The notes: a model not told the origin generated them from the letters alone. A stretch of 58,657 nt of DNA from a bacterium (GCA_024228115.1 JAAETT010000151.1:1-58657); one strand, 5' to 3'. Positions 1 through 58,657 are shown, numbered from the stretch's first letter. Translations and numbers: made by a program.

Positions 1-135
1 CAGTCTGTGCGGTAGAATCCGGCTTCATGAAGGGGCCCTTGTTGAGGGGAAACGGGTGTCGCAACACGTTTCTACCGCAACTGGGGCCTTCTTCAATTCA
101 AGAACGAGACTTCTTCATGAATTTTCCGGGCTAGA
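1..135. repeat. 135-bp inverted repeat, left copy
   Basis: Positions 1-135 match the reverse complement of 58520-58654 with six mismatches (left positions 16, 55, 101, 107, 124, 126), about 95.5% identity. Inside are a foldback of TGCGGTAG (8-15) with CTACCGCA (72-79), the palindrome CTTCATGAAG (23-32) and a second TTCATGAA (114-121). The inner edge lies on the TAG stop codon of the AraC-type gene, in a CTAG tetranucleotide, as it does at the other end. The repeat may continue beyond the window. It could be the end of an insertion sequence, a MITE or a 3'-UTR repeat. No transposase is present to decide. Confidence 0.9.
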
Positions 136-1186
136 CCTTCTGACTCCGCCGATGTGCGGCTGTCGTCGGCGCGCGCGCCTTTCGGCGAAACCCCTGGGGC
201 GTCTGACCCGTCCAGCGCCGGAAAGCGTGGTCGAACGCGCTGAGCTCCGAGTAGCCGAGCAGGAACGCGATCTCCTCCAGGTCGTTCACGGTCTCTTCGA
301 GATAGCGGCGCGCGAGCTGGAAACGCACGCGTGCCACGAGATCCCGATACAGAATGCTGCGTTCCTCCAGACGGCGCTGAAGGGTGCGCACGCTGAGTCC
401 GAGCTGAGGCGCCACCGATCGGATGGGCGGGTGTCCGTCGCAGACCCGGCTCGCAACGAGCATCTCCACATCGCGGAGCCAGGGGTCCGAGCCCTCTGTC
501 GGCTCCAAAGCATCTTGGAGCTGGTGCTCGGCGATGGGAAGCAGGTAACGATCTGCGCCGGGTACCTCGGCGCGAAGGTCGCGGGCGTCGAAGGAGATCG
601 ACGCGACGGTGCAACCGAAGCGCAGGCGCGGACAGATCGCTGCCACGTGCTCTCGGGGGTCCGAGGGCGCGTCGTGCTGGAATGACACGTCGTGTGGCTG
701 CCAGTCGGGCCCCCTGAGGCGCCGCATCATGCGGACGAGCATCACGAGACCGGCCTCCGCAAGGTGTCGCAGGGCGTTTCGATCGGCCGCTGGGATCCGG
801 GGAATCTCCAGCGTTGCCGTCTCGCCGCGGACCTCGAGGGGTGGCGTCCCCAGCCCCTGGCCCAGCGCCGCCGAGTAGCGAGCGAGATTTGCAAGCCCGA
901 CCGCCACGGTCGGAGCGTTGAGCACCGCATAGGAAAAGGGGCCCAGGGTCGCGAGCCCGAAGCTCGCGCCTACGTGGAGGCCGAGAGCGTCGTCGCCCAG
1001 CTCGCGAGCCGCGGCGTTGAACAGGGTCACGACCCGATGCAGGTCGAGCATACGCCTTGGGTTCGCCAGGTCGGCTGCCGTGATCCCGGCTTCGTCCCGC
1101 AGCGACCGGGCCGGCCCGCCCGCCGCTGCCACGAATTCGAGCGCGGCCCTCGCAACGCTCGAATTCAGTCGGATGATGGGGCCCAT
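131..1186 (-). CDS. AraC-family transcriptional regulator (Arabinose_bd + HTH_18 type)
   Basis: A 351-aa DNA-binding regulator. The N-terminal ~200 residues resemble the Arabinose_bd-type sensor domain found in regulators of lipid and hydroxy-fatty-acid genes. The C-terminal ~100 residues carry the double helix-turn-helix of AraC proteins, with SVRTLQRRLEE in the first HTH, LEEIAFLLGYSELSAFDHAF in the second, and the closing FRRWTGQTPQGFRR. An in-frame TTG lies four codons upstream at 1198, but it falls inside a palindrome, so I chose the ATG at 1186. The gene diverges from the SCP2/ferritin-like operon and probably controls it. Its TAG stop is the inner boundary of the left repeat. The ligand is not evident from sequence. 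Confidence 0.85.
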   Translation of the reverse strand: MGPIIRLNSSVARAALEFVAAAGGPARSLRDEAGITAADLANPRRMLDLHRVVTLFNAAARELGDDALGLHVGASFGLATLGPFSYAVLNAPTVAVGLANLARYSAALGQGLGTPPLEVRGETATLEIPRIPAADRNALRHLAEAGLVMLVRMMRRLRGPDWQPHDVSFQHDAPSDPREHVAAICPRLRFGCTVASISFDARDLRAEVPGADRYLLPIAEHQLQDALEPTEGSDPWLRDVEMLVASRVCDGHPPIRSVAPQLGLSVRTLQRRLEERSILYRDLVARVRFQLARRYLEETVNDLEEIAFLLGYSELSAFDHAFRRWTGQTPQGFRRKARAPTTAAHRRSQKV

Positions 1187-1191
1187 ACCTG

Positions 1192-1214
1192 GCACCAAAT
1201 ATCAATGTTGGTGC
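1192..1214. promoter_or_regulatory. Palindromic operator candidate in divergent promoter region
   Basis: Perfect inverted repeat GCACCAA-N9-TTGGTGC between the AraC-type gene and the 1299 operon. It sits just upstream of the regulator's ATG and ~85 bases before the SCP2-like gene. The position suits auto- and cross-regulation. AraC proteins more often bind direct repeats, so the binding protein is an inference. Confidence 0.45.
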
Positions 1215-1298
1215 TCCGCCCACGGATATGATCGGCAAGATGGCGAGCATTCGCGCCCGTGGTGCAGGTGGTCCCGGGCAACCAACAAGAGGATCCAC

Positions 1299-1721
1299 AT
1301 GAGCATTCGATTTCCGTCCCTCGAGTTCTTCAGGGCGCTGCAACAGCGCGCGAAGGACGACGCAGATGTGTTCGAAAAACTCGGCGTCTGCGACACCACG
1401 TTTGGCATTCGGGTCGGAGACGATCTGTATCGGATCGCGTTCGAGGTCTACGAGTGCACGGAGGTCGATGAAACGAATGATCCGGCTTCACTCGACTTCG
1501 TTCTCACTGCGCCGGTCCAGTTGTGGAAGGAGATGTTCGCGTCCGTACTTGCGAACGGGGGTGCGGATGCTGCGCACACGATCAATACACTGACGCATGT
1601 AGGCGACGTGATGAAGGTCGAATACGAAGACCCGGAAGGCCACGACCGTCTCTATCGCTTCATGGCGACGATCCAGGAGTTCCTGGACGAGGCCCAGCAC
1701 CTCGATGTGGAGCTGGGCTGA
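1299..1721 (+). CDS. SCP2-like sterol-carrier domain protein (putative)
   Basis: A 140-aa soluble, acidic protein starting at ATG 1299 after an AAGAGGA ribosome-binding site. The spacing of hydrophobic strands, a W-K-E-M segment near residue 71 and a terminal amphipathic helix resemble a single SCP2 lipid-binding domain (a hydrophobic pocket for acyl chains or sterols). The match is by pattern only. There is no signal peptide or membrane segment. Its stop overlaps the next start in TGATG, so it is translationally coupled to the two ferritin-like genes. It may deliver a lipid substrate to them. Confidence 0.5.
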   Translation: MSIRFPSLEFFRALQQRAKDDADVFEKLGVCDTTFGIRVGDDLYRIAFEVYECTEVDETNDPASLDFVLTAPVQLWKEMFASVLANGGADAAHTINTLTHVGDVMKVEYEDPEGHDRLYRFMATIQEFLDEAQHLDVELG

Positions 1722-2806
1722 TGTCTTACATCGGACCGAAGGACTTCTCGGAGGACACGAATCTGATCGCCGAAGTGATGCGGGTCATGAGCGGCGACCT
1801 CAATCTGGAGTGGATGAAGGACTGTCCTCATGCCATGACCGCCCGTCCCAGCCAGGCGCGTCGCGGTCTCACGCTGGACGATATCAACGACGATCCGTAC
1901 TACGGGCCCTCGGCGATACCGGAGATCATCCGGCGTCACTTCTCGATGACTCCTCGCGGCGGTGTCCTGCCCGAAGGCTTGCCGTCGCTGGGCTACCGAC
2001 TGAACCGAAAGAGCGATGTCTGGGCCGATTCAGCAACGGTGTTGTTCGAGGAAAGCAAGTCTCGACGCTGGGCGCCGGCCCGCAGCGTGCCCTGGGATGC
2101 GCTGGACGAGGCGTCGCTCAGCTCCGAAGAGGACGTGGCGATCCGCCAGCTGTGCACCGGTTTGACCTCGATCGGTCTCGTCTCCACGGATGTGCCCTCC
2201 CGCTGGGTCTGGTTGATGAACCAGGATTTCCACGAAATCAAATACTGGATGTGCGCGCAGATGTTCGACGCGACGCGGCTGGCTGAGGCCTTCCGCAAGC
2301 GAGCGCTCTACGGCCAGGGCGCATTGGGATGCGATTCTCGGGAGCTCGGTGAACTGCTCAAGATCATCATGGAGTCGGATACCTACCCGTTGGCGTCTGC
2401 AGCGCTGAACCTCACTCTGTTTTCCTTCGTTCAAAGCCTCGGAAGACGTTTCGAGTTCTCGTCGACGAATGCCGCCGACACCTACCTCGGAACCCGGCTC
2501 GTGCAAGACGCCTCGCGTTTCATCGCGTATGGCGTCGATCACATTCGCCAACTCGTGGGCACTCGTCCCTCCCAGGTCGAGATCGTCAATGATCACCTGG
2601 ATCTCGTCGAGAATGGGCTCGTCGGCTACCTCGGCTCGCGAGAACTCATCGAGCCGCTGATCGTGCTCTCGGGCGGTGTCGAGTCCGTGGCCGCGTTCTA
2701 CCGCAGGGCCGCAGAGCAATACTTCGAGCGCTGCATTGCCGCCGGACTCGGCGAGCGCCAGGACCGCAGCCCGCTTCCGGCCTTCCTGAAACTACTCGAT
2801 AGCTAG
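1721..2806 (+). CDS. Ferritin-like protein lacking all di-iron ligands (pseudoenzyme paralogue)
   Basis: A 361-aa all-helical protein, colinear with its downstream neighbour: N-terminal MSYIGPKDF against MSYYGSTDY, a shared LNRKSDVWA segment, and shared AFRKRAL/VFRKRAL helices. At the ligand positions of the neighbour it has S150 for E150, A184 and L187 for the first E-A-R-H, F234 for E234, and A264 and F267 for the second E-A-R-H. A ferritin-type di-iron centre therefore cannot form in the usual way. The fold looks intact and the frame is open, so this looks like a maintained non-catalytic partner, not a decaying copy. A heteromer with the next product is the simplest inference. Substrate unknown. 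Confidence 0.7.
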   Translation: MSYIGPKDFSEDTNLIAEVMRVMSGDLNLEWMKDCPHAMTARPSQARRGLTLDDINDDPYYGPSAIPEIIRRHFSMTPRGGVLPEGLPSLGYRLNRKSDVWADSATVLFEESKSRRWAPARSVPWDALDEASLSSEEDVAIRQLCTGLTSIGLVSTDVPSRWVWLMNQDFHEIKYWMCAQMFDATRLAEAFRKRALYGQGALGCDSRELGELLKIIMESDTYPLASAALNLTLFSFVQSLGRRFEFSSTNAADTYLGTRLVQDASRFIAYGVDHIRQLVGTRPSQVEIVNDHLDLVENGLVGYLGSRELIEPLIVLSGGVESVAAFYRRAAEQYFERCIAAGLGERQDRSPLPAFLKLLDS

Positions 2807-2818
2807 ACAGGAAAAATC

Positions 2819-3958
2819 ATGAGCTACTACGGATCGACCGACTATCTGGCGAATGACGATTTCGTTCTTCGCATGAAGGATATCCGCAAAGGCAACCTCG
2901 ATCTCGGATGGATGAAGGCCGGCACAGAGCAGGTCGAGATCCACGCGGAGAACAAGAAGCGCGGGCTCACGTACCTCGATCTGAACAAGGGGAGCTACGG
3001 CTATGACGATCTCGAGGAGGTTCCGCGCGGCCCGCGAGGCATTGCCCCGCGAGGTGCGAGCTACGATGTGGCCGACCAGGCTGACATGGGGCCGGAGCTC
3101 AATCGCAAGAGTGACGTGTGGGCCTATAAGGTCGCTTCGTTCTACGAGGAGACCCTGAGCCGCCAGTGGGACGCAACGACCGATATTCCCTGGCGCGATC
3201 TCGACAAATACGAAGTGCCGCTCGAGGTCGAGATTGCGTTCGCACAGCTCTGCACCATGTTGACGGAAGTCGAGATGGTTGCGACGGATCTGCCTGCGAA
3301 GTGGTGTTGGCGGATGAACAACCAGTTTCACGAGGTCAAGGGCTTCCTCGCTGGGCAGGCGATGGACGAAGCGCGTCACGCAGAGGTTTTCCGCAAGCGA
3401 GCGCTGGCCGGCGGCGTTGGCTTGATGCAGGGGAGCCCGCAAGCCGAACACTCGCTCAAGGCAATCCTCGACTGCGATACCTACAGCGAGGCGAGCGCTT
3501 TCATGCATCTGCTCGCCGAGGGGAACATCCTGACGATGTTCCGCTTCAGCGAGTTCATCTCGCCGACTGCCCTCGACAAGCGCATGTTCCAGCTCGTCAT
3601 GCAGGACGAGGCCCGCCACGTTTCGTATGGCCTCCAGCACCTCAAGTGGATCGTCGACCAGGCACCGGAACGCCGGGAGCAACTGCACGCGGCTCTCGAT
3701 GAGGCGGAGAACTTCAGCCTGAAGCAGTTCGATTCCGCGTTGTTCGAGGCGATGATCGTGCTCGCGGGCAAAGGCACCTCACCGGAACAGATCAAGAAGG
3801 GCGTCGAGATCGTCGGCACGCTGCAGATCAAGCAGGTCGAGGAGTACTTTCAGCGATTGCAGCGTGCCGGATTCGGCGAGCGCATCGAACGGAGCAAGTT
3901 CCGCGATTTGCTTGCGGCCATATCGTTGAAACAGCAGGACCCCGCGCTACCTGCCTGA
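2819..3958 (+). CDS. Ferritin-like di-iron protein, probable oxygenase/oxidase
   Basis: A 379-aa helical-bundle protein with the expected ligand set. E150 lies in LTEVEM, E184 and H187 in MDEARHAEVF, E234 in LLAEGNIL, and E264 and H267 in MQDEARHVSYG. Two E-x-x-H motifs about 80 residues apart are typical of carboxylate-bridged di-iron oxygenases and oxidases in the ferritin superfamily. The start is an ATG 12 bases after the upstream stop, preceded by ACAGGAAAA. No membrane segment. It is last in the SCP2-pseudoenzyme-enzyme operon. Oxidation of a lipid or acyl substrate is possible, but the reaction cannot be named from sequence. Confidence 0.7.
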   Translation: MSYYGSTDYLANDDFVLRMKDIRKGNLDLGWMKAGTEQVEIHAENKKRGLTYLDLNKGSYGYDDLEEVPRGPRGIAPRGASYDVADQADMGPELNRKSDVWAYKVASFYEETLSRQWDATTDIPWRDLDKYEVPLEVEIAFAQLCTMLTEVEMVATDLPAKWCWRMNNQFHEVKGFLAGQAMDEARHAEVFRKRALAGGVGLMQGSPQAEHSLKAILDCDTYSEASAFMHLLAEGNILTMFRFSEFISPTALDKRMFQLVMQDEARHVSYGLQHLKWIVDQAPERREQLHAALDEAENFSLKQFDSALFEAMIVLAGKGTSPEQIKKGVEIVGTLQIKQVEEYFQRLQRAGFGERIERSKFRDLLAAISLKQQDPALPA

Positions 3959-4122
3959 ACTCGGAAGGCGGGCGCAATCTGGATCGCCCCGTCGCCCATT
4001 GAACTACCCGTGTTTCGATCTGGGGAAGAGGGCCCAGGGCCCTGAGAACCGGAGTCGTCGCCGAGCCGTGTCGGCTATCCTTCTGACGACGATTGATTGC
4101 CGGCTCTCGCAAGGAGGCGACC

Positions 4123-5847
4123 ATGAGCGCATATCTCGGGGACGCGGTTCTCCTCTACCTGCAGGAACTCATCGACTGGGAGGCCTACTTCGGCTGGCGC
4201 AAGGGCGGCGACTGCGATGTCGAGGCGGAGCAGGGAGCTCTGCGCGACATCCTCGCGGCCGGCGCCCAGATCTGCGAAGAGCAGGAACCCGCGCTGCGCG
4301 CCGGCTGGTACGAGAGCGCGACGCTCGAGGACGGCGTCGTGAAGTACCCGGCGCATATTGCGGAGACCCTCGCGAAGCTCCGCGAGGCTGGGCTGGTGAG
4401 CTTCGGGGTCGAGGAGCAGTACGGCGGCTTCGCGCTTTCGAGCTTCGTTTCGAATGTGCTCCTGCAGATGGTCTCCCGCGCGGATGCCGGCCTGATGACG
4501 ATCCTCGGGCTCCAGGCCGGAGTGGCGGAGGACATCCAGCAGTACGCATCGGACGAGTTGAAGGAGACCTATCTGCCGCGCTTCGCCTCGGGCGACGTGA
4601 TGGGCGCGATGGATCTCACCGAACCGCAAGCGGGTTCGGATCTCGGCGCGATCACCACCCGCGCCACCGAAGAAGAGGGGCGCATCTTTCTCGACGGCCA
4701 GAAGATCTTCATCACGAACGGCGGCTGCGAGATCCATCTGGTCCTGGCACGCGACCACGACACCTTCGAGGCGTCGAAAGGAACGACCAAGGGCCTCTCC
4801 TTGTATCTCGCTCCACGCACCCTGCCCTCCGGAGAGCGCAACGGAATCAGCGTGCCTCGCCTCGAGGAGAAGCTCGGCATCCACGGCTCGCCGACGGCGG
4901 CGGTCCAGTTCGACCACGCCGAGGCTTTCCTCGTGGGTACGAAGGGCGACGGCTTCAAGGCGATGCTCTCGCTGATGAACAACGCGCGTCTCGGCGTCGC
5001 CGCCCAGGGAATCGGCATCGCGGAAGCCGCGCTGCAAGTGGCAATCGCCTACGCGAAGGAACGGATCCAGTTCGGGCAACCCATCGCAGAGCAACCACTC
5101 ATGAAGGATCGGCTGGCAAAGATGACCTTGGCACTCGAGGGCAGCCGTGCGCTTCTCTATCGGACCTGTTCGCTGGTCGACCAGAATCGCGCCATCGGGA
5201 TCGCGCTCGCGCGCGGGGGCCAGTCCGAGGCAGAGCGCACCGAGCTCGAGGCACTCGTCGATCGCAACGACACGCGAATCCGACTGCTCACCCCGCTCGC
5301 GAAGTACATGGGCACGGAAGCCGCTGACGAGATCAGTCGCGAAGCGATCCAGATCCACGGCGGTCTCGGATTCATGGCCGAGTCCGAGGTGGGCAAGCTC
5401 CACAGCGACGCGATCATTACCACGATCTACGAGGGTACGTCCGAGATCCAGGTGTCCTTCGCACTCAAGGAGATCGGCAAGGGCGCTCTCGGCGTGGTCT
5501 TCGAGACGCTGGAGAAGGAGCTCAAGGCCTTCGAGGATCCGGCATTGAAGGAACCCGCGGATCGCGTACTGGAGGGCATGTCGCTGATCCTCGACGCCTC
5601 GAGCGCACTGATGGCCGATTTCAACTACGCGCTCATGTCCGCGCAGTCCCTGGCGGAAGTGGTCGCGAGTGTGATCGCAGGCGCCGAACTGCTGAAGCAG
5701 GCCCAGGCGGATCCGCGTCGGCTCGATCTCGCAGCTTCCTGGGTGAACCGACGCATGATCGACCTTGCTGGCCGGTGCCAGCGCATCAAGGAAGGCTCGA
5801 CGGATCGACTCGATCGCGCCGCCAACATCATCGCTCTGGCCGAGTAG
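4123..5847 (+). CDS. Acyl-CoA dehydrogenase, large form
   Basis: A 574-aa flavoenzyme that oxidises acyl-CoA to the trans-2-enoyl-CoA. ATG 4123 follows a strong AAGGAGG site. The FAD/substrate segment MDLTEPQAGSDLGAITT, the IQIHGGLGFMAE helix and the catalytic-base motif IYEGTSEIQ are all present. About 110 residues follow the catalytic glutamate, so this is the long class with an extra C-terminal helical domain, not the ~390-aa class found at 34.5 kb. The gene stands alone. The 164-base gap upstream contains a short GC hairpin (AGGGCCC with GGGCCCT) but no clear promoter. Confidence 0.9.
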   Translation: MSAYLGDAVLLYLQELIDWEAYFGWRKGGDCDVEAEQGALRDILAAGAQICEEQEPALRAGWYESATLEDGVVKYPAHIAETLAKLREAGLVSFGVEEQYGGFALSSFVSNVLLQMVSRADAGLMTILGLQAGVAEDIQQYASDELKETYLPRFASGDVMGAMDLTEPQAGSDLGAITTRATEEEGRIFLDGQKIFITNGGCEIHLVLARDHDTFEASKGTTKGLSLYLAPRTLPSGERNGISVPRLEEKLGIHGSPTAAVQFDHAEAFLVGTKGDGFKAMLSLMNNARLGVAAQGIGIAEAALQVAIAYAKERIQFGQPIAEQPLMKDRLAKMTLALEGSRALLYRTCSLVDQNRAIGIALARGGQSEAERTELEALVDRNDTRIRLLTPLAKYMGTEAADEISREAIQIHGGLGFMAESEVGKLHSDAIITTIYEGTSEIQVSFALKEIGKGALGVVFETLEKELKAFEDPALKEPADRVLEGMSLILDASSALMADFNYALMSAQSLAEVVASVIAGAELLKQAQADPRRLDLAASWVNRRMIDLAGRCQRIKEGSTDRLDRAANIIALAE

Positions 5848-5891
5848 TTCCGCTCGTCGAGCCCGCGGCGCAGGGAGGTCGAGGGTGGACG

Positions 5892-6242
5892 TTAGTCGAG
5901 CGTCACGAACAGGGACCGCCGCCGCCGGCCATCGACCGAGCGGCTCTTGTGTCCGCGGCCGGTCAGGTCCTCTGCGAGCAGGATCTCGCCGGCGCCGAGC
6001 ACGCGCTTCGTACCGTCGCCGATCTCGATCTCGACCGCCGCGTCCAGGTTGATCACGTACTGGCGCCGCGGCGCGGTGTGGAAGCCGAGGTCGTAGTCCC
6101 CCTCCGTCTCGCGGAACACGATGCCGGTCGCCTCCTTCAAGGTGGAAATCGCACCGATCGCTCCGTGATCGTCCAAGGGGACGTCCACATCCTCGAAGTG
6201 GGACTCGCCGTCGTCGCCGGAATAGATGCGGGTGATCTTCAT
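5892..6242 (-). CDS. Small cupin-domain protein
   Basis: A 116-aa single-domain protein with a cupin beta-barrel pattern: a charged N-terminal strand, GFHTAPRRQYVINLDAAVEIEIG as the first cupin segment, and VLGAGEILLAEDLTGRGHKSR as the second (G-x5-L-x4 then H). A metal site of one or two histidines plus acidic residues is possible. Its ATG overlaps the stop of the upstream alpha/beta hydrolase gene by 4 bases (ATGA), so the two are co-translated. Function unknown; related proteins are annotated only as cupins. Confidence 0.65.
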   Translation of the reverse strand: MKITRIYSGDDGESHFEDVDVPLDDHGAIGAISTLKEATGIVFRETEGDYDLGFHTAPRRQYVINLDAAVEIEIGDGTKRVLGAGEILLAEDLTGRGHKSRSVDGRRRRSLFVTLD

Positions 6243-7180
6243 CGCCCGAGGAATCCGACGATGTCGTCGGCGATTGCCTCCCCCTGGAGCACCGGGAGCA
6301 TGTGGCTTCCGCCCGGGTAGACCTTGAGTTCTGCGCCCGGGATCACGCCGGCCAGGTACTGGGGGATCGCCAGCGGCGCGAGCCGATCGTCATCGCCGTG
6401 TAGCAGGAGGGTCGGGAGGTCGATGCTCTCGACGGGGAACGAGGCGTCGCCGCTGGGGATGCTGAACATCTCGCCTCGGTAGGCCAGCAGGGTTTCCCAG
6501 CGCGAGAAGTTGGCCGTTACGTTGGGGATCCACCAATCCGGCATGGGCTTCTCGCTGAACGCCACTGTGCTGAGCACCGAGATCAGGGCGCGTCCGACCG
6601 CGGGCACCCGGCTGCGCCAGGCGAGGACCGGATCGGAGTAGAGGAACCGCATGAAGCCGCCGGGATCGGGCGGTTGCGCCTCAGCCGAATCGGGTCCACC
6701 GGTGCCAACGAGCAGGAGGCGCCCCATGCGCGAGGGGTCCCGCATCGCCGCCACCATCGCGGTGACACCTCCGTACGACCAGCCGACGACCGTGGCGTTG
6801 CGCAGGTCGAGTACCTCGAGGAGCGAGAGCAACTCGGCCGCGTTGTTCCCGACCGTCGCCTGGCTGGCCGGATCCGGCCGCGGGGCCGAGCGGCCGTAGC
6901 CAACCCGGTCGTAGGCGAGAGCGCGCATGCCGCGGGCCGCCAGCGCCGCCGAGGTGTTCTGCCAGTCGTAGCCGGTGCCCGGCAGGCCGTGAACCAGGAC
7001 GACCGGCGGGCCGCTGCCTTCCTCCATCAGGTTCACCGCCAGGCCTCCGGCCAGTGCGATGCGGCGGCCCGGCGGCGGCAGCTCCGGCGGCATCTCCGAG
7101 GAGAAGCTCGAGCACACCGGAGGCAGCACGATGGCGCCCGCGATCAGGAGGACGAGGCCGAGGAGAAGGCGGCGAAGCAT
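6239..7180 (-). CDS. Membrane-anchored alpha/beta hydrolase
   Basis: A 313-aa hydrolase with an N-terminal hydrophobic helix (residues ~3-25) that should export or anchor it. The fold's landmarks are present: oxyanion strand VVLVHGLPGTGYDW, YDRVGYGRS, nucleophile elbow VVGWSYGG (Ser), acid in LLLHGDDDRLAP (Asp) and the terminal GGSHMLP (His). The catalytic triad is therefore complete. It resembles the epoxide-hydrolase/haloperoxidase-like branch, but the substrate cannot be assigned. It is first in a two-gene operon with the cupin protein. Confidence 0.85.
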   Translation of the reverse strand: MLRRLLLGLVLLIAGAIVLPPVCSSFSSEMPPELPPPGRRIALAGGLAVNLMEEGSGPPVVLVHGLPGTGYDWQNTSAALAARGMRALAYDRVGYGRSAPRPDPASQATVGNNAAELLSLLEVLDLRNATVVGWSYGGVTAMVAAMRDPSRMGRLLLVGTGGPDSAEAQPPDPGGFMRFLYSDPVLAWRSRVPAVGRALISVLSTVAFSEKPMPDWWIPNVTANFSRWETLLAYRGEMFSIPSGDASFPVESIDLPTLLLHGDDDRLAPLAIPQYLAGVIPGAELKVYPGGSHMLPVLQGEAIADDIVGFLGR

Positions 7181-7224
7181 GCGGCCACGGTACCACGCGG
7201 CCCGAGTGCGAGGAGGGAAACTGG

Positions 7225-7344
7225 ATGAACACGAATTCGACGAAGATCCAGGATGACAGCGAGCCGATGATCCAGGACTGGATCATCGATGTGGACACCC
7301 ACACCACCGATTCCGGCGACCTGTAGACGAGCCCCATGCCACTG
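7225..7344 (+). pseudogene. 5' remnant of an amidohydrolase (PF04909-type) with nonsense codon
   Basis: An ATG at 7225 follows a near-ideal GAGGAGGGAAACTGG start region and encodes 33 residues ending DWIIDVDTHTTDSGDL, then TAG at 7324. This matches the N-terminus of amidohydrolase-2 proteins (typical pattern IDxDTHxTEPxDLWTSRMP), where the metal-binding D-x-H stands. In-frame reading past the TAG gives TSPMP, so a Trp TGG codon has probably become TAG. The rest of the ~350-aa enzyme is absent. The GH43 gene occupies the following DNA on the other strand. A genuine short peptide cannot be fully excluded. Confidence 0.6.
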
Positions 7345-7368
7345 GGCCAATCCGGATTCTTGGCGGCA

Positions 7369-8514
7369 TCAGTCCGTAGCGGACGGCTCTTCAGGCGAAT
7401 CGGGCGAAGTACCGTCAGCGTTGCAGGCCTCTGGCCATCCGGCCTCGCCCCATACCAGTCGACGGATGTTCAGCACCGGTTCGTAGTCGAACTCGGAGTC
7501 GTACGCATGATGCACCAACCAGTCGATTCCGTTCTCCGAGTACACGTCGGCGTGCCCAGTGCCGATCAAGCGTCCGTCGCGCTCGATGAGAACAGTGCCC
7601 CCTTCTGCGATGAGCGGAACGCCTTCGCGGTCGACGTAGGGGCCTTCCAAGGCCTCGGATCGGCCGACGAGGATCTTGTACTTCGTTTCGGCACCCTTGC
7701 AGCAGCTGTTGTGCGACAGGAAGAGGTAGTAGTAGTCGCCGCGCCGGATGATGTACGGGGCCTCGATGATCGGATCCGCTTGCAGGAGCGGACGGGCTGC
7801 GAGGACGACGAAATCGCGCGGGTGCTGTGTGGGCCTCAGGGTCTCCGAATCGATCTCGGCCAGGAGGAGCCCGCCGAGCGTAGAGCCGAACACGAGCCAC
7901 GGCGTCTCGTCGTCATCGATGAACAGGTGCGGGTCGATTGCGTTGTACAAGACATCGTCAACGCCGCAGATGAAGTCGAAGTTTTCGAAGAGTGGCGTCG
8001 ATCGAAGGATCAACCCGTGGTCGACCCACTGGTAGCGCGGGTCGCTTGGGTCGAGGGTGACGTTCGTCGCAAGGCCAATACCCGCGTTGCAAGTCCCACC
8101 GATGTGGCTCTGGTAGAAGAGGATCCACACACCCCGGTAGAAGGCGATGTCCGGTGCGCCGATGTGGTCCGGGTTCGGAAGCTCCTCGATCACCCACGGT
8201 GGGAGCTCATCGAAGATCTGGCCAGCCTCGGTCCATGTAACCAGGTCAGGGGAAGTATAGAAGGACGCGAGCGGGCTCGAAGAGTAGACGTAGTAGGTAT
8301 CGCCAAGCTTCGCGATGGCGGGGTCGTGGATGGGGGCGACCTGGCTCTCGAGGTCGACGATGTTACCGGTGCAGCCCGGGCCCGGTTCCTCGAGGTCCGC
8401 GATGAACGGCGGGCCGTCTTCGCAGGTGAGGAGGGCGAGGGCAACCACGGCAAGGGCTGCGGTTCGAACCATGCTGGGACGGGCTCTGTTCAGTCGCGGA
8501 AAATGTGAAACCAT
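7369..8514 (-). CDS. Exported glycoside hydrolase family 43-like (arabinanase/arabinosidase type)
   Basis: A 381-aa secreted or lipid-anchored glycosidase with a hydrophobic export signal (VRTAALAVVALALLTC). The Cys is a possible lipobox, although T at -1 is unusual. The five-bladed propeller acids of GH43 are seen: HDPAIAKLGDTYYVY (base Asp), IDPHLFIDDDETPWLVFGS (pKa-modulating Asp) and IIEAPYIIRRGDYYYLF (acid Glu). GTGHADVY carries the conserved His. Start chosen at ATG 8514, about 13 bases after AGGAGGG; ATG 8472 would shorten the signal n-region and ATG 8550 would lengthen it. Arabinan or arabinoside cleavage is inferred from family. Confidence 0.8.
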   Translation of the reverse strand: MVSHFPRLNRARPSMVRTAALAVVALALLTCEDGPPFIADLEEPGPGCTGNIVDLESQVAPIHDPAIAKLGDTYYVYSSSPLASFYTSPDLVTWTEAGQIFDELPPWVIEELPNPDHIGAPDIAFYRGVWILFYQSHIGGTCNAGIGLATNVTLDPSDPRYQWVDHGLILRSTPLFENFDFICGVDDVLYNAIDPHLFIDDDETPWLVFGSTLGGLLLAEIDSETLRPTQHPRDFVVLAARPLLQADPIIEAPYIIRRGDYYYLFLSHNSCCKGAETKYKILVGRSEALEGPYVDREGVPLIAEGGTVLIERDGRLIGTGHADVYSENGIDWLVHHAYDSEFDYEPVLNIRRLVWGEAGWPEACNADGTSPDSPEEPSATD

Positions 8515-8865
8515 CCGCAATGCAGCGCCCTCCTGAGGGGAGAATGCCACGCCAACCGATTCATGAGTCTTTCGGGTCAGCGACGGGTGTGCTCATGCAA
8601 GAGCGCCCCGGCCCTTCTTCCGCCCCCAGCAGCGTCTCCCATGCAGAGGCGGGTGAAGCCATGACCGAGGCGGCTATGGATTGAGACCCACCTCATCGAG
8701 GAGGTGAGGCGGACCGCGCCAATGCCCCGCGAAGCCATCCCACCGCGCCCCCTGATGCGGCCCCTGACCCGCGGAGCGAGCACCCCACATGTCGTGGTTG
8801 AGTGGCTGGTCACCACAAGATCTTGTAGGGGACTAGAAAAAGTTCAATGAAGACGAAGATTTTGG
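8515..8865. other. Non-coding stretch upstream of mraZ
   Basis: About 350 bases with no convincing gene. A small hairpin, CACCTC-N6-GAGGTG, lies at 8689-8706. The open frames here have no ribosome-binding site or recognisable domain. Promoters of the GH43 gene and of mraZ lie at its two edges. Confidence 0.5.
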
Positions 8866-8894
8866 TTGGCAAGCTGCCGATCCCTGTCTATAAG
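8866..8894 (+). promoter_or_regulatory. Sigma70-type promoter of mraZ/dcw cluster
   Basis: TTGGCA (8866-8871), a 17-base spacer, then TATAAG (8889-8894): a close match to the housekeeping promoter at the ideal spacing. Transcription would start near 8901, about 45 bases before the mraZ ATG, so the MraZ boxes would lie on the initial transcribed region. Confidence 0.7.
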
Positions 8895-8937
8895 AGGGAT
8901 GTCGTGGCAGCAAGTGGCATGAAGTGGAAGGACAGGG
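8894..8937 (+). promoter_or_regulatory. MraZ-box array (five repeats, 10-bp period)
   Basis: GAGG (8894), GTGG (8904), GTGG (8914), GTGG (8924) and AGGG (8934) begin exactly 10 bases apart, ending 7 bases before the mraZ ATG. The known MraZ operators of other bacteria are TGGG-type repeats with a 10-bp period in the mraZ leader, so this is almost certainly the autoregulatory site of the dcw operon. It overlaps the -10 element. Confidence 0.7.
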
Positions 8938-8944
8938 CAAGTCG

Positions 8945-9391
8945 ATGGCACGCGGCCGGTTCTTCCACGCAATGGACGAAAAAGGGCGAGTGAGTATCCC
9001 AGCCGTGTTGAGAAACGAACTTCAAACACAAGACGAGCGGCCCCCCTTCCTGACCAGTGTATTGGATAGCCCCGCCGTCGGCCTCTACGCCCACGAAACG
9101 TGGCTCGCGATCGAAGAACGCCTCAAGAATGTTTCACAGATGAAGCCAGAGATCGCATCCCTCCGACGCATGGTGATTTCCGGCGCCGTCGAGTCTCCGA
9201 TCGATGGCTCTGGACGAATCTTGATCCCGCCCCATCTGCGTGAGCACGCGCAGCTGGAGCGGGACGTCACGATCGCGGGCGTCGGCTCGCGCATCGAGAT
9301 CTGGGACAAAGCCCGCTTCGACGAGGAACTCGGATCGATCCGCCAGCAGGGTCGCGAGGTTTCCGATGTCGCCGCGGAGCTGGGTTTGTAG
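8945..9391 (+). CDS. mraZ: Transcriptional regulator MraZ
   Basis: A 148-aa AbrB-fold regulator with two SpoVT/AbrB-like repeats. The first holds FHAMDEKGRVSIPAVLR (residues ~7-23) and the second SPIDGSGRILIPPHLREHA (around residue 85). These D-x-K/S-G-R-x-x-I-P motifs are diagnostic. MraZ represses the dcw operon by binding repeats in its own leader, which are visible upstream. I chose ATG 8945 over the in-frame GTG at 8924 because the protein family starts at M-A-R-G-x-F and a purine-rich GGACAGGGCAAG precedes it. Confidence 0.95.
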   Translation: MARGRFFHAMDEKGRVSIPAVLRNELQTQDERPPFLTSVLDSPAVGLYAHETWLAIEERLKNVSQMKPEIASLRRMVISGAVESPIDGSGRILIPPHLREHAQLERDVTIAGVGSRIEIWDKARFDEELGSIRQQGREVSDVAAELGL

Positions 9392-9711
9392 GGAGAAGTG
9401 TTTTTTTTGGGGGGGGTCCCGGAAGCGCAGGCTTCCGGGCAAGAGAGATGGGGTGTCTCCGGAGTGCTGAGCTGAGACGCGCGGGAATCGTTGGGGGGCG
9501 TGCCCCCGCGACTCAGAGACGCGCTCCGGAGCTCCCCAATCTCTCCTCCCTGGAACCGCCCGGCGGTTGAGAGGTTCCGAACCTCCACGTCTCCAATCCT
9601 CGTTGGGCGGGGGCAGCGGATGCTGTTCTCGCGAATCAAGCAACGGGGGATCGCGGCACGGCGATCCCCACCGAGGTGGGCCCCGAGCGAGATGCCGGGT
9701 CCAGGACCGAG
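9392..9711 (+). promoter_or_regulatory. Structured mraZ-rsmH intergenic region with T8G8 tract
   Basis: A 320-base gap, far longer than any other gap inside the dcw cluster. It starts with eight T (9401-9408) followed by eight G (9409-9416). Then come four foldbacks: CCCGGAAGC-GCAG-GCTTCCGGG (9418-9439); a long imperfect stem pairing 9443-9467 with 9524-9545 around an inner GC hairpin; a small GAGGT/ACCTC hairpin near 9570-9584; and GGGGATCGC-N6-GCGATCCCC (9646-9669) just before rsmH. It is likely a cis-acting RNA leader or attenuator. No known riboswitch class was recognised. Confidence 0.55.
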
Positions 9712-10665
9712 TTGAGCAGCGAACCTCTCCACCAGCCCGTACTTCTCGCCGAGTGCATGAACCTCCTGGGTGCCGAACCCGGGAGAACCTTCGTCGATGG
9801 AACACTCGGCTATGCGGGCCACGCGGAGGCGCTGCTGCGCGAGACGGCGCCCGATGGCTTGCTATTCGGGCTCGACCGCGATGCGGATGCCCTCGCTGCT
9901 GCAGCTGAACGGCTCGCGCCCTTCGGCGACCGCGCCGTCCTTCTCCACGCGTCCTTTCGTGAACTCCGCGATGTGCTGAAGGCCCGCGGTGTCTCCCAGG
10001 TCGACGGAGTACTCCTCGATCTGGGTGTTTCCTCGGTGCAGCTCGATCAGGCCGCGCGCGGCTTCCGCTTCTCGGAAGAGACCGCCGAAGAAACCCCCCT
10101 CGACATGCGCATGGATGCCAGCCGAGGCGAGACCGCGGCGGACCTGCTCGCTCGGGCTTCCGAGGAGACGCTCACCGATTGGTTCCGGCGCTACGGCGAA
10201 CTCCGGGGCGCTGCCCGTCTGGCCAGAACGATCGTGGAAACGCGACGCGAAGCCCCGCCGCGAACCGCGGCGGATCTCATCCGCCTGACCCGCGAAGCCC
10301 GGGTCGGCGGGGGCCGCCGGCATCACCCGGCCACCCTCGTCTTCCAGGCTCTGCGGATTGCCGTGAACGACGAGCTCGGTGCCCTGGAAGAAGGACTGGC
10401 CACGGCGACGAGTGTTCTCGCGCCGGGCGGCCGGCTCTGCGTCATCGCCTACCACTCGCTCGAAGACCGGATCGTGAAGCACTACATGCGCGACGCCGAG
10501 CGCGGTTGCATCTGTCCGCCCAAGGATCCCATCTGTACCTGCGGGATCCTGCCCAGCCTGCGCCGCGTCACGCGACGACCGGTTCGGCCAGACCCTGAAG
10601 AGATCGCCGGAAACCCGCGGGCGCGTTCGGCTCGCCTGCGGGCCGCAGAAAGGCTGGCAGCATGA
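9712..10665 (+). CDS. rsmH: 16S rRNA (cytosine1402-N4)-methyltransferase RsmH (MraW)
   Basis: SAM-dependent enzyme that methylates N4 of C1402 in 16S rRNA. Features: HQPVLLAECMNLL at the N-terminus, SAM-binding FVDGTLGYAGHAEALL, LDLGVSSVQLD, RGFRFSEE, and the C-terminal AYHSLEDRIVKHYMR. About 317 aa, of normal length. The start is uncertain. TTG 9712 best fits the family N-terminus, while an in-frame GTG at 9676 would add 12 residues; neither has a strong ribosome-binding site, and the 9646-9669 hairpin lies just upstream. It ends in ATGA with ftsL. Confidence 0.93.
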   Translation: MSSEPLHQPVLLAECMNLLGAEPGRTFVDGTLGYAGHAEALLRETAPDGLLFGLDRDADALAAAAERLAPFGDRAVLLHASFRELRDVLKARGVSQVDGVLLDLGVSSVQLDQAARGFRFSEETAEETPLDMRMDASRGETAADLLARASEETLTDWFRRYGELRGAARLARTIVETRREAPPRTAADLIRLTREARVGGGRRHHPATLVFQALRIAVNDELGALEEGLATATSVLAPGGRLCVIAYHSLEDRIVKHYMRDAERGCICPPKDPICTCGILPSLRRVTRRPVRPDPEEIAGNPRARSARLRAAERLAA

Positions 10666-11039
10666 GTCGGGCCTGGAGTCAGAAACGGGCGCGGCTCTTC
10701 GATGGGGCGACCAAGGGGACGGAGAACCTCGTCGGCCGCGACATGAAGCGGACACGCCGCCGCCGGCGCGGCGGGCGCATCGCCTGGCTGCCCATCTTCG
10801 TCGGCGTCCTGGCCGCCGCCCTCTTCCTGGTCGCTCTGCGGAACTCGATCCTTCGCGTGCGCTACGACCTCGACGCCGCGCGTCAGCGCGAAACCGCGCT
10901 CATGGAACGCAAGGCGAACGCCACCGTACGGCTGCGTGAACTGCGCGATCCCACCCGTTTGAATGCCCTCGCCAAGGAGCGCGGCTTCGTCAGGCCCGAG
11001 AAGGTCATCGACCTGGGAATGGGGGCAGCGCGCCCATGA
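10662..11039 (+). CDS. ftsL: Cell-division protein FtsL
   Basis: A 125-aa bitopic membrane protein: an Arg-rich cytoplasmic tail of ~38 residues, one membrane helix (IAWLPIFVGVLAAALFLVAL) and a periplasmic coiled coil with a heptad-like pattern up to RLNALAKERGFVRPEKVIDL. FtsL pairs with FtsB and FtsQ and activates FtsWI. Identification rests on topology, length and position between rsmH and ftsI, because the family has little sequence conservation. It overlaps both neighbours by 4 bases. Confidence 0.8.
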   Translation: MSRAWSQKRARLFDGATKGTENLVGRDMKRTRRRRRGGRIAWLPIFVGVLAAALFLVALRNSILRVRYDLDAARQRETALMERKANATVRLRELRDPTRLNALAKERGFVRPEKVIDLGMGAARP

Positions 11040-13159
11040 GATCCGCGGATCTGCGCCATTCCGGACGGCGAACCCTGGGCGTGGGCGTGGGCCTGCTCCT
11101 CTTCTTCGGTGTCCTGGCGGTGCGGGCCGCTCATCTCTCGGTGATCGATGGCCGCGGCCTCGAGCGGGGCGACCGCCAGACGATCACCGTACTCCGGGTG
11201 GCACCGGCGCGAGGCATGATCACCGATCGGCACGGCTCGGAGCTCGCCATCACCGTGCAAGCCCCGTCGGTCTATGCGGTCCCCGCGCAGATCAAGGACA
11301 AGCGAGCGACCGCGGGAAAGCTGGCGAAAGCCCTGGGCAAGAACACCGCGACCGTCCTCGACCGGCTCGAAAAGCGCTCGCCCTTCGTGTACGTCGATCG
11401 CTGGCTCGGCGCGTCCCAGGCCGCCGCGGTTCAGGCCCTCGAGCTACCCGGCGTCGGCCTGGTCGACGAGCCGCGCCGCGCGTATCCGCACAAGGCCCTG
11501 GCGGGGCGTCTGGTCGGGTTCGCCAACATCGATGGCCTGGGTGCCCGCGGCATCGAACAGATGGAAGATGGCTGGCTCGCGGGGCAGGCGCGCACGGTCG
11601 TGGTCGAACGCGACGCCCGGCAGCATTTGCTCCCCAAGGCCGGTGTCGACCCGCGGACCAGCGTTGGTGGGGATGTCGCCCTCACGCTAGACGCCACGCT
11701 CCAAGCCGAAGCCGAGACCGCCCTCTACGAGGTCGTTCGGCAGACCGGATCCCGTGGCGGTTTCGTCGTCGTGATCGACCCGCAAACCGGCGATCTCCTG
11801 GCCCTGGCCGAAGCTCCCGGTTTCGACCCGGGTGCGTTCCGAACGACGCCCTACCCGCGGACCGCTTCCTGGGCCTTCCTCAACGCACCGGAACCGGGAT
11901 CCACGCTCAAGCCCTTCGTCATCGCAGCCGCCCTGCAACGCGGCACCGTGCGCACCGACGAGCTCTTCGATTGCGAGCAGGGGCGCTGGAAGGTGCCGGG
12001 GAAGCTCATCCACGACGTCAAGGGCCATGGACTCCTCGACCCGGCAGGCATCTTGCGGGTCTCGAGCAACATCGGCGCGGCCAAGGTCGGCTTCCGGGTT
12101 GGAGCGCAACCGCATTATGAAATGCTGCGCGCGCTGGGTTTCGGCAGCCGGAGCGGCAGCGGCTTCCCGGATGAATCCGCCGGTTTGTTGCGCAGCTGGA
12201 AGCGCTGGCGAACGGTGGACCACGCCAATGTTTCGTTCGGGCAGGGCCTGAACGCCACGGTGATTCAGATGGCGGGGGCGATGGCGACCCTCGCGAGCGG
12301 AGGCGTGTTCCACCAGCCACGGCTGATCGCGGCGCGGCGCAAGCCGGGGGGCCTCTGGGAGACCGCTCCCGAAGCGAAGAGCCGTCGTGTGTTGCGCCCG
12401 GAGATCGCCCGCACGGTCATGGACATGCTGCACGGGGTCGTGGCGGACAAGGGCGGCACCGGCCGGCGTGCGGCACTCGAGGGGGTAGCCGTCGCCGGCA
12501 AGACAGGTACGGCCCAGAAGCTCGACCTTGCGGCTGGGCGCTACTCCCATGAGGACTATCAGGCCTGGTTCATCGGCGCGGCTCCGGCCGAAGCCCCGAT
12601 GATCGCCATGGCCGTCATGCTCGACGAACCGCGCGGCAAGATCCACGGTGGCGGCTCCGTCGCCGCGCCGCTCTTTGCACGGGTCGCCTCAGCGGCGCTT
12701 GCTCAGCGGGGCGTCGTTGCGCTGCCGAAGCTCGGGCTGCCGGATCTTGCCCGGGTCGACTTGCCGAAGAACCCGAGTGCGAAGGAAACTGCGAAGCGGG
12801 TGGCCCGTCCCGCCTCCAGGCCTTCCGCCCGCCCGGATGTCGCAGCGGCACGGCCCAAGCCGCAATCGAATGGAAAGGTGGCGAAGAAGAACGCAGCCGG
12901 AGCCCGCAGCCCGGCCGTCGAACCCAGGCGGGTCGCGGCGCGGCCCACGGCCCCGACGCCTCTGGCCCAGCTCGGAGGTCGCGTCCTGCTTCCGGATTTC
13001 CGAGGGCTCAGCCGCGGAGAGGTGCAGACGATGGCCGCCGGCGTCTCGCTGCGGCTCGTGCTCGATGGCCACGGACAGGCCGTCAAACAACATCCCGCAC
13101 CCGGCACGATCGTCGGCGGCTCCTCCGCCGTGCGCGTACGCTTCGAACAGGGCATCTGA
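11036..13159 (+). CDS. ftsI: Septal peptidoglycan transpeptidase FtsI (PBP3) with PASTA domain
   Basis: A 707-aa class B penicillin-binding protein that cross-links septal peptidoglycan. It has one membrane helix at residues ~14-31 and a dimerisation domain. The transpeptidase motifs are S289-T-L-K292 (SxxK), S343-S-N345 (SxN) and K489-T-G491. An Ala/Arg/Pro-rich linker of ~85 residues leads to one C-terminal PASTA domain (about 643-707). PASTA-bearing FtsI is usual in delta-proteobacterial lineages but not in enterics. Starts in ATGA with ftsL; ends in TGATG with murE. Confidence 0.95.
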   Translation: MRSADLRHSGRRTLGVGVGLLLFFGVLAVRAAHLSVIDGRGLERGDRQTITVLRVAPARGMITDRHGSELAITVQAPSVYAVPAQIKDKRATAGKLAKALGKNTATVLDRLEKRSPFVYVDRWLGASQAAAVQALELPGVGLVDEPRRAYPHKALAGRLVGFANIDGLGARGIEQMEDGWLAGQARTVVVERDARQHLLPKAGVDPRTSVGGDVALTLDATLQAEAETALYEVVRQTGSRGGFVVVIDPQTGDLLALAEAPGFDPGAFRTTPYPRTASWAFLNAPEPGSTLKPFVIAAALQRGTVRTDELFDCEQGRWKVPGKLIHDVKGHGLLDPAGILRVSSNIGAAKVGFRVGAQPHYEMLRALGFGSRSGSGFPDESAGLLRSWKRWRTVDHANVSFGQGLNATVIQMAGAMATLASGGVFHQPRLIAARRKPGGLWETAPEAKSRRVLRPEIARTVMDMLHGVVADKGGTGRRAALEGVAVAGKTGTAQKLDLAAGRYSHEDYQAWFIGAAPAEAPMIAMAVMLDEPRGKIHGGGSVAAPLFARVASAALAQRGVVALPKLGLPDLARVDLPKNPSAKETAKRVARPASRPSARPDVAAARPKPQSNGKVAKKNAAGARSPAVEPRRVAARPTAPTPLAQLGGRVLLPDFRGLSRGEVQTMAAGVSLRLVLDGHGQAVKQHPAPGTIVGGSSAVRVRFEQGI

Positions 13160-14685
13160 TGCGCTTCCGCGAACTGCTGGCCGCACTACCGCCCTCCCTG
13201 GCCGCGACGCAGGTTTCCGATGAGGACCCGGTCGTGCGCGGGATCGCCTACGACTCACGTGCGGTCGCTGCTGGCGACCTCTTCGTTGCCCTCCGGGGTG
13301 GGCGCGCCGACGGTCACCGCTTCCTCGCCCAGGCGAGAGCCCTGGGCGCGGTCGCCCTTCTGGTCGAGGAGTCCAGCGGCGAAACGGAAGACTCGGCGTT
13401 CGCGGTGGTGCCGGACAGTCGGCGTGCCCTCGCACCCATCGCCACGCGTTTCTTCGGCCAGCCCGCTCGGGAGCTCGCACTGCTCGGAGTGACGGGCACC
13501 AACGGCAAGACCAGCACGACGTACCTGCTCGAATCCATCCTGGCAGCGGCCGGAATCTCGGTTGGGCTGATCGGCACGATCGAGGTGCGTTTCGCCGGGG
13601 AGCACGAACGCGCCGTCAACACCACACCCGAGAGTCTCGATCTCCAGCGAACGCTTCGCGCGATGGTGACCCGCGAGGTCCAGGCGGTCGCCATCGAGGT
13701 GTCCTCCCATGGGCTGGCCCTCGGCCGCGTCGCGGGTTGCCCGTTTGCCGTGTGCGCCGTCACCAACGTCACCCAGGACCATCTCGATTTTCATGAGAGC
13801 ATGGAGGCCTACACCGACGCGAAGGCCGCCTTGTTTCGCGATCATCTCGTTCCCGGCGGTTGGGCGGTGGTGAACATCGATGACCCCTCCGCCGAACACT
13901 TCCTTCGCGCCGGGGAGCAGGCCGGAGCCCGGTTGCTTCGCGTGACGCGGCGCCCGGATGTCGACGCGGAGCTGCGGGTCCTCGAATCCGAAGTCCGTGT
14001 GAACGGAACGCGGGCGCGGCTTGCTCTCCCGGACGGAGAGCTGGCGGTGGAACTGCCGCTCGTTGGAGATTTCAACGTCGAAAACCTCGCGGTCGCAGCG
14101 AGTGTCGCATTCGCCTATGGCGTTTCGCACGAGGCGATCGTCCGTGGTGTCGAGGGCTGCCCCCAGGTCCCGGGGCGTGTGGAGCGGGTCGCGAGCGGCC
14201 GACCGAACGAACCCACCGTCTTCGTGGACTACGCCCACACTCCGGATGCCGTCGACAAGCTGCTGCGCACCCTGCGGCCTCTCACACAGGGCCGACTCAT
14301 CACGGTCTTCGGTTGCGGCGGAGACCGCGATCAGGCCAAACGACCGCTGATGGCCGAGGCCGTTGCGCGCTGGAGCGACCGTGCGCTGGCGACCAGCGAC
14401 AACCCGCGCACCGAAGATCCGGCCGCGATTCTTCGGGATGTCGAAGCCGGGCTCGGCGGGCTCGAGCGCTGTGACGCGGCGAACCTCGACGCGACCGAAA
14501 AAGGCTACACCTCGGTGATCGATCGACGTGCGGCGATCGAATGCGCCATCGCCATGGCTCGCGCGGAAGACACGGTGGTTCTCGCCGGAAAAGGCCACGA
14601 GGACTACCAGATCATCGGAATCGAGAAGCTGCCTTTCGACGACCGGGAAGAAGCGGCGCGCGCGCTGGCGGGGAGGACCTCTTGA
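13159..14685 (+). CDS. murE: UDP-MurNAc-L-Ala-D-Glu:meso-diaminopimelate ligase
   Basis: A 508-aa Mur ligase that adds the third residue of the stem peptide in the cytoplasm. The ATP loop is GVTGTNGKTSTTYLLE. TTPESLDLQRTL and DYAHTPDAVDKLL follow. The substrate-selecting motif DNPR (in TSDNPRTEDP) marks meso-diaminopimelate enzymes, so this organism should have DAP-type peptidoglycan. AGKGHEDYQ closes the C-terminal domain. The start overlaps the ftsI stop by one base. Confidence 0.97.
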   Translation: MRFRELLAALPPSLAATQVSDEDPVVRGIAYDSRAVAAGDLFVALRGGRADGHRFLAQARALGAVALLVEESSGETEDSAFAVVPDSRRALAPIATRFFGQPARELALLGVTGTNGKTSTTYLLESILAAAGISVGLIGTIEVRFAGEHERAVNTTPESLDLQRTLRAMVTREVQAVAIEVSSHGLALGRVAGCPFAVCAVTNVTQDHLDFHESMEAYTDAKAALFRDHLVPGGWAVVNIDDPSAEHFLRAGEQAGARLLRVTRRPDVDAELRVLESEVRVNGTRARLALPDGELAVELPLVGDFNVENLAVAASVAFAYGVSHEAIVRGVEGCPQVPGRVERVASGRPNEPTVFVDYAHTPDAVDKLLRTLRPLTQGRLITVFGCGGDRDQAKRPLMAEAVARWSDRALATSDNPRTEDPAAILRDVEAGLGGLERCDAANLDATEKGYTSVIDRRAAIECAIAMARAEDTVVLAGKGHEDYQIIGIEKLPFDDREEAARALAGRTS

Positions 14686-16097
14686 GCGTCCCCTTCTCCG
14701 TCGCCGAGCTGGTCCGCTGGACCCGCGGTCGCCTGTTCAGCGGCAGCGACGACGTCCAGCTTGGAGCCGTCTCGACGGATACACGAACCCTCAGCACCGG
14801 CGCGTTGTTCGTCGCGATCCGCGGGCCCCATCACGATGCACATGACCACCTGGACGCGGCCCTCGAAGGAGGCGCGTCCGCCCTGCTCGTCGAGCGAGGC
14901 ACTGCCGCCTCCGAAGCTTGCGACGTCCCGGTCGTCTTCGTCTCGGATACCACGGCAGCGCTGGGAGCCCTGGCGGCGGGCCATCGCGCCGCATTCGATG
15001 GCCCGGTCATCGGCATCACCGGGAGCAACGGCAAGACCACGACGAAAGAGATGTGCGCCGCGATCCTCTCCTTGCGCGGGCCCTGCCTCAAGAACAGGGG
15101 CAACCTGAACAACGCCTACGGCCTGCCTCTGACCTTGCTCGAGCGAGAGGCCTCCCACGAAACATTGGTGGTGGAGTTGGGCATGAACCACCGCGGCGAG
15201 ATTGCGCCGCTCGCCGCGATCGCCCGGCCCACGATCGGCGTGATCACGAACGTCGGCAGCGCCCACATCGAACACCTGGGAAGCCAGGAGGAAATCGCCG
15301 CAGAGAAAGGCGATCTGATTGCGGCTCTCCCCTCGGAAGGCATCGCGGTATTGAATGCGGACGATCCACGGGTGATGAACCAGGCGGGGCGAACTGCGGC
15401 GCGGATCCTTCGCTTCGGAAGGGACAACCCGGCCGATGTCCGAGCCGAGAACATCCGCACGACCCGGGATCGCGGATTCGCGTTCGACCTCGTGACCGCG
15501 GACGGTGTCGCCGAAGCGGGCCGCTGGCCCGCCGTCGTCGCAGGCCTCGGTGAGCCGACCGTGATCAATGCCCTGGCTGCGGCCGCTGCCGCGTTCGCTG
15601 CCGGCGCAGGCCCGGAAACCGTGGTCCGCGGCCTTGCTGCCTATACAGGCGTCTCGGGCCGGATGGCTCAGATCGAGCTACAGGGCGGGATCGTCGTCAT
15701 CGACGACAGCTACAACGCCAACCCTCAATCGATGGAGGCCGCCCTGCGCAGCCTCGCGGGCCGCGCCAGCGGAGGCAGGGCCTTCGCGGTTCTTGGCAGC
15801 ATGGGCGAACTCGGGACGGCCGCCGAAGCAGCCCACCGGGCGATGGGTCGGCTCGCCGGCGAACTCGGCGTGGCGGCGCTCTTCACCTACGGCGAGCACG
15901 CCGAGACCCTCGCGGAGGCAGCCATCTCTGGCGGTTTGTCCACGAGCGACGTCTGCGTGGCGAAGACCCACGAAGAGCTCGCGGCGAATCTCAGCCGGCG
16001 GCTTCGCAGCGGCGATTGGGTGCTGGTCAAAGGCTCCCGTGCAATGGCCATGGAAAAGGTCGTCGGCTTGCTCAGCAAGCAGAAGGATGAAATCTGA
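14682..16097 (+). CDS. murF: UDP-MurNAc-tripeptide:D-alanyl-D-alanine ligase
   Basis: A 471-aa Mur ligase adding D-Ala-D-Ala to the UDP-MurNAc-tripeptide. ATP loop GITGSNGKTTTKEM, then NRGNLNNAYGLPLTLL, LGMNHRGEI, and DDSYNANPQSMEAAL in the C-terminal part, all typical of MurF. The likely start is TTG 14682, which overlaps the murE stop and follows GGGAGGACC. No ATG lies nearby in frame, so a rare TTG start is used. No ddl gene is present in the cluster, so D-Ala-D-Ala must come from elsewhere. Confidence 0.95.
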   Translation: MSVPFSVAELVRWTRGRLFSGSDDVQLGAVSTDTRTLSTGALFVAIRGPHHDAHDHLDAALEGGASALLVERGTAASEACDVPVVFVSDTTAALGALAAGHRAAFDGPVIGITGSNGKTTTKEMCAAILSLRGPCLKNRGNLNNAYGLPLTLLEREASHETLVVELGMNHRGEIAPLAAIARPTIGVITNVGSAHIEHLGSQEEIAAEKGDLIAALPSEGIAVLNADDPRVMNQAGRTAARILRFGRDNPADVRAENIRTTRDRGFAFDLVTADGVAEAGRWPAVVAGLGEPTVINALAAAAAAFAAGAGPETVVRGLAAYTGVSGRMAQIELQGGIVVIDDSYNANPQSMEAALRSLAGRASGGRAFAVLGSMGELGTAAEAAHRAMGRLAGELGVAALFTYGEHAETLAEAAISGGLSTSDVCVAKTHEELAANLSRRLRSGDWVLVKGSRAMAMEKVVGLLSKQKDEI

Positions 16098-17171
16098 ATG
16101 CTGTTCCATCTGCTCGTGCCCTTCGCCGACGAGTTCACGGCGTTCAACGTGTTCCGCTACATCACCTTTCGCACGGCGGCCGCGACGCTGACGGCCCTCT
16201 TCCTTTCCTTCCTGCTCGGCCCCCCGATCATTCGGGCGCTGGGCCGCCTGCGCGTCGGCCAGCCCATCCGCGAGATCGGGCCGGACCACCAGGCGAAGGA
16301 GGGCACACCGACGATGGGCGGCCTCCTGATCCTGTTGTCACTCGGGGTATCCGTCCTGCTCTGGGCCGACCTTACGAACCGTGCCATCTGGATCGTGCTC
16401 GGCCTCACCATGGGCTACGGCGTGCTCGGCTTCATCGACGACTACCGCAAGGTGCGCGAAGGAAGCAGCGCCGGCCTTTCAGCTCGAGTCAAGTTCTTCT
16501 GGCAATGGGTCCTCGCGATTGGCGTCGCGCTGTTGATCTACGCAGACCCGGCCTTCGACGGCGAGCTCGCCGTGCCCTTCTTCAAGGATTTCACACCGCA
16601 ACTGGGCTGGCTCTACGTTCCGCTTGCCGCGTTCGTGATCGTCGCCGCGAGCAATGGTGTCAACTTGACCGACGGCCTCGACGGACTGGCCATCGGCCCG
16701 GTCATGATCGCGGCCGGCACCTTCCTGCTCCTCGCCTACGCAGCCGGCCACGCCCAGATCGCGGACTACCTGGCAATCAAATCGGTGCCGGGCAGCGGAC
16801 AGCTCGCGATCTTCTGCGGCGCGCTGGTCGGAGGCGGCCTCGGCTTCCTCTGGTTCAATACCTATCCGGCCCAGCTCTTCATGGGCGATGTCGGTGCGCT
16901 CGCCCTGGGTGGCGCCCTCGGCGCGATTGCCGTCGTAATCCGCCAGGAGATGCTCCTCGCGGTCGTCGGTGGAATCTTCGTCGTGGAAACACTCTCCGTG
17001 ATGATTCAGGTGGCTTCGTTCAAGATGACGGGGCGACGGGTCTTCCGGATGGCCCCGGTCCACCACCATTTCGAACAACTGGGATGGCCCGAGCAACAGA
17101 TCGTGGTTCGATTCTGGATCGTCTCGATCATCCTCGCGCTCGTCGCGCTCTCCTCGTTGAAGCTGCGCTGA
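16098..17171 (+). CDS. mraY: Phospho-MurNAc-pentapeptide translocase
   Basis: A 357-aa integral membrane enzyme with about ten helices. It transfers phospho-MurNAc-pentapeptide to undecaprenyl phosphate to make lipid I. Conserved cytoplasmic motifs: KEGTPTMGG, GFIDDYRKV (the Asp pair), NLTDGLDGLA (catalytic and Mg-binding Asp) and MAPVHHHFEQLGW near the C-terminus. The ATG directly follows the murF stop with no gap. Confidence 0.97.
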   Translation: MLFHLLVPFADEFTAFNVFRYITFRTAAATLTALFLSFLLGPPIIRALGRLRVGQPIREIGPDHQAKEGTPTMGGLLILLSLGVSVLLWADLTNRAIWIVLGLTMGYGVLGFIDDYRKVREGSSAGLSARVKFFWQWVLAIGVALLIYADPAFDGELAVPFFKDFTPQLGWLYVPLAAFVIVAASNGVNLTDGLDGLAIGPVMIAAGTFLLLAYAAGHAQIADYLAIKSVPGSGQLAIFCGALVGGGLGFLWFNTYPAQLFMGDVGALALGGALGAIAVVIRQEMLLAVVGGIFVVETLSVMIQVASFKMTGRRVFRMAPVHHHFEQLGWPEQQIVVRFWIVSIILALVALSSLKLR

Positions 17172-18496
17172 TGGTCGACCTCACGGGACAGAAAGTGCTC
17201 GTCCTGGGTCTCGGCATGACCGGGGCCAGCGCGGCGCGCTTCTGTGCGGAACGTGGCGCCCGGGTGGTCGTGGCAGACGAACGCCCCGACGTCGACACGA
17301 GCCAGCTGCCCGCGGGAATCGAGGTTCGAGCGGGGCAGGTCTTTCCGGATCCGGGTGATTTCGATCTGGTCATCCCGAGCCCCGGGATCCCCCGCGCACG
17401 TTATGCCTCGAAGGCAAAGCGAGCCTGGGGGGATATCGAGCTGGCGTTCCGCTTCCTGCAGGTTCCGGTGATCGCCGTGACCGGCACGAACGGAAAATCG
17501 ACGACCGTTCGGCTGATCGAGGCCATGCTGCGAGCGGCCGGGCTTCGCGCGAAGGCGGCGGGAAATGTTGGCGAACCGGCCCTCGAGCTGGTGGGGCAGG
17601 CGCTCGACGTGGCCGTTCTCGAGGTCTCGTCCTTTCAGCTCGAAGCGGTGGACGCATTTCGCCCAAAGGTCGGCGTGCTGCTCAATCTCAGCCCGGACCA
17701 CCTGGATCGCCACGAATCCATGGAAGGTTATCTGGCCGCCAAGGCCCGGCTCTTCGCACGACAGAACGAGAGCGACCACGCAATCCTGAACTTGCGAAAC
17801 TCCCAGTTGCGGGAGTTGGCGGGCGGATTGCCGGCCGCCGTGCATGCCTTCGACGGCCAGGAACCCGTGGAACGCGGTGCCAGCTGCGACGGAAGCTGCT
17901 TCGTCCGCAGTGAGGGCGGCACCGACCTGCGCTTCCCGCTCCCGGGCGGCGAGCCCCTTCCCGAGCCCCTGCGCAGCAACGCCCTGGCCGCCTGGCTCTC
18001 GGCCTGCCTGATCGGGGCGGACCCGGCGCGTGCGCTCAGCGCCCTCGGCGATTTCCAACCACTGCCCCACCGGCTCGAACGCATATCCCTCCGCAACGAC
18101 GTGGAGTGGATCGACGATTCCAAGGCGACCAACCCGGGCGCCGCAGCTCGGGCACTCGAGGGAATGGAGCGGTCGACGATCTGGATCGCCGGCGGACGAG
18201 ACAAAGGCCTTCCTTTCGACGAACTGGCTTGCGCGGCGCTCGACCGCGTCCGAAGGGTGCTCCTCATCGGTGAGGCCGCGGCCTCTCTTGGACACGCCTT
18301 GGCCGGCCATGCAACGACCGAGCAGCTCGGAACGCTGGAAGCCGCTGTGGCCCGAGCCGCGGAACTCGCCGTCCCGGGCGACGCCGTCTTGTTGGCCCCG
18401 GCCTGCGCCAGCTTCGACCAGTTCGCAAGCTTCGAGGAGCGCGGTGATCGGTTTGCGGAACTCGTCGGTGCCCTCAGCATGGAGGGGAACCCGTGA
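17171..18496 (+). CDS. murD: UDP-MurNAc-L-alanine:D-glutamate ligase
   Basis: A 441-aa Mur ligase adding D-Glu. N-terminal dinucleotide-like fold VLVLGLGMTGASAARF, IPSPGIP, ATP loop AVTGTNGKSTTVRLIE, AGNVGEPALELV, EVSSFQLEAV, NLSPDHLDRH, and C-terminal WIDDSKATNPGAAARAL followed by IAGGRDKG. All are diagnostic of MurD. ATG 17171 overlaps the mraY stop by one base. A much longer upstream extension in the same frame runs through mraY and is not real. Confidence 0.96.
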   Translation: MVDLTGQKVLVLGLGMTGASAARFCAERGARVVVADERPDVDTSQLPAGIEVRAGQVFPDPGDFDLVIPSPGIPRARYASKAKRAWGDIELAFRFLQVPVIAVTGTNGKSTTVRLIEAMLRAAGLRAKAAGNVGEPALELVGQALDVAVLEVSSFQLEAVDAFRPKVGVLLNLSPDHLDRHESMEGYLAAKARLFARQNESDHAILNLRNSQLRELAGGLPAAVHAFDGQEPVERGASCDGSCFVRSEGGTDLRFPLPGGEPLPEPLRSNALAAWLSACLIGADPARALSALGDFQPLPHRLERISLRNDVEWIDDSKATNPGAAARALEGMERSTIWIAGGRDKGLPFDELACAALDRVRRVLLIGEAAASLGHALAGHATTEQLGTLEAAVARAAELAVPGDAVLLAPACASFDQFASFEERGDRFAELVGALSMEGNP

Positions 18497-19671
18497 GGGG
18501 CATCGCTGCGACACCCAGAAGCCCGCTCGGACGGAGCCGGGCGGCCGCCCCGCACGACGGCAACACCGATGCGATCGCTGCCGTTGCCATGGCGGTCGCG
18601 CTGCTCGCCGCGCTCGGGGCTGTCGCCGTTTTCAGCGCCAGCGCACCCCTGGCCCTGGAAGCGACGATCCCGCCCCACTTCCTGCGCCATGCGAGCGCCC
18701 TGGGCCTCGGGGCGGGGCTGGCGTGGGTTGCATCCCGCATCCCCCTGACGCTCTGGTACCGGACCGCCCCACTCTTCTGGGGCGGAGCGATTCTGCTGCT
18801 GGTGCTCACCGCGCTCATCGGACACACCGCAAACGGCGCGCAACGCTGGCTGGTCATTCCAGGGATCGGGGTCGCGTTCCAACCCGCAGAGATCGCAAAG
18901 CTCGCCACCCTGGTGGCGGGAGCGGCGTGGCTCTCGGGCCAGGATGGCAAGGCAGCCCTCACCCGCAACGGTGTGCTGGGTGCGTTGGCCCTCGCGACCA
19001 TCCCGGCATTGTTATGCGCCCCCCAGCCCGACCTCGGAAATGCCGTCCTCCTGGTCGCGTTGATGGGCCTGCTCTTGTTCGTGGGGGGCGCTCCACTGCG
19101 GATCCTCTTCGGTCCGGCAGTCGCCGGGGTCGCGGGCATCGCCCTCTACAGCTTCATCCAGCCTCACGCCCTTCGGCGTTGGATCGGCTTTCTCGACCCC
19201 TGGGCCAACGCCAACAACGAAGGCTTCCAACTGGTCCAATCCTTCGTTGCTTTCGGGCGCGGTGGCTGGTTCGGGGTCGGCCTGGGCGACGGGCGCCAGA
19301 AACTCTTCTACCTGCCCGAGGCCCACACGGATTTCGTCCTCTCGGTCGTCGCGGAAGAACTCGGTCTGGTGGGCGTGCTGTTTGCGCTCGGCGGTTTCGC
19401 CGCTCTCTGGATCGCCGGCCTGCGCATCACGCTACGCACCCGACGCCGCTTTCCGATGCTGCTGGCCTTCGGCATGACCTCACTCATCACCGTGCCTGCG
19501 GCGATGAACGCCGCAGTCGTGATGGGGCTGCTCCCAACCAAGGGACTCACCCTGCCCTTCCTTTCCTACGGTCGCACTTCGCTTCTGGTCTCATGCGTAG
19601 CCATCGGAATCCTGATCGCCGTGGCGCGAGAACCAGCCGGTGACGCACCAGCTCGCAGGTCCAGGCGATGA
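18493..19671 (+). CDS. ftsW: SEDS peptidoglycan glycosyltransferase FtsW
   Basis: A 392-aa polytopic SEDS protein that polymerises lipid II at the septum together with FtsI. NGAQRWLVIPGIGVAFQPAEIAKL, RRWIGFLDPW, GGWFGVGLGDGRQKLFYLPEAHTDF (the Asp is the catalytic residue of SEDS enzymes) and EELGLVG are recognisable. Two small departures from the usual pattern are PAEIAKL for PSEIAKL and LPFLSYGRTS for LPFxSYGGTS. The start is GTG 18493, overlapping the murD stop in GTGA. About nine membrane helices are apparent. Confidence 0.94.
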   Translation: MRGIAATPRSPLGRSRAAAPHDGNTDAIAAVAMAVALLAALGAVAVFSASAPLALEATIPPHFLRHASALGLGAGLAWVASRIPLTLWYRTAPLFWGGAILLLVLTALIGHTANGAQRWLVIPGIGVAFQPAEIAKLATLVAGAAWLSGQDGKAALTRNGVLGALALATIPALLCAPQPDLGNAVLLVALMGLLLFVGGAPLRILFGPAVAGVAGIALYSFIQPHALRRWIGFLDPWANANNEGFQLVQSFVAFGRGGWFGVGLGDGRQKLFYLPEAHTDFVLSVVAEELGLVGVLFALGGFAALWIAGLRITLRTRRRFPMLLAFGMTSLITVPAAMNAAVVMGLLPTKGLTLPFLSYGRTSLLVSCVAIGILIAVAREPAGDAPARRSRR

Positions 19672-20765
19672 CCCTTCGCTGGATCATCGCCGGAGGCGGT
19701 ACCGGCGGGCACGTCATGCCCGCCCTCGCGCTCGGAGAACTGTTGCGTGAGGCCGGAGAGCCGGTGCTCTTCGTGGGGACCGAACGCGGCATCGAAACCC
19801 GGCTCGTCCCCGAGGCAGGGTTCGAACTGGTCGCGCTCGATTCCCGACCCTTGATCGGCCGATCGCTCTTCTCCCGAATCCAAGCCGTGGGCGCCCTGCT
19901 CCGGGCAACCTGGCGCGCACGCAGCGTGCTCGCGCGCTTCGGTGCAGACATCGTCATCTCGGTGGGCGGTTATGCATCCGCACCGGCGGCCCTCGCCGCC
20001 GCATCGAGCGGAACGCCGATGGTGCTCGTGAACACGGATGCGCTGCCCGGCGCTGCCAACCGGCTCTCGGCGAGGTATGCGAAGCGCATCTTCGCCGGTT
20101 TCCCGAACAGCGAGAACGCCTTCGGCAAGCTTGCCGAGCGAGTCCAGGTGACCGGCGTCCCGCTGCGGCGAACGTTGCGCGACGCTTTCGCTGGTGCTTC
20201 CCCGGCCCAGGTGCCCGAGGACGAGCCGCGGCGACTCTTCGTGTTCGGGGGCTCCCAGGGTGCCCGTCAGATCAACGATGCCCTGCTTGCGATGCTTCCG
20301 GAGCTGGCGAAGCGTCGGGTTCGCATCGTTCATCAGACCGGAGAAGCGGATCGCGAGCGTGTCGCCGAGGCGTACGCCGGGGCAGGTGTCGACGCCTGCG
20401 TAATCGCCTTCGAGCATGACATGCCGCGACGCTACCGGGAGGCGGAGCTGGTCGTCTGCCGAGCCGGGGCCATCTCGATCGCGGAGCTGGCACTGGCGGG
20501 CCGCGCTTCGCTGCTCGTCCCGCTGGCCCACGTGGGCGGCGGCGAGCAGTTCGCAAACGCCCGGCTTCTCGAGGAGTGCGGTGCGGCGCAGGTTCTCGAC
20601 AGCCGGAAGCCGGATGACGCGACCTTCCAACGAGCACTCCTCGACCTGCTCGATGATCCGGCCGGGCTTCGAAAGATGGGCGCTCTTGCCGCGAAGCTCG
20701 GCAGGCCCGAGGCGGCTCGCTCCATCATCGTCACCTGCCGCGAGATCGTTGGAGGCTCGCGATGA
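19668..20765 (+). CDS. murG: UDP-GlcNAc:lipid I N-acetylglucosaminyltransferase
   Basis: A 365-aa GT-B enzyme that makes lipid II on the inner membrane face. GGGTGGHVMPALALGE at the N-terminus, GGYASAPAALAA, GGSQGARQIND and VCRAGAISIAELALAGRASLLVP match MurG. One oddity: the usual H-E-Q-N-x-x-x-G segment is replaced by LVNTDALPGAANRL, so the conserved H/E pair there is absent. Starts in ATGA with ftsW and ends in ATGA with murC. Confidence 0.94.
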   Translation: MTLRWIIAGGGTGGHVMPALALGELLREAGEPVLFVGTERGIETRLVPEAGFELVALDSRPLIGRSLFSRIQAVGALLRATWRARSVLARFGADIVISVGGYASAPAALAAASSGTPMVLVNTDALPGAANRLSARYAKRIFAGFPNSENAFGKLAERVQVTGVPLRRTLRDAFAGASPAQVPEDEPRRLFVFGGSQGARQINDALLAMLPELAKRRVRIVHQTGEADRERVAEAYAGAGVDACVIAFEHDMPRRYREAELVVCRAGAISIAELALAGRASLLVPLAHVGGGEQFANARLLEECGAAQVLDSRKPDDATFQRALLDLLDDPAGLRKMGALAAKLGRPEAARSIIVTCREIVGGSR

Positions 20766-22153
20766 AACGGCGCTTTCGCGGCATCGATCGGGTGCACTTC
20801 ATCGGTATCGGCGGCATCGGCATGTGTGGGATCGCCGAACTTCTCCACGGCCTGGGCTACACGATCACCGGTTCGGACCTTGCCGAAGGACCGACGGTCG
20901 ACCGGCTGAGAACCCTGGGTATCAGCGTGGTCTCTGGCCACGATGAAACGAATGTCGGCGCTGCGGATGTGGTCGTCGTTTCCTCGGCGATCCGTGCCAA
21001 CAACCCGGAGATCGCTGAGGCCACACGCCAAGGGATCCCGGTGATCCCTCGGGCCGAGATGCTGGCCGAGCTGATGCGGCTGCAGGATGGCATCGCGGTG
21101 GCGGGAACCCACGGCAAGACCACGACCACCTCACTGATCGCGCACGTGCTCGAGCACGCCGGACTCGACCCCACCGCGGTGGTGGGCGGACGCATCGCCG
21201 GGGCTGGCGAACGCACCGGGGCCCGCCTCGGACAGGGCGCCTTCCTGGTCGCCGAAGCGGACGAGAGCGACGGCTCCTTTCTACGCCTCGCACCCGTCAT
21301 CGCCGTGATCACCAACGTGGAGCCCGAGCATCTCGACCACTACGGCAGCGAGGAAGCCCTCCAGGATGCCTTCGTGCAGTTTGCGAACCGGGTGCCCTTC
21401 TTCGGCGTCTGCGTCGTCTGCCTCGATCACCCGGGCGTTCAGGAATTGCTGCCCCGGCTGACTCGCCGCCGCAGCACCTACGGGTTCTCTCCCCAGGCCG
21501 AGTGGGGCGCAGGAGAGCCTGAGTTCCACGTCGACGGCTCCCGCTTCGAGGTGCGCCAAGGCGACCAGGCGCTTGGCCTGATCGATCTGCCCCTCGCCGG
21601 TCGCCACAATGTGCTGAACGCGTTGGCCGCGGTCGCGGTCGCTGGCGAGGCGGGCGTGTCCTTCCAGGACACGAGCGAAGCCCTCGCACGCTTCCCTGGG
21701 GTCGAGCGACGCTTCGAAACCAAGGGCGACGCCGCCGGGATCCGGGTGATCGACGACTACGGCCACCACCCCACCGAGATCCGCGCAACCCTGGCAGCCG
21801 CACGCGGCGTCCACTCCGGGCGATTGGTGGTCGTCTTCCAGCCCCACCGGTACTCGCGCACCCGCGATCTGTTCGAGGATTTCGCGGCGGCGTTTCATGA
21901 GGCGGACGTGGTCTGGGTGACCGAGATCTACGCCGCCGGCGAATCGAAGCTCCCCGGCGTCGAAGGCCTGACCCTCGCCGACGCCGTCCGCGCGCGGGGA
22001 CATCGGGATGTCCGCTTCGCAGCGGACCTTGCGACCCTTCCGGATCGGCTCGTCCCCGAGCTGCGACCCGGCGACTGGGTCCTCACCCTCGGCGCCGGTG
22101 ACGTCACGCGCCTTGGCCCGCGTTTGCTTGCGGCCCTGGAGGCTCGCGCATGA
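20762..22153 (+). CDS. murC: UDP-MurNAc:L-alanine ligase
   Basis: A 463-aa ligase catalysing the first peptide addition to UDP-MurNAc. FIGIGGIGMCGIAELL near the N-terminus, ATP loop AVAGTHGKTTTTSLIA, EADESDGSFL, ITNVEPEHLDHYG, RRFETKG, DDYGHHPTEI and FQPHRYSRT are all present. Full length. It overlaps murG and murB by four bases each. Confidence 0.97.
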   Translation: MKRRFRGIDRVHFIGIGGIGMCGIAELLHGLGYTITGSDLAEGPTVDRLRTLGISVVSGHDETNVGAADVVVVSSAIRANNPEIAEATRQGIPVIPRAEMLAELMRLQDGIAVAGTHGKTTTTSLIAHVLEHAGLDPTAVVGGRIAGAGERTGARLGQGAFLVAEADESDGSFLRLAPVIAVITNVEPEHLDHYGSEEALQDAFVQFANRVPFFGVCVVCLDHPGVQELLPRLTRRRSTYGFSPQAEWGAGEPEFHVDGSRFEVRQGDQALGLIDLPLAGRHNVLNALAAVAVAGEAGVSFQDTSEALARFPGVERRFETKGDAAGIRVIDDYGHHPTEIRATLAAARGVHSGRLVVVFQPHRYSRTRDLFEDFAAAFHEADVVWVTEIYAAGESKLPGVEGLTLADAVRARGHRDVRFAADLATLPDRLVPELRPGDWVLTLGAGDVTRLGPRLLAALEARA

Positions 22154-23079
22154 TCGCGCCGGACGTCCGAGAGGCTTTGCAGCATGCGGTCGGCGACGCC
22201 GTCGAATTCGAGGCGGACACGAGCCGCCTCACCTCGCTTCGCGTCGGCGGGCCGGCGGATGCACTTGCCACACCTCCGGACCGCCCTGCCCTCGCCCGCC
22301 TGTTGGCGACTTGTCATGCCCACGGCCTGCGCAACCGGGTAATCGGCCGGGGCTTCAACATGTTGATCCGCGACGAGGGCTACGATGGCGTGCTGATCCG
22401 GCTCTCCCGCTTCCGAGCCCTGGAAGAGCGCCCGGGCCCGCGAATCTTCGCAGAGGCGGGCGTGAGCCATGCGAGCCTCACGCGCTTCTGTCGGGATCGC
22501 GGTCTCTCCGGCCTCGAGTACGGCGCGGGCATTCCCGGCAGCCTGGGTGGCTGGATCGCGATGAATGCCGGAATCGGCCCGCGGGAAACCCGGGACGTCG
22601 CCCTGGAGATCGAAGTCATCGGACCCCTCGGCGATGAGCCGCGGTGGATCCCGCGCGACGAGCTGCAGTTCGAGTATCGCGCCCTGCGCGGCCTCGAACC
22701 CGGGACGGTTGTGGTTTCCGCTTTGCTCGAGGTGAAACCTGCGACCCCGGAAGAAGTGGGCGCCGAAGTCGAACGGTTGCTCGCCCACCGGGCGGCGACC
22801 CAGCCTCTCGACATTCCCTCCTGCGGCTCGGTCTTCAAGAACCCGCCGGGCGGCTTCGCCGGGCAACTGATCGAGGCGGCCGGCCTCAAGGGCTCGCAGC
22901 AGGGAGGCGTCATGATCTCGCCTGTCCACGCCAACTTCATCGTCAACACGCGCGTCGGCAGCGGGGCCCGCGCCGACGACGTGTTGACGCTGATCGAGCG
23001 CGCTCGCAGCGACGTCGAGCGTTCAACCGGCATTCGCCTCGAAACCGAGGTGCAGATTCTGGGGAGAACCCACTCATGA
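22150..23079 (+). CDS. murB: UDP-N-acetylenolpyruvoylglucosamine reductase
   Basis: A 309-aa FAD enzyme reducing UDP-GlcNAc-enolpyruvate to UDP-MurNAc with NADPH. TSLRVGGPADALATP binds FAD. YGAGIPGSLGGWIAMNAG, FEYRALRG and CGSVFKNPPGGFAGQLIEAAGLKG (with the catalytic Ser) follow, then the terminal Glu in ETEVQILG. The compact length and lack of a long Tyr loop suggest type II MurB. The start overlaps murC in ATGA. Confidence 0.95.
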   Translation: MIAPDVREALQHAVGDAVEFEADTSRLTSLRVGGPADALATPPDRPALARLLATCHAHGLRNRVIGRGFNMLIRDEGYDGVLIRLSRFRALEERPGPRIFAEAGVSHASLTRFCRDRGLSGLEYGAGIPGSLGGWIAMNAGIGPRETRDVALEIEVIGPLGDEPRWIPRDELQFEYRALRGLEPGTVVVSALLEVKPATPEEVGAEVERLLAHRAATQPLDIPSCGSVFKNPPGGFAGQLIEAAGLKGSQQGGVMISPVHANFIVNTRVGSGARADDVLTLIERARSDVERSTGIRLETEVQILGRTHS

Positions 23080-23921
23080 AGACCCGACGACCTCCCAGCC
23101 GACGCATGCGCCGGATCGCGCGATGGCTGACCTGGACCGCCGCCGCAGTGACAGGCCTTGCGGTAGGCACGTTCGGCTGGAACCAGCTGGGAAGCCGGGT
23201 CGCTCCGCAACACACCGCCGTAGCGGCGCTCGAACTCTCTGGCAACCAGCGTGTCGCCCCTGAGGCACTGGCGGTCCTGGCTGGCATCCGCCCGGGAACA
23301 CCGCTCGGCGCCGTCGATCTCGAGGCCGTTCGCGTTCGCATCGCCGGCCATCCCTGGATCGCCAGTGCACGGGTGACGGCCCTGCCGCCGCGTCGCTTGC
23401 TGGTCGGGGTCGAGGAGCGCACACCCAGAGCCTTGACCCGAACGGCCACAGGAATGCGTTTCGTCGACGGCAGCGGCGTGGCGTTCGCTCCCGCGCCTGC
23501 GGCGGGTGGAATCCCGGAGCTACGCCGTGCGCCGGCGCCTGGAAGCCCTTCGGGTTCGGAGGCAGCTCTCGAAGCCCCGGACCCGGACCTCGTTGCGGGT
23601 ATCCAGGTCCTCGATGGCCTTGCCCGAGAGGGATTGCCCGCACCTCTCCACGTCGAGGTCGGCCAGGACGAAGCCGGTAGCCATCCCGCCTTTGCCTGGC
23701 GCCGCGGCGAAACCCTGCAGCGCGTGGTGCTAGGCGAGGGAGAGCTCGAGACGAAGCTCGCTCGTCTCGCCCGCCTCGTGCAGGCGGATCTGCGCCAGGC
23801 CCGTGAGGCCGTGCAGCTCGATCTGCGTTTTCGCGGACGCGTGATCCTGCGTCCGCAGGGAGATGAAGCGGTCACGGATGTGACCCAGGACGACGACCGG
23901 CCGCTTGGCCAGGGCGTTTGA
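23076..23921 (+). CDS. ftsQ: Cell-division protein FtsQ
   Basis: A 281-aa bitopic protein: a basic N-terminal tail, a membrane helix at residues ~20-38, a POTRA domain (about 45-115, with LELSGNQRVAPEAL and GHPWIASARVTALPPRRLLVGVEERTP) and a FtsQ/DivIB beta-domain ending in LDLRFRGRVILRPQ. FtsQ anchors FtsB and FtsL. A Pro/Ala-rich insertion at about 140-165 is unremarkable. It starts in ATGA with murB. A 42-base gap separates it from ftsA. Confidence 0.9.
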   Translation: MKTRRPPSRRMRRIARWLTWTAAAVTGLAVGTFGWNQLGSRVAPQHTAVAALELSGNQRVAPEALAVLAGIRPGTPLGAVDLEAVRVRIAGHPWIASARVTALPPRRLLVGVEERTPRALTRTATGMRFVDGSGVAFAPAPAAGGIPELRRAPAPGSPSGSEAALEAPDPDLVAGIQVLDGLAREGLPAPLHVEVGQDEAGSHPAFAWRRGETLQRVVLGEGELETKLARLARLVQADLRQAREAVQLDLRFRGRVILRPQGDEAVTDVTQDDDRPLGQGV

Positions 23922-23963
23922 TTCGATTCGAAATCCAGGTCTTCAACAGGGGGGAAGCACCAA

Positions 23964-25199
23964 ATGGCACGTAAAGACGATTTGATCGTCGGTCTCGACA
24001 TCGGGACCACCAAGATCTGCGCGATCGTCGCAGAACGAAAAGAAAACGGAGTCGACATCGTCGGGATCGGAACCCATCCGTCGAAGGGGTTGCGAAAAGG
24101 CGTGGTGGTAGACATCGACGCCACCGTCGATTCCATCAAGAACGCCGTCGAGGAAGCCGAGTTGATGGCCGATTGCGAGATCTCCTCGGTCTACGCAGGC
24201 ATCGCCGGGGGCCATATCGACGGTTTGAACTCCCACGGGGTCGTGGCGGTGAAGGACCGGGAGGTCTCCGAGAACGATGTGCGTCGGGTGATCGACGCGG
24301 CCAAGGCCGTGGCGATCCCGATGGACCGAGAGGTGATCCATGTGATCCCTCAGGAGTTCATCATCGACGATCAGGACGGGATCCGCGAGCCGCTGGGCAT
24401 GAGTGGCGTGCGACTCGAAGCCCAGATCCACATCGTCACGGCGGCGGTCACGAGTGCCCAGAACATCGTGAAATGTGCGAACAAGGCCGGCCTCAACGTG
24501 GTGGACATCGTGCTCGAGCCCCTGGCCTCCGCCGAAGCCGTACTGGCCAGCGACGAGCGGGACCTGGGGGTCTGCTTGATCGATATCGGCGGGGGGACCA
24601 CGGATATCGCGGTCTTCTCCGAAGGGTCGATCAAGCACACATCGGTGCTCTCGCTAGGCGGCTACCACATCACGAACGACATCGCGGTGGGCCTTCGCAC
24701 ACCCTTCGACGAAGCCGAACGCATCAAGAAGCGGTTCGGAGTGGCGTCCTCACGCTATCTCGGCTCCGACGATGTGATCACCGTGCCTAGCGTCGGTGGG
24801 CGAAGGCCGCGGGAAGTCTCACGCAAGATCCTCTGCGAGATCATCGAGCCGCGTATCGACGAGATCCTCTCCCTGGTTCGCCAGGAACTGGTTCGCGCTG
24901 GCCTCGAAGACAAGATCCCGTCCGGCGTCGTGCTGACCGGTGGCGCGTCGGCCCTGACCGGTGCGCCCGATCTGGCCGAGGAGATCTTCGAATCTCCGGT
25001 GCGCCAGGGCCAGCCGACCCACGTGGGTGGACTGCAGGACGTGGTGCGTAGCCCGATGTACGCCACGGGCGTCGGCCTCGTGTTGTTCGGCCACTCGTCC
25101 AGCGGTCGCCACCAGAGCCGTTTCCGCATCCGGGACGAATCGATCTTTCGGCGCGTGAAGCAGCGCATGCGGGACTGGTTCTATGGGGAGTTCGAGTAG
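23964..25199 (+). CDS. ftsA: Cell-division protein FtsA
   Basis: A 411-aa actin-like ATPase that tethers FtsZ to the membrane. GLDIGTTKICAIVAE is phosphate-1, VCLIDIGGGTTDIAVF phosphate-2, and GVVLTGGASALTG the adenosine motif. The 1C domain lies near residues 85-160. The C-terminus (RRVKQRMRDWFYGEF) is the amphipathic membrane-targeting helix. Its own ribosome-binding site, GGGGGAAG, sits before ATG 23964, unlike the overlapping upstream genes. Confidence 0.96.
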   Translation: MARKDDLIVGLDIGTTKICAIVAERKENGVDIVGIGTHPSKGLRKGVVVDIDATVDSIKNAVEEAELMADCEISSVYAGIAGGHIDGLNSHGVVAVKDREVSENDVRRVIDAAKAVAIPMDREVIHVIPQEFIIDDQDGIREPLGMSGVRLEAQIHIVTAAVTSAQNIVKCANKAGLNVVDIVLEPLASAEAVLASDERDLGVCLIDIGGGTTDIAVFSEGSIKHTSVLSLGGYHITNDIAVGLRTPFDEAERIKKRFGVASSRYLGSDDVITVPSVGGRRPREVSRKILCEIIEPRIDEILSLVRQELVRAGLEDKIPSGVVLTGGASALTGAPDLAEEIFESPVRQGQPTHVGGLQDVVRSPMYATGVGLVLFGHSSSGRHQSRFRIRDESIFRRVKQRMRDWFYGEFE

Positions 25200-25337
25200 G
25201 CCGGCCCGCCAGTTGGGCCCGGAACACAATGAGGTCGAGCCCGGAAATGACCGGGCCGGGCTCGCAACTTTTGAGCTAAATAGGCGTTTCCTCTCGGGAA
25301 AGTTCCCGCTAGGATCGCGACCACAAGGGGGGTGAAG

Positions 25338-26714
25338 ATGGGCAAGAATCGCAATCCGCGGGATTCGGAGACGCTGGCAGATGCCTCGGGGGATGGTTTC
25401 GATCTCCTTGAGGTAGGCCCCGACGATGGCAACGATCTGCTCGAATTCGAAGATTCGGGCGAGCTCCATGCGCGGATCAAAGTCGTCGGCTGCGGCGGTG
25501 CGGGTGGCAATGCGCTGGACACGATGATCCGAGCCGGCCTGTCCGGCGTCGAGTTCGTGGCGGCCAACACGGATGCCCAGGCACTCGAACACAAGCTGGC
25601 ACCGACCAAGGTCCAACTCGGACCGCAAGTGACCCGTGGTCTCGGTTGCGGCGCGAACCCGGAAAAGGGTCGTGCGGCGGCCCTCGAGGATCGCGACAAG
25701 TTGCGCGACATGCTGATCGGCTCGGACATGGTCTTCGTCACCGCCGGGCTCGGCGGCGGTACGGGCACCGGCGCCGCACCGGTCATTGCCGAGGTCGCCC
25801 GCGAGATCGGCGCCCTGACGGTTGCCGTCGTGACGAAGCCGTTCCCGTTCGAGGGGCGGCAACGCACGAAGCACGCGGAGCAGGGGCTCGACGAGCTGCA
25901 CCGTGTCGTGGACACGCTGATCACGATCCCGAACCAGCGCCTTCTGGCGTTGGCCGGCAAGGACACGCCCATGACGGCGGCGTTCACGCTGGCGGACGAC
26001 GTGCTCGTGAACGCGGTCCGGGGCATCTCGGACCTGATCACGGTACACGGCTTGATCAACCTGGATTTCGCCGATGTACGCACGATCATGAACGAGATGG
26101 GCATGGCGCTGATGGGTACGGGAGCCGCCAACGGCGAGAACCGCGCCCAGGACGCGGCCTACGCGGCGATCTCGAGCCCGTTGCTCGAGGACGTCTCGAT
26201 CGACGGCGCACGGGGGGTGTTGATCAACATCACCGGCGGGCCGGACATGACCCTCTACGAGGTGAACGAGGCATCGACACTGGTCCAGGAAGCCGCACAC
26301 GAGGAGGCGAACATCATCTTCGGCGCGGTCATCGACGAGACGGTGGGCGAGGGCGAACTCCGCGTCACGGTGATCGCCACGGGCCTCGACGATGGCCGTG
26401 TGCGGGTGGGCGAGCGCACGCCGGCCCGCGAAAGCCTGGCCGAGCTTCGCCCGCTGGACATGCCTGCCGCAGCGGCGCCCGACGCGGTCGCGCCGCCTCC
26501 TGCGGCCGAGCAGACGACCGAGGCCGTGCCCTTCGTCGCGGAGCCCGTGCGTCCCGCGGCCGAGGATGTGGCCAGCCCTGACGAGTTCGTCTCGCCCTTC
26601 GAAGACGAGCTCGATGTGCCGACCTTCCTGCGCAAACGACGCCAGGCGGGCCTGCCTCAGGAAGAAGAGGACGATCGTGAATCGCCCGCCTTCCTGCGGA
26701 GATCGGCGGACTAG
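25338..26714 (+). CDS. ftsZ: Tubulin-like division GTPase FtsZ
   Basis: A 458-aa GTPase forming the Z ring. [16 protein letters not shown] and [16 protein letters not shown] form the nucleotide site, and [11 protein letters not shown] carries the T7-loop catalytic Asp. Two features are unusual. An acidic N-terminal extension of about 40 residues precedes the GTPase core. The C-terminus carries two copies of the conserved tail peptide, [10 protein letters not shown] (426-435) and [10 protein letters not shown] (449-458), where one is normal. ATG 25338 follows AAGGGGGG; a GTG six bases upstream is possible. Confidence 0.96.
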
Positions 26715-26765
26715 CCGCTAGCCAACTCGGCGGCCCGGCCCTTCCCAAGGGTCGCAGACCAAGCG

Positions 26766-26803
26766 CGGGGTAGAGAGGTTTCGACCTCTCTACCCCGTTT
26801 CAT
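26766..26803 (+). terminator. Rho-independent terminator after ftsZ
   Basis: A 14-bp perfect stem (26766-26779 with 2684-26797 counted as 26784-26797) capped by a TTCG tetraloop and followed by TTTCATTT. It closes the dcw operon about 50 bases after the ftsZ stop. Confidence 0.85.
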
Positions 26804-26838
26804 TTGCTCAGCAGGCTCTCCTCCGTCAGCCTTCGCCC

Positions 26839-27651
26839 ATGACAGAGCCGCTTCTCCTCATCGATCGCCGGGATGGAATCGCGACGGTCACCTTCAATGA
26901 TCCGGCGCGCCTGAATGCCATGACCGAAGCCATGGGCGAAGCCATCTCGAGCGCGATGGGCGAACTCGCGCGAGAGGATGCCGTGCGGGTGGTGATCCTG
27001 ACCGGTGCGGGCCGGGCGTTCTCCGCCGGTGGCGACCTGGACATGATCGATCGCATGGGCACTGCGGGACGCGCTGATCCCGGCGGTGCGACCCGTGCCC
27101 ACAATCGCGATTTCATGCGGCGCTTCTACGGCCTCTACCTGGCGATGCGCGAGTTGCCCCAGCCGACGATCGCTGCGGTGAACGGCCATGCCATCGGTGC
27201 CGGCTGCTGCGTGGCCCTCGCCTGCGATATCCGCCTGGCCGCCGAAGAGGCCAAGCTCGGGCTCAACTTCACACGCCTCGGCATCCACCCGGGCATGGCG
27301 GCGACCTGGACGCTTCCCCGCCTCGTCGGCCCGGCCCACGCGGCCGAGTTGCTCTTCACGGGCCGCCTCCTGGATGGCCCGGAGGCCGCGCGAATCGGCA
27401 TGGTGAACCGGAGCCTGCCCCGCGAGAAGGTTGGGGCGGAAGCCCTCGCGATGGCGGAAACGATCGCCCAGGCGTCCCCACTCGCGGTCCGCGGCACCAA
27501 ACGCTCCCTCGCAAAGACCGCCACGGCCAGCCTCGATGAGCAACTCGGAACCGAGGCCCACGAGCAAAGCCTCTGCTACGAGGACGCCGACCTCGCCGAG
27601 GGCCTGATGGCGGCAAGGGAGAAACGCCCTCCCCGTTTCTCGGGTCGCTAG
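26839..27651 (+). CDS. Crotonase-family protein lacking hydratase glutamates
   Basis: A 270-aa crotonase-fold protein binding an acyl-CoA. The oxyanion-hole segments FSAGGDLDMI and AVNGHAIGAGCCVALACD are intact. Aligned with enoyl-CoA hydratase, the two catalytic glutamates are replaced: Cys in GAGCCVAL where GGGCEL is usual, and Phe in GLNFTRLG where GxPExxLG is usual. Ordinary hydration is therefore unlikely. Isomerase, thioesterase or another crotonase chemistry remains possible. It stands alone after the ftsZ terminator; the ribosome-binding site before ATG 26839 is weak. Confidence 0.8.
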   Translation: MTEPLLLIDRRDGIATVTFNDPARLNAMTEAMGEAISSAMGELAREDAVRVVILTGAGRAFSAGGDLDMIDRMGTAGRADPGGATRAHNRDFMRRFYGLYLAMRELPQPTIAAVNGHAIGAGCCVALACDIRLAAEEAKLGLNFTRLGIHPGMAATWTLPRLVGPAHAAELLFTGRLLDGPEAARIGMVNRSLPREKVGAEALAMAETIAQASPLAVRGTKRSLAKTATASLDEQLGTEAHEQSLCYEDADLAEGLMAAREKRPPRFSGR

Positions 27652-27740
27652 GCGAGACCTGCCCGGAGAGCTACGCCCGAGCCAAGCGGTGATTCACGTC
27701 ACGTCACGGCATTTTTCATTCGCTACCCCTCAAGTCGAAG

Positions 27741-27758
27741 GCGTTTCGTACGAAACGC
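27741..27758. promoter_or_regulatory. Perfect 18-bp palindrome upstream of small membrane peptide
   Basis: GCGTTTCGTACGAAACGC is a full palindrome ending right before an ATG (27759) in frame with the small peptide at 27783. The two-fold symmetry suggests a dimeric repressor site. No regulator gene is adjacent. Confidence 0.5.
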
Positions 27759-27782
27759 ATGAAGGCGGAACAAGGGGACTTC

Positions 27783-27869
27783 GTGAAGCGGGCAATCAAG
27801 AGCCACGGACTCTGGCTCACCGTGGCCTACGTCGGCCTGATCCTGCTGATCGCAAAGGGCTACGCCTGA
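27783..27869 (+). CDS. Small single-pass membrane peptide (28 aa)
   Basis: GTG 27783 follows AAGGGG at a 5-base spacing and encodes 28 residues: a basic start (KRAIKSHG) and one hydrophobic helix, LWLTVAYVGLILLIAKGYA, then TGA. An in-frame ATG at 27759 would give 36 residues (adding MKAEQGDF). The positive-inside charge layout and clean helix suggest a genuine small inner-membrane protein. It has no recognisable homologue from sequence alone. It lies in otherwise empty DNA between the crotonase and a PhoD remnant. Confidence 0.5.
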   Translation: MKRAIKSHGLWLTVAYVGLILLIAKGYA

Positions 27870-28038
27870 TCCCAGGCCCCGGCAGCCCACTCCCGCAGGT
27901 CCACGCCTTTCCGGTTCCGGCGGCGGGCGGAATTCGCGCCCGCCACACCGTGCCTGGGGTAGAAATGGCACCACACCGGGCATTCCAATCCTGGTGGAAT
28001 GCGAGGCGCTGAGCTGCGACCCACTGTGTGGAGCTTCG

Positions 28039-28526
28039 ATGTCCCGAACCAACCTGATTGGTGAGCCGCGCGATGTGGCTCTGCGCGTGCCTCGTGTTCA
28101 AAGACGCGCATTTCTCGGGGGGCTCGCCGCATCGGGCGTCGTCGGGGCTGCCCTGCCCGGCCTGTGGACGATCCGGACTTCGAGCCGAATGGGGGCATCT
28201 ACATCGACGGCGATGGCTGGGACATGTTCCAGGCCGAACGCCGAGAGCTGCTCGAGCACATCGAGCAGGAGCAGGTCGAGAACGTCGTCTTCACCAGCGG
28301 TCATACCCACATCTATCTGACTTCCGAGCTCCACATCGATTTCGACGATCCCGCGTCCGTTCCGGTCGCGGCCGATTTCGTTACCGGCTCCCTGACGGCG
28401 GATCCGGATCCGCTCACCCCGGCTCCGCTCGACGTGCTGCACTTCGCCGAGAACCTGATGCTCAAGGCCAAGAAGCCGCGCTTCCGCATGGTGAGCGGAG
28501 GCTCGGCGGTCGAACGTCTGCTCTGA
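28039..28526 (+). pseudogene. PhoD-like alkaline phosphatase, internally deleted and frameshifted
   Basis: ATG 28039 starts a clear Tat signal (VQRRAFLGGLAASGVVGAALPGL). Near 28160 the coding sequence moves to another frame and continues as DDPDFEPNGG, then DGWDMFQAERRELLEHIEQ, VENVVFTSGHTHIYLTSEL and VAADFVTGSLT until TGA at 28526. These match the C-terminal half of PhoD metallophosphatases (WDxxxAERxxLL, H-x-H ligand region). The N-terminal metal-binding half, some hundreds of residues, is missing. The two pieces are joined almost directly, so a deletion with frameshift fits best. The product cannot be functional. Confidence 0.7.
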
Positions 28527-28609
28527 GTGCCACTCGAAACTGGACGGCTCGAACGGTACGAAAGCGCCCGATCTCGGTATGCTGGGACCCGCGCCAAGGG
28601 GAGCCAGCC

Positions 28610-30568
28610 ATGTCTTTGAGCCCGAAGGGCACGATCGCCCGATGGGCGATCGTGAGCCTCGCCATCCTCACGATCGCATGCGAGAACGCCCCACCGCCGG
28701 TATTCGGCGGCGGCTCTGTCGCAACCTGGACCGCCTACGGCGGGACACCGGGCGGTACGCACTACTCGACGGCCGAGCAGATCACGCCCGAGAACGTGAG
28801 ATGGCTGGAGCTCGCCTGGGAGCATCGCTCCGGGGACATCCGGAAGGCTCAGGAGCCCGGCGAAGGGCGCATTCCCGTCACGAACAACGGGTTCCAGGCG
28901 ACGCCGATCGTGATCGACGACACCCTGTACTACTGCTCCTCTTTCAACAAGGTCTTCGCCCTCGACGCCGAGACCGGGGCTGAGAAGTGGCGTTTCGATG
29001 CCGAGGTGGACCGGTATGCCGACGTCCTCCCGGTCTGTCGGGGGGTCAGCAGCTGGCGCTCGGGGAAGCAGGGAACCTGCGAGCACCGGATCCTGATGGG
29101 CACCCTCGACGCGCGCCTCATCGCCCTGGATGCCGAAACGGGCAAACGCTGCGAGGATTTCGGGGAAGGTGGAGAGGTGGATGTCACGCATCGCGTGTCG
29201 AAGCACCATCCGGCCGAATACAGCATCACCTCGCCCCCGGCGATCCTGAACGATCTGGCCATCACGGGCTCGTTGGTCCTCGACAACCAGCGCACGGATG
29301 CACCCAGCGGCGTGGTGCGCGCCTATGACGTGCGAAGCGGCGAACTGCGCTGGGCATGGAATCCCGTCGCGCCCGACGCGGAGAAGCTGAACGAGGACGG
29401 CACCTATCGCAGCGGCACGACCAATGTCTGGTCGATCATCGCCGTGGACGAGGAACGCGACCTCGTATTCGTGCCCACCGGCAACACCAACCCCGACTAC
29501 TACGGGGGGCATCGAGACGGCCTCGACCACTACTCGAGCTCCGTGGTTGCCTTGAACGGCAAGACCGGTGAGGTGGTCTGGCACTTCCAGATGGTTCACC
29601 ACGATCTCTGGGACTACGACACCCCGTCGCAGCCGACCCTGATGGATTTGCGCCTGGGCGAGGAGACGATTCCTGTCGTCGTGCAGGTGACGAAGATGGG
29701 CATGACGTTCGTCCTGCATCGTGAGACCGGCGAGCCTGTATTCCCGGTCGAGGAACGCCCGGTTCCTCAAGGCGCGGTACCCGGCGAGTACCTCTCGCCG
29801 ACCCAACCGTTCCCGACCCACATCCCCCATCTGCTCCCGCCGATCACCGCAGACGATGCCTGGGGCTTTACGTTCCTGGACGAAGGTGCCTGCCGGGATC
29901 GGCTGAACGAGCTGCGTAACGACGGGATCTTCACCCCACCCTCCCTCGGCGGCTCTGTGCTCTATCCCTCGAATGGCGGAGGGAACAACTGGGGTTCGCC
30001 GGCCATTCATCTGGGCGAACAGACCATGCTGGTCGTCACGTGGCGGATGCCTGCCACCAGCAAGCTCGTGCCGCGAGACGAATGCGCGGACAACTTCCAA
30101 CCTCAACACGGCACGCCCTACTGTGTCGAGACCGGGCTCGTCTTCTCTCCGATCGGCGTGCCCTGTACTGCGCCACCCTGGGGCACGCTCGACGCGATCG
30201 ATCTGGAGGCCGGCAAGATCCGCTGGAGCGTCCCGCTCGGAACGGCTCGTAAGCTTGCGCCCTTCCCGTTCTCATTGATCAAGGGCGTGCCGGGAGTTGG
30301 AGGCCCCATGGTCACGTCGACGGGGCTCGTATTCATCGGCGCGTCGATGGACCACATGCTGCGCGCCCACGACCTCACGAGCGGTGACGTGCTCTGGGAG
30401 ACGACGCTACCGACGGCTGCCAACGCGGTTCCGATGACCTACCAGGTTCATTCCGAAGGTCGCCAATACGTCGTCGTCGCCGCCGGGGGACATTGGGGTT
30501 CACCCAGTCCGCCCGGTGATCACCTGATGGCGTTCGCTCTGCCAGGATCGTCGCGAAGAGAGCGCTAG
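28610..30568 (+). CDS. PQQ-dependent dehydrogenase (quinoprotein glucose/alcohol type), lipoprotein
   Basis: A 652-aa eight-bladed propeller enzyme using pyrroloquinoline quinone in the periplasm. The N-terminal signal WAIVSLAILTIAC suggests a lipoprotein, so earlier in-frame starts are rejected. WTAYGGTPGGTHYST and NVRWLELAWEHRSGD form the first blades. GTTNVWS, PTGNTNPDYYGG and VHHDLWDYDTPSQPTL (catalytic Asp region of the membrane glucose/quinate dehydrogenase group) follow, then the terminal GGHWGSPSPPGDHLMAFALP. ATG 28610 follows AAGGGGAGCC. There is no fused cytochrome domain, so an external electron acceptor is needed. Substrate uncertain. Confidence 0.85.
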   Translation: MSLSPKGTIARWAIVSLAILTIACENAPPPVFGGGSVATWTAYGGTPGGTHYSTAEQITPENVRWLELAWEHRSGDIRKAQEPGEGRIPVTNNGFQATPIVIDDTLYYCSSFNKVFALDAETGAEKWRFDAEVDRYADVLPVCRGVSSWRSGKQGTCEHRILMGTLDARLIALDAETGKRCEDFGEGGEVDVTHRVSKHHPAEYSITSPPAILNDLAITGSLVLDNQRTDAPSGVVRAYDVRSGELRWAWNPVAPDAEKLNEDGTYRSGTTNVWSIIAVDEERDLVFVPTGNTNPDYYGGHRDGLDHYSSSVVALNGKTGEVVWHFQMVHHDLWDYDTPSQPTLMDLRLGEETIPVVVQVTKMGMTFVLHRETGEPVFPVEERPVPQGAVPGEYLSPTQPFPTHIPHLLPPITADDAWGFTFLDEGACRDRLNELRNDGIFTPPSLGGSVLYPSNGGGNNWGSPAIHLGEQTMLVVTWRMPATSKLVPRDECADNFQPQHGTPYCVETGLVFSPIGVPCTAPPWGTLDAIDLEAGKIRWSVPLGTARKLAPFPFSLIKGVPGVGGPMVTSTGLVFIGASMDHMLRAHDLTSGDVLWETTLPTAANAVPMTYQVHSEGRQYVVVAAGGHWGSPSPPGDHLMAFALPGSSRRER

Positions 30569-30577
30569 CCTCCGAGA

Positions 30578-31414
30578 ATGGCAGACAGCAGACAGAACGA
30601 GACCGTACCCTTCGACTCCATCGAGCCGGGCGATTCGGTTGGCGAATGGAGCTACCGCCTCACACCGGAACTGGTCGACCGACACCGGCGCGCCACCCAG
30701 CAGGCGCCCTACGAGGACCCCGAACTCGCTCCGATCTCGATCCTCGCAGCAGACGGCGTCAACCTGGCGGACCGCTTCTGGGACATCTCGCAATCGGTGC
30801 ATGCGGGCCAGCAGATCGAAATTCTCGGGCTGCCGCGCATCGGGGATGAACTCCGGGTCACTGGAAAGGCCCGCGAGAAATTCGTGAAGCACGGGCGGCG
30901 CTTCGTAGTTTCGGAGGTGAGTACCTCGACGGCGGCGGGTGAGCCGATCGCACGGGGCCTGACGACCGGCGTGATCGTCTACTCGGAAGTGGATGACGAC
31001 ACCAGCCCCAAGACGCGACCGCCCGTCGAACAGCCGACGGAATCCCTGGCGACGTTCGGGCCCCTGATCCGGACGATGACCCATGAAGCGATGGTCCTCT
31101 ACGAGCCCGAGGGAGACACGAATCTGCATACATCGGACGAGGTGGCCCGTGCCGCCGGGCTGCCCGCTGCGATCGCGACGGGCACGTTGTTTCTGGCCTA
31201 CGTCTTCGATCTCCTCCACCAGACCTACGGGCCCGGCTCCCTGCTTGGCGTCCAGCTCGATACGCGCATCCGGCTTCCGGTCTTCGCCGGCGATCGCATC
31301 GAGACGCAAGCGGATGTCGTCGCCCGCGAACAGGGGCAAATTCTCCATCGCGTGCGTTGCCGCGGCCCGCACGGAGATGTCATCGTCGGTACCGCGTCGG
31401 TGCGAGAGCTGTGA
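30578..31414 (+). CDS. MaoC-like double-hotdog acyl-CoA hydratase/dehydratase
   Basis: A 278-aa protein with two hotdog halves. The first (about 10-130) has a degenerate site. The second carries NLHTSDEVARAAGLPAAIATG, close to the hydratase-2 pattern D/N-x-x-H-x-D-x3-A-x3-G with catalytic Asp/His. Hydration of trans-2-enoyl-CoA to R-3-hydroxyacyl-CoA, or a related step, is expected from family. It begins nine bases after the PQQ gene and overlaps the CoA-transferase in GTGA, so the three form an operon. Confidence 0.75.
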   Translation: MADSRQNETVPFDSIEPGDSVGEWSYRLTPELVDRHRRATQQAPYEDPELAPISILAADGVNLADRFWDISQSVHAGQQIEILGLPRIGDELRVTGKAREKFVKHGRRFVVSEVSTSTAAGEPIARGLTTGVIVYSEVDDDTSPKTRPPVEQPTESLATFGPLIRTMTHEAMVLYEPEGDTNLHTSDEVARAAGLPAAIATGTLFLAYVFDLLHQTYGPGSLLGVQLDTRIRLPVFAGDRIETQADVVAREQGQILHRVRCRGPHGDVIVGTASVREL

Positions 31415-32712
31415 GCGACCCCCGGGAGCAGGAACTTGCAGAGATCTTCGGCGAACGCTGGGCAGACGCCGAGGGCGTCGTTCGCCAGATAGCGGCCGGC
31501 GCACATCTGGCCACGAGTCTGATCGAGCCCACGGTGCTGCTCGGCGCCCTCAGCCGGCACGAGACCACCGGCTCGGCAACGATCGCAGTGATGGCACTCG
31601 GGGGACTGGCGCTCGGATTGACGGACCGCTGGGCGATCCGAACCGGATTCGCAAGCCCGGTTTCGCGTGCATTGGCGGGCCAGGGCCGCTGCGAGTACCT
31701 CCCGCTCGGCTTCTTCGACGCGGGCCGCCACATGCGTGATGCGAAGCCCGATTGCGTGCTGTTGCGACTCGCAGCGCCCGACGAACGGGGCCTCTGCTCC
31801 TACGGCTGGGCGGCAGGCTTCACGCCGGAGCTGGTGGCCGTCGCGCGCGAGCGGAACCTGCCGATCCTGGCTGAGATCGATCTCAGCATGCCGCGGACGG
31901 TAAGCGGCCACGAGGTGCCCGTCGCGGCCATCACGGCAGCATGCCTCGCCGGAGGCGAGCCGGCCACGGATGCACCCGTTCCGGCCTCCCCGCATGCCGT
32001 GGCCATCGCTCGACACCTCGATCCGTTGGTTCCCGATGGAGCCACCCTCCAGGTGGGTATTGGTGCGGTTCCCGACGCAGCGGTCGAACGCCTGGGCGCT
32101 CGCGATCTGGGAATCCACACCGAAGTGTTGGGCCGCGGGCTGGCGAAGTTGGCTATCGATGGTCGCGCGAACGGCGCCTTCAAGGCGCGAGACGCCGGCA
32201 TCGCCGTATGCACGATCGCTTCCGCCGATCCCCAGGTCGAGGCGTTGCTGGCGTTGCCGGGGCGCACCGAGGTGCGGCCGGCCGGGCAAGTGCTCGACCC
32301 GCGGAGCGTGGCCGAGCACGACAACCTCCGCTGCATCAACAGCGCCCTGGCGGTGGATCTCCGTGGCCAGGTGAATGCCGAGACCCTCGGCGCCGAGCAG
32401 GTTGCGGGTGTCGGTGGACAGCTCGATTTTCTTCGCGGGGCCGGGCTGCGCGACGACTCGCTGCGCATCATCCTGCTCCCGAGCTCGACTTCGCGGGGCG
32501 AGCCTCGCATCGTCGCGGGCCATCCCCCGGGTGCCGTCATCACCGCAACCCGCTACGACGTCGACGTGGTGATCACCGAGCATGGCACCGCGTGGCTGCG
32601 GGATCGCACGGATGAGGAGCGGGCCCGGGCACTCATCGCGATCGCCCATCCGGAGCATCGTGCTGGACTCGAAAAGGAAAGAGCTCTGATACCGCCCGCG
32701 GCAGGCCGTTAG
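31411..32712 (+). CDS. Acetyl-CoA hydrolase / acyl-CoA:carboxylate CoA-transferase
   Basis: A 433-aa family I CoA-transferase resembling 4-hydroxybutyrate CoA-transferases and acetyl-CoA hydrolases. The N-terminal half binds CoA. The C-terminal half has LQVGIGAVPDAA, then LGIHTEVLGRG, whose Glu forms the CoA-thioester intermediate, and VVITEHGTAWLRDRT. The start is GTG 31411, overlapping the MaoC stop. It may activate or recycle CoA esters used by the neighbouring acyl-CoA enzymes. The stop overlaps the convergent lipoprotein gene by four bases. Confidence 0.85.
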   Translation: MSDPREQELAEIFGERWADAEGVVRQIAAGAHLATSLIEPTVLLGALSRHETTGSATIAVMALGGLALGLTDRWAIRTGFASPVSRALAGQGRCEYLPLGFFDAGRHMRDAKPDCVLLRLAAPDERGLCSYGWAAGFTPELVAVARERNLPILAEIDLSMPRTVSGHEVPVAAITAACLAGGEPATDAPVPASPHAVAIARHLDPLVPDGATLQVGIGAVPDAAVERLGARDLGIHTEVLGRGLAKLAIDGRANGAFKARDAGIAVCTIASADPQVEALLALPGRTEVRPAGQVLDPRSVAEHDNLRCINSALAVDLRGQVNAETLGAEQVAGVGGQLDFLRGAGLRDDSLRIILLPSSTSRGEPRIVAGHPPGAVITATRYDVDVVITEHGTAWLRDRTDEERARALIAIAHPEHRAGLEKERALIPPAAGR

Positions 32713-32966
32713 TCGCCCTGGATCTCCTCGCCGAGATCCTCGAGTGCTTCGCCCGTCTCTCGAACCGCGTCATCCACGGCCTCGCCGAGCTTGCGTCCGG
32801 CCTTCTCGAGATCGCCCTCGTCGCCGTGGCGGAGCCGGTCGACCATCTCATCGACCTTCTTGCCGGCCTTCTCGGCAGGGCCCTCCTCGCGACACCCGGC
32901 GGTACCGAACGTCAGCACCACGGCCACGAGCGCCGCCGCGGCGGTCCTGCTCAGAGCGCTTCGCAC
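32709..32966 (-). CDS. Small helical lipoprotein
   Basis: An 85-aa protein from GTG 32966: a signal peptide ending in the lipobox TAGC, then a mature chain of ~60 highly charged residues ([29 protein letters not shown]) predicted to be one amphipathic helix. It is similar in style to small outer-membrane or YtxH-type helical lipoproteins, with no assignable function. It overlaps the 3' end of ndk by 16 bases and is probably co-transcribed with it. Confidence 0.65.
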
Positions 32967-33388
32967 GGCCCTGCGATCTCGCTGGCGTTGAAGAAGTAGG
33001 AAATCTCGATCTTCGCGGTCTCCGGTGCGTCGGAGCCATGCGCGGCGTTGCGCTCGATGTCGGTGCCAAAATCGCCACGGATCGTGCCCGCCGGGGCTTC
33101 GGTCGAGTTGGTGGGGCCCATCAGCTCGCGGTTCTTGGCGATGGCGCCTTCGCCCTCGAGTGCGCTGACCACGACAGGGCCGGACGTCATGAACTTCACG
33201 AGATCACCGAAAAAGGGACGCTCCTTGTGAACGGCGTAGAAGCCCTGGGCCAGCTCGTCACTGAGCTGGAGCTTCTTGATCGCGACGATCTGGAGGCCCG
33301 CCTCTTCGAAACGGCGCAGGATTTCGCCGGTGGCGCCCTTGGCAACCGCATCAGGTTTCACGATGGAGAGAGTTCGCTCGACGGCCAC
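32951..33388 (-). CDS. ndk: Nucleoside-diphosphate kinase
   Basis: A 145-aa enzyme that equilibrates nucleoside di- and triphosphates through a phosphohistidine. [15 protein letters not shown], the PFF segment, [18 protein letters not shown] and the active-site NAAHGSDA are all present. The GTG start at 33388 is set by an excellent AGGAGG site five bases away; upstream in-frame extensions are rejected. Full length. Confidence 0.96.
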
Positions 33389-33438
33389 GTGGACCTCCTG
33401 GGGTTCGATTTCGGGAACGGGTTCGAAGGCGACGGACG

Positions 33439-34431
33439 TTAGCCGTCGTCCCCCGCCACTTCCAGCACGATCTTCCCGAAGTGCCCGCTCTCCTGCATCA
33501 GCTTGTGGGCCTGCTCGATCTCGGCCATCGGCAAGACCCGGTCGACCACCGGAGCGACGCGGCCAGCGTCCAGGGCGGCGCCGAAGCGCTCTTGAAAGGA
33601 TGCGATCAGAGCGCCCTTCTCGGCCAGGCTGCGCGCCCGCAGCGTCGAGCCCTGGATCCGCAGCCGCTTGCCCACCACGACCCCCAGGTTGATCTCGGTC
33701 CTGGCGCCGCTCATCAAGCCGATCATCACCAGCCGACCGTCCACGGCGAGCGAGGCCAGGTTGTCGGCCAGGTAGTCGGCTCCGATGTGATCGAGGACGA
33801 CGTCCACACCGCGCCCGCCAGTTGCCTCGCGTACCGCCTCCGCGAACGAGGCCTGCTTGTAGTTGACCGCCACGTCCGCGCCCAGTTCGCGGCAGCGAGC
33901 GCATTTCTCTTCGCTACCCGCCGTGACGATCACCTTCGCGCCCGCCTCCTTGGCCAGCTGGATCGCGGTCGTACCGATGCCACTGGCGCCGCCGTGGGCA
34001 AGCAGCCATTCGCCTTCGGTGAGTTCGGCGTGCTGAAACACGTTCTGATGGACCGTGAGAAAGACTTCCGGCGTGGCGGCAGCCGCAGTCAGTTCCAGAG
34101 GCTCAGGCACGGGGAGCAGGCAAGCGGCCGGCGCCACCACTTCCTCGGCGTAGCCACCACCGGCCAGCAGAGCCATGACGCGATCGCCAGGCTTCCAGCC
34201 CGTGACCTCGGACCCGACTTCCGCCACCCGACCCGCGCACTCGAGCCCCATGATCTCGGAAGCGCCGGGCGGGGGCGGATACATGCCCATGCGTTGCAGC
34301 AGATCGCCGCGATTGATGGCGAAGGCCGCGACGCGGATGCGCACATCGCCCGCACCGAGTTCCGGCGCCGGAACCTCGCCGATACGAAGCGTGGATTCCT
34401 TGCCCGGGTTGTCGACGATGACGGCTCGCAT
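33439..34431 (-). CDS. Zinc-independent quinone oxidoreductase (PIG3/QOR-like, MDR family)
   Basis: A 330-aa NADPH-dependent oxidoreductase. GroES-like N-terminal domain (about 1-120, with [20 protein letters not shown]), then a Rossmann domain with [22 protein letters not shown] and a [16 protein letters not shown] strand. There are no zinc-ligand cysteines in the catalytic region, which places it among quinone oxidoreductases, not alcohol dehydrogenases. It lies downstream of an ACAD gene on the same strand, separated by a 13-bp GC hairpin. Confidence 0.85.
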
Positions 34432-34462
34432 GGCCGCAGAGGCTAGCGCGGTCGGCGGTGTC

Positions 34463-34493
34463 CGGGCGCCTCCACTCGTGGTGGAGGCGCCCG
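34463..34493. terminator. GC-rich hairpin between ACAD and quinone oxidoreductase genes
   Basis: A 13-bp perfect stem (34463-34475 with 34481-34493) around a 5-base loop. No T-run follows on the minus strand, so it may be a weak terminator or an mRNA-stabilising hairpin. Confidence 0.45.
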
Positions 34494-34531
34494 TCGCACC
34501 TGTTCGGTCCGGGCATGAGCGCCCGTCCTAC

Positions 34532-35713
34532 CTACTTCAGCTGGCTGCGATCGTACTCGAGGATCGTGCGGGCGATGATCAGGTTCTGGATCTGACCGGT
34601 GCCCTCGTAGATATCCGTGATGCGCACATCCCGGAACCACTTCTCGAGAAGATGCTCGCGAGAGATCCCCATCGGTCCGAGCAGCTCGATGCAGCCCTGG
34701 GTGATCTCACGCACGGACGAGCCGCCCTTGGCCTTGCTGATGGAGGCTTCCAGGTTGTTCGGCTGGCCCTGGTCGGACAACCAGGCCGCATGACAGACGG
34801 TCAACTCCGCCGCTTCCTGAAGCGCTTCCAGTCGCTGGAACTTCGCCGCCACGGCCGACTGGCCTTGGGTGCCCGTCCCGTAGGAGAGGTCGACACCGGC
34901 CTGCTCCAGCTGCTCCCGAGTGAAATCGAGGGCCGCTTTGGACATGCCGAGGCCAAAGGCCGCCGTCATCGGGCGTGTGATGTTGAAGGTCTTCATCACA
35001 CCGCGGAAACCGCCGGAGCCCGCCTTCGGAATCTCCTCCTTGCCGCCCAGCAGGTTGCCGCGCGGAATGCGGCAATCCGTGAACACGTAGGTGGCGGTAT
35101 CGTCGGCGCGAATACCGAGCTTCTTCTCCTTGTGGGAGACCTGGAAGCCCGGCGTCTCCTTCTCGACCAGGAACGACTTGATGCCCGCACGGCCCGCAGA
35201 GCGATCCAGCGTGGCCCACATCACGACGCCATCAGCACGACAGCCGGTGGTCACGAAGATCTTCTCGCCGTTGATCACCCACTCGTCGGTCTCCTCATCG
35301 AGGACGGCGGTGGTCTGGACCAGCGAGGGATCGGAGCCGCAGCCCGGCTCGGTGATGGCCATCGAGAGCAACAGGCCGCCCCACTTGGCGCGCTGCTCTT
35401 CCGTGCCCGCCGCGCCGAGGGCGGCGTTGCCGAGACCCACGCCGCGGCCCTTGCGCATGCGCACGGAGTAGTCGCCCCAGGTCTCGGCCATCGTGATCAG
35501 CATGCCGATCACGCTCTGGCTCGTGTCTTCATCGTTGCGCTCGCCCATGAGGGACCAGACGCCCGGGAAGTCCTTGGCCTCGTCGAGCTCTTCGGGCGGG
35601 AACTCGGCTTCGTTCTCGTCGTAGTGTCGAGCGTACTTGCGGGCCACGAGTGCTTCCGTGCGAACGTAGTCGAGGATCTTGTTGTCGGTATCGGTCAGGT
35701 TGAAATCGATCAT
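34532..35713 (-). CDS. Acyl-CoA dehydrogenase, catalytic subunit candidate
   Basis: A 393-aa ACAD of standard length. SMAITEPGCGSDPSLVQTTA and WVINGEKIFVTTG line the FAD and substrate sites. FRDVRITDIYEGTGQIQ holds the catalytic Glu. It is the last gene of the hxlR-ACAD-ACAD operon, 46 bases after its partner, whose catalytic residue is missing. The pair resembles alpha2beta2 ACADs known from actinobacterial steroid degradation (FadE28/FadE29 type), where one subunit supplies the base. That comparison is inference. Substrate unknown. Confidence 0.88.
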   Translation of the reverse strand: MIDFNLTDTDNKILDYVRTEALVARKYARHYDENEAEFPPEELDEAKDFPGVWSLMGERNDEDTSQSVIGMLITMAETWGDYSVRMRKGRGVGLGNAALGAAGTEEQRAKWGGLLLSMAITEPGCGSDPSLVQTTAVLDEETDEWVINGEKIFVTTGCRADGVVMWATLDRSAGRAGIKSFLVEKETPGFQVSHKEKKLGIRADDTATYVFTDCRIPRGNLLGGKEEIPKAGSGGFRGVMKTFNITRPMTAAFGLGMSKAALDFTREQLEQAGVDLSYGTGTQGQSAVAAKFQRLEALQEAAELTVCHAAWLSDQGQPNNLEASISKAKGGSSVREITQGCIELLGPMGISREHLLEKWFRDVRITDIYEGTGQIQNLIIARTILEYDRSQLK

Positions 35714-35759
35714 TGGGATGTCTCCAGATCGTCGAAAGGTGAATTGGTTGCGGGCCGCG

Positions 35760-36875
35760 CTAGACGGCTGCGACGCCCTGGAGGACGCTCAGCGTGCGCG
35801 CAGCGCGGTACCACATCTCGACGGGATGTTCGCGGATGAAACCGTGGCCACCGAGCACCTGCAGGCCGTCATCGGCCAGCTTCATGCCCTTCTCCGAGGC
35901 GTACGTGGATGCGAAGATCGCAGCCTTGGTCGCATCTTCGAGGCTTTCGAGGGTGGCCGCGGCCTTCCAGGTGAGCCAGCGCATCGCGTGGGTCTCGATC
36001 TGCATGTCCGAGAGCATGAACGCGATGGCCTGCTTCTGGGCGATGGCCTCGCCAAAGGCGTGGCGATCCTTGGCGTAGGGAATCGCGTACTCGCGCACGG
36101 CGCGTGCCAGGCCGACCAGCAACGCCGCGTTGGCAGTGCGGGTGCCCGCAAGCAGACGCCCCGCATCGATCCCAGCCTCGCCGCCAAGGCGTGCTTCGGC
36201 CGGTACCTCCACCTTCTCCAGCTCGAGGCTCACGGTGGGCAGGCCCTTCATGCCGAGGTTCAGCTCGAGATCGCCGATCGTCAGGCCGGCGGCGTCCCTC
36301 GGCACGATGAACGCGTCGAGGCTCTCGGCGCCTGTGTCGGCACTCTGGGCATTTCGCGCGACCACCAGGAAGTGCTCGGCGCGATCGCCGAGCACGACGA
36401 AGCGCTTGTGGCCCGTCAGGACGAAGCCGCCTTCCTTCGCTTCTGCCGTGGTCTGGAGCGCTAGCGGATCGAATGCCGGAGACGGCTCGATCAAGGCCAA
36501 GCTCGCCGGAGCGAAGCGCTCCTCGCAGAAGCGCGGCAAGTAGCTGGCCTTCTGCTCGGCGGTTCCGAAATCGTTGATCGCGAACGCGAACACCGAGGGA
36601 TGGGTTGCGGCAATCGCCAGGCCCGGATCGCCGAACGCCAGTTCCTCGAGGATCAGTGCGTTCGTTATCGGCGAGCGGGGCTCGCCGCCACCGCCGAATT
36701 CTTCGGGCAGCTGGGTGTTGGTGAGACCGAGTTCCCATACCTGGTCGAGGACGCCGTCCGGAAGCGCACTGGCTTCGTCGGCGTCGCGCGCCACGGGACG
36801 GAGCACCTGCTCCGAGAACTCGCGCATCGCATCGCGCACGACTTCCTGCTCTTCGGTGGGTCCGAACGAGATCAT
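35760..36875 (-). CDS. Acyl-CoA dehydrogenase-like subunit without the catalytic glutamate
   Basis: A 371-aa ACAD fold starting MISFGPTEEQEVVRDAM at ATG 36875, after AGGAGTAACAAC. NTQLPEEFGGGG, LALIEPSPAFDPL, VLTGHKRFVVLGD and QVLGGHGFIREHPVEMWYRAAR follow the family. The C-terminus reads TLSVLQGVAAV and stops, where active enzymes read IYEGTxQI: Gln replaces the catalytic Glu and the last helix is absent. It is probably the non-catalytic partner of the adjacent ACAD. It begins four bases after the hxlR stop. Confidence 0.85.
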   Translation of the reverse strand: MISFGPTEEQEVVRDAMREFSEQVLRPVARDADEASALPDGVLDQVWELGLTNTQLPEEFGGGGEPRSPITNALILEELAFGDPGLAIAATHPSVFAFAINDFGTAEQKASYLPRFCEERFAPASLALIEPSPAFDPLALQTTAEAKEGGFVLTGHKRFVVLGDRAEHFLVVARNAQSADTGAESLDAFIVPRDAAGLTIGDLELNLGMKGLPTVSLELEKVEVPAEARLGGEAGIDAGRLLAGTRTANAALLVGLARAVREYAIPYAKDRHAFGEAIAQKQAIAFMLSDMQIETHAMRWLTWKAAATLESLEDATKAAIFASTYASEKGMKLADDGLQVLGGHGFIREHPVEMWYRAARTLSVLQGVAAV

Positions 36876-36879
36876 GTTG

Positions 36880-37611
36880 TTACTCCTGGGTTCCGCCCGA
36901 GGTCTCCGGCAACGTGCTCGGAGCCACGGGACGGGCAAGCTGGTGAAAGAAAGGATCCATGGCTTCGCGGCCGCCCTCTTTTTCGAGGAGGCCACGCTTG
37001 GCAGCGTCGCGGGCATCGAGGAGCCCGAGGGCAACCGCACACCAGACGCGGGCATCGGCCGTGTACCGGACGTCCGCACCACTGGCGAAGCCGGGTTCGA
37101 CCCGGCATTGGCCGCCGTGGATGCGAATGGACCAGACGCCACCGCCGGCGCCGGTGAGTCGCAGCTCGAAGACGACGTCCGCCTCCTTGGCCAGTTCCTC
37201 CCTCAGCAGGAAGGGCAAGGACTCGAGGATCGAGATGGCCGACGTTTCGGTGAACTGCTGGATATCCAGATCCAGCTCCTCCACCGCATGGTGGACGTAC
37301 CAGCGCGCGATCGCGGCAATGACGGGCTCCAACTCGCGAGCCCTCTCGGTCGCCGCGTAGGCCTGCCGCCCGCCATCGAGCTCCTGGGTGCCTACGAAAC
37401 CCGCCGCTGAGAGCTGACGCAGCCGGTTCGAGAGCACACGCGGCGTGATACCGGTGCGCTGGCGAAGCTCCTGGAAGCCGCGGGGCCCGCGCAGCAGGTG
37501 GCGGATGAGAACGAGCGCCCATTTGTCCCCGATCCAATCGAGCGCCCTTGCGACGGGATCGAAGATCTCGCCGGGCCGAGGAATAGGTGTGGGGGAGGCG
37601 TGCTCGGACAC
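36880..37611 (-). CDS. HxlR-type regulator with C-terminal SCP2-like domain
   Basis: A 243-aa protein. Residues ~14-105 form a winged helix of the HxlR family (ALDWIGDKWALVLIRHLLRGPRGFQELRQRTGITPRVLSNRLRQL in three segments). The remaining ~130 residues resemble an SCP2 lipid-binding domain (WSIRIHGGQCRVEPG, ALGLLDARDAAKRGLL). This pairing suggests a lipid- or acyl-CoA-sensing repressor for the two ACAD genes that follow in the same operon. A palindromic site lies seven bases upstream of its ATG, suggesting autoregulation. Confidence 0.8.
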   Translation of the reverse strand: MSEHASPTPIPRPGEIFDPVARALDWIGDKWALVLIRHLLRGPRGFQELRQRTGITPRVLSNRLRQLSAAGFVGTQELDGGRQAYAATERARELEPVIAAIARWYVHHAVEELDLDIQQFTETSAISILESLPFLLREELAKEADVVFELRLTGAGGGVWSIRIHGGQCRVEPGFASGADVRYTADARVWCAVALGLLDARDAAKRGLLEKEGGREAMDPFFHQLARPVAPSTLPETSGGTQE

Positions 37612-37617
37612 GGGACT

Positions 37618-37636
37618 AAGTATCTATCGGATACTT
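37618..37636. promoter_or_regulatory. Palindromic operator candidate for the HxlR-type regulator
   Basis: AAGTATC-TATCG-GATACTT, a perfect 7-bp inverted repeat with a 5-base spacer, seven bases before the start codon of the hxlR-ACAD operon. Size and symmetry suit HxlR-family operators. rnpB starts ~100 bases away on the other strand. Confidence 0.55.
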
Positions 37637-37733
37637 GCCACCAGGTCAAACGGATTCTTGCCCCCAGGGGCACCTGAGTTCAGGCTCCATGGAACCAGCG
37701 CCCATTGACGGGAGCGGGTAGCCTCTCCCCGCC

Positions 37734-38151
37734 GGAGGTGGACGGAGGATCGCCGGCGGGCAAGCATCGCCCGCGGGAGGAAAGTCCGGGCTCCATAGGG
37801 CAGGGAGGTCGCTAACGGCGACCCGGGGTGACCCGAGGGAAAGCGCCACAGAAACGACACCGCCGATGGCCCTTGATCCCGGCCGCTCTGAGAGGGGTAG
37901 CCGGAGGAGGCACAGGCAAGGGTGAAAACGTGGGGTAAGAGCCCACGCGCGACAGCCGGGTGACCGGCGGCGGGGCAAGCCCCTCCCGGAGCAAGCTCGA
38001 ATAGGGACATCGCTGAGGGCGACCCGCCCAAGGTCCGCAAGGGCCCGGTGTCCGGGTGAGAGTGCTGGAGCGACGCAGCAATGCGCCGCCTAGATGAATG
38101 ATCCTTGCCGGCCTCCGGGCCGGAACAGAACCCGGCTTATAGTCCACCTCC
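37734..38151 (+). ncRNA. rnpB: RNase P RNA (bacterial type A)
   Basis: Catalytic RNA that matures tRNA 5' ends. The universal P4 strand GAGGAAAGTCCGGGCTCC is at 37777-37794. The 3' conserved block has AGATGAATGA and ACAGAACCCGGCTTAT (38125-38140). Helix P1 fixes the ends: GGAGGTGGAC (37734-37743) pairs with GTCCACCTCC (38142-38151). About 418 nt, normal for type A. It is immediately followed by a 41-bp hairpin repeat. Confidence 0.95.
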
Positions 38152-38155
38152 GGCA

Positions 38156-38240
38156 CGGGGACGTTCCTTGCGAACTTGCGATGTTGAGATTGTGGGGAAC
38201 CCACAATCTCAACATCGCAAGTTCGCAAGGAACGTCCCCG
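38156..38240. repeat. 41-bp perfect hairpin (REP/MITE-like element)
   Basis: 38156-38196 is the exact reverse complement of 38200-38240, leaving a 3-base GAA loop, so the element folds into an uninterrupted 41-bp stem. It sits four bases after rnpB and ten bases after the stop of the convergent N-acetyltransferase gene, filling the whole space between them. No T-run follows the stem on either strand. The arms start GGGGACGTTCCTTGCGAAC. Perfect long palindromes of this kind are often spread by REP-associated (Y1) transposases; none is encoded here. It may also serve as a bidirectional terminator. Confidence 0.9.
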
Positions 38241-38249
38241 CCTCTTTGC

Positions 38250-39326
38250 TTACAGCTCTCGCCGCAGGCAGCGGAGCTTGCCGCGCCGGGCCGGGTCGTA
38301 GCTCTTCCACTTGGCCGGCGGCAGCTGGTCCGGCGGTACCTGGGAGAATCCCTGCCGTTCGAAGAAGGCCGCGACCCTCTGCGAGGTCGTGCAGGCAAAG
38401 ATCCCACGCAACCCCAGGGAAGCTGCGCGCTCGACGGCGTGCGCCACCAGATGTTGGCCCACACCCTCCCCGAGAAATCGGGTCAACGTATACAGGGCGC
38501 TGATTTCGCCCTGGTCGCCCCAGTGGAGGAGTGCGCCCATCCCCGCGAGGTGGTGATCCTCGACGAAGGCGCCGAAGCCGCTGACCAGGATGCGATCGAT
38601 CTCCGCTTCGCTACGCGGTGCGAGGTAGCCCTCCTCCATGCCCCGAGCGACAAGGTCGGCGGCGGCCGTGTAGTCGTCGATAGTCAACGCGCGCACGCCG
38701 ACATAACGTTCGCGCGTGAACAGCGTTCCGACACCACTGTAGGTGAAGAGCTCGTCGGTCAGCCCGGCGGCCGTACACACGTTCACCGCAGGCAGGCCCG
38801 CGCCGAGAAGAGCGGCGACTTCACTCCAGAGCGCCATCCGGTCGCGCCCGGCCAGGCTGCTTCCGCCCTCGGCGAGCCAACCCTTCAGTTCCTCCAGGTG
38901 GACGAAGGAATGGCGGCCTTCCTGGGTCGTCACGAGGCCACCTTCCCCATCGAGCCGTACCACTTTGAAGAAGCGCAATCCGGTCGCCAGGTTGCGAAGC
39001 CCTGAGGCGAAGTCATCGGCCCCGACCTGGACGCCAACCCGAGCGGCTTTGTCCAACTGGCGCCACAACGCGCCCTCCAGCCGGTCCTCCTCGGCGGAAA
39101 ACGTGGCGCCCAGGGAGTGCAAGTTCAGCACCTCCCGATCCGGCGCGACCAGCACCACGCGCCCCCCCCCCTCCTCCAGGATCTCGAGCGCCCGGGTCAC
39201 GGCGGGATGGCGCAGATCGTCGGAAAGGGGGGTTGCTAGAGCAAGCGTTCGACCGCGAAACTCGCGCTGATAGAAGGCGCGCTCGGAGAATCCGGGCGCC
39301 ATGGCTTCCGAGGCCGGATCGGACAT
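38250..39326 (-). CDS. N-acetylglutamate synthase-like protein (kinase-like + GNAT domains)
   Basis: A 358-aa protein. Residues ~20-200 resemble the amino-acid-kinase-like domain of N-acetylglutamate synthases (RTLALATPLSDDLR, GLTDELFTYSGVGTLF). The C-terminal ~150 residues are a GNAT acetyltransferase with RFLGEGVGQHLVAHAVE (acetyl-CoA pyrophosphate loop) and a terminal FFERQGFSQVPPDQLP. The expected reaction is acetyl-CoA plus glutamate, first step of arginine synthesis. No other arginine gene is nearby. Start ATG 39326; the open frame extends much further upstream but only as the complement of the SLC13 gene. Confidence 0.75.
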   Translation of the reverse strand: MSDPASEAMAPGFSERAFYQREFRGRTLALATPLSDDLRHPAVTRALEILEEGGGRVVLVAPDREVLNLHSLGATFSAEEDRLEGALWRQLDKAARVGVQVGADDFASGLRNLATGLRFFKVVRLDGEGGLVTTQEGRHSFVHLEELKGWLAEGGSSLAGRDRMALWSEVAALLGAGLPAVNVCTAAGLTDELFTYSGVGTLFTRERYVGVRALTIDDYTAAADLVARGMEEGYLAPRSEAEIDRILVSGFGAFVEDHHLAGMGALLHWGDQGEISALYTLTRFLGEGVGQHLVAHAVERAASLGLRGIFACTTSQRVAAFFERQGFSQVPPDQLPPAKWKSYDPARRGKLRCLRREL

Positions 39327-39374
39327 CGGCGAATTGTCGCGGATCGCCGGCCATCTCGGTATGGTGGCGCCTCG

Positions 39375-41153
39375 ATGGGATTCGACGGCTGGCTCACGCT
39401 CGGCGTACTCGTCTTGATGGTGGCCGCGATGGTCCGGGAGGTCGCGGGACCGGACCTCATCGTCATGGCGGGCTTGTTCGCCTTGGCGGCTACCGGCGTG
39501 CTGACGCCTGAGGAGACTTTCTCCGGTTTCGCGAATCCGGCGATGGCCGCGGTGGGAGCCTTGTTCATCGTTTCCGCCGGCCTGCGGGAGACCGGCCTCC
39601 TGGAAGCGGCCGTGGTGCGTCTGTTTGGCCGGGCGCGGGGAGAGTTCTCGGCTCTTACCCGCATGTGCCCTCCCCTGGCAGGCTTCTCGGCATTCCTGAA
39701 CAACGCACCGATCGTCGCCATGATGACCCCGGTGGTGATCGAGTGGGCGCGCCGCCGAGGCCTCTCGCCGAGCCGTTTCCTGATCCCGCTCTCCTACTCG
39801 ACCATCCTCGGCAGCCTGCTCACGGTGATCGGAACGAGCGTCAACCTCACGGTGGCTGGCTTGATCGTCCAGGCCGACATGCCAGCGATGCGCTTCTTCG
39901 AGCTGCTGCCGGTTGGACTTCCCGTGTGTTTCGCCGGGCTCGCCTACATCGTCTTCGTCGCGCCCCGCTTGATCCCAGCGCGCCAGGACCTCGCCCAGCA
40001 ACTCGGCGAGCAGAGACGCGAGTACACCGCGGCGATGCGGGTCGAAACCGGCAGCCTCCTGGCTGGGGAAACCGTCGAAGAGGCCGGCCTTCGCCAGCTT
40101 CCCGGCCTCTTCCTGATCGAAATCGATCGGGGCGGACGAACGATCACGCCGGTCGCTCCCCAGGAAGTCCTGCGTGAGGGGGACCGGCTGGTCTTTGCCG
40201 GTGCCGTCGCCACAATCGTCGATCTCCAGCGCTTCCCTGGCCTGGTTCCCGATACGGTCGATGCAGCCGACCAGGGCGGTGGCGAACCGCGAGAGCGCCG
40301 CTTGATCGAGGCCGTGATCTCGAGCAGTTCTCCCCTTCGCGGCCAGAGCGTCCGTGACGCCAACTTCCGGACGTCCTTCGATGCCGCCGTCGTGGCGGTG
40401 CACCGCAACGGCGAGCGCGTGGGCGGGAAGATCGGCGAGATCGTATTGCGGCCCGGCGATACGCTTCTGCTCCAGACGGCCGTCGGCTTCATGCGAGCCC
40501 ACGGCAACAGCCTGGATTTCTACCTCGTGAGTGAGATCGGCGGCCACGTTGCACCGCGCACGGAGAAAGCCGGCCTGGCGATCGCCATCCTGGTCGGGAT
40601 GGTCGGTATCGCCGCCCTCGACATCCTTCCGATCTCCATCGCGTCCTTCATCGCGGTCGGCGCGCTCATCGGCACGCGCTGCATCGACGGTAGAATCGCA
40701 AGGCAGAGCGTCGAATGGAACGTGCTCGTCGTAATCGGTGCGGGCCTGGGCATCGCATTGGCCATGCAGAAATCGGGCGCGGCCAGTGAGATCGCCAGCC
40801 TGCTCGTCGGCGGCACCGGCCAACTCGGCCCCTGGATCACACTGGCTGCCGTCTATCTGGTGACCGTCCTGCTCTCGGAATTCCTGCACCACAATGCAGC
40901 CGTGGCGATCATGTTCCCGATCGCGATCCAGGCAGCAAGCCAGGTCGGAGCCGATCCGCGCGGCTTCATCATGGCCATCGCCATGGGGGCGAACTGCGCC
41001 TTCGCCAACCCGGTGACCTATCAAACCCACTTGATCGTCTACGGCCCGGGCGGCTATCGGTTCACCGATTTCGTGCGCGTCGGTCTACCCCTGGACCTGC
41101 TCTGCGCGGCCGTCGCACTGACGGTCATCCCGTGGATCTGGCCGCTCGGCTAG
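39375..41153 (+). CDS. SLC13/DASS-type transporter with two RCK_C (TrkA-C) domains
   Basis: A 592-aa inner-membrane permease. About five helices precede a cytoplasmic region (about 205-385) containing two TrkA-C-like modules (APQEVLREGDRLVFAGA and GEIVLRPGDTLLLQTA), then about six more helices. The SNT-type motifs are recognisable: FLNNAPIVAMMTPV and IGTSVNL in the first half, HHNAAVAIMFPIA and NCAFANPVTYQTHLIV in the second. Proteins of this build carry sulfate, dicarboxylates or other anions with Na+; a sulfate role would suit the nearby PAP phosphatase but is inference. Confidence 0.85.
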   Translation: MGFDGWLTLGVLVLMVAAMVREVAGPDLIVMAGLFALAATGVLTPEETFSGFANPAMAAVGALFIVSAGLRETGLLEAAVVRLFGRARGEFSALTRMCPPLAGFSAFLNNAPIVAMMTPVVIEWARRRGLSPSRFLIPLSYSTILGSLLTVIGTSVNLTVAGLIVQADMPAMRFFELLPVGLPVCFAGLAYIVFVAPRLIPARQDLAQQLGEQRREYTAAMRVETGSLLAGETVEEAGLRQLPGLFLIEIDRGGRTITPVAPQEVLREGDRLVFAGAVATIVDLQRFPGLVPDTVDAADQGGGEPRERRLIEAVISSSSPLRGQSVRDANFRTSFDAAVVAVHRNGERVGGKIGEIVLRPGDTLLLQTAVGFMRAHGNSLDFYLVSEIGGHVAPRTEKAGLAIAILVGMVGIAALDILPISIASFIAVGALIGTRCIDGRIARQSVEWNVLVVIGAGLGIALAMQKSGAASEIASLLVGGTGQLGPWITLAAVYLVTVLLSEFLHHNAAVAIMFPIAIQAASQVGADPRGFIMAIAMGANCAFANPVTYQTHLIVYGPGGYRFTDFVRVGLPLDLLCAAVALTVIPWIWPLG

Positions 41154-41669
41154 ATGCGCATCGACGCCTACCTCCCGGAGTTCACCTTTTCCGAGCGCCA
41201 CATCATCCAGGTAGACGCTCCACCGGCTCGGGTCTATCCCGTCGCGCGCCACCTCGATTTCAACGATTCCCGGATCATCCGTGCGCTGTTCCGAATGCGA
41301 GGCTTGCCTGCCGAGGATCTCCGCCTGGATTCCCTGCTGGGCGATCGGCCCGGCTTCGCGATCCTGGAAGAGCGGCCGCCGGAGGAATTCGTGATCGGCC
41401 TGATGGCCGAGGGCACGCGGCGGATCAAGATCGAAAGCGCTGAGGCCTTCCATGCCTTTGCGCCCGCCCAGGGCCTGCGCATCGCCTGGAATTTCCACCT
41501 GCGTCCCGTGGAGGACGGCACCCTCGTTTCGACACAGACACGCGTGCAGTGCCTGGGCGCGACAACGCGGCGCCTGTTTCGGCTCTACTGGCTGGTCATC
41601 CGCCCGTTCAGCGGCTGGATCCGGCTCGAAATGCTGCGCACCCTGAAGCGACAGGCCGAAACGGGCTGA
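41154..41669 (+). CDS. SRPBCC/START-like protein (putative)
   Basis: A 171-aa protein beginning directly after the transporter stop. The strand-helix pattern (VDAPPARVYPVARHLDF at the start, WNFHLRPVEDGTLVSTQTRVQC in the middle, and a long C-terminal helix with FSGWIRLEML) resembles the START/polyketide-cyclase fold with a hydrophobic cavity. No catalytic residues can be named. It is co-transcribed with the transporter, and its stop is three bases from the convergent phosphatase gene. Confidence 0.5.
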   Translation: MRIDAYLPEFTFSERHIIQVDAPPARVYPVARHLDFNDSRIIRALFRMRGLPAEDLRLDSLLGDRPGFAILEERPPEEFVIGLMAEGTRRIKIESAEAFHAFAPAQGLRIAWNFHLRPVEDGTLVSTQTRVQCLGATTRRLFRLYWLVIRPFSGWIRLEMLRTLKRQAETG

Positions 41670-41672
41670 GCC

Positions 41673-42653
41673 CTACTCGCCGCGGACCTCGCGCACGGCG
41701 GCGATCACTTCGTCATGAATCGTGCCGGAAGTCGCAACGATGCCGCGGTTGTTCTCGAGCGTGCGCCCGCGGGAGAAATCGAGGTCGCTTCCGAACACGT
41801 CCGTCACCCGGCCGCCGGCCTCCTCCACCACGATCTTGCCCGCGGCATGATCCCAGATCTTCTCCCGGTAGTCCTTCCGCGTGGGCATCCGCAGGTAGAT
41901 CGAGGCGTCGCCCCGGGCGACGGCTCCATACTTGCACTGGCTGTCGATGCGAAAAGGCTCCTGGGTGATGCCGAGACGGGCCGCGATTCGGGCCGATTCG
42001 CTCTGGTCGGAATGGGCCGATTCGACGGACTCGCAGAATCGCGCTTCGGCCGGGATTGCCACCTTCGCGACGTGAAGCGGAGCGCCGGGCCCATCTCCTG
42101 CGAGCGCATGTTCCCGTGCTCCCTGGCCACGCACCGCCGAGAAGAGCAAGCCCGGGCCTTCGGGCCCTTGCAGGTTCGGGCAGCCGAGCACACCCAGCAC
42201 GACCTGGCCCTGCTCGATCAGCCCAAGCGCCACGGCATACTGCTCGCCGCGAAGAAATCCCTTGGTTCCGTCGATCGGATCGAGCGTCCAGTAGCGGCCC
42301 GTGTCAGCCTGGGCGCCGCCCCGATCGATCCAGCCGAGCACAGCGGCCTCATCGACCTCCCCTTCGACCTCGGCCGCGACCTCTCTTGCGACCGCGGCTC
42401 GCAGCACCGCCTGATCCCCTGCGCGCAACTCGGCGGAATCCTCTTCGCCCACCACCGGATCCTCGGGCAGTACGCCCGCGAGCCGCTGGCAGACGATCGC
42501 CTGGGAGGCAAAATCCGCCACCGTGACGGGGCTCTTGTCCTTCTTCTCGAGAGTGTCCGCAGTGACGAGCCGCTGTTGAACCGCACGGCAGACCCGTGCT
42601 GCGGCCCGCACGGCCTCCAGGGCAACTTCGAGTTCAGCAGCATATTCGGTCAA
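41673..42653 (-). CDS. 3'(2'),5'-bisphosphate nucleotidase (HAL2/CysQ-like)
   Basis: A 326-aa Mg-dependent, Li-sensitive phosphatase family protein that removes PAP made in sulfate assimilation and sulfation. Motifs: KKDKSPVTVADFASQ, GEEDS, WTLDPIDGTKGFLRG (metal-binding D-P-I-D-G-T) and WDHAAGKIVVEEAGG. The longer eukaryote-like arrangement (about 330 aa) is nearer HAL2 than E. coli CysQ. I chose TTG 42653 because GGGAGG lies five bases before it; ATG 42710 would add 19 residues without a ribosome-binding site. Confidence 0.85.
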   Translation of the reverse strand: MTEYAAELEVALEAVRAAARVCRAVQQRLVTADTLEKKDKSPVTVADFASQAIVCQRLAGVLPEDPVVGEEDSAELRAGDQAVLRAAVAREVAAEVEGEVDEAAVLGWIDRGGAQADTGRYWTLDPIDGTKGFLRGEQYAVALGLIEQGQVVLGVLGCPNLQGPEGPGLLFSAVRGQGAREHALAGDGPGAPLHVAKVAIPAEARFCESVESAHSDQSESARIAARLGITQEPFRIDSQCKYGAVARGDASIYLRMPTRKDYREKIWDHAAGKIVVEEAGGRVTDVFGSDLDFSRGRTLENNRGIVATSGTIHDEVIAAVREVRGE

Positions 42654-42796
42654 GATGGCCTCCCTTTGGGCAGCGGAACATGCCAAACCTGGGAAGCTCC
42701 GTCGTGTCATCGCTAGGGCGAACTTGCCGGTCGCGCGGCCCGACCGAGACTTCGGCTCGCCTCCATTCAGACGAAAGGCCGAGACGATCGACTGGG

Positions 42797-44356
42797 TCAG
42801 CCATCGACCCCTTCGAGACCGGATCTGGCATCCTGGTCCTCAGGATCCCGTAGCAGGGCCAGCTGGAACTCTTTGCGGGCCAGCGCGCGGTTCTCCTCCT
42901 CGAGAGCCAGGCGGCCGAGGATCGTATGCGGGCGGGCAGAGGTGCCGTCTTCCTCGACGACCTTGCGGGCACAGGCGGTAAGCTTGGCGCGCTGTACGCG
43001 CACCTCGACCCGGGCGACCCGATAGGCGGCCCAGGTCTCGTACATGTGGTATTCGGCCTCGAGCGGCTCCAGCTCGATCGCGCGTGCGAAACTCTCCCGG
43101 GCCTCGGCGATCCTTTCCGCCTCCAGATGCTCCTGACCCAGCCGGAAGGCTCGTTCGGCCTCGAGCCGGGCTCGGGCCCGTTCATTCTCCGACGGCTCAT
43201 GGGGCAGGTCGGCTTTCTGGGGGCTCTGGGGCGGGCGCAATGCTGGGCCCTTGGCTTGCGACTGCGGCTGGCGCTTGGCGGCGGTGAGCTGGCCCGTCAT
43301 CTCGAGCGCAATCAGCAGCCGCGGGTCCGCGGTTTCGAGCAGTTGGGCGACGCTGCGCTCACCGTTCGCCGCTCCAAGCTGCGCGGCCTGCACGCTATCG
43401 AGCTCCAGCCGTGCCGCCACGGTCGTGGGCGGCGCCGCCAGCCGCGGCAGTCCCTCCACCCCGGCTTCTACGGCAGCGCGAGCTTCAGACACGGGTAGAT
43501 ACGCGGAAAGCGCATGCGTGATGATCGCCTCTACTTGGGGCAGGCCGAAACCGCCTACTTCGGTTTCGGGCTCTTCTTCGCGGAACTCGTGGCTCACGTA
43601 GGTCCGAAAGCTTGCGACGATCTTCTCGCCCAGTTGCTCGCGCAACGCAACGAACACTTCCTCAGGTGTGAAGAGCCCGAGCTCGACGAGCACCTCGCCC
43701 ATTCGCACGGGCTCATGCTCGTAGACACGCTCGGTCATGCGTTCGATCACCCGGACGTAGTCGTCCTCCGAAAGCTCGCCCTTGCGCAGCAGGATGCGGC
43801 CCAGGCTCTCCCGCAACGAGCCGCCTTCGGCCATCACGATGCGGCCGTCCCGGAAACGGATGAAGGTTCGCCGGCCCTCGCCACGAACGTCGAGCACGCC
43901 GGTGGCCCGGCTCTGGCGCAGCTTCATCACGACGCGGGAGAGCACGAGGGAAGCATCGGGCCTGCGCTGGGGTTGGGGAGCTGGTTGATCGAGGAGCGTC
44001 CGGATCTCCACCGCCAGCTTCGCAACGTCGACCTGTCGAGGTAACACCAGACTTGGCTGCATGGCTGCCGGAATCAGACGCTCCAGCTCCGCCGATTGGC
44101 CAGTGGCATCGAGCAATACCAGCGGCGGTGCTTCGAGCGGCGCGCGAAGTGCAGCACAGCCGGAGATCAGGTCGCTCCCGGGCAAGGGGTGGCTCAGCAC
44201 GGCTACATCGAAGGCATCTTCGCGCAGCAGCTCCAAAGCCGGATCAAGAGATCTTGCGCGGACGGTCGCAAACCCGGCGGCACCGAGGCCCTCGTCGTAA
44301 CCTTCCGGCGGCGGGGCGGCCTCTACGATCAGGATGCGGATGGGACGCTCGGACAC
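42797..44356 (-). CDS. Pseudo-receiver, DUF4388 and TPR protein
   Basis: A 519-aa cytoplasmic protein from GTG 44356. Residues ~6-125 have a response-regulator fold (IRILIVEAAPPP; FDVAVLSHPLPGSD), but the phospho-acceptor Asp is Ser (VLSHPLPG where VLxDxxLPG is usual), so it should not be phosphorylated. A DUF4388 segment (about 135-260, GVLDVRGEGRRTFIRFRDGRIVMAEGG) follows, then a variable region and C-terminal TPR-like helices (about 400-515, with ARESFARAIELEPLEAEYHM). DUF4388/PATAN-type proteins are linked to motility and signalling in Myxococcota. The partner is unknown. Confidence 0.75.
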   Translation of the reverse strand: MSERPIRILIVEAAPPPEGYDEGLGAAGFATVRARSLDPALELLREDAFDVAVLSHPLPGSDLISGCAALRAPLEAPPLVLLDATGQSAELERLIPAAMQPSLVLPRQVDVAKLAVEIRTLLDQPAPQPQRRPDASLVLSRVVMKLRQSRATGVLDVRGEGRRTFIRFRDGRIVMAEGGSLRESLGRILLRKGELSEDDYVRVIERMTERVYEHEPVRMGEVLVELGLFTPEEVFVALREQLGEKIVASFRTYVSHEFREEEPETEVGGFGLPQVEAIITHALSAYLPVSEARAAVEAGVEGLPRLAAPPTTVAARLELDSVQAAQLGAANGERSVAQLLETADPRLLIALEMTGQLTAAKRQPQSQAKGPALRPPQSPQKADLPHEPSENERARARLEAERAFRLGQEHLEAERIAEARESFARAIELEPLEAEYHMYETWAAYRVARVEVRVQRAKLTACARKVVEEDGTSARPHTILGRLALEEENRALARKEFQLALLRDPEDQDARSGLEGVDG

Positions 44357-44542
44357 GCCATCTCATCGGCCACTCAGCGCGCCACCTGCAGGAGAATTCC
44401 CCGGTGGTGGCTCTTCTCGGTCGAACCCCGTCCGGAGCAGGAACACCCGATCCTCACTCGGGTGGTTCACCGACAGCAACCAGCAGCAGCGTGGGTCCGT
44501 GAAGCGTCTGTCCCCGGCCGCCTGGCCCAGCTGGGGGCACCA

Positions 44543-47500
44543 TCAGCTTTCGCTTGGGAAGATCATCGGTTCCTGACGGATCCGCAGTCGGGTCACACGT
44601 TCTTTCCCACCTTCGACCATCAGGTAGAGCGCAGGAACCGTGAAGAGCGTCAGTCCACTCGCAACGGCGAGCCCGAACACGATGCCTGCGGCGAACGGGC
44701 TATACACCGGATGGGTGCCGCCCAATCCCACTGCCATCGGAAAGAGCCCTGCGATCGTCGTCACGGTCGTGAGCAGGATCGGGCGAAAGCGCAGGCTGCA
44801 GGATTCGCGCACCGCATCGAGCGATGAGAGGCCGCGCGCCCTTCCCTGGTTCACGAAGTCGATCAACACCAACGAATCGTTCACGACGATGCCCGCCAAC
44901 CCGACCATCGCGTAGAAGACGTACATCGTGAGCGGATAGTCGAGCACGAACATGCCGAGGATGACGCCGATGAAGGCAAAGGCGATCACACTCATCACCA
45001 CGACGGGCTGAAGGTAGGAACGGAATTGCGTCGCCAGGATGGCGTAGATGGCCACCAACGCGATGAAGAGCGTGCCCAGGAGTTCGGAGATGCTGCGCTC
45101 GGTTTCCTGGGCCTCTCCGCCAAAGACCAATGAAACGCCAGGCCAGCGAACGCTTGCATCGGCGAAGCGCGATGCCATCTCGCGGTTCGCTGAAACCGAC
45201 GTCGCCTGCAACTTGTCGACTTCGGCGTACACGACCACCGCCCGGCGGGCGTCGTAGTGATAGAGCGATTGATAGCTGCGCTCGACTTCGATGCGTGCCA
45301 CGTCGCCGAGCTTAACGGTATGCCCTGCAGGAGAACGGATCTCCACGTCGAGCAGATCGGCAATGCTGCTGCGCTGCGCCTTCGGATACATGACCCGGAT
45401 ATCCACATCCTCATCGGAGGCCGGATCCTTGAACGTGGAGGGAACGAGCCCATCGTTCGCTGCGCGCAGCGCGATCCCCACATCCTGGAACGTCAAGCCG
45501 TGAAGCGATGCGCGATGCTCATCCAACCGCACGCGTAACTCTCGCGGACCGATGGGCAGGTTGTCCTCGATGTTGAAGACGCCAGGAATCGTCGCGAGAT
45601 CGGCCTTGAGTTCGGCCGCAACCCGTTTGGCCAGCGCGTAGTCATCGGCAAAGACGCGAATGGCGACGGGTTTGCCGACCGGCGGCCCATTCCTGGGAGC
45701 GAAGACGAAGACCTTCTCGATGCCGGGGCTGCTTTCCATCGTCTCCTCGACACGGCTACGCACCCGCTCGAAGATGCGCTCCGGGTGGGCCACGTTCTCG
45801 CTGGTATCCGGAAACTGGATGTAGAAAGCGCCGTAGTTGGTGCCGGTCTGCGGCCCACCATCCGCCGACATCTTCATGCCCGCATAGGACAGGTAGTCGG
45901 TGATCTCAGCGCCGAACTCCGAGAGGGCAGCGTCGATCGCTGTGATCGATTCGGAGGTCTGATCGACTCCGGCATCGATGGGGCCATCGGTCGTAATATA
46001 GAACTGGTTGAAATCGGACTTGAAGAGGTCGATCGGGACGTGCTGGGTGAGCCCACACGAGAATGCAAGCGCCGCACAGCACACCAGGAAGAAGCTGCCG
46101 CGATAGCGCAGCACGGGTTCGAGGGCGCGCAGGTAGGAGTCTCGCGAACGCATGAGGAAGCCATCCACGGAGGCCCGCGCACGGTGGGAGAGCGCCACGA
46201 AGCCCCCTTCTCCTGCATCGTCGGTGGTACCGGCTGCGGTCGTGCTGCCCCAATCCAGGTAGTGGGCCGGCAGGATGATCAGCGCCTCGAAAAGGGATCC
46301 CACCAACGTGACGATCACGGCCTTCGGTAGCAGGGAGAAGAACTCACCGGATGTGCCGGAGACGAGAAGCATCGGCAGGAACGCCGCGAGCGTGGTGGCC
46401 ACCGTTGCGATGACCGGCCACATGACCTGCCGGGTACCCTCGATGATGGCGGTACGGACTTCGAAACCTTCCTCCACGTGTCGATAGATGTTCTCGATGA
46501 TGATGATCGCGTGGTCGACCAACATCCCCGAGACCATGATGAAGCCGATCAGCGTCAGGCTGTTCAAGCTCATCCCCATGTAGGGAAAGGCATAGAGCGC
46601 GAACAAGAACGAGAACGGGACGGCCAGGATCGCCAGCAGCGCGTTGCGAAAACCGACCGTGAACCAGAGCACGGCGACCACGGCCATCACACCGATCAAC
46701 AGATTGGATTGGAGCAGGGCCATGCGGGATTCGATGTAGGTCGAGCTATCCCACGTGACGGTCGCCTCGACGCCGGGCGGAAGTCCCTGATTCGCTTCGT
46801 CCACCAGTTGGTGGACGCGGGCCACCAGTTCCCGGACGTCGACACCGCTCTCCTGGGCTACACCGAGATGAATGGCCGGGTCTCCGTTGTAGCGTCCGAA
46901 CAAGCGTCGGCTCTCGAAGCCCCCTTCGACCGTGGCGATCTCGCCCAGCGTGATGTGGCGCCCCCGGACATCCTTCTTGATGACCGTCGCGGCCAGGGAT
47001 TCTGGCGTGGAGAAATTGCCGAGGCCCCGCACGGTGATCTCATCTGACGCGTCGTTGACGAAACTACCGGCCGGAATGTTCTGGTTGTTCGCACGAATCA
47101 CCGCGTTGATCTCGGGAAGCGTGAGATTCGCCTGGAGTGCCCGCTGTCGATCCACGTAGACGCGCAGCTCGCGATCCCGATCGCCGCGGGGAACGGTCTT
47201 CCGCACGCCCGGAATCCGCTCGAGGCGGATCTCGAGGTCTCGCGACACCTCGCGAAGGGTGTACTCGCCAACTCCCCCGACATCGGAGACGGCGACCATG
47301 CACGAAGGCCGCACTTCGTGAACCGAGAGTTCGAAGACGACTGGTTTCTCGGCCTCCCCTGGCAGATCATTGACCCGGTCGATAGCGGCGCGCAATTCGT
47401 TCAGTGAGCTCTCTTGCTGGATCGCCGAGAGGGATTCGTCCCATTCGACGTCGATCGAGGAGACTCCCGCCAGCGACGAGCTGGTGAGATCCTTGATGCC

Positions 47501-47725
47501 GGCCACCTCCTGGATTTCCTCTTCGAGCTTGGTCGTCACCAGCCGTTCGATCTCGTCAGCAGAGGCACCCGGCCAGACCGTATTCACGATCGCCGTATTG
47601 AAGGAGATGTCCGGGAACACCTCGACGGGAATGCCGACGAAGGCGAACAGGCCCGCGCCGATCACCATCACGAAGAGGATGTTCACCAGGACGACCTGGC
47701 GAACCGAGAACTCGGGAAGGCTCAT
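44543..47725 (-). CDS. RND-family efflux transporter permease
   Basis: A 1060-aa inner-membrane exporter of the AcrB superfamily with 12 helices and two large periplasmic loops. PVEVFPDISFNTAIVNTVWPG (porter domain entry), GMLVDHAIIIIENIYRHVEEG (TM4) and GIVVNDSLVLIDFVNQGRARG (TM10) identify it. The AcrB proton-relay pair D407-D408 is D-H here, and the TM10 Lys is Asn, as in a broad proteobacterial VNDS subfamily, so substrate class cannot be inferred from AcrB. It is last in the tetR-hlyD-RND operon and overlaps hlyD by four bases. No outer-membrane channel gene is adjacent. Confidence 0.93.
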   Translation of the reverse strand: MSLPEFSVRQVVLVNILFVMVIGAGLFAFVGIPVEVFPDISFNTAIVNTVWPGASADEIERLVTTKLEEEIQEVAGIKDLTSSSLAGVSSIDVEWDESLSAIQQESSLNELRAAIDRVNDLPGEAEKPVVFELSVHEVRPSCMVAVSDVGGVGEYTLREVSRDLEIRLERIPGVRKTVPRGDRDRELRVYVDRQRALQANLTLPEINAVIRANNQNIPAGSFVNDASDEITVRGLGNFSTPESLAATVIKKDVRGRHITLGEIATVEGGFESRRLFGRYNGDPAIHLGVAQESGVDVRELVARVHQLVDEANQGLPPGVEATVTWDSSTYIESRMALLQSNLLIGVMAVVAVLWFTVGFRNALLAILAVPFSFLFALYAFPYMGMSLNSLTLIGFIMVSGMLVDHAIIIIENIYRHVEEGFEVRTAIIEGTRQVMWPVIATVATTLAAFLPMLLVSGTSGEFFSLLPKAVIVTLVGSLFEALIILPAHYLDWGSTTAAGTTDDAGEGGFVALSHRARASVDGFLMRSRDSYLRALEPVLRYRGSFFLVCCAALAFSCGLTQHVPIDLFKSDFNQFYITTDGPIDAGVDQTSESITAIDAALSEFGAEITDYLSYAGMKMSADGGPQTGTNYGAFYIQFPDTSENVAHPERIFERVRSRVEETMESSPGIEKVFVFAPRNGPPVGKPVAIRVFADDYALAKRVAAELKADLATIPGVFNIEDNLPIGPRELRVRLDEHRASLHGLTFQDVGIALRAANDGLVPSTFKDPASDEDVDIRVMYPKAQRSSIADLLDVEIRSPAGHTVKLGDVARIEVERSYQSLYHYDARRAVVVYAEVDKLQATSVSANREMASRFADASVRWPGVSLVFGGEAQETERSISELLGTLFIALVAIYAILATQFRSYLQPVVVMSVIAFAFIGVILGMFVLDYPLTMYVFYAMVGLAGIVVNDSLVLIDFVNQGRARGLSSLDAVRESCSLRFRPILLTTVTTIAGLFPMAVGLGGTHPVYSPFAAGIVFGLAVASGLTLFTVPALYLMVEGGKERVTRLRIRQEPMIFPSES

Positions 47726-48909
47726 CTCTGCGCCCCGACGCCTTTTTCACCGGGGGTGGCCAGCGGCTTTCTCGGTTTCACGACCAGACCCTCGCGTAGC
47801 TCTCCGAGGCCGGTCGTCACGATCTGCTCGCCGTCCTCCAACCCCGAGACGATCTCCAGGTCTTCCGGCCGGAAGGGGATGTCGCGCACTTCGATTCGAC
47901 GCTGCCGGGCGACGGGGCCCTTCTCGCCGGACTCGATCACGTACACGAGGCGCACCCCGAACTGGTCGAGGGTGGCCTCTCGCGGTACGAGCCGAACCGG
48001 TCTCGGCTCGCCTAGCTTCAAATCCACTCTCGCCACCATACCCGGCAGGATCCGCTGGTCGGGATTGTCGATCTCGACCTCGATGGGGAACTTGCGACTG
48101 GTCGTATCCGCCGCCGCACCCACGTGGAGGATACGTCCTTCGAGGGTCTCCCCGGGGTAGGCCTCGAGGCTGACCGTCACGCTCGCTCCTGCCTGCAAGG
48201 CCACGATCTCCCGGTCGGTCACGCCGAGTGCAAGCCGCGCGGTAGAGAGATCCAACAACTCGCCGACCGATTCGCCGGGCTGAAGCACCTCCCCGTTCTC
48301 GACCGGAAAGCCCTGGAGCGCGCCGGCGAAGGGCGCGTGAAGGGTCTTCTTCGCCAGCTGGTCGCGGGCTTCGGAGAGGTTGGCGCGGGCCTCGCGAAGA
48401 TTGGCGGCCGCCACCTTCTGGCCGTTCACGGCCTGGTCACGTCGCGACGCGCTGGCGGCATCCCGGGTTGCCAGGCTTTCGAATCGGGCGCGCTCGCTCT
48501 CCGCCAGGGAAAGCTGGCTCTCGGCCCGTGCCACGGCTGCGCGAGATCGTTCGACCGCAACCTCGGCAAGGAGTGGATCCATCTTGACGAGCAACTGGCC
48601 AGCCTCGACCGCCTCGAGATCCTCCGCCCCGAGTTCGATGACCCGGCCGCCAACTTCGGCAAAGAGTTCGACCCTGCGTCGGGCCTCGATCACACCGGAG
48701 AGGCGCGTCGTCCGGACCAACGGCCGTGCCTCGATCGTCCAGGTGCCGACCCGTACGGCGGTGGCTTCGGCGCCAGCCGCAGCTTCCCGTTGAAGCTCGG
48801 GCGCGAAGCTGTACAACGCGAAGGTCCCGACAAGGAGGAGCGCGGCGGTGGCGAGGAAGATCCATCGCGCTCGTCCACTGGCCAGTTCGGAATTCGCGGA
48901 ATCGTTCAT
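47722..48909 (-). CDS. Periplasmic adaptor (membrane fusion protein) of RND efflux pump
   Basis: A 395-aa adaptor: an N-terminal membrane helix (WIFLATAALLLVGTFALYSF), a biotinyl/lipoyl half (RRVELFAEVGGRVIEL), a coiled-coil hairpin (about 115-185, Ala/Glu/Arg-rich), the second lipoyl half (LHAPFAGALQGFPVENGEVLQPGE), beta-barrel and membrane-proximal domains. It links the RND pump to an outer-membrane channel. ATG 48909 follows GGAGAGTTTCA and overlaps the tetR stop. Confidence 0.9.
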   Translation of the reverse strand: MNDSANSELASGRARWIFLATAALLLVGTFALYSFAPELQREAAAGAEATAVRVGTWTIEARPLVRTTRLSGVIEARRRVELFAEVGGRVIELGAEDLEAVEAGQLLVKMDPLLAEVAVERSRAAVARAESQLSLAESERARFESLATRDAASASRRDQAVNGQKVAAANLREARANLSEARDQLAKKTLHAPFAGALQGFPVENGEVLQPGESVGELLDLSTARLALGVTDREIVALQAGASVTVSLEAYPGETLEGRILHVGAAADTTSRKFPIEVEIDNPDQRILPGMVARVDLKLGEPRPVRLVPREATLDQFGVRLVYVIESGEKGPVARQRRIEVRDIPFRPEDLEIVSGLEDGEQIVTTGLGELREGLVVKPRKPLATPGEKGVGAQR

Positions 48910-49571
48910 TGAAACTCTCCAGAAGCGGCAACGGGAGGGAGACGAAGGCGATCGTTCAGCAGTGCATCGAACGCAGCGCGAAGGGCAGTGGCCTCGACAG
49001 CCTCGGGATCGACGCTGCCCCGAAAGATCGAGCCCGAAACCAGGGCAAGTAGCGCTGCGGTAAAAGCATCGATGTCCGCATCGCGGCGGAAAGCCCCGGT
49101 TGCCTGACCGGCTTCCAGGGCCTCTCGCGTCGACGACGCCCACAACTCGAAGAAACCGCGCAGCGCTTGCTTGAACCGCTGTTCGAGGGCCGGCGCGTCT
49201 GCCACCAAACCCCACCCCTGAAAGAGCAGCGGTGCCGTCGGCGCCTGGAATCCAATCATCTGGATCAGCGCGTCGATTCGGCGATCGAGAGAGCGGGCCG
49301 GATCAGGCTCGGCCTCGACCGCGCCTGCGACGATTTCGGTTCCGGCCTGGAGCCGGTCTTCCAGCATCGCGAGGAGCAGATCCTCCCGGCTCTCGAAATG
49401 GTTGTAGAGCGTGCCCTTGGAGACATGGGCATGAGCGGCGATCTGTTCCATTCGCACGGCGGCGAGACCGCGCTCGAGGCACGCCTCCCGGGCCCCGCGC
49501 AGGATCTGCTCTCGGCGCGCATCGGGCCCGGGCCGCGAAGACGAATGGGGTTGACGATTCGAAGCGGGCAA
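48906..49571 (-). CDS. TetR-family repressor of the efflux operon
   Basis: A 221-aa regulator. The N-terminal HTH (RREQILRGAREACLERGLAAV, then MEQIAAHAHVSKGTLYNHFESREDLLLAML) is typical TetR. The C-terminal ligand domain contains GFQAPTAPLLFQGWGL. It is the first gene of the operon and overlaps hlyD in ATGA. A 16-18-bp palindrome lies 25 bases upstream, so autoregulation with ligand-induced release is likely. Confidence 0.9.
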   Translation of the reverse strand: MPASNRQPHSSSRPGPDARREQILRGAREACLERGLAAVRMEQIAAHAHVSKGTLYNHFESREDLLLAMLEDRLQAGTEIVAGAVEAEPDPARSLDRRIDALIQMIGFQAPTAPLLFQGWGLVADAPALEQRFKQALRGFFELWASSTREALEAGQATGAFRRDADIDAFTAALLALVSGSIFRGSVDPEAVEATALRAAFDALLNDRLRLPPVAASGEFQ

Positions 49572-49595
49572 ACAGCGTGCTCAGGGCGCGAGCAG

Positions 49596-49613
49596 GTACT
49601 GACTGGTCAGTAC
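49596..49613. promoter_or_regulatory. TetR operator candidate
   Basis: GTACTGAC-TG-GTCAGTAC, two perfect 8-bp arms, upstream of tetR. On the minus strand a TTGGCA element lies ~18 bases before TAGTAC inside the palindrome, so a bound repressor would cover the -10 region. The core TGACTGGTCA resembles operators used by several TetR efflux repressors. Confidence 0.65.
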
Positions 49614-49696
49614 TACTCTATCCGGCCATCAAATGCCAACTTCGCCGACCCCGATCTTGGCCGATTCCAGTCGAGCATCGGGGGTAGGATGGCGTC

Positions 49697-50104
49697 ATGC
49701 CGCGCCTGGGAACGACCGCGCTGAAATGGCTCCTCGGCCTCGTCCTGCTGGGTTGCGGGACGGCCTACTTACCCGTGGAAACGCTCGATGAGAGGAGCCA
49801 TGGCGCGCCTCTCAGCCGCTCGGACTACCAGCGAAGCGGCGACCTCACCTGGCGGCTGGGCGATGTCGAACGAACGGGAGACGCCCTGCGGATCGATTTC
49901 TCCCTGACGAATGGCACCTCCCGAACGATCGAACAGGGCCTGCTACGCGTGATCCTGTATGGGCCCGACGGCGCCCAGATGAGCGGCCGACTCCCATTCT
50001 CGGGAATCAGGGTGGGGCGCTCGCGGGCACTGTCTGCCCGTTTTGCCTCGGTGCCGTTTCGCGTCGCGGATCTGGGACTCGAAATCATCTTCGTCAGTCC
50101 TTGA
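49697..50104 (+). CDS. Small DUF1425/YcfL-like lipoprotein
   Basis: A 135-aa exported protein with a lipobox LLGC at the end of a short signal (LKWLLGLVLLGC). The mature part has an immunoglobulin-like strand pattern (LRIDFSLTNGTSRTIEQGLLRVILYGPDG) recalling DUF1425/YcfL-type lipoproteins. It stands between the divergent tetR operon and a sigma-factor gene. Function unknown. Confidence 0.6.
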   Translation: MPRLGTTALKWLLGLVLLGCGTAYLPVETLDERSHGAPLSRSDYQRSGDLTWRLGDVERTGDALRIDFSLTNGTSRTIEQGLLRVILYGPDGAQMSGRLPFSGIRVGRSRALSARFASVPFRVADLGLEIIFVSP

Positions 50105-50565
50105 GTGATTTCAACTAGTTGGTTGCGAAGCTGCGAATCCGATGGGGGAACTTCCGTGTAGCCCCGAACCCCCGCGGGACGGAAATTGACTCCGGTGTCG
50201 AAGAAAGTTCTGGAAATGCAAGTGGAGACGTAAGAAGATATCGGACCGGTTAGCGCACCAGACTTGGAGTCATTCTCCCCGCGGGTGAGCATTCTGCGAG
50301 CCCCGTCCAGAAATCAAGAGAACCGAGTTGATCCCCCCCGCCCTCAACGATCCCTCCCGACCGGGTCCCACCCGATGCGAGGACTCTGCGTGAGTTCGAG
50401 ACGGCTCGGCCGGGCGCCGCGAACGCCCGCCGCACTCTGACCCGTGCCGGAGGCATGTCGAGCGATCGACGCCGCCTCCGCGCTTCGCGGTCGACCTACC
50501 CCACGACTTCCACGGACCTTTCTTCTTCAACCCGCCGCCCTCAAATCAGCAAGGAGCCAGTGACC
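50105..50565. other. Leader region upstream of the sigma-factor gene
   Basis: About 460 bases with no convincing gene if the sigma factor starts at 50566. TTGACT occurs near 50187 without a matching -10. An in-frame ATG at 50455 would extend the sigma factor by 37 Ser/Arg/Thr-rich residues, but its GGAGG is too close to be a normal ribosome-binding site. No known RNA family recognised. Confidence 0.45.
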
Positions 50566-51942
50566 TTGGACCAGCCCATGCGAGCCGAAGCCACCACGCC
50601 GACCCAACCCGCCCCGGCGGCGAAGGGTGCGAAGCCCGCCCCCTCCGTCGAAGATCATGAAGGCGCACGAGACCGGCGGCCCCTGGAATCGTACTTCCAG
50701 GATATCGGCGGCACTCGAACGCTGAAGCGCGAAGAAGAGGTCGTGCTCGCCAAGGAGCTCGAGGCCGCAACGAGCCAGCTGCGCGACGCGCTCTACGCAA
50801 TTCCCGCCTGCGCACGGCATGTTGTCGAGCGTTGGGACACGCTTCGTGCCATGTCCCATACCGGCGCGAAGCTCTCCGAGTCCGCAGGGGATGAGGACAC
50901 CGGCGAGATCGCCACGCGCGTCGAGGGCGCGATCAATCGGCTGCGCCGACACGTGAAACGCCGCGACGGCCTGAATACCCGCTCGCCCAAGGCCCAGTGG
51001 AGCCGTGCCAACAACGGGATCGCCAACGAGATGCACAACGCCAAGCTCTCTCTTGCGGTGCTCTCCGAACTGCGAGAGCAGGTCCGGAGCCTCGGCCGGG
51101 AACTCCGCCGTGCGCGCAAGGGCAGCCGACGTTTGAAGGAGCTCGAAACCCACGCCGGCCACGGCAAGGTCGCGTTCGGCGCGTGCTGGAACGATGTCGA
51201 AGCCGCTCAGGATCGGCTCACCGCGGTGAAGAATCGCTTCATCGAGCACAACCTGAAGCTCGTCGTCGCGATCGCGAAGGACTACCGCAATCTGGGCCTC
51301 TCCTTTCCGGACTTGATCCAGGAAGGCAACCTGGGCCTGATCCGTGCCGTCGAGAAGTTCGACCATCGCCGAGGCTTCAAGTTCTCCACCTACGCTGTCT
51401 GGTGGATCCGCCAGGCCCTCGTGCGCGCCATCCAGAACCATTCGAGGACGATCCGCCTGCCCTCCCACGTGCACGACCGCTTGCAGCGCAGCCAGAGGAT
51501 CAAGGCCGAGCTGACCAGCAAGCTGGGCCGGGAGCCCACGCCGGCAGAGCTGGCACCTGCCCTCGAGACCGATACCCAGGCCCTCGAAGCCCTCGACCGG
51601 TTGAGCCGGGAGGCGATCTCTCTCGAGTCCTCGGTCGCCGGCACGGAGAAGCGGCTGGAAGATTTCGTCCCGGATGCGGGCGCATGCTTTCCGGACGGTG
51701 GGATCGACGACGACCGCATGCGCTCCGGCGTCGGGCACCTGATCGGCGCCCTCTCCCACCGCGAGCAGCTGATCCTGCGCCTGCGCTACGGCCTGGGCAG
51801 CGAAGAGGAGCACACCCTCGAACAGATCGGCCAGAACCTGGGGCTCTCCCGAGAACGGGTCCGCCAACTGGAGGCCCGCGCCCTCAAGAAGCTGCGGGAC
51901 ACCACACCCGCCCAGCGGCTCCATCCCATCCTCGAACCCTGA
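50566..51942 (+). CDS. RNA polymerase sigma factor, RpoD-like (sigma70 family)
   Basis: A 458-aa sigma factor. Region 1.2: [30 protein letters not shown] (split by function, not by gap). A charged non-conserved region of ~150 residues follows, then region 2 with [40 protein letters not shown] and [15 protein letters not shown], region 3, and region 4 with [20 protein letters not shown]. Region 1.1 is absent, so it is either a group 2 factor or a short housekeeping factor. TTG 50566 is preferred because AAGGAG lies nine bases upstream; GTG 50560 and ATG 50455 are alternatives. Confidence 0.88.
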
Positions 51943-51973
51943 TCGCGGCGGAGGTGCGTCCCCTCTGGTGGGA

Positions 51974-52756
51974 TCAGCGGAGGCTCAGGTAGGCGGCGAA
52001 CGCCAATGCGGCCGCGAAGCAGTAGTACGCGAAGAGATGGAAGCGTTGGCGCTCCAGAAGGCGCACGAACGCACGCAGTGCAAACAAACCTGATACGGCC
52101 GCCGCCACGGCTCCGATGCCACAGGCGATGAGCGTTGCCGAATCTGCCGCACTTGCATCGGGGATCGCCAGAACGGCCGCACCGGTGATGGCGGCAACGG
52201 CCATCAGGAATGAGAACTCGGTCGCCGCCAGAGGTGCCACGCCCAGGGCGAGCGCCGCCGCCAAGGTCGATCCGCTCCGCGAGATTCCGGGCGCGATCGC
52301 CAGCATCTGTGCGCAGCCGATCCAGAAAGCCTGAGACCAGCTCGGCACCTCGGCGCGGGCGTGAGGCTGGGTGCGGCGAATCGTGAGCAGCAGGGCGCCG
52401 GTCGCCAGAAGCGTCAGCACGATCAGCCGGGGCTCACCGAACAGGGATTCGATGAACGGCTTGGCGGTAAGCCCGGCGACCACGGCGGGAAGGGTGGCCA
52501 GAACGAGCTTCCCCGCGTAGCGCCAGGCCTCCGCTTCTCGCGCGCGGAGGCCGACGAGCAGGCCCACGATCCGCTCGCGGTAGAACGCGAGGATCGCCAC
52601 CAGAGTGCCCACGTGGACGGCGATCTCGAAGAGCACGCCCTCACCGATGTGGCCCAGCAGAGTCTCCGCGATGACCAGGTGGCCCGAGCTCGAAACAGGG
52701 AAGAACTCGGTCAGCCCCTGCACGATCCCCAGCCACGCCGCCTCGAGCGGTCCCAT
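51974..52756 (-). CDS. uppP: Undecaprenyl-diphosphatase UppP (BacA)
   Basis: A 260-aa polytopic enzyme that dephosphorylates undecaprenyl diphosphate, recycling the lipid carrier used by MraY and MurG. GIVQGLTEFFPVSSSGHLVI (E-rich motif and PVSSSGH) and APGISRSGST are the signature loops. About eight membrane helices. Start ATG 52756 fits the family; the open frame continues upstream only as the complement of the acyl-CoA synthetase gene. Confidence 0.95.
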   Translation of the reverse strand: MGPLEAAWLGIVQGLTEFFPVSSSGHLVIAETLLGHIGEGVLFEIAVHVGTLVAILAFYRERIVGLLVGLRAREAEAWRYAGKLVLATLPAVVAGLTAKPFIESLFGEPRLIVLTLLATGALLLTIRRTQPHARAEVPSWSQAFWIGCAQMLAIAPGISRSGSTLAAALALGVAPLAATEFSFLMAVAAITGAAVLAIPDASAADSATLIACGIGAVAAAVSGLFALRAFVRLLERQRFHLFAYYCFAAALAFAAYLSLR

Positions 52757-52805
52757 TTGACGCTGCCCCCTTCCCCTCTTCGACCGAACGGAGTTTAATC
52801 CCCTG

Positions 52806-54347
52806 ATGCGTGAGAATCTCGGACTCTTCCTGGCAAAACGTGCGGCCCTCGGGCCCGATCTCGAGGCCCTGATCGAGATCGAGCGAGGCCGCAGGTTCCT
52901 GTACAGCGAGCTGAACGCCCGCGCCAATCGCATCGCCCACGCCCTTCTGGAAAAGGGCGTACGGCCTGGCGATCGGGTGGCGCTGCTGATGATGAATGGC
53001 GCCGAGTACATCGAGAGCTATTTCGGGATCGCGAAAATCGGTGCCGTCATGGTTCCGCTCAATTGGCGACTCGTCCCGGAGGAGCTCACCTTCATCCTCA
53101 GTGACTCGGGCTCCAAGGTCCTGCTCTTCGACGGCGAGTTCGACGAGCCGGTCGCGGAGCTGCTGGAGCGGGACACGCCGATCTCGAGCTGGATCCGTGT
53201 CGGTGCGGCCAGCGACACCCCGGACTTCGCCGATGACTACGACACGCTCACTGCGGCGGCAAGCGATGAAGAACCGGATATCGCTGCCGAGGGCGATGAC
53301 ATCCTCTTCATCATGTACACGTCCGGCACCACGGGGCAGCCGAAGGGCGTCGTCCACACCCACTCGAGCGTCACGTGGGCCTCGTTGACGATCAACATGA
53401 CGGCGGACAACCGCCACGGCGATCGCTACCTGCAGATGTTGCCGCTCTTCCACGTCGGCGCACTGGGGCCGCTCACCGCGGGCATCCACCGTGGCAGCGC
53501 CATCGTCTTGATGCGCGCCTTCGACCCCTCGCAGGTCTTCCCGGTGATCGAGCGCGAGCGGGTGACCACCGCGCTCGCCGTTCCGGCCATGCTTCGCTTG
53601 ATGCTCGCTGCCGACAATCACGAAGAACACGACCGCACGACCTTGCGCTGGATCATGTCCGGTGCCGCGCCCGTGCCCGTGCCGTTGATCGAAGCCTACG
53701 CGGCCATGGGAATCGAAATCCATCAGGTCTACGGGTTGACCGAGACTGGCGGCCCGGCCTGCCTGATCAGCCCGGAGGCCGCCATCTCGAAAGCCGGTTC
53801 GACCGGCCCGGCATTCCTCCACACCGATGTGCGCGTCGTCGATGAGCAGGGCCAGGACGTACCGCCCGGGAAGATCGGCGAAGTGATCGTTCGCGGCCGC
53901 CACATCATGAAGGAGTACTGGAACCGGCCCGACGCGACCGCCGAGACCCTTCGGGACGGCTGGCTCTATTCCGGCGATCTGGCATCGATGGACGAGGACG
54001 GATTCGTCTACATCCAGGATCGCAAGAAGGACATGATCATCTCCGGCGGTGAGAACATCTACCCGGCTGAGGTCGAGAACGCGCTCTCCGCTCATCCGGG
54101 CGTGGCCGACGTCGCTGTGATTGGCATGCCGTCTCCGAAATGGGGAGAATCCGTGGCCGCCATCGTGGTTCGCCGACCGGGTACCGAGGTCACAGAGGAT
54201 GACGTCATCCAGTTCTGTCAGACCAGACTGGCCCGCTTCAAGCAACCCAGAGTCGTGCACTTCATCGACGAGATCCCACGCAACCCGACCGGGAAGATCC
54301 TGAAGCGGCTCCTGCGCGAGCAATTTCCCGGACCGGCACCCCAGTAG
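52806..54347 (+). CDS. Acyl-CoA synthetase (AMP-forming, ANL family)
   Basis: A 513-aa ligase activating a carboxylate as acyl-AMP then acyl-CoA. P-loop-like IMYTSGTTGQPKGVVHTH, YGLTETGGP, GWLYSGDLASMDEDGFVYIQDRKKDMIISGGENIYPAEVE (in parts: A7-A8 motifs) and the A10 lysine in NPTGKILKRLLRE are present. Chain length specificity is unclear; proteins of this type range from medium- and long-chain fatty acids to aromatic acids. A short gap separates it from thrH. Confidence 0.92.
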   Translation: MRENLGLFLAKRAALGPDLEALIEIERGRRFLYSELNARANRIAHALLEKGVRPGDRVALLMMNGAEYIESYFGIAKIGAVMVPLNWRLVPEELTFILSDSGSKVLLFDGEFDEPVAELLERDTPISSWIRVGAASDTPDFADDYDTLTAAASDEEPDIAAEGDDILFIMYTSGTTGQPKGVVHTHSSVTWASLTINMTADNRHGDRYLQMLPLFHVGALGPLTAGIHRGSAIVLMRAFDPSQVFPVIERERVTTALAVPAMLRLMLAADNHEEHDRTTLRWIMSGAAPVPVPLIEAYAAMGIEIHQVYGLTETGGPACLISPEAAISKAGSTGPAFLHTDVRVVDEQGQDVPPGKIGEVIVRGRHIMKEYWNRPDATAETLRDGWLYSGDLASMDEDGFVYIQDRKKDMIISGGENIYPAEVENALSAHPGVADVAVIGMPSPKWGESVAAIVVRRPGTEVTEDDVIQFCQTRLARFKQPRVVHFIDEIPRNPTGKILKRLLREQFPGPAPQ

Positions 54348-54368
54348 GAAGAGGAACCGGACGAACCC

Positions 54369-54983
54369 ATGATCATCGCCTGCCTGGACCTGGAAGGGGT
54401 CCTCGTCCCTGAAATCTGGATTGGTGTGGCCGAGCGTACGGGTATCGAGGAACTGCGTCTCACGACCCGCGACATCCCGGACTATGACGAGCTGATGACC
54501 CGACGGCTCAGCATCCTGGAGAAGAACGATCTCGGAATCGCCGACATCCAGGAGGTGATCGCGGCCCTCACACCCATGGCCGGCGCCCGTGATTTCCTGG
54601 ACGAGCTACGTGCGCGCATGCAGGTCGTGATCCTCTCGGACACGTTCTACCAGTTCGCCAAACCCCTGATGCGGCAACTGGGATGGCCCACCCTCTTCTG
54701 TCACGATCTCGAAATCGATGGCGCCGGAAAGATCGCGGACTACCACCTGCGTCAACAGGACCCGAAGCGCAAGGCGGTGATGGCCTTCCGGTCGCTGAAT
54801 TTCAAGACGATCGCGGCGGGCGATTCGTACAACGACACCACGATGCTAGGCGAAGCCGACCGTGGGATCCTCTTTCGGCCCCCGGAGAACGTGATCCGCG
54901 AGTTCCCCCAATTCCCCGTCTGCCACGGCTACGACGAACTCGCGGCTGCCTTCGACGAGGCGGCGAAAGCGATCGAGACCTGA
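54369..54983 (+). CDS. thrH: Phosphoserine phosphatase / homoserine phosphotransferase ThrH
   Basis: A 204-aa HAD enzyme closely resembling Pseudomonas ThrH. It hydrolyses phosphoserine and can move the phosphate to homoserine. Catalytic DLEGVLVPEIW (first D is the nucleophile, with E where D is usual, as in ThrH), RDIPDYDELM, VILSDTFYQF, the Lys in DPKRKAV and GDSYNDTTML are all seen. Full length with a start 21 bases after the acyl-CoA synthetase stop, so probably one transcript. Confidence 0.93.
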   Translation: MIIACLDLEGVLVPEIWIGVAERTGIEELRLTTRDIPDYDELMTRRLSILEKNDLGIADIQEVIAALTPMAGARDFLDELRARMQVVILSDTFYQFAKPLMRQLGWPTLFCHDLEIDGAGKIADYHLRQQDPKRKAVMAFRSLNFKTIAAGDSYNDTTMLGEADRGILFRPPENVIREFPQFPVCHGYDELAAAFDEAAKAIET

Positions 54984-55020
54984 CGCCCCGCATCGGCGGA
55001 TCCGCCATGCATGGACCGAG

Positions 55021-55866
55021 CTAGCCGTTCGCACCTCTCGCATCCCCGGCGCTCCGCACCCGATCCGCCTTGAACATCCGGAGACCTGAGGGCTGATAGG
55101 TCAGCACCAGAGCCCGGCGTGCGCGGTCGGAGCGGTTGGGACGAGAACCGTGCACCGTGTGAGGGCTGAAAAAGACCAGCGAGCCCGCAGGAACGCGGAT
55201 CAGCACTTGATCCCCCTCATCGAAGTGGTCCGGATGGGTAAAGAGAGGCCCGAGGGTTCCATCGCCGGTACGTCCCGGAAGGCAGCCCTTCTTGTGGCTG
55301 CCGCGGACGACGCGAAAGCAGCCATTCTCCTCGTCCGCATCATCGAGGGTGATCATCACGTTGGGCAACTGGTCCAGGTGCTCGCAGAAATGCGCCCAAT
55401 AGGGCGAATCCTGATGCCAATCGAAACGCGAGCCCTCCTGCGGGCGCTTCAAGTTCATCTTGTCGGAAAAGAGGGCGACCTCTTCCGTTCCCACGAGTTC
55501 GCAGATCGGCTGAACGATACGAGCATCATCGACGAGTTCGTCGAAGACCGGATGCAGGCCATGAAAGGGCTCGATCACCCGGATCGTCCGGGACTCCGGT
55601 GCGTGCTCGAGCTGAACGGTCGCGCCTTCACCCAGGGCGGGCACCTCCACATACTCGTTGCCGTCGATCACGTAGTGGTCGAGGCTGGCGGAAACACACG
55701 CCTCGGCCTGCTTCACGACGGCTTCGGCAGCCGTCCGGAGAGCATCGATCTCACTCGAACCGAATAGCGACGGGCGACAGAAGAAGCCGTCCTCCTCCCA
55801 GGCTCGTCGCTCTGCAGGCGTGAGGCCGTAGGTCATCTGTTCGGAATTCGCGGTGTCGTTCGCCAT
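55021..55866 (-). CDS. Phytanoyl-CoA dioxygenase (PhyH) family oxygenase
   Basis: A 281-aa Fe(II)/2-oxoglutarate oxygenase fold. The facial triad is visible: FDWHQDSPYW gives H-x-D and TVHGSRPNRSD the distal His. The Arg ~10 residues later (RARRALVLTYQ) would bind 2-oxoglutarate. KMNLKRPQEGS and FRVVRGSHKKG are family-like. PhyH-family members hydroxylate branched acyl-CoAs or diverse natural products, so the substrate is open. It is convergent with thrH and divergent from the desaturase. Confidence 0.85.
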   Translation of the reverse strand: MANDTANSEQMTYGLTPAERRAWEEDGFFCRPSLFGSSEIDALRTAAEAVVKQAEACVSASLDHYVIDGNEYVEVPALGEGATVQLEHAPESRTIRVIEPFHGLHPVFDELVDDARIVQPICELVGTEEVALFSDKMNLKRPQEGSRFDWHQDSPYWAHFCEHLDQLPNVMITLDDADEENGCFRVVRGSHKKGCLPGRTGDGTLGPLFTHPDHFDEGDQVLIRVPAGSLVFFSPHTVHGSRPNRSDRARRALVLTYQPSGLRMFKADRVRSAGDARGANG

Positions 55867-56042
55867 GGCGGATGGGAGTGTGAGCGATGGCGGGAATCCC
55901 CGCCAGCACCTGGGCCCATCGCCCCATGGGTTGAGCCGCCCTCCAGAGCCGGAGCCACGGATTTACGCAAGTTTCACAGGCCCGGCTCATCGAGGGCCGA
56001 AACAACACTTATCCTCGCGGTCGCGCAATCCTGGAGGGAAGC

Positions 56043-56960
56043 ATGGCAAGCCGAGCAGCGTCATCGAAACAGCCGAAGCCCGAGCCCTCGCGAGCCTACC
56101 ACCAGAACTACGAAGAATCGGACGGCTGGCTGACCCGCACCGGCGCCGTCGCCCGGGTGATCTATTGGGGCATCCACGCAGCTTGCCTGCTCGTCCTCGT
56201 CGTAGGCGCACCACTTCCCGCCGTGTTGCTTTGCGTTGTCACGTATTTCGTGCGGGTGCTCGGGATCACCGGCGCCTATCACCGCTATTTCTCGCACAAG
56301 AGCTACAAGACAGGCCGCATCTTCCAATTCGTGATCGCCTGGATCGGCTGCTCTGCAACCCAGAAGGGCCCCCTCTGGTGGGCGGGAAACCATCGTCGAC
56401 ACCACCGCTTCTCGGATCAGGAGGGCGACCCTCATAGCCCGAAGCATGGCTGGTACCACTCCCACCAGGGCTGGATCTTCGACACGCGCTGGGAGGGAAC
56501 TCCCGAGGATGTGATCAAGGATTTCGCACGTTACCCGGAGCTGGTCTGGCTGAACCGGAATCACTGGGTTCCGCCGCTCACCCTGGGAATCCTCTGCGCG
56601 CTGATCGCGGGCCTGCCCGGCGTCGTATGGGGCTTCGCCGTATCGACCACCTTGCTCTGGCACGCGACCTACTCGGTCAACTCCCTGGCCCACCTCTGGG
56701 GAAAGCGTCGCTACGAAACCGGCGATACCAGCCGAAACAACCTGTGGATCGCGCTCTTCACCTGCGGCGAGGGGTGGCATAACAACCACCACTACTACCA
56801 GGCGGCAGCGCGCAATGGCTTCTTCTGGTGGGAAATCGACGTCACCTGGTACGTCCTGAAGGCGCTCTCCTGGGTCGGGCTCGTCTGGGACCTCCGGGAG
56901 CCGACCGAAGCCGTCAAACAAGGCCGTCCTGGCAAGACTCGCCTCGCCCGGGCCGCGTAG
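56043..56960 (+). CDS. Fatty-acid (acyl-CoA/acyl-lipid delta-9) desaturase
   Basis: A 305-aa membrane di-iron desaturase. The three histidine boxes are complete: HRYFSH, HRRHH and HNNHH. Four hydrophobic helices are visible in two pairs. WGIHAACLL, ITGAYHRYFSHKSYKT and GEGWHNNHHYYQ match the delta-9 class that makes palmitoleic or oleic acid. The start is set by TGGAGGGAAGC before ATG 56043. Likely controls membrane fluidity. Confidence 0.92.
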   Translation: MASRAASSKQPKPEPSRAYHQNYEESDGWLTRTGAVARVIYWGIHAACLLVLVVGAPLPAVLLCVVTYFVRVLGITGAYHRYFSHKSYKTGRIFQFVIAWIGCSATQKGPLWWAGNHRRHHRFSDQEGDPHSPKHGWYHSHQGWIFDTRWEGTPEDVIKDFARYPELVWLNRNHWVPPLTLGILCALIAGLPGVVWGFAVSTTLLWHATYSVNSLAHLWGKRRYETGDTSRNNLWIALFTCGEGWHNNHHYYQAAARNGFFWWEIDVTWYVLKALSWVGLVWDLREPTEAVKQGRPGKTRLARAA

Positions 56961-56970
56961 AGAAGACCGC

Positions 56971-57609
56971 CTAGCGAGCCGTCGCAGCGTTCCTGGGCAT
57001 CCGGCGCGAAACCCGAGGCAGGTAGAGTTCGACCCGACTCCCTCGCTTGCGCGGGATGACCTCCAGACGCCCTCCCCCAGCACGCAACACGACGTCGCCA
57101 ACCTGCAAAGCCAACTCACGCCCTCGCGGGGCCGGCCCGGGGCCAAACGGGGCCAGGGGTGGCCCCGAATCGCTGAGGATCAACACGAGATGGCGGGCCT
57201 GCTCTCGGGCTTCGAGCTTGATGCGGATCTCGGATCCGCCGTTGGCCAGGGCACCGGCTACAAGAAGAGTCAGCAGCTGGTGGACCGTATCGACATCGAT
57301 CCGCACATCCGAGAGCCGATTGCCCTTGAGTGCCTTCAACTGCTCGGGGCGAAAGAGCAGCTCTTCCACTCTCCGACGAAGAGCCGCCAACACCTCGGAG
57401 GAGGCGACACGACCGAGCAGGAGCTTCTGCATACGAAGCGGTCGGATCAGCGATACCCAGGCGCCGGCCTGGGCACCCAGCAGCTGCACCTCGTGGGCAA
57501 TCCGGCGCCGGTCTTGAACCGGCAGCGGATCGCCAAGAAAGTGGCCCGATAGCTGGACGCCGGCCAGCAGATTTCCGAGCTCATGGCAGACCGGCCTGAC
57601 CCAATCCAT
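56971..57609 (-). CDS. Histidine-kinase-like protein with degenerate ATP-binding domain
   Basis: A 212-aa cytoplasmic protein with no sensor or membrane segment. It begins WVRPVCHELGNLLAGVQLSG, close to an H-box (H-E-L-x-N), then helices of a DHp domain, then a Bergerat-like region where the N-box is weak (AGALANGGSEIRIKLE) and the G1 box reads LSDSGPPLAPFG, lacking the second Gly. It may be a kinase remnant, a phosphotransfer protein (HPt-like) or an inactive partner. It diverges from the PP2C-like gene. Confidence 0.6.
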   Translation of the reverse strand: MDWVRPVCHELGNLLAGVQLSGHFLGDPLPVQDRRRIAHEVQLLGAQAGAWVSLIRPLRMQKLLLGRVASSEVLAALRRRVEELLFRPEQLKALKGNRLSDVRIDVDTVHQLLTLLVAGALANGGSEIRIKLEAREQARHLVLILSDSGPPLAPFGPGPAPRGRELALQVGDVVLRAGGGRLEVIPRKRGSRVELYLPRVSRRMPRNAATAR

Positions 57610-57714
57610 GGAACGAACGACTCCCGCCTTCTTCCCACGAAGGGGCGACGAAACCTCTCAGCGATGCACCCGGGGCTCCTCCCCGCGGACGCCGGGTGAG
57701 TATACTCGGCGGCC

Positions 57715-58524
57715 ATGACGTCTGCTGTCCTGCGCGGTCGTGAGCATACCCGCATCGGTGTGGTGGACGTCGTCGCGGAAGGGCCCATCGCCATCGCGAA
57801 CTCCCGGGGCGGCGCCCCTAAAGGCTATCTGCACACGGATCCCAATGAGGATGTCGCCGGCTTCCTTCAGGGGCCAGGTGGCGCCTTCCTCGTCGTGGCC
57901 GACGGCCACTCGGGCTTCGAGGCCTCCGAAGTGGTCGTGGAGCACTTGCTGGCCTTTCCGGCACCCCAATGGACCGAAGCCGACGCGGATTTCCACACGG
58001 GCTGGAGCCGCCACGCCCTGGCCGCCCTTTGTGACGCGAACCTGGACATCCTGCGCGAACGCGCCGAAGGCCTCAATCTCGAGTCAGAAACCACCTTGGT
58101 GGCGACCCTGGTTCGCCCGGAGAGCCGCGACCTGCTCTATGCGTGTGTGGGCGACAGCCACTTGTTCGTCGCCACCCGTGGCGGGGTTCACGAACTCGGC
58201 GCCCGACCTGGGCGACCGACGCCCTTCCTGGGTTCACGCAAGGAGACTCCAGACACGCTTCACACCCGCTGCCAACTCGGCCGTCACGATTTGGCCGACG
58301 CCCTCGCAGTCGTGTGCGTCACGGATGGCCTGAGCGAGCAGGGAATCGGGGTCGAGGATCCGGCCTGGGCCATCGGGGAAGCCGTCACCGCGGCTGCCGA
58401 ACTGCCCGCCGAAATGCGCGCCATGGGCCTGGCCCGTGACATCTGCGAGCGCGCCTGTGACGCCCACCGACGCCAGCGCGCAGGGGACAACGTGGCCGCT
58501 GCGGTAGCCTGGGTCGGGCTCTAG
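57715..58524 (+). CDS. PP2C-like serine/threonine phosphatase
   Basis: A 269-aa protein of the PPM/PP2C fold. NEDVAGF and FLVVADGHSGFEAS (metal Asp residues), YACVGDSHLFVATRGG, VVCVTDGLSEQG and RAGDNVAAAVAWVGL (final D-N) follow the family order. TATACT lies at 57701-57706, so transcription could start within two bases of the ATG and give a leaderless message. No good ribosome-binding site is visible. The TAG stop forms the inner edge of the right repeat. Confidence 0.8.
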   Translation: MTSAVLRGREHTRIGVVDVVAEGPIAIANSRGGAPKGYLHTDPNEDVAGFLQGPGGAFLVVADGHSGFEASEVVVEHLLAFPAPQWTEADADFHTGWSRHALAALCDANLDILRERAEGLNLESETTLVATLVRPESRDLLYACVGDSHLFVATRGGVHELGARPGRPTPFLGSRKETPDTLHTRCQLGRHDLADALAVVCVTDGLSEQGIGVEDPAWAIGEAVTAAAELPAEMRAMGLARDICERACDAHRRQRAGDNVAAAVAWVGL

Positions 58525-58654
58525 CCCGAATAATTCATGAAGAAGTCGCGTTCCTGAATTGAAGAAGGCCCCAGTTGCGGTAGAAACGTGTTGCGACACG
58601 CGTTTCCCCTCAACAAGGGCCCCTTCATGAAGCCGGATACTACCGCACAGACTG
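58520..58654. repeat. 135-bp inverted repeat, right copy
   Basis: Reverse complement of 1-135 with six mismatches. It starts on the TCTAG that contains the stop of the PP2C-like gene, exactly as the left copy starts at the TCTAG stop of the AraC-type gene. Both copies therefore have the same orientation relative to the gene they follow. Both also share an outward-to-inward reading frame starting SQHVSTATGAFFNS, which runs on into unrelated host sequence and is not a gene here. Confidence 0.9.
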
Positions 58655-58657
58655 TCA

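Follow-up and report, generated by a model that had tools for sequence, protein, structure and literature searches.

The 58,657-nucleotide stretch of bacterial DNA analysed here (GCA_024228115.1 JAAETT010000151.1:1-58657, "the window") carries a unit of three genes whose products probably work together as a dimetal oxidase or oxygenase (P2), a metal-free partner subunit related to it (P1) and a carrier for a lipid-type substrate (SCPL). The positions of these genes and of the codons discussed below are collected in Table 1. P1 and P2 lie on one strand with an intergenic gap of 12 nt, exactly as an earlier note on this DNA had placed its two ferritin-like paralogues in one operon, and the stop codon of SCPL overlaps the start codon of P1 as TGATG, the coupling of the small gene to P1 that the same note had pointed out. 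All three genes, SCPL, P1 and P2, make up the true unit. The divergent AraC-type regulator that had been counted with them is present, but it is not a conserved part of the unit; it is common only to the window and the nearest contigs (L036, L037 and L042) and a check of the other 20 loci did not find it, which rules it out as a core part. The acyl-CoA dehydrogenase gene (4123-5844) is likewise treated as local, because in none of the other loci that are long enough does a homologue of it follow P2 directly.

Table 1. Genes of the unit and its surroundings in the window, with the P2 ligand codons and their P1 counterparts
Feature	Position	Strand	Basis
SCPL: leading gene of the unit, small protein of SCP2 fold, 140 aa	1299..1721	+	sequence, AlphaFold, fold matches
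P1: proposed partner subunit, 361 aa, a ferritin-like paralogue that has no metal ligands	1721..2806	+	
P2: ferritin-like enzyme, full dimetal ligand set, 379 aa	2819..3958	+	
AraC-type regulator (Arabinose_bd + HTH_18), divergent, local accessory	131..1198	-	Pfam PF12625, PF12833
P2 codon E152, probable helix-1 ligand	3272..3274	+	conserved in divergent relatives
P2 codon E150, helix-1 ligand named by the earlier note	3266-3268	+	
P2 codons E184-A-R-H187, EXXH of second helix	3368..3379	+	
P2 codon E234	3518..3520	+	
P2 codons E264-A-R-H267, EXXH of fourth helix	3608..3619	+	
P1 counterpart of first EXXH: A184-T-R-L187	2270..2281	+	
P1 counterpart of second EXXH: A264-S-R-F267	2510..2521	+	

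The P1 and P2 proteins are 36% identical, and columns 101-300 of their alignment, which contain all of the ligands, are free of gaps. The earlier statement that the two align without indels thus holds across the ligand span, but not over the whole length, where P1 lacks 10 residues close to its C terminus and three further gaps of one residue each occur. Where P2 has its ligand residues (E150/E152, E184, H187, E234, E264 and H267), P1 has S150/G152, A184, L187, F234, A264 and F267, and the S, A, L, F, A and F reported previously for the six named positions are indeed what the alignment gives. As to the ligands of P2, E184, H187, E234, E264 and H267 stand as named, but the helix-1 ligand is probably E152 and not E150; in divergent ligand-complete relatives of P2 (G174_x2, G129_C, L112, L055_D1/D2, L087 and L089) position 152 is always E, whereas position 150 may be E, P or G, so that E152 is the likelier of the two and replaces E150. 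Both glutamates are invariant in all 36 P2 proteins of operon types A-C (described below) and neither is found in any P1, so the conclusion that P1 has lost its ligands is unchanged by the renumbering.

The full ligand set (E152, E184, H187, E234, E264 and H267) is invariant in the 36 P2 homologues and follows the order E, EXXH, E, EXXH in a helical bundle (fold Z 20-21). P2 is accordingly best described as a predicted member of the ferritin-like dimetal-carboxylate superfamily, which would bind metal and activate O2. On the other hand, the 186 ligand cells of 31 P1 sequences contain not one D, E or H, but are occupied by A, S, L, F, V, C, G, I, Y, P, M or T. Among the 93 alignment columns in which P2 never varies, 28 are fixed in P1 too (e.g. 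W31, W101, E111, R115, D263, R266, Y270 and G271), and at 16 the P2 residue is never seen in P1; all six ligands are among these 16 (hypergeometric probability about 1e-5), and by this count of alignment columns the absence of the ligands from P1 is not due to chance. In the last EXXH of P1 the D and R stay invariant and the E and H are gone, a site pattern that looks like selective clearing rather than drift. There are in addition 19 positions at which P1 is conserved but P2 is not, the P1-specific residues including S75, K113, C178, D205, Q238, N250 and H292. Residues such as C178, D205 and H292 could belong to an active site newly formed in another part of the fold, in which case P1 would be an enzyme in its own right; we regard this as very unlikely, since the ligand positions hold small or hydrophobic residues in every copy (i.e. 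the pocket has not been re-armed) and P1 never occurs without P2.

In the phylum sample (379 genomes) there are 30 P1-type loci in 22 genomes, all inside the window's class. The P1 frame is intact in all 30, and all 30 have an adjacent P2-type gene on the same strand (for the 30th, the neighbouring P2 was confirmed by inspecting the region itself). In the close relatives P1 is never broken, and it is missing only together with the whole type A or type B unit or at a contig end; the survey of gene neighbourhoods likewise gave no P1 without a P2 beside it. The unit as a whole is patchy, with homologues in 17 of 61 genomes (that of the window plus 60 relatives). In a tree of 69 sequences the P1 proteins form one clade (support 100/100), whose split into P1A and P1B is mirrored by P2A and P2B; therefore the duplication and the loss of ligands happened once, before the two operon types diverged. 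The distance matrices of P1 and P2 are correlated (Spearman 0.85 for type A and 0.68 for type B), and pairwise dN/dS values for P1 are mostly 0.07-0.21, which indicates purifying selection; a single very close pair, the window and L036, has a value of 0.41. (Between the window and L036 (1299-2803) synonymous divergence is 0.31 in SCPL and 0.06 in P1, which hints at recombination.)

P1 evolves about two times faster than P2 (mean distance 0.34 vs 0.18 in type A), and this rate and the dN/dS of the window/L036 pair are the two features that might suggest a decaying duplicate, kept by chance in the operon. The intact frames, which extend over several families, the purifying selection and the 28 invariant columns shared with P2 rule this out for practical purposes, and we give decay almost no credence. 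As in the twins of the PaaC and Rnr4 kind discussed below, P1 has lost its ligands yet is conserved and linked to an active copy. With a P2 gene always adjacent, a single origin, purifying selection and co-divergence with P2, the earlier proposal that P1 is a maintained partner is borne out, and its role as a partner subunit is well supported. P1 might instead be a separate regulator or chaperone that helps P2 to acquire its metal or responds to a ligand, and remains outside the working enzyme. It has conserved residues of its own that P2 does not share (S75, K113, C178, D205, Q238, N250, H292 and others), and a chaperone function has been proposed for Rnr4 of yeast (PMC3824934); nevertheless a stoichiometric subunit would account at least equally well for the strict 1:1 linkage with P2, the short distance between the genes and their parallel divergence, and profile searches of P1 matched no known sensor or chaperone motif, so we consider a separate regulator or chaperone unlikely.

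The genes occur in three arrangements: SCPL-P1-P2 (type A, the window), SCPL-P2-P1 (type B) and P2-SCPL with no P1 (type C). Since operons of the last kind exist, P1 is dispensable in some branches of the family. The window's genome has a second copy of the unit, of type B, on contig C542 (L006; SCPL 9629-10066, P2 10092-11216 and P1 11235-12335), and a third P2 (L007), truncated where contig C334 stops, which has SCPL and a TetR gene in front of it in the manner of type B. A TetR-family gene lies just upstream in 10 of the 12 type B loci (PF00440 was checked on L047); L056 and L006 are without it. Within about 8 kb no conserved neighbours were found beyond SCPL and, in type B, the TetR gene, and no reductase gene was among them. 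Two loci contain more than one unit or additional relatives: in L043 a type C unit (2549-4099) and a type A unit (7579-10248) lie about 3.5 kb apart on one contig, facing away from each other, and in L055 a type B unit has beside it a tandem of two ferritin-like genes (10186-12182) whose ligand motifs are complete; a check of one of the two gave a match to PF11583 (AurF). Some distant P2 relatives (L087, L089 and L113) have an unusual N-terminal extension that is TusA-like by eye, and those of L087 and L089 adjoin a gene for a phosphonate-type periplasmic binding protein (PF12974 checked for L089).

SCPL is directly upstream of the pair in all 24 P1 loci examined in detail, at a distance of -1 to 70 nt, and in type C it likewise lies beside P2; it is the most constant companion of P2 (the SCPL of L044 carries a deletion). 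None of 23 SCPL sequences matched the Pfam SCP2 family (PF02036) at E<=1. The AlphaFold model of the protein (pLDDT 93.9) nevertheless has an SCP2 fold, which agrees with its previous description as SCP2-like: the nearest solved structures are 2cx7 (Z 13.8, rmsd 2.1 over 119 residues) and 1wfr (Z 12.5), further matches are the SCP2 domains of alkylsulfatases, human MFE-2 and UbiJ, and the list consists mostly of SCP2 structures. SCP2 folds typically bind lipids (PMC6747719), and from its model we infer that SCPL is a carrier of a lipid-type substrate. There is a parallel in UbiJ and UbiT, SCP2 proteins that serve the ubiquinone hydroxylases, the latter working with the UbiU-UbiV heterodimer (PMC6747719). 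Like SCPL, these are small SCP2-fold proteins tied to an enzyme, in their case hydroxylases, and UbiJ-SCP2 structures are among the fold matches of SCPL; however, SCPL is nearer to the SCP2 structure 2cx7 than to UbiJ (Z about 8), and the UbiT partners UbiU and UbiV are not ferritin-like.

P1 and P2 are in the same frame, and when the window DNA is read with TAG as Q they form one P1-linker-P2 chain, which was modelled with AlphaFold from an alignment of 18 rows. The fused model has a pTM of 0.74 and a mean pLDDT of 71, with uneven quality (the five models range from 71 to 53) and a shallow alignment. Two halves of undefined relative placement are expected to score a clearly lower pTM, by our own estimate rather than a calibrated control, and because the observed value exceeds this the model modestly favours a defined P1-P2 interface; joining two paralogues may itself promote dimer-like docking. 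The P2 half of the model is most similar to 6d9f (Z 21.2), to VlmB (8wvr, Z 21.1) and to the cyanobacterial aldehyde-deformylating oxygenase (Z about 20.8, rmsd 2.0 over 209 residues), and it also matches R2-like oxidases, while for the P1 half the matches are to R2-like oxidases (Z about 22) and to subunits of methane monooxygenase. In sequence the best solved relative of P2 is again 6d9f (E 0.001), and a search of the PDB with the P1 profile gave no match. Although 6d9f, VlmB and the aldehyde-deformylating oxygenase are thus the nearest solved folds of P2, the identity is only about 16-19%, and P2 differs from them in its long conserved N-terminal region, its SCPL partner and its ligand-free partner.

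The pair was also compared with several better known families. The R2-like ligand-binding oxidase (R2lox) resembles the P1 half in fold and gives weak profile matches, but NF006200 scores 25.9 bits with P2 and 16.1 bits with P1 against a curated cut-off of 194, so the R2lox identity is rejected, as is DUF455 (PF04305; 26.9 bits for P2 vs a curated cut-off of 34.3). AurF (PF11583) is matched weakly by 18 of 20 P2 sequences (best E 0.0012). In phenylacetyl-CoA epoxidase the structural paralogue PaaC stands beside the catalytic PaaA, with PaaB (PMC4498308), and so both systems have a catalytic ferritin-like subunit, a co-encoded paralogous subunit and a small third protein. The third protein here, however, has an SCP2 fold and is not PaaB, the unit is not accompanied by a reductase gene, and none of 20 P2 or 19 P1 sequences matches PF05138 at E<=1, so an assignment to the PaaA/PaaC family is rejected. 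The paired paralogues of yeast (Rnr2/Rnr4) and of apicomplexans (R2/R4) act as heterodimers in which one member has no working diiron site (shown for Rnr4); Rnr4 pairs with Rnr2 and stabilises the diiron centre of the latter (PMC2704937, PMC3824934). Rnr4 has lost three iron ligands, whereas P1 has lost all six, and P2 is not a ribonucleotide reductase subunit (it falls below the Ribonuc_red_sm cut-off). An enzyme with a ligand-free twin is therefore an already known arrangement, and the fixed SCP2 partner is the most distinctive feature of the unit.

The relatives of P2 bear also on the substrate. Since the best of them in both sequence and fold include VlmB and the AurF-type N-oxygenases, the unit could be a dimetal N-oxygenase or hydrazine-type oxidase that acts on small precursors of natural products, with SCPL as a scaffold only. 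This seems to us quite improbable: SCPL accompanies P2 more constantly than any other gene, also where P1 is absent, lipids are the usual ligands of SCP2 folds (PMC6747719), and no conserved biosynthetic genes were found around the unit. A role in "lipid oxidation", which the earlier note proposed, would rest on the SCP2 fold of the SCPL model together with the fold similarity of P2 to VlmB and to aldehyde-deformylating oxygenases. In the arrangement that we prefer, a dimetal oxidase or oxygenase with a metal-free subunit and a lipid-type carrier, P2 would bind two metal ions (Fe/Fe or Mn/Fe) in its ferritin-like bundle and activate O2. P1, presumably a duplicate of P2 that lost all of its ligands once and was then kept, would pair with P2 as a metal-free subunit and hold it in its active shape, and may form part of a docking surface for the substrate or the electron donor. 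SCPL would bind a hydrophobic substrate (a lipid or isoprenoid-like molecule, possibly CoA-linked) and present it to the P1-P2 pair. Because no reductase gene travels with the unit, the electrons might be supplied by a general reductase or else by the substrate.

When 84,980 species genomes were scanned, 22 loci were obtained, nearly all of them in metagenome-assembled genomes (MAGs) labelled Deltaproteobacteria or Myxococcota; one is in the isolate UBA9160, within the window's order. These results point to a unit with hardly any occurrence outside GTDB class UBA9160, a class name that is read from the name of that isolate. A type A unit was also seen in a MAG labelled Gammaproteobacteria (UBA2168; L041, 7579-10245), by horizontal transfer or in a mis-binned contig; among 398 genomes of that MAG's phylum only this MAG and one distant relative matched. 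Most of what is known of the host bacteria comes from metagenomes, and little of their chemistry has been charted. No description of an operon of ferritin-like and SCP2 genes was found in the open-licence literature, and the three-gene unit is apparently undescribed. Few dimetal enzymes with a metal-free twin are known, and this unit adds another, from bacteria; as one family contains operons with the twin, in two gene orders, and others without it, it offers a natural experiment on the role of the dead subunit, and the fixed SCP2 partner hints at a dedicated lipid carrier that delivers the substrate.

A possible second twin is encoded in another genome of the same class (G174; L093, 1779-4657), where an enzyme, a partially ligand-depleted partner and SCPL are in tandem. 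This partner (G174_x1) has kept E152, H187 and H267 and has lost three of the six ligands (E184 to Y, E234 to N and E264 to C). It groups with its own neighbour (94/82) and not with P1, and a position within the P1 clade is disfavoured (AU p 0.026). The arrangement was found in one of 91 genomes of the class, and because it comes from a single genome and the branches are long, we treat it as a lead only. It is thus a tentative idea, and on balance a doubtful one, that these operons represent a new carrier-coupled family of dimetal oxygenases, with an SCP2-type lipid carrier as a fixed subunit, in which a metal-free twin has been recruited at least twice (P1 of types A and B, and the partner in G174). 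Elsewhere in the window, a bacterial RNase P class A RNA gene is present at 37734-38155 (251 bits).
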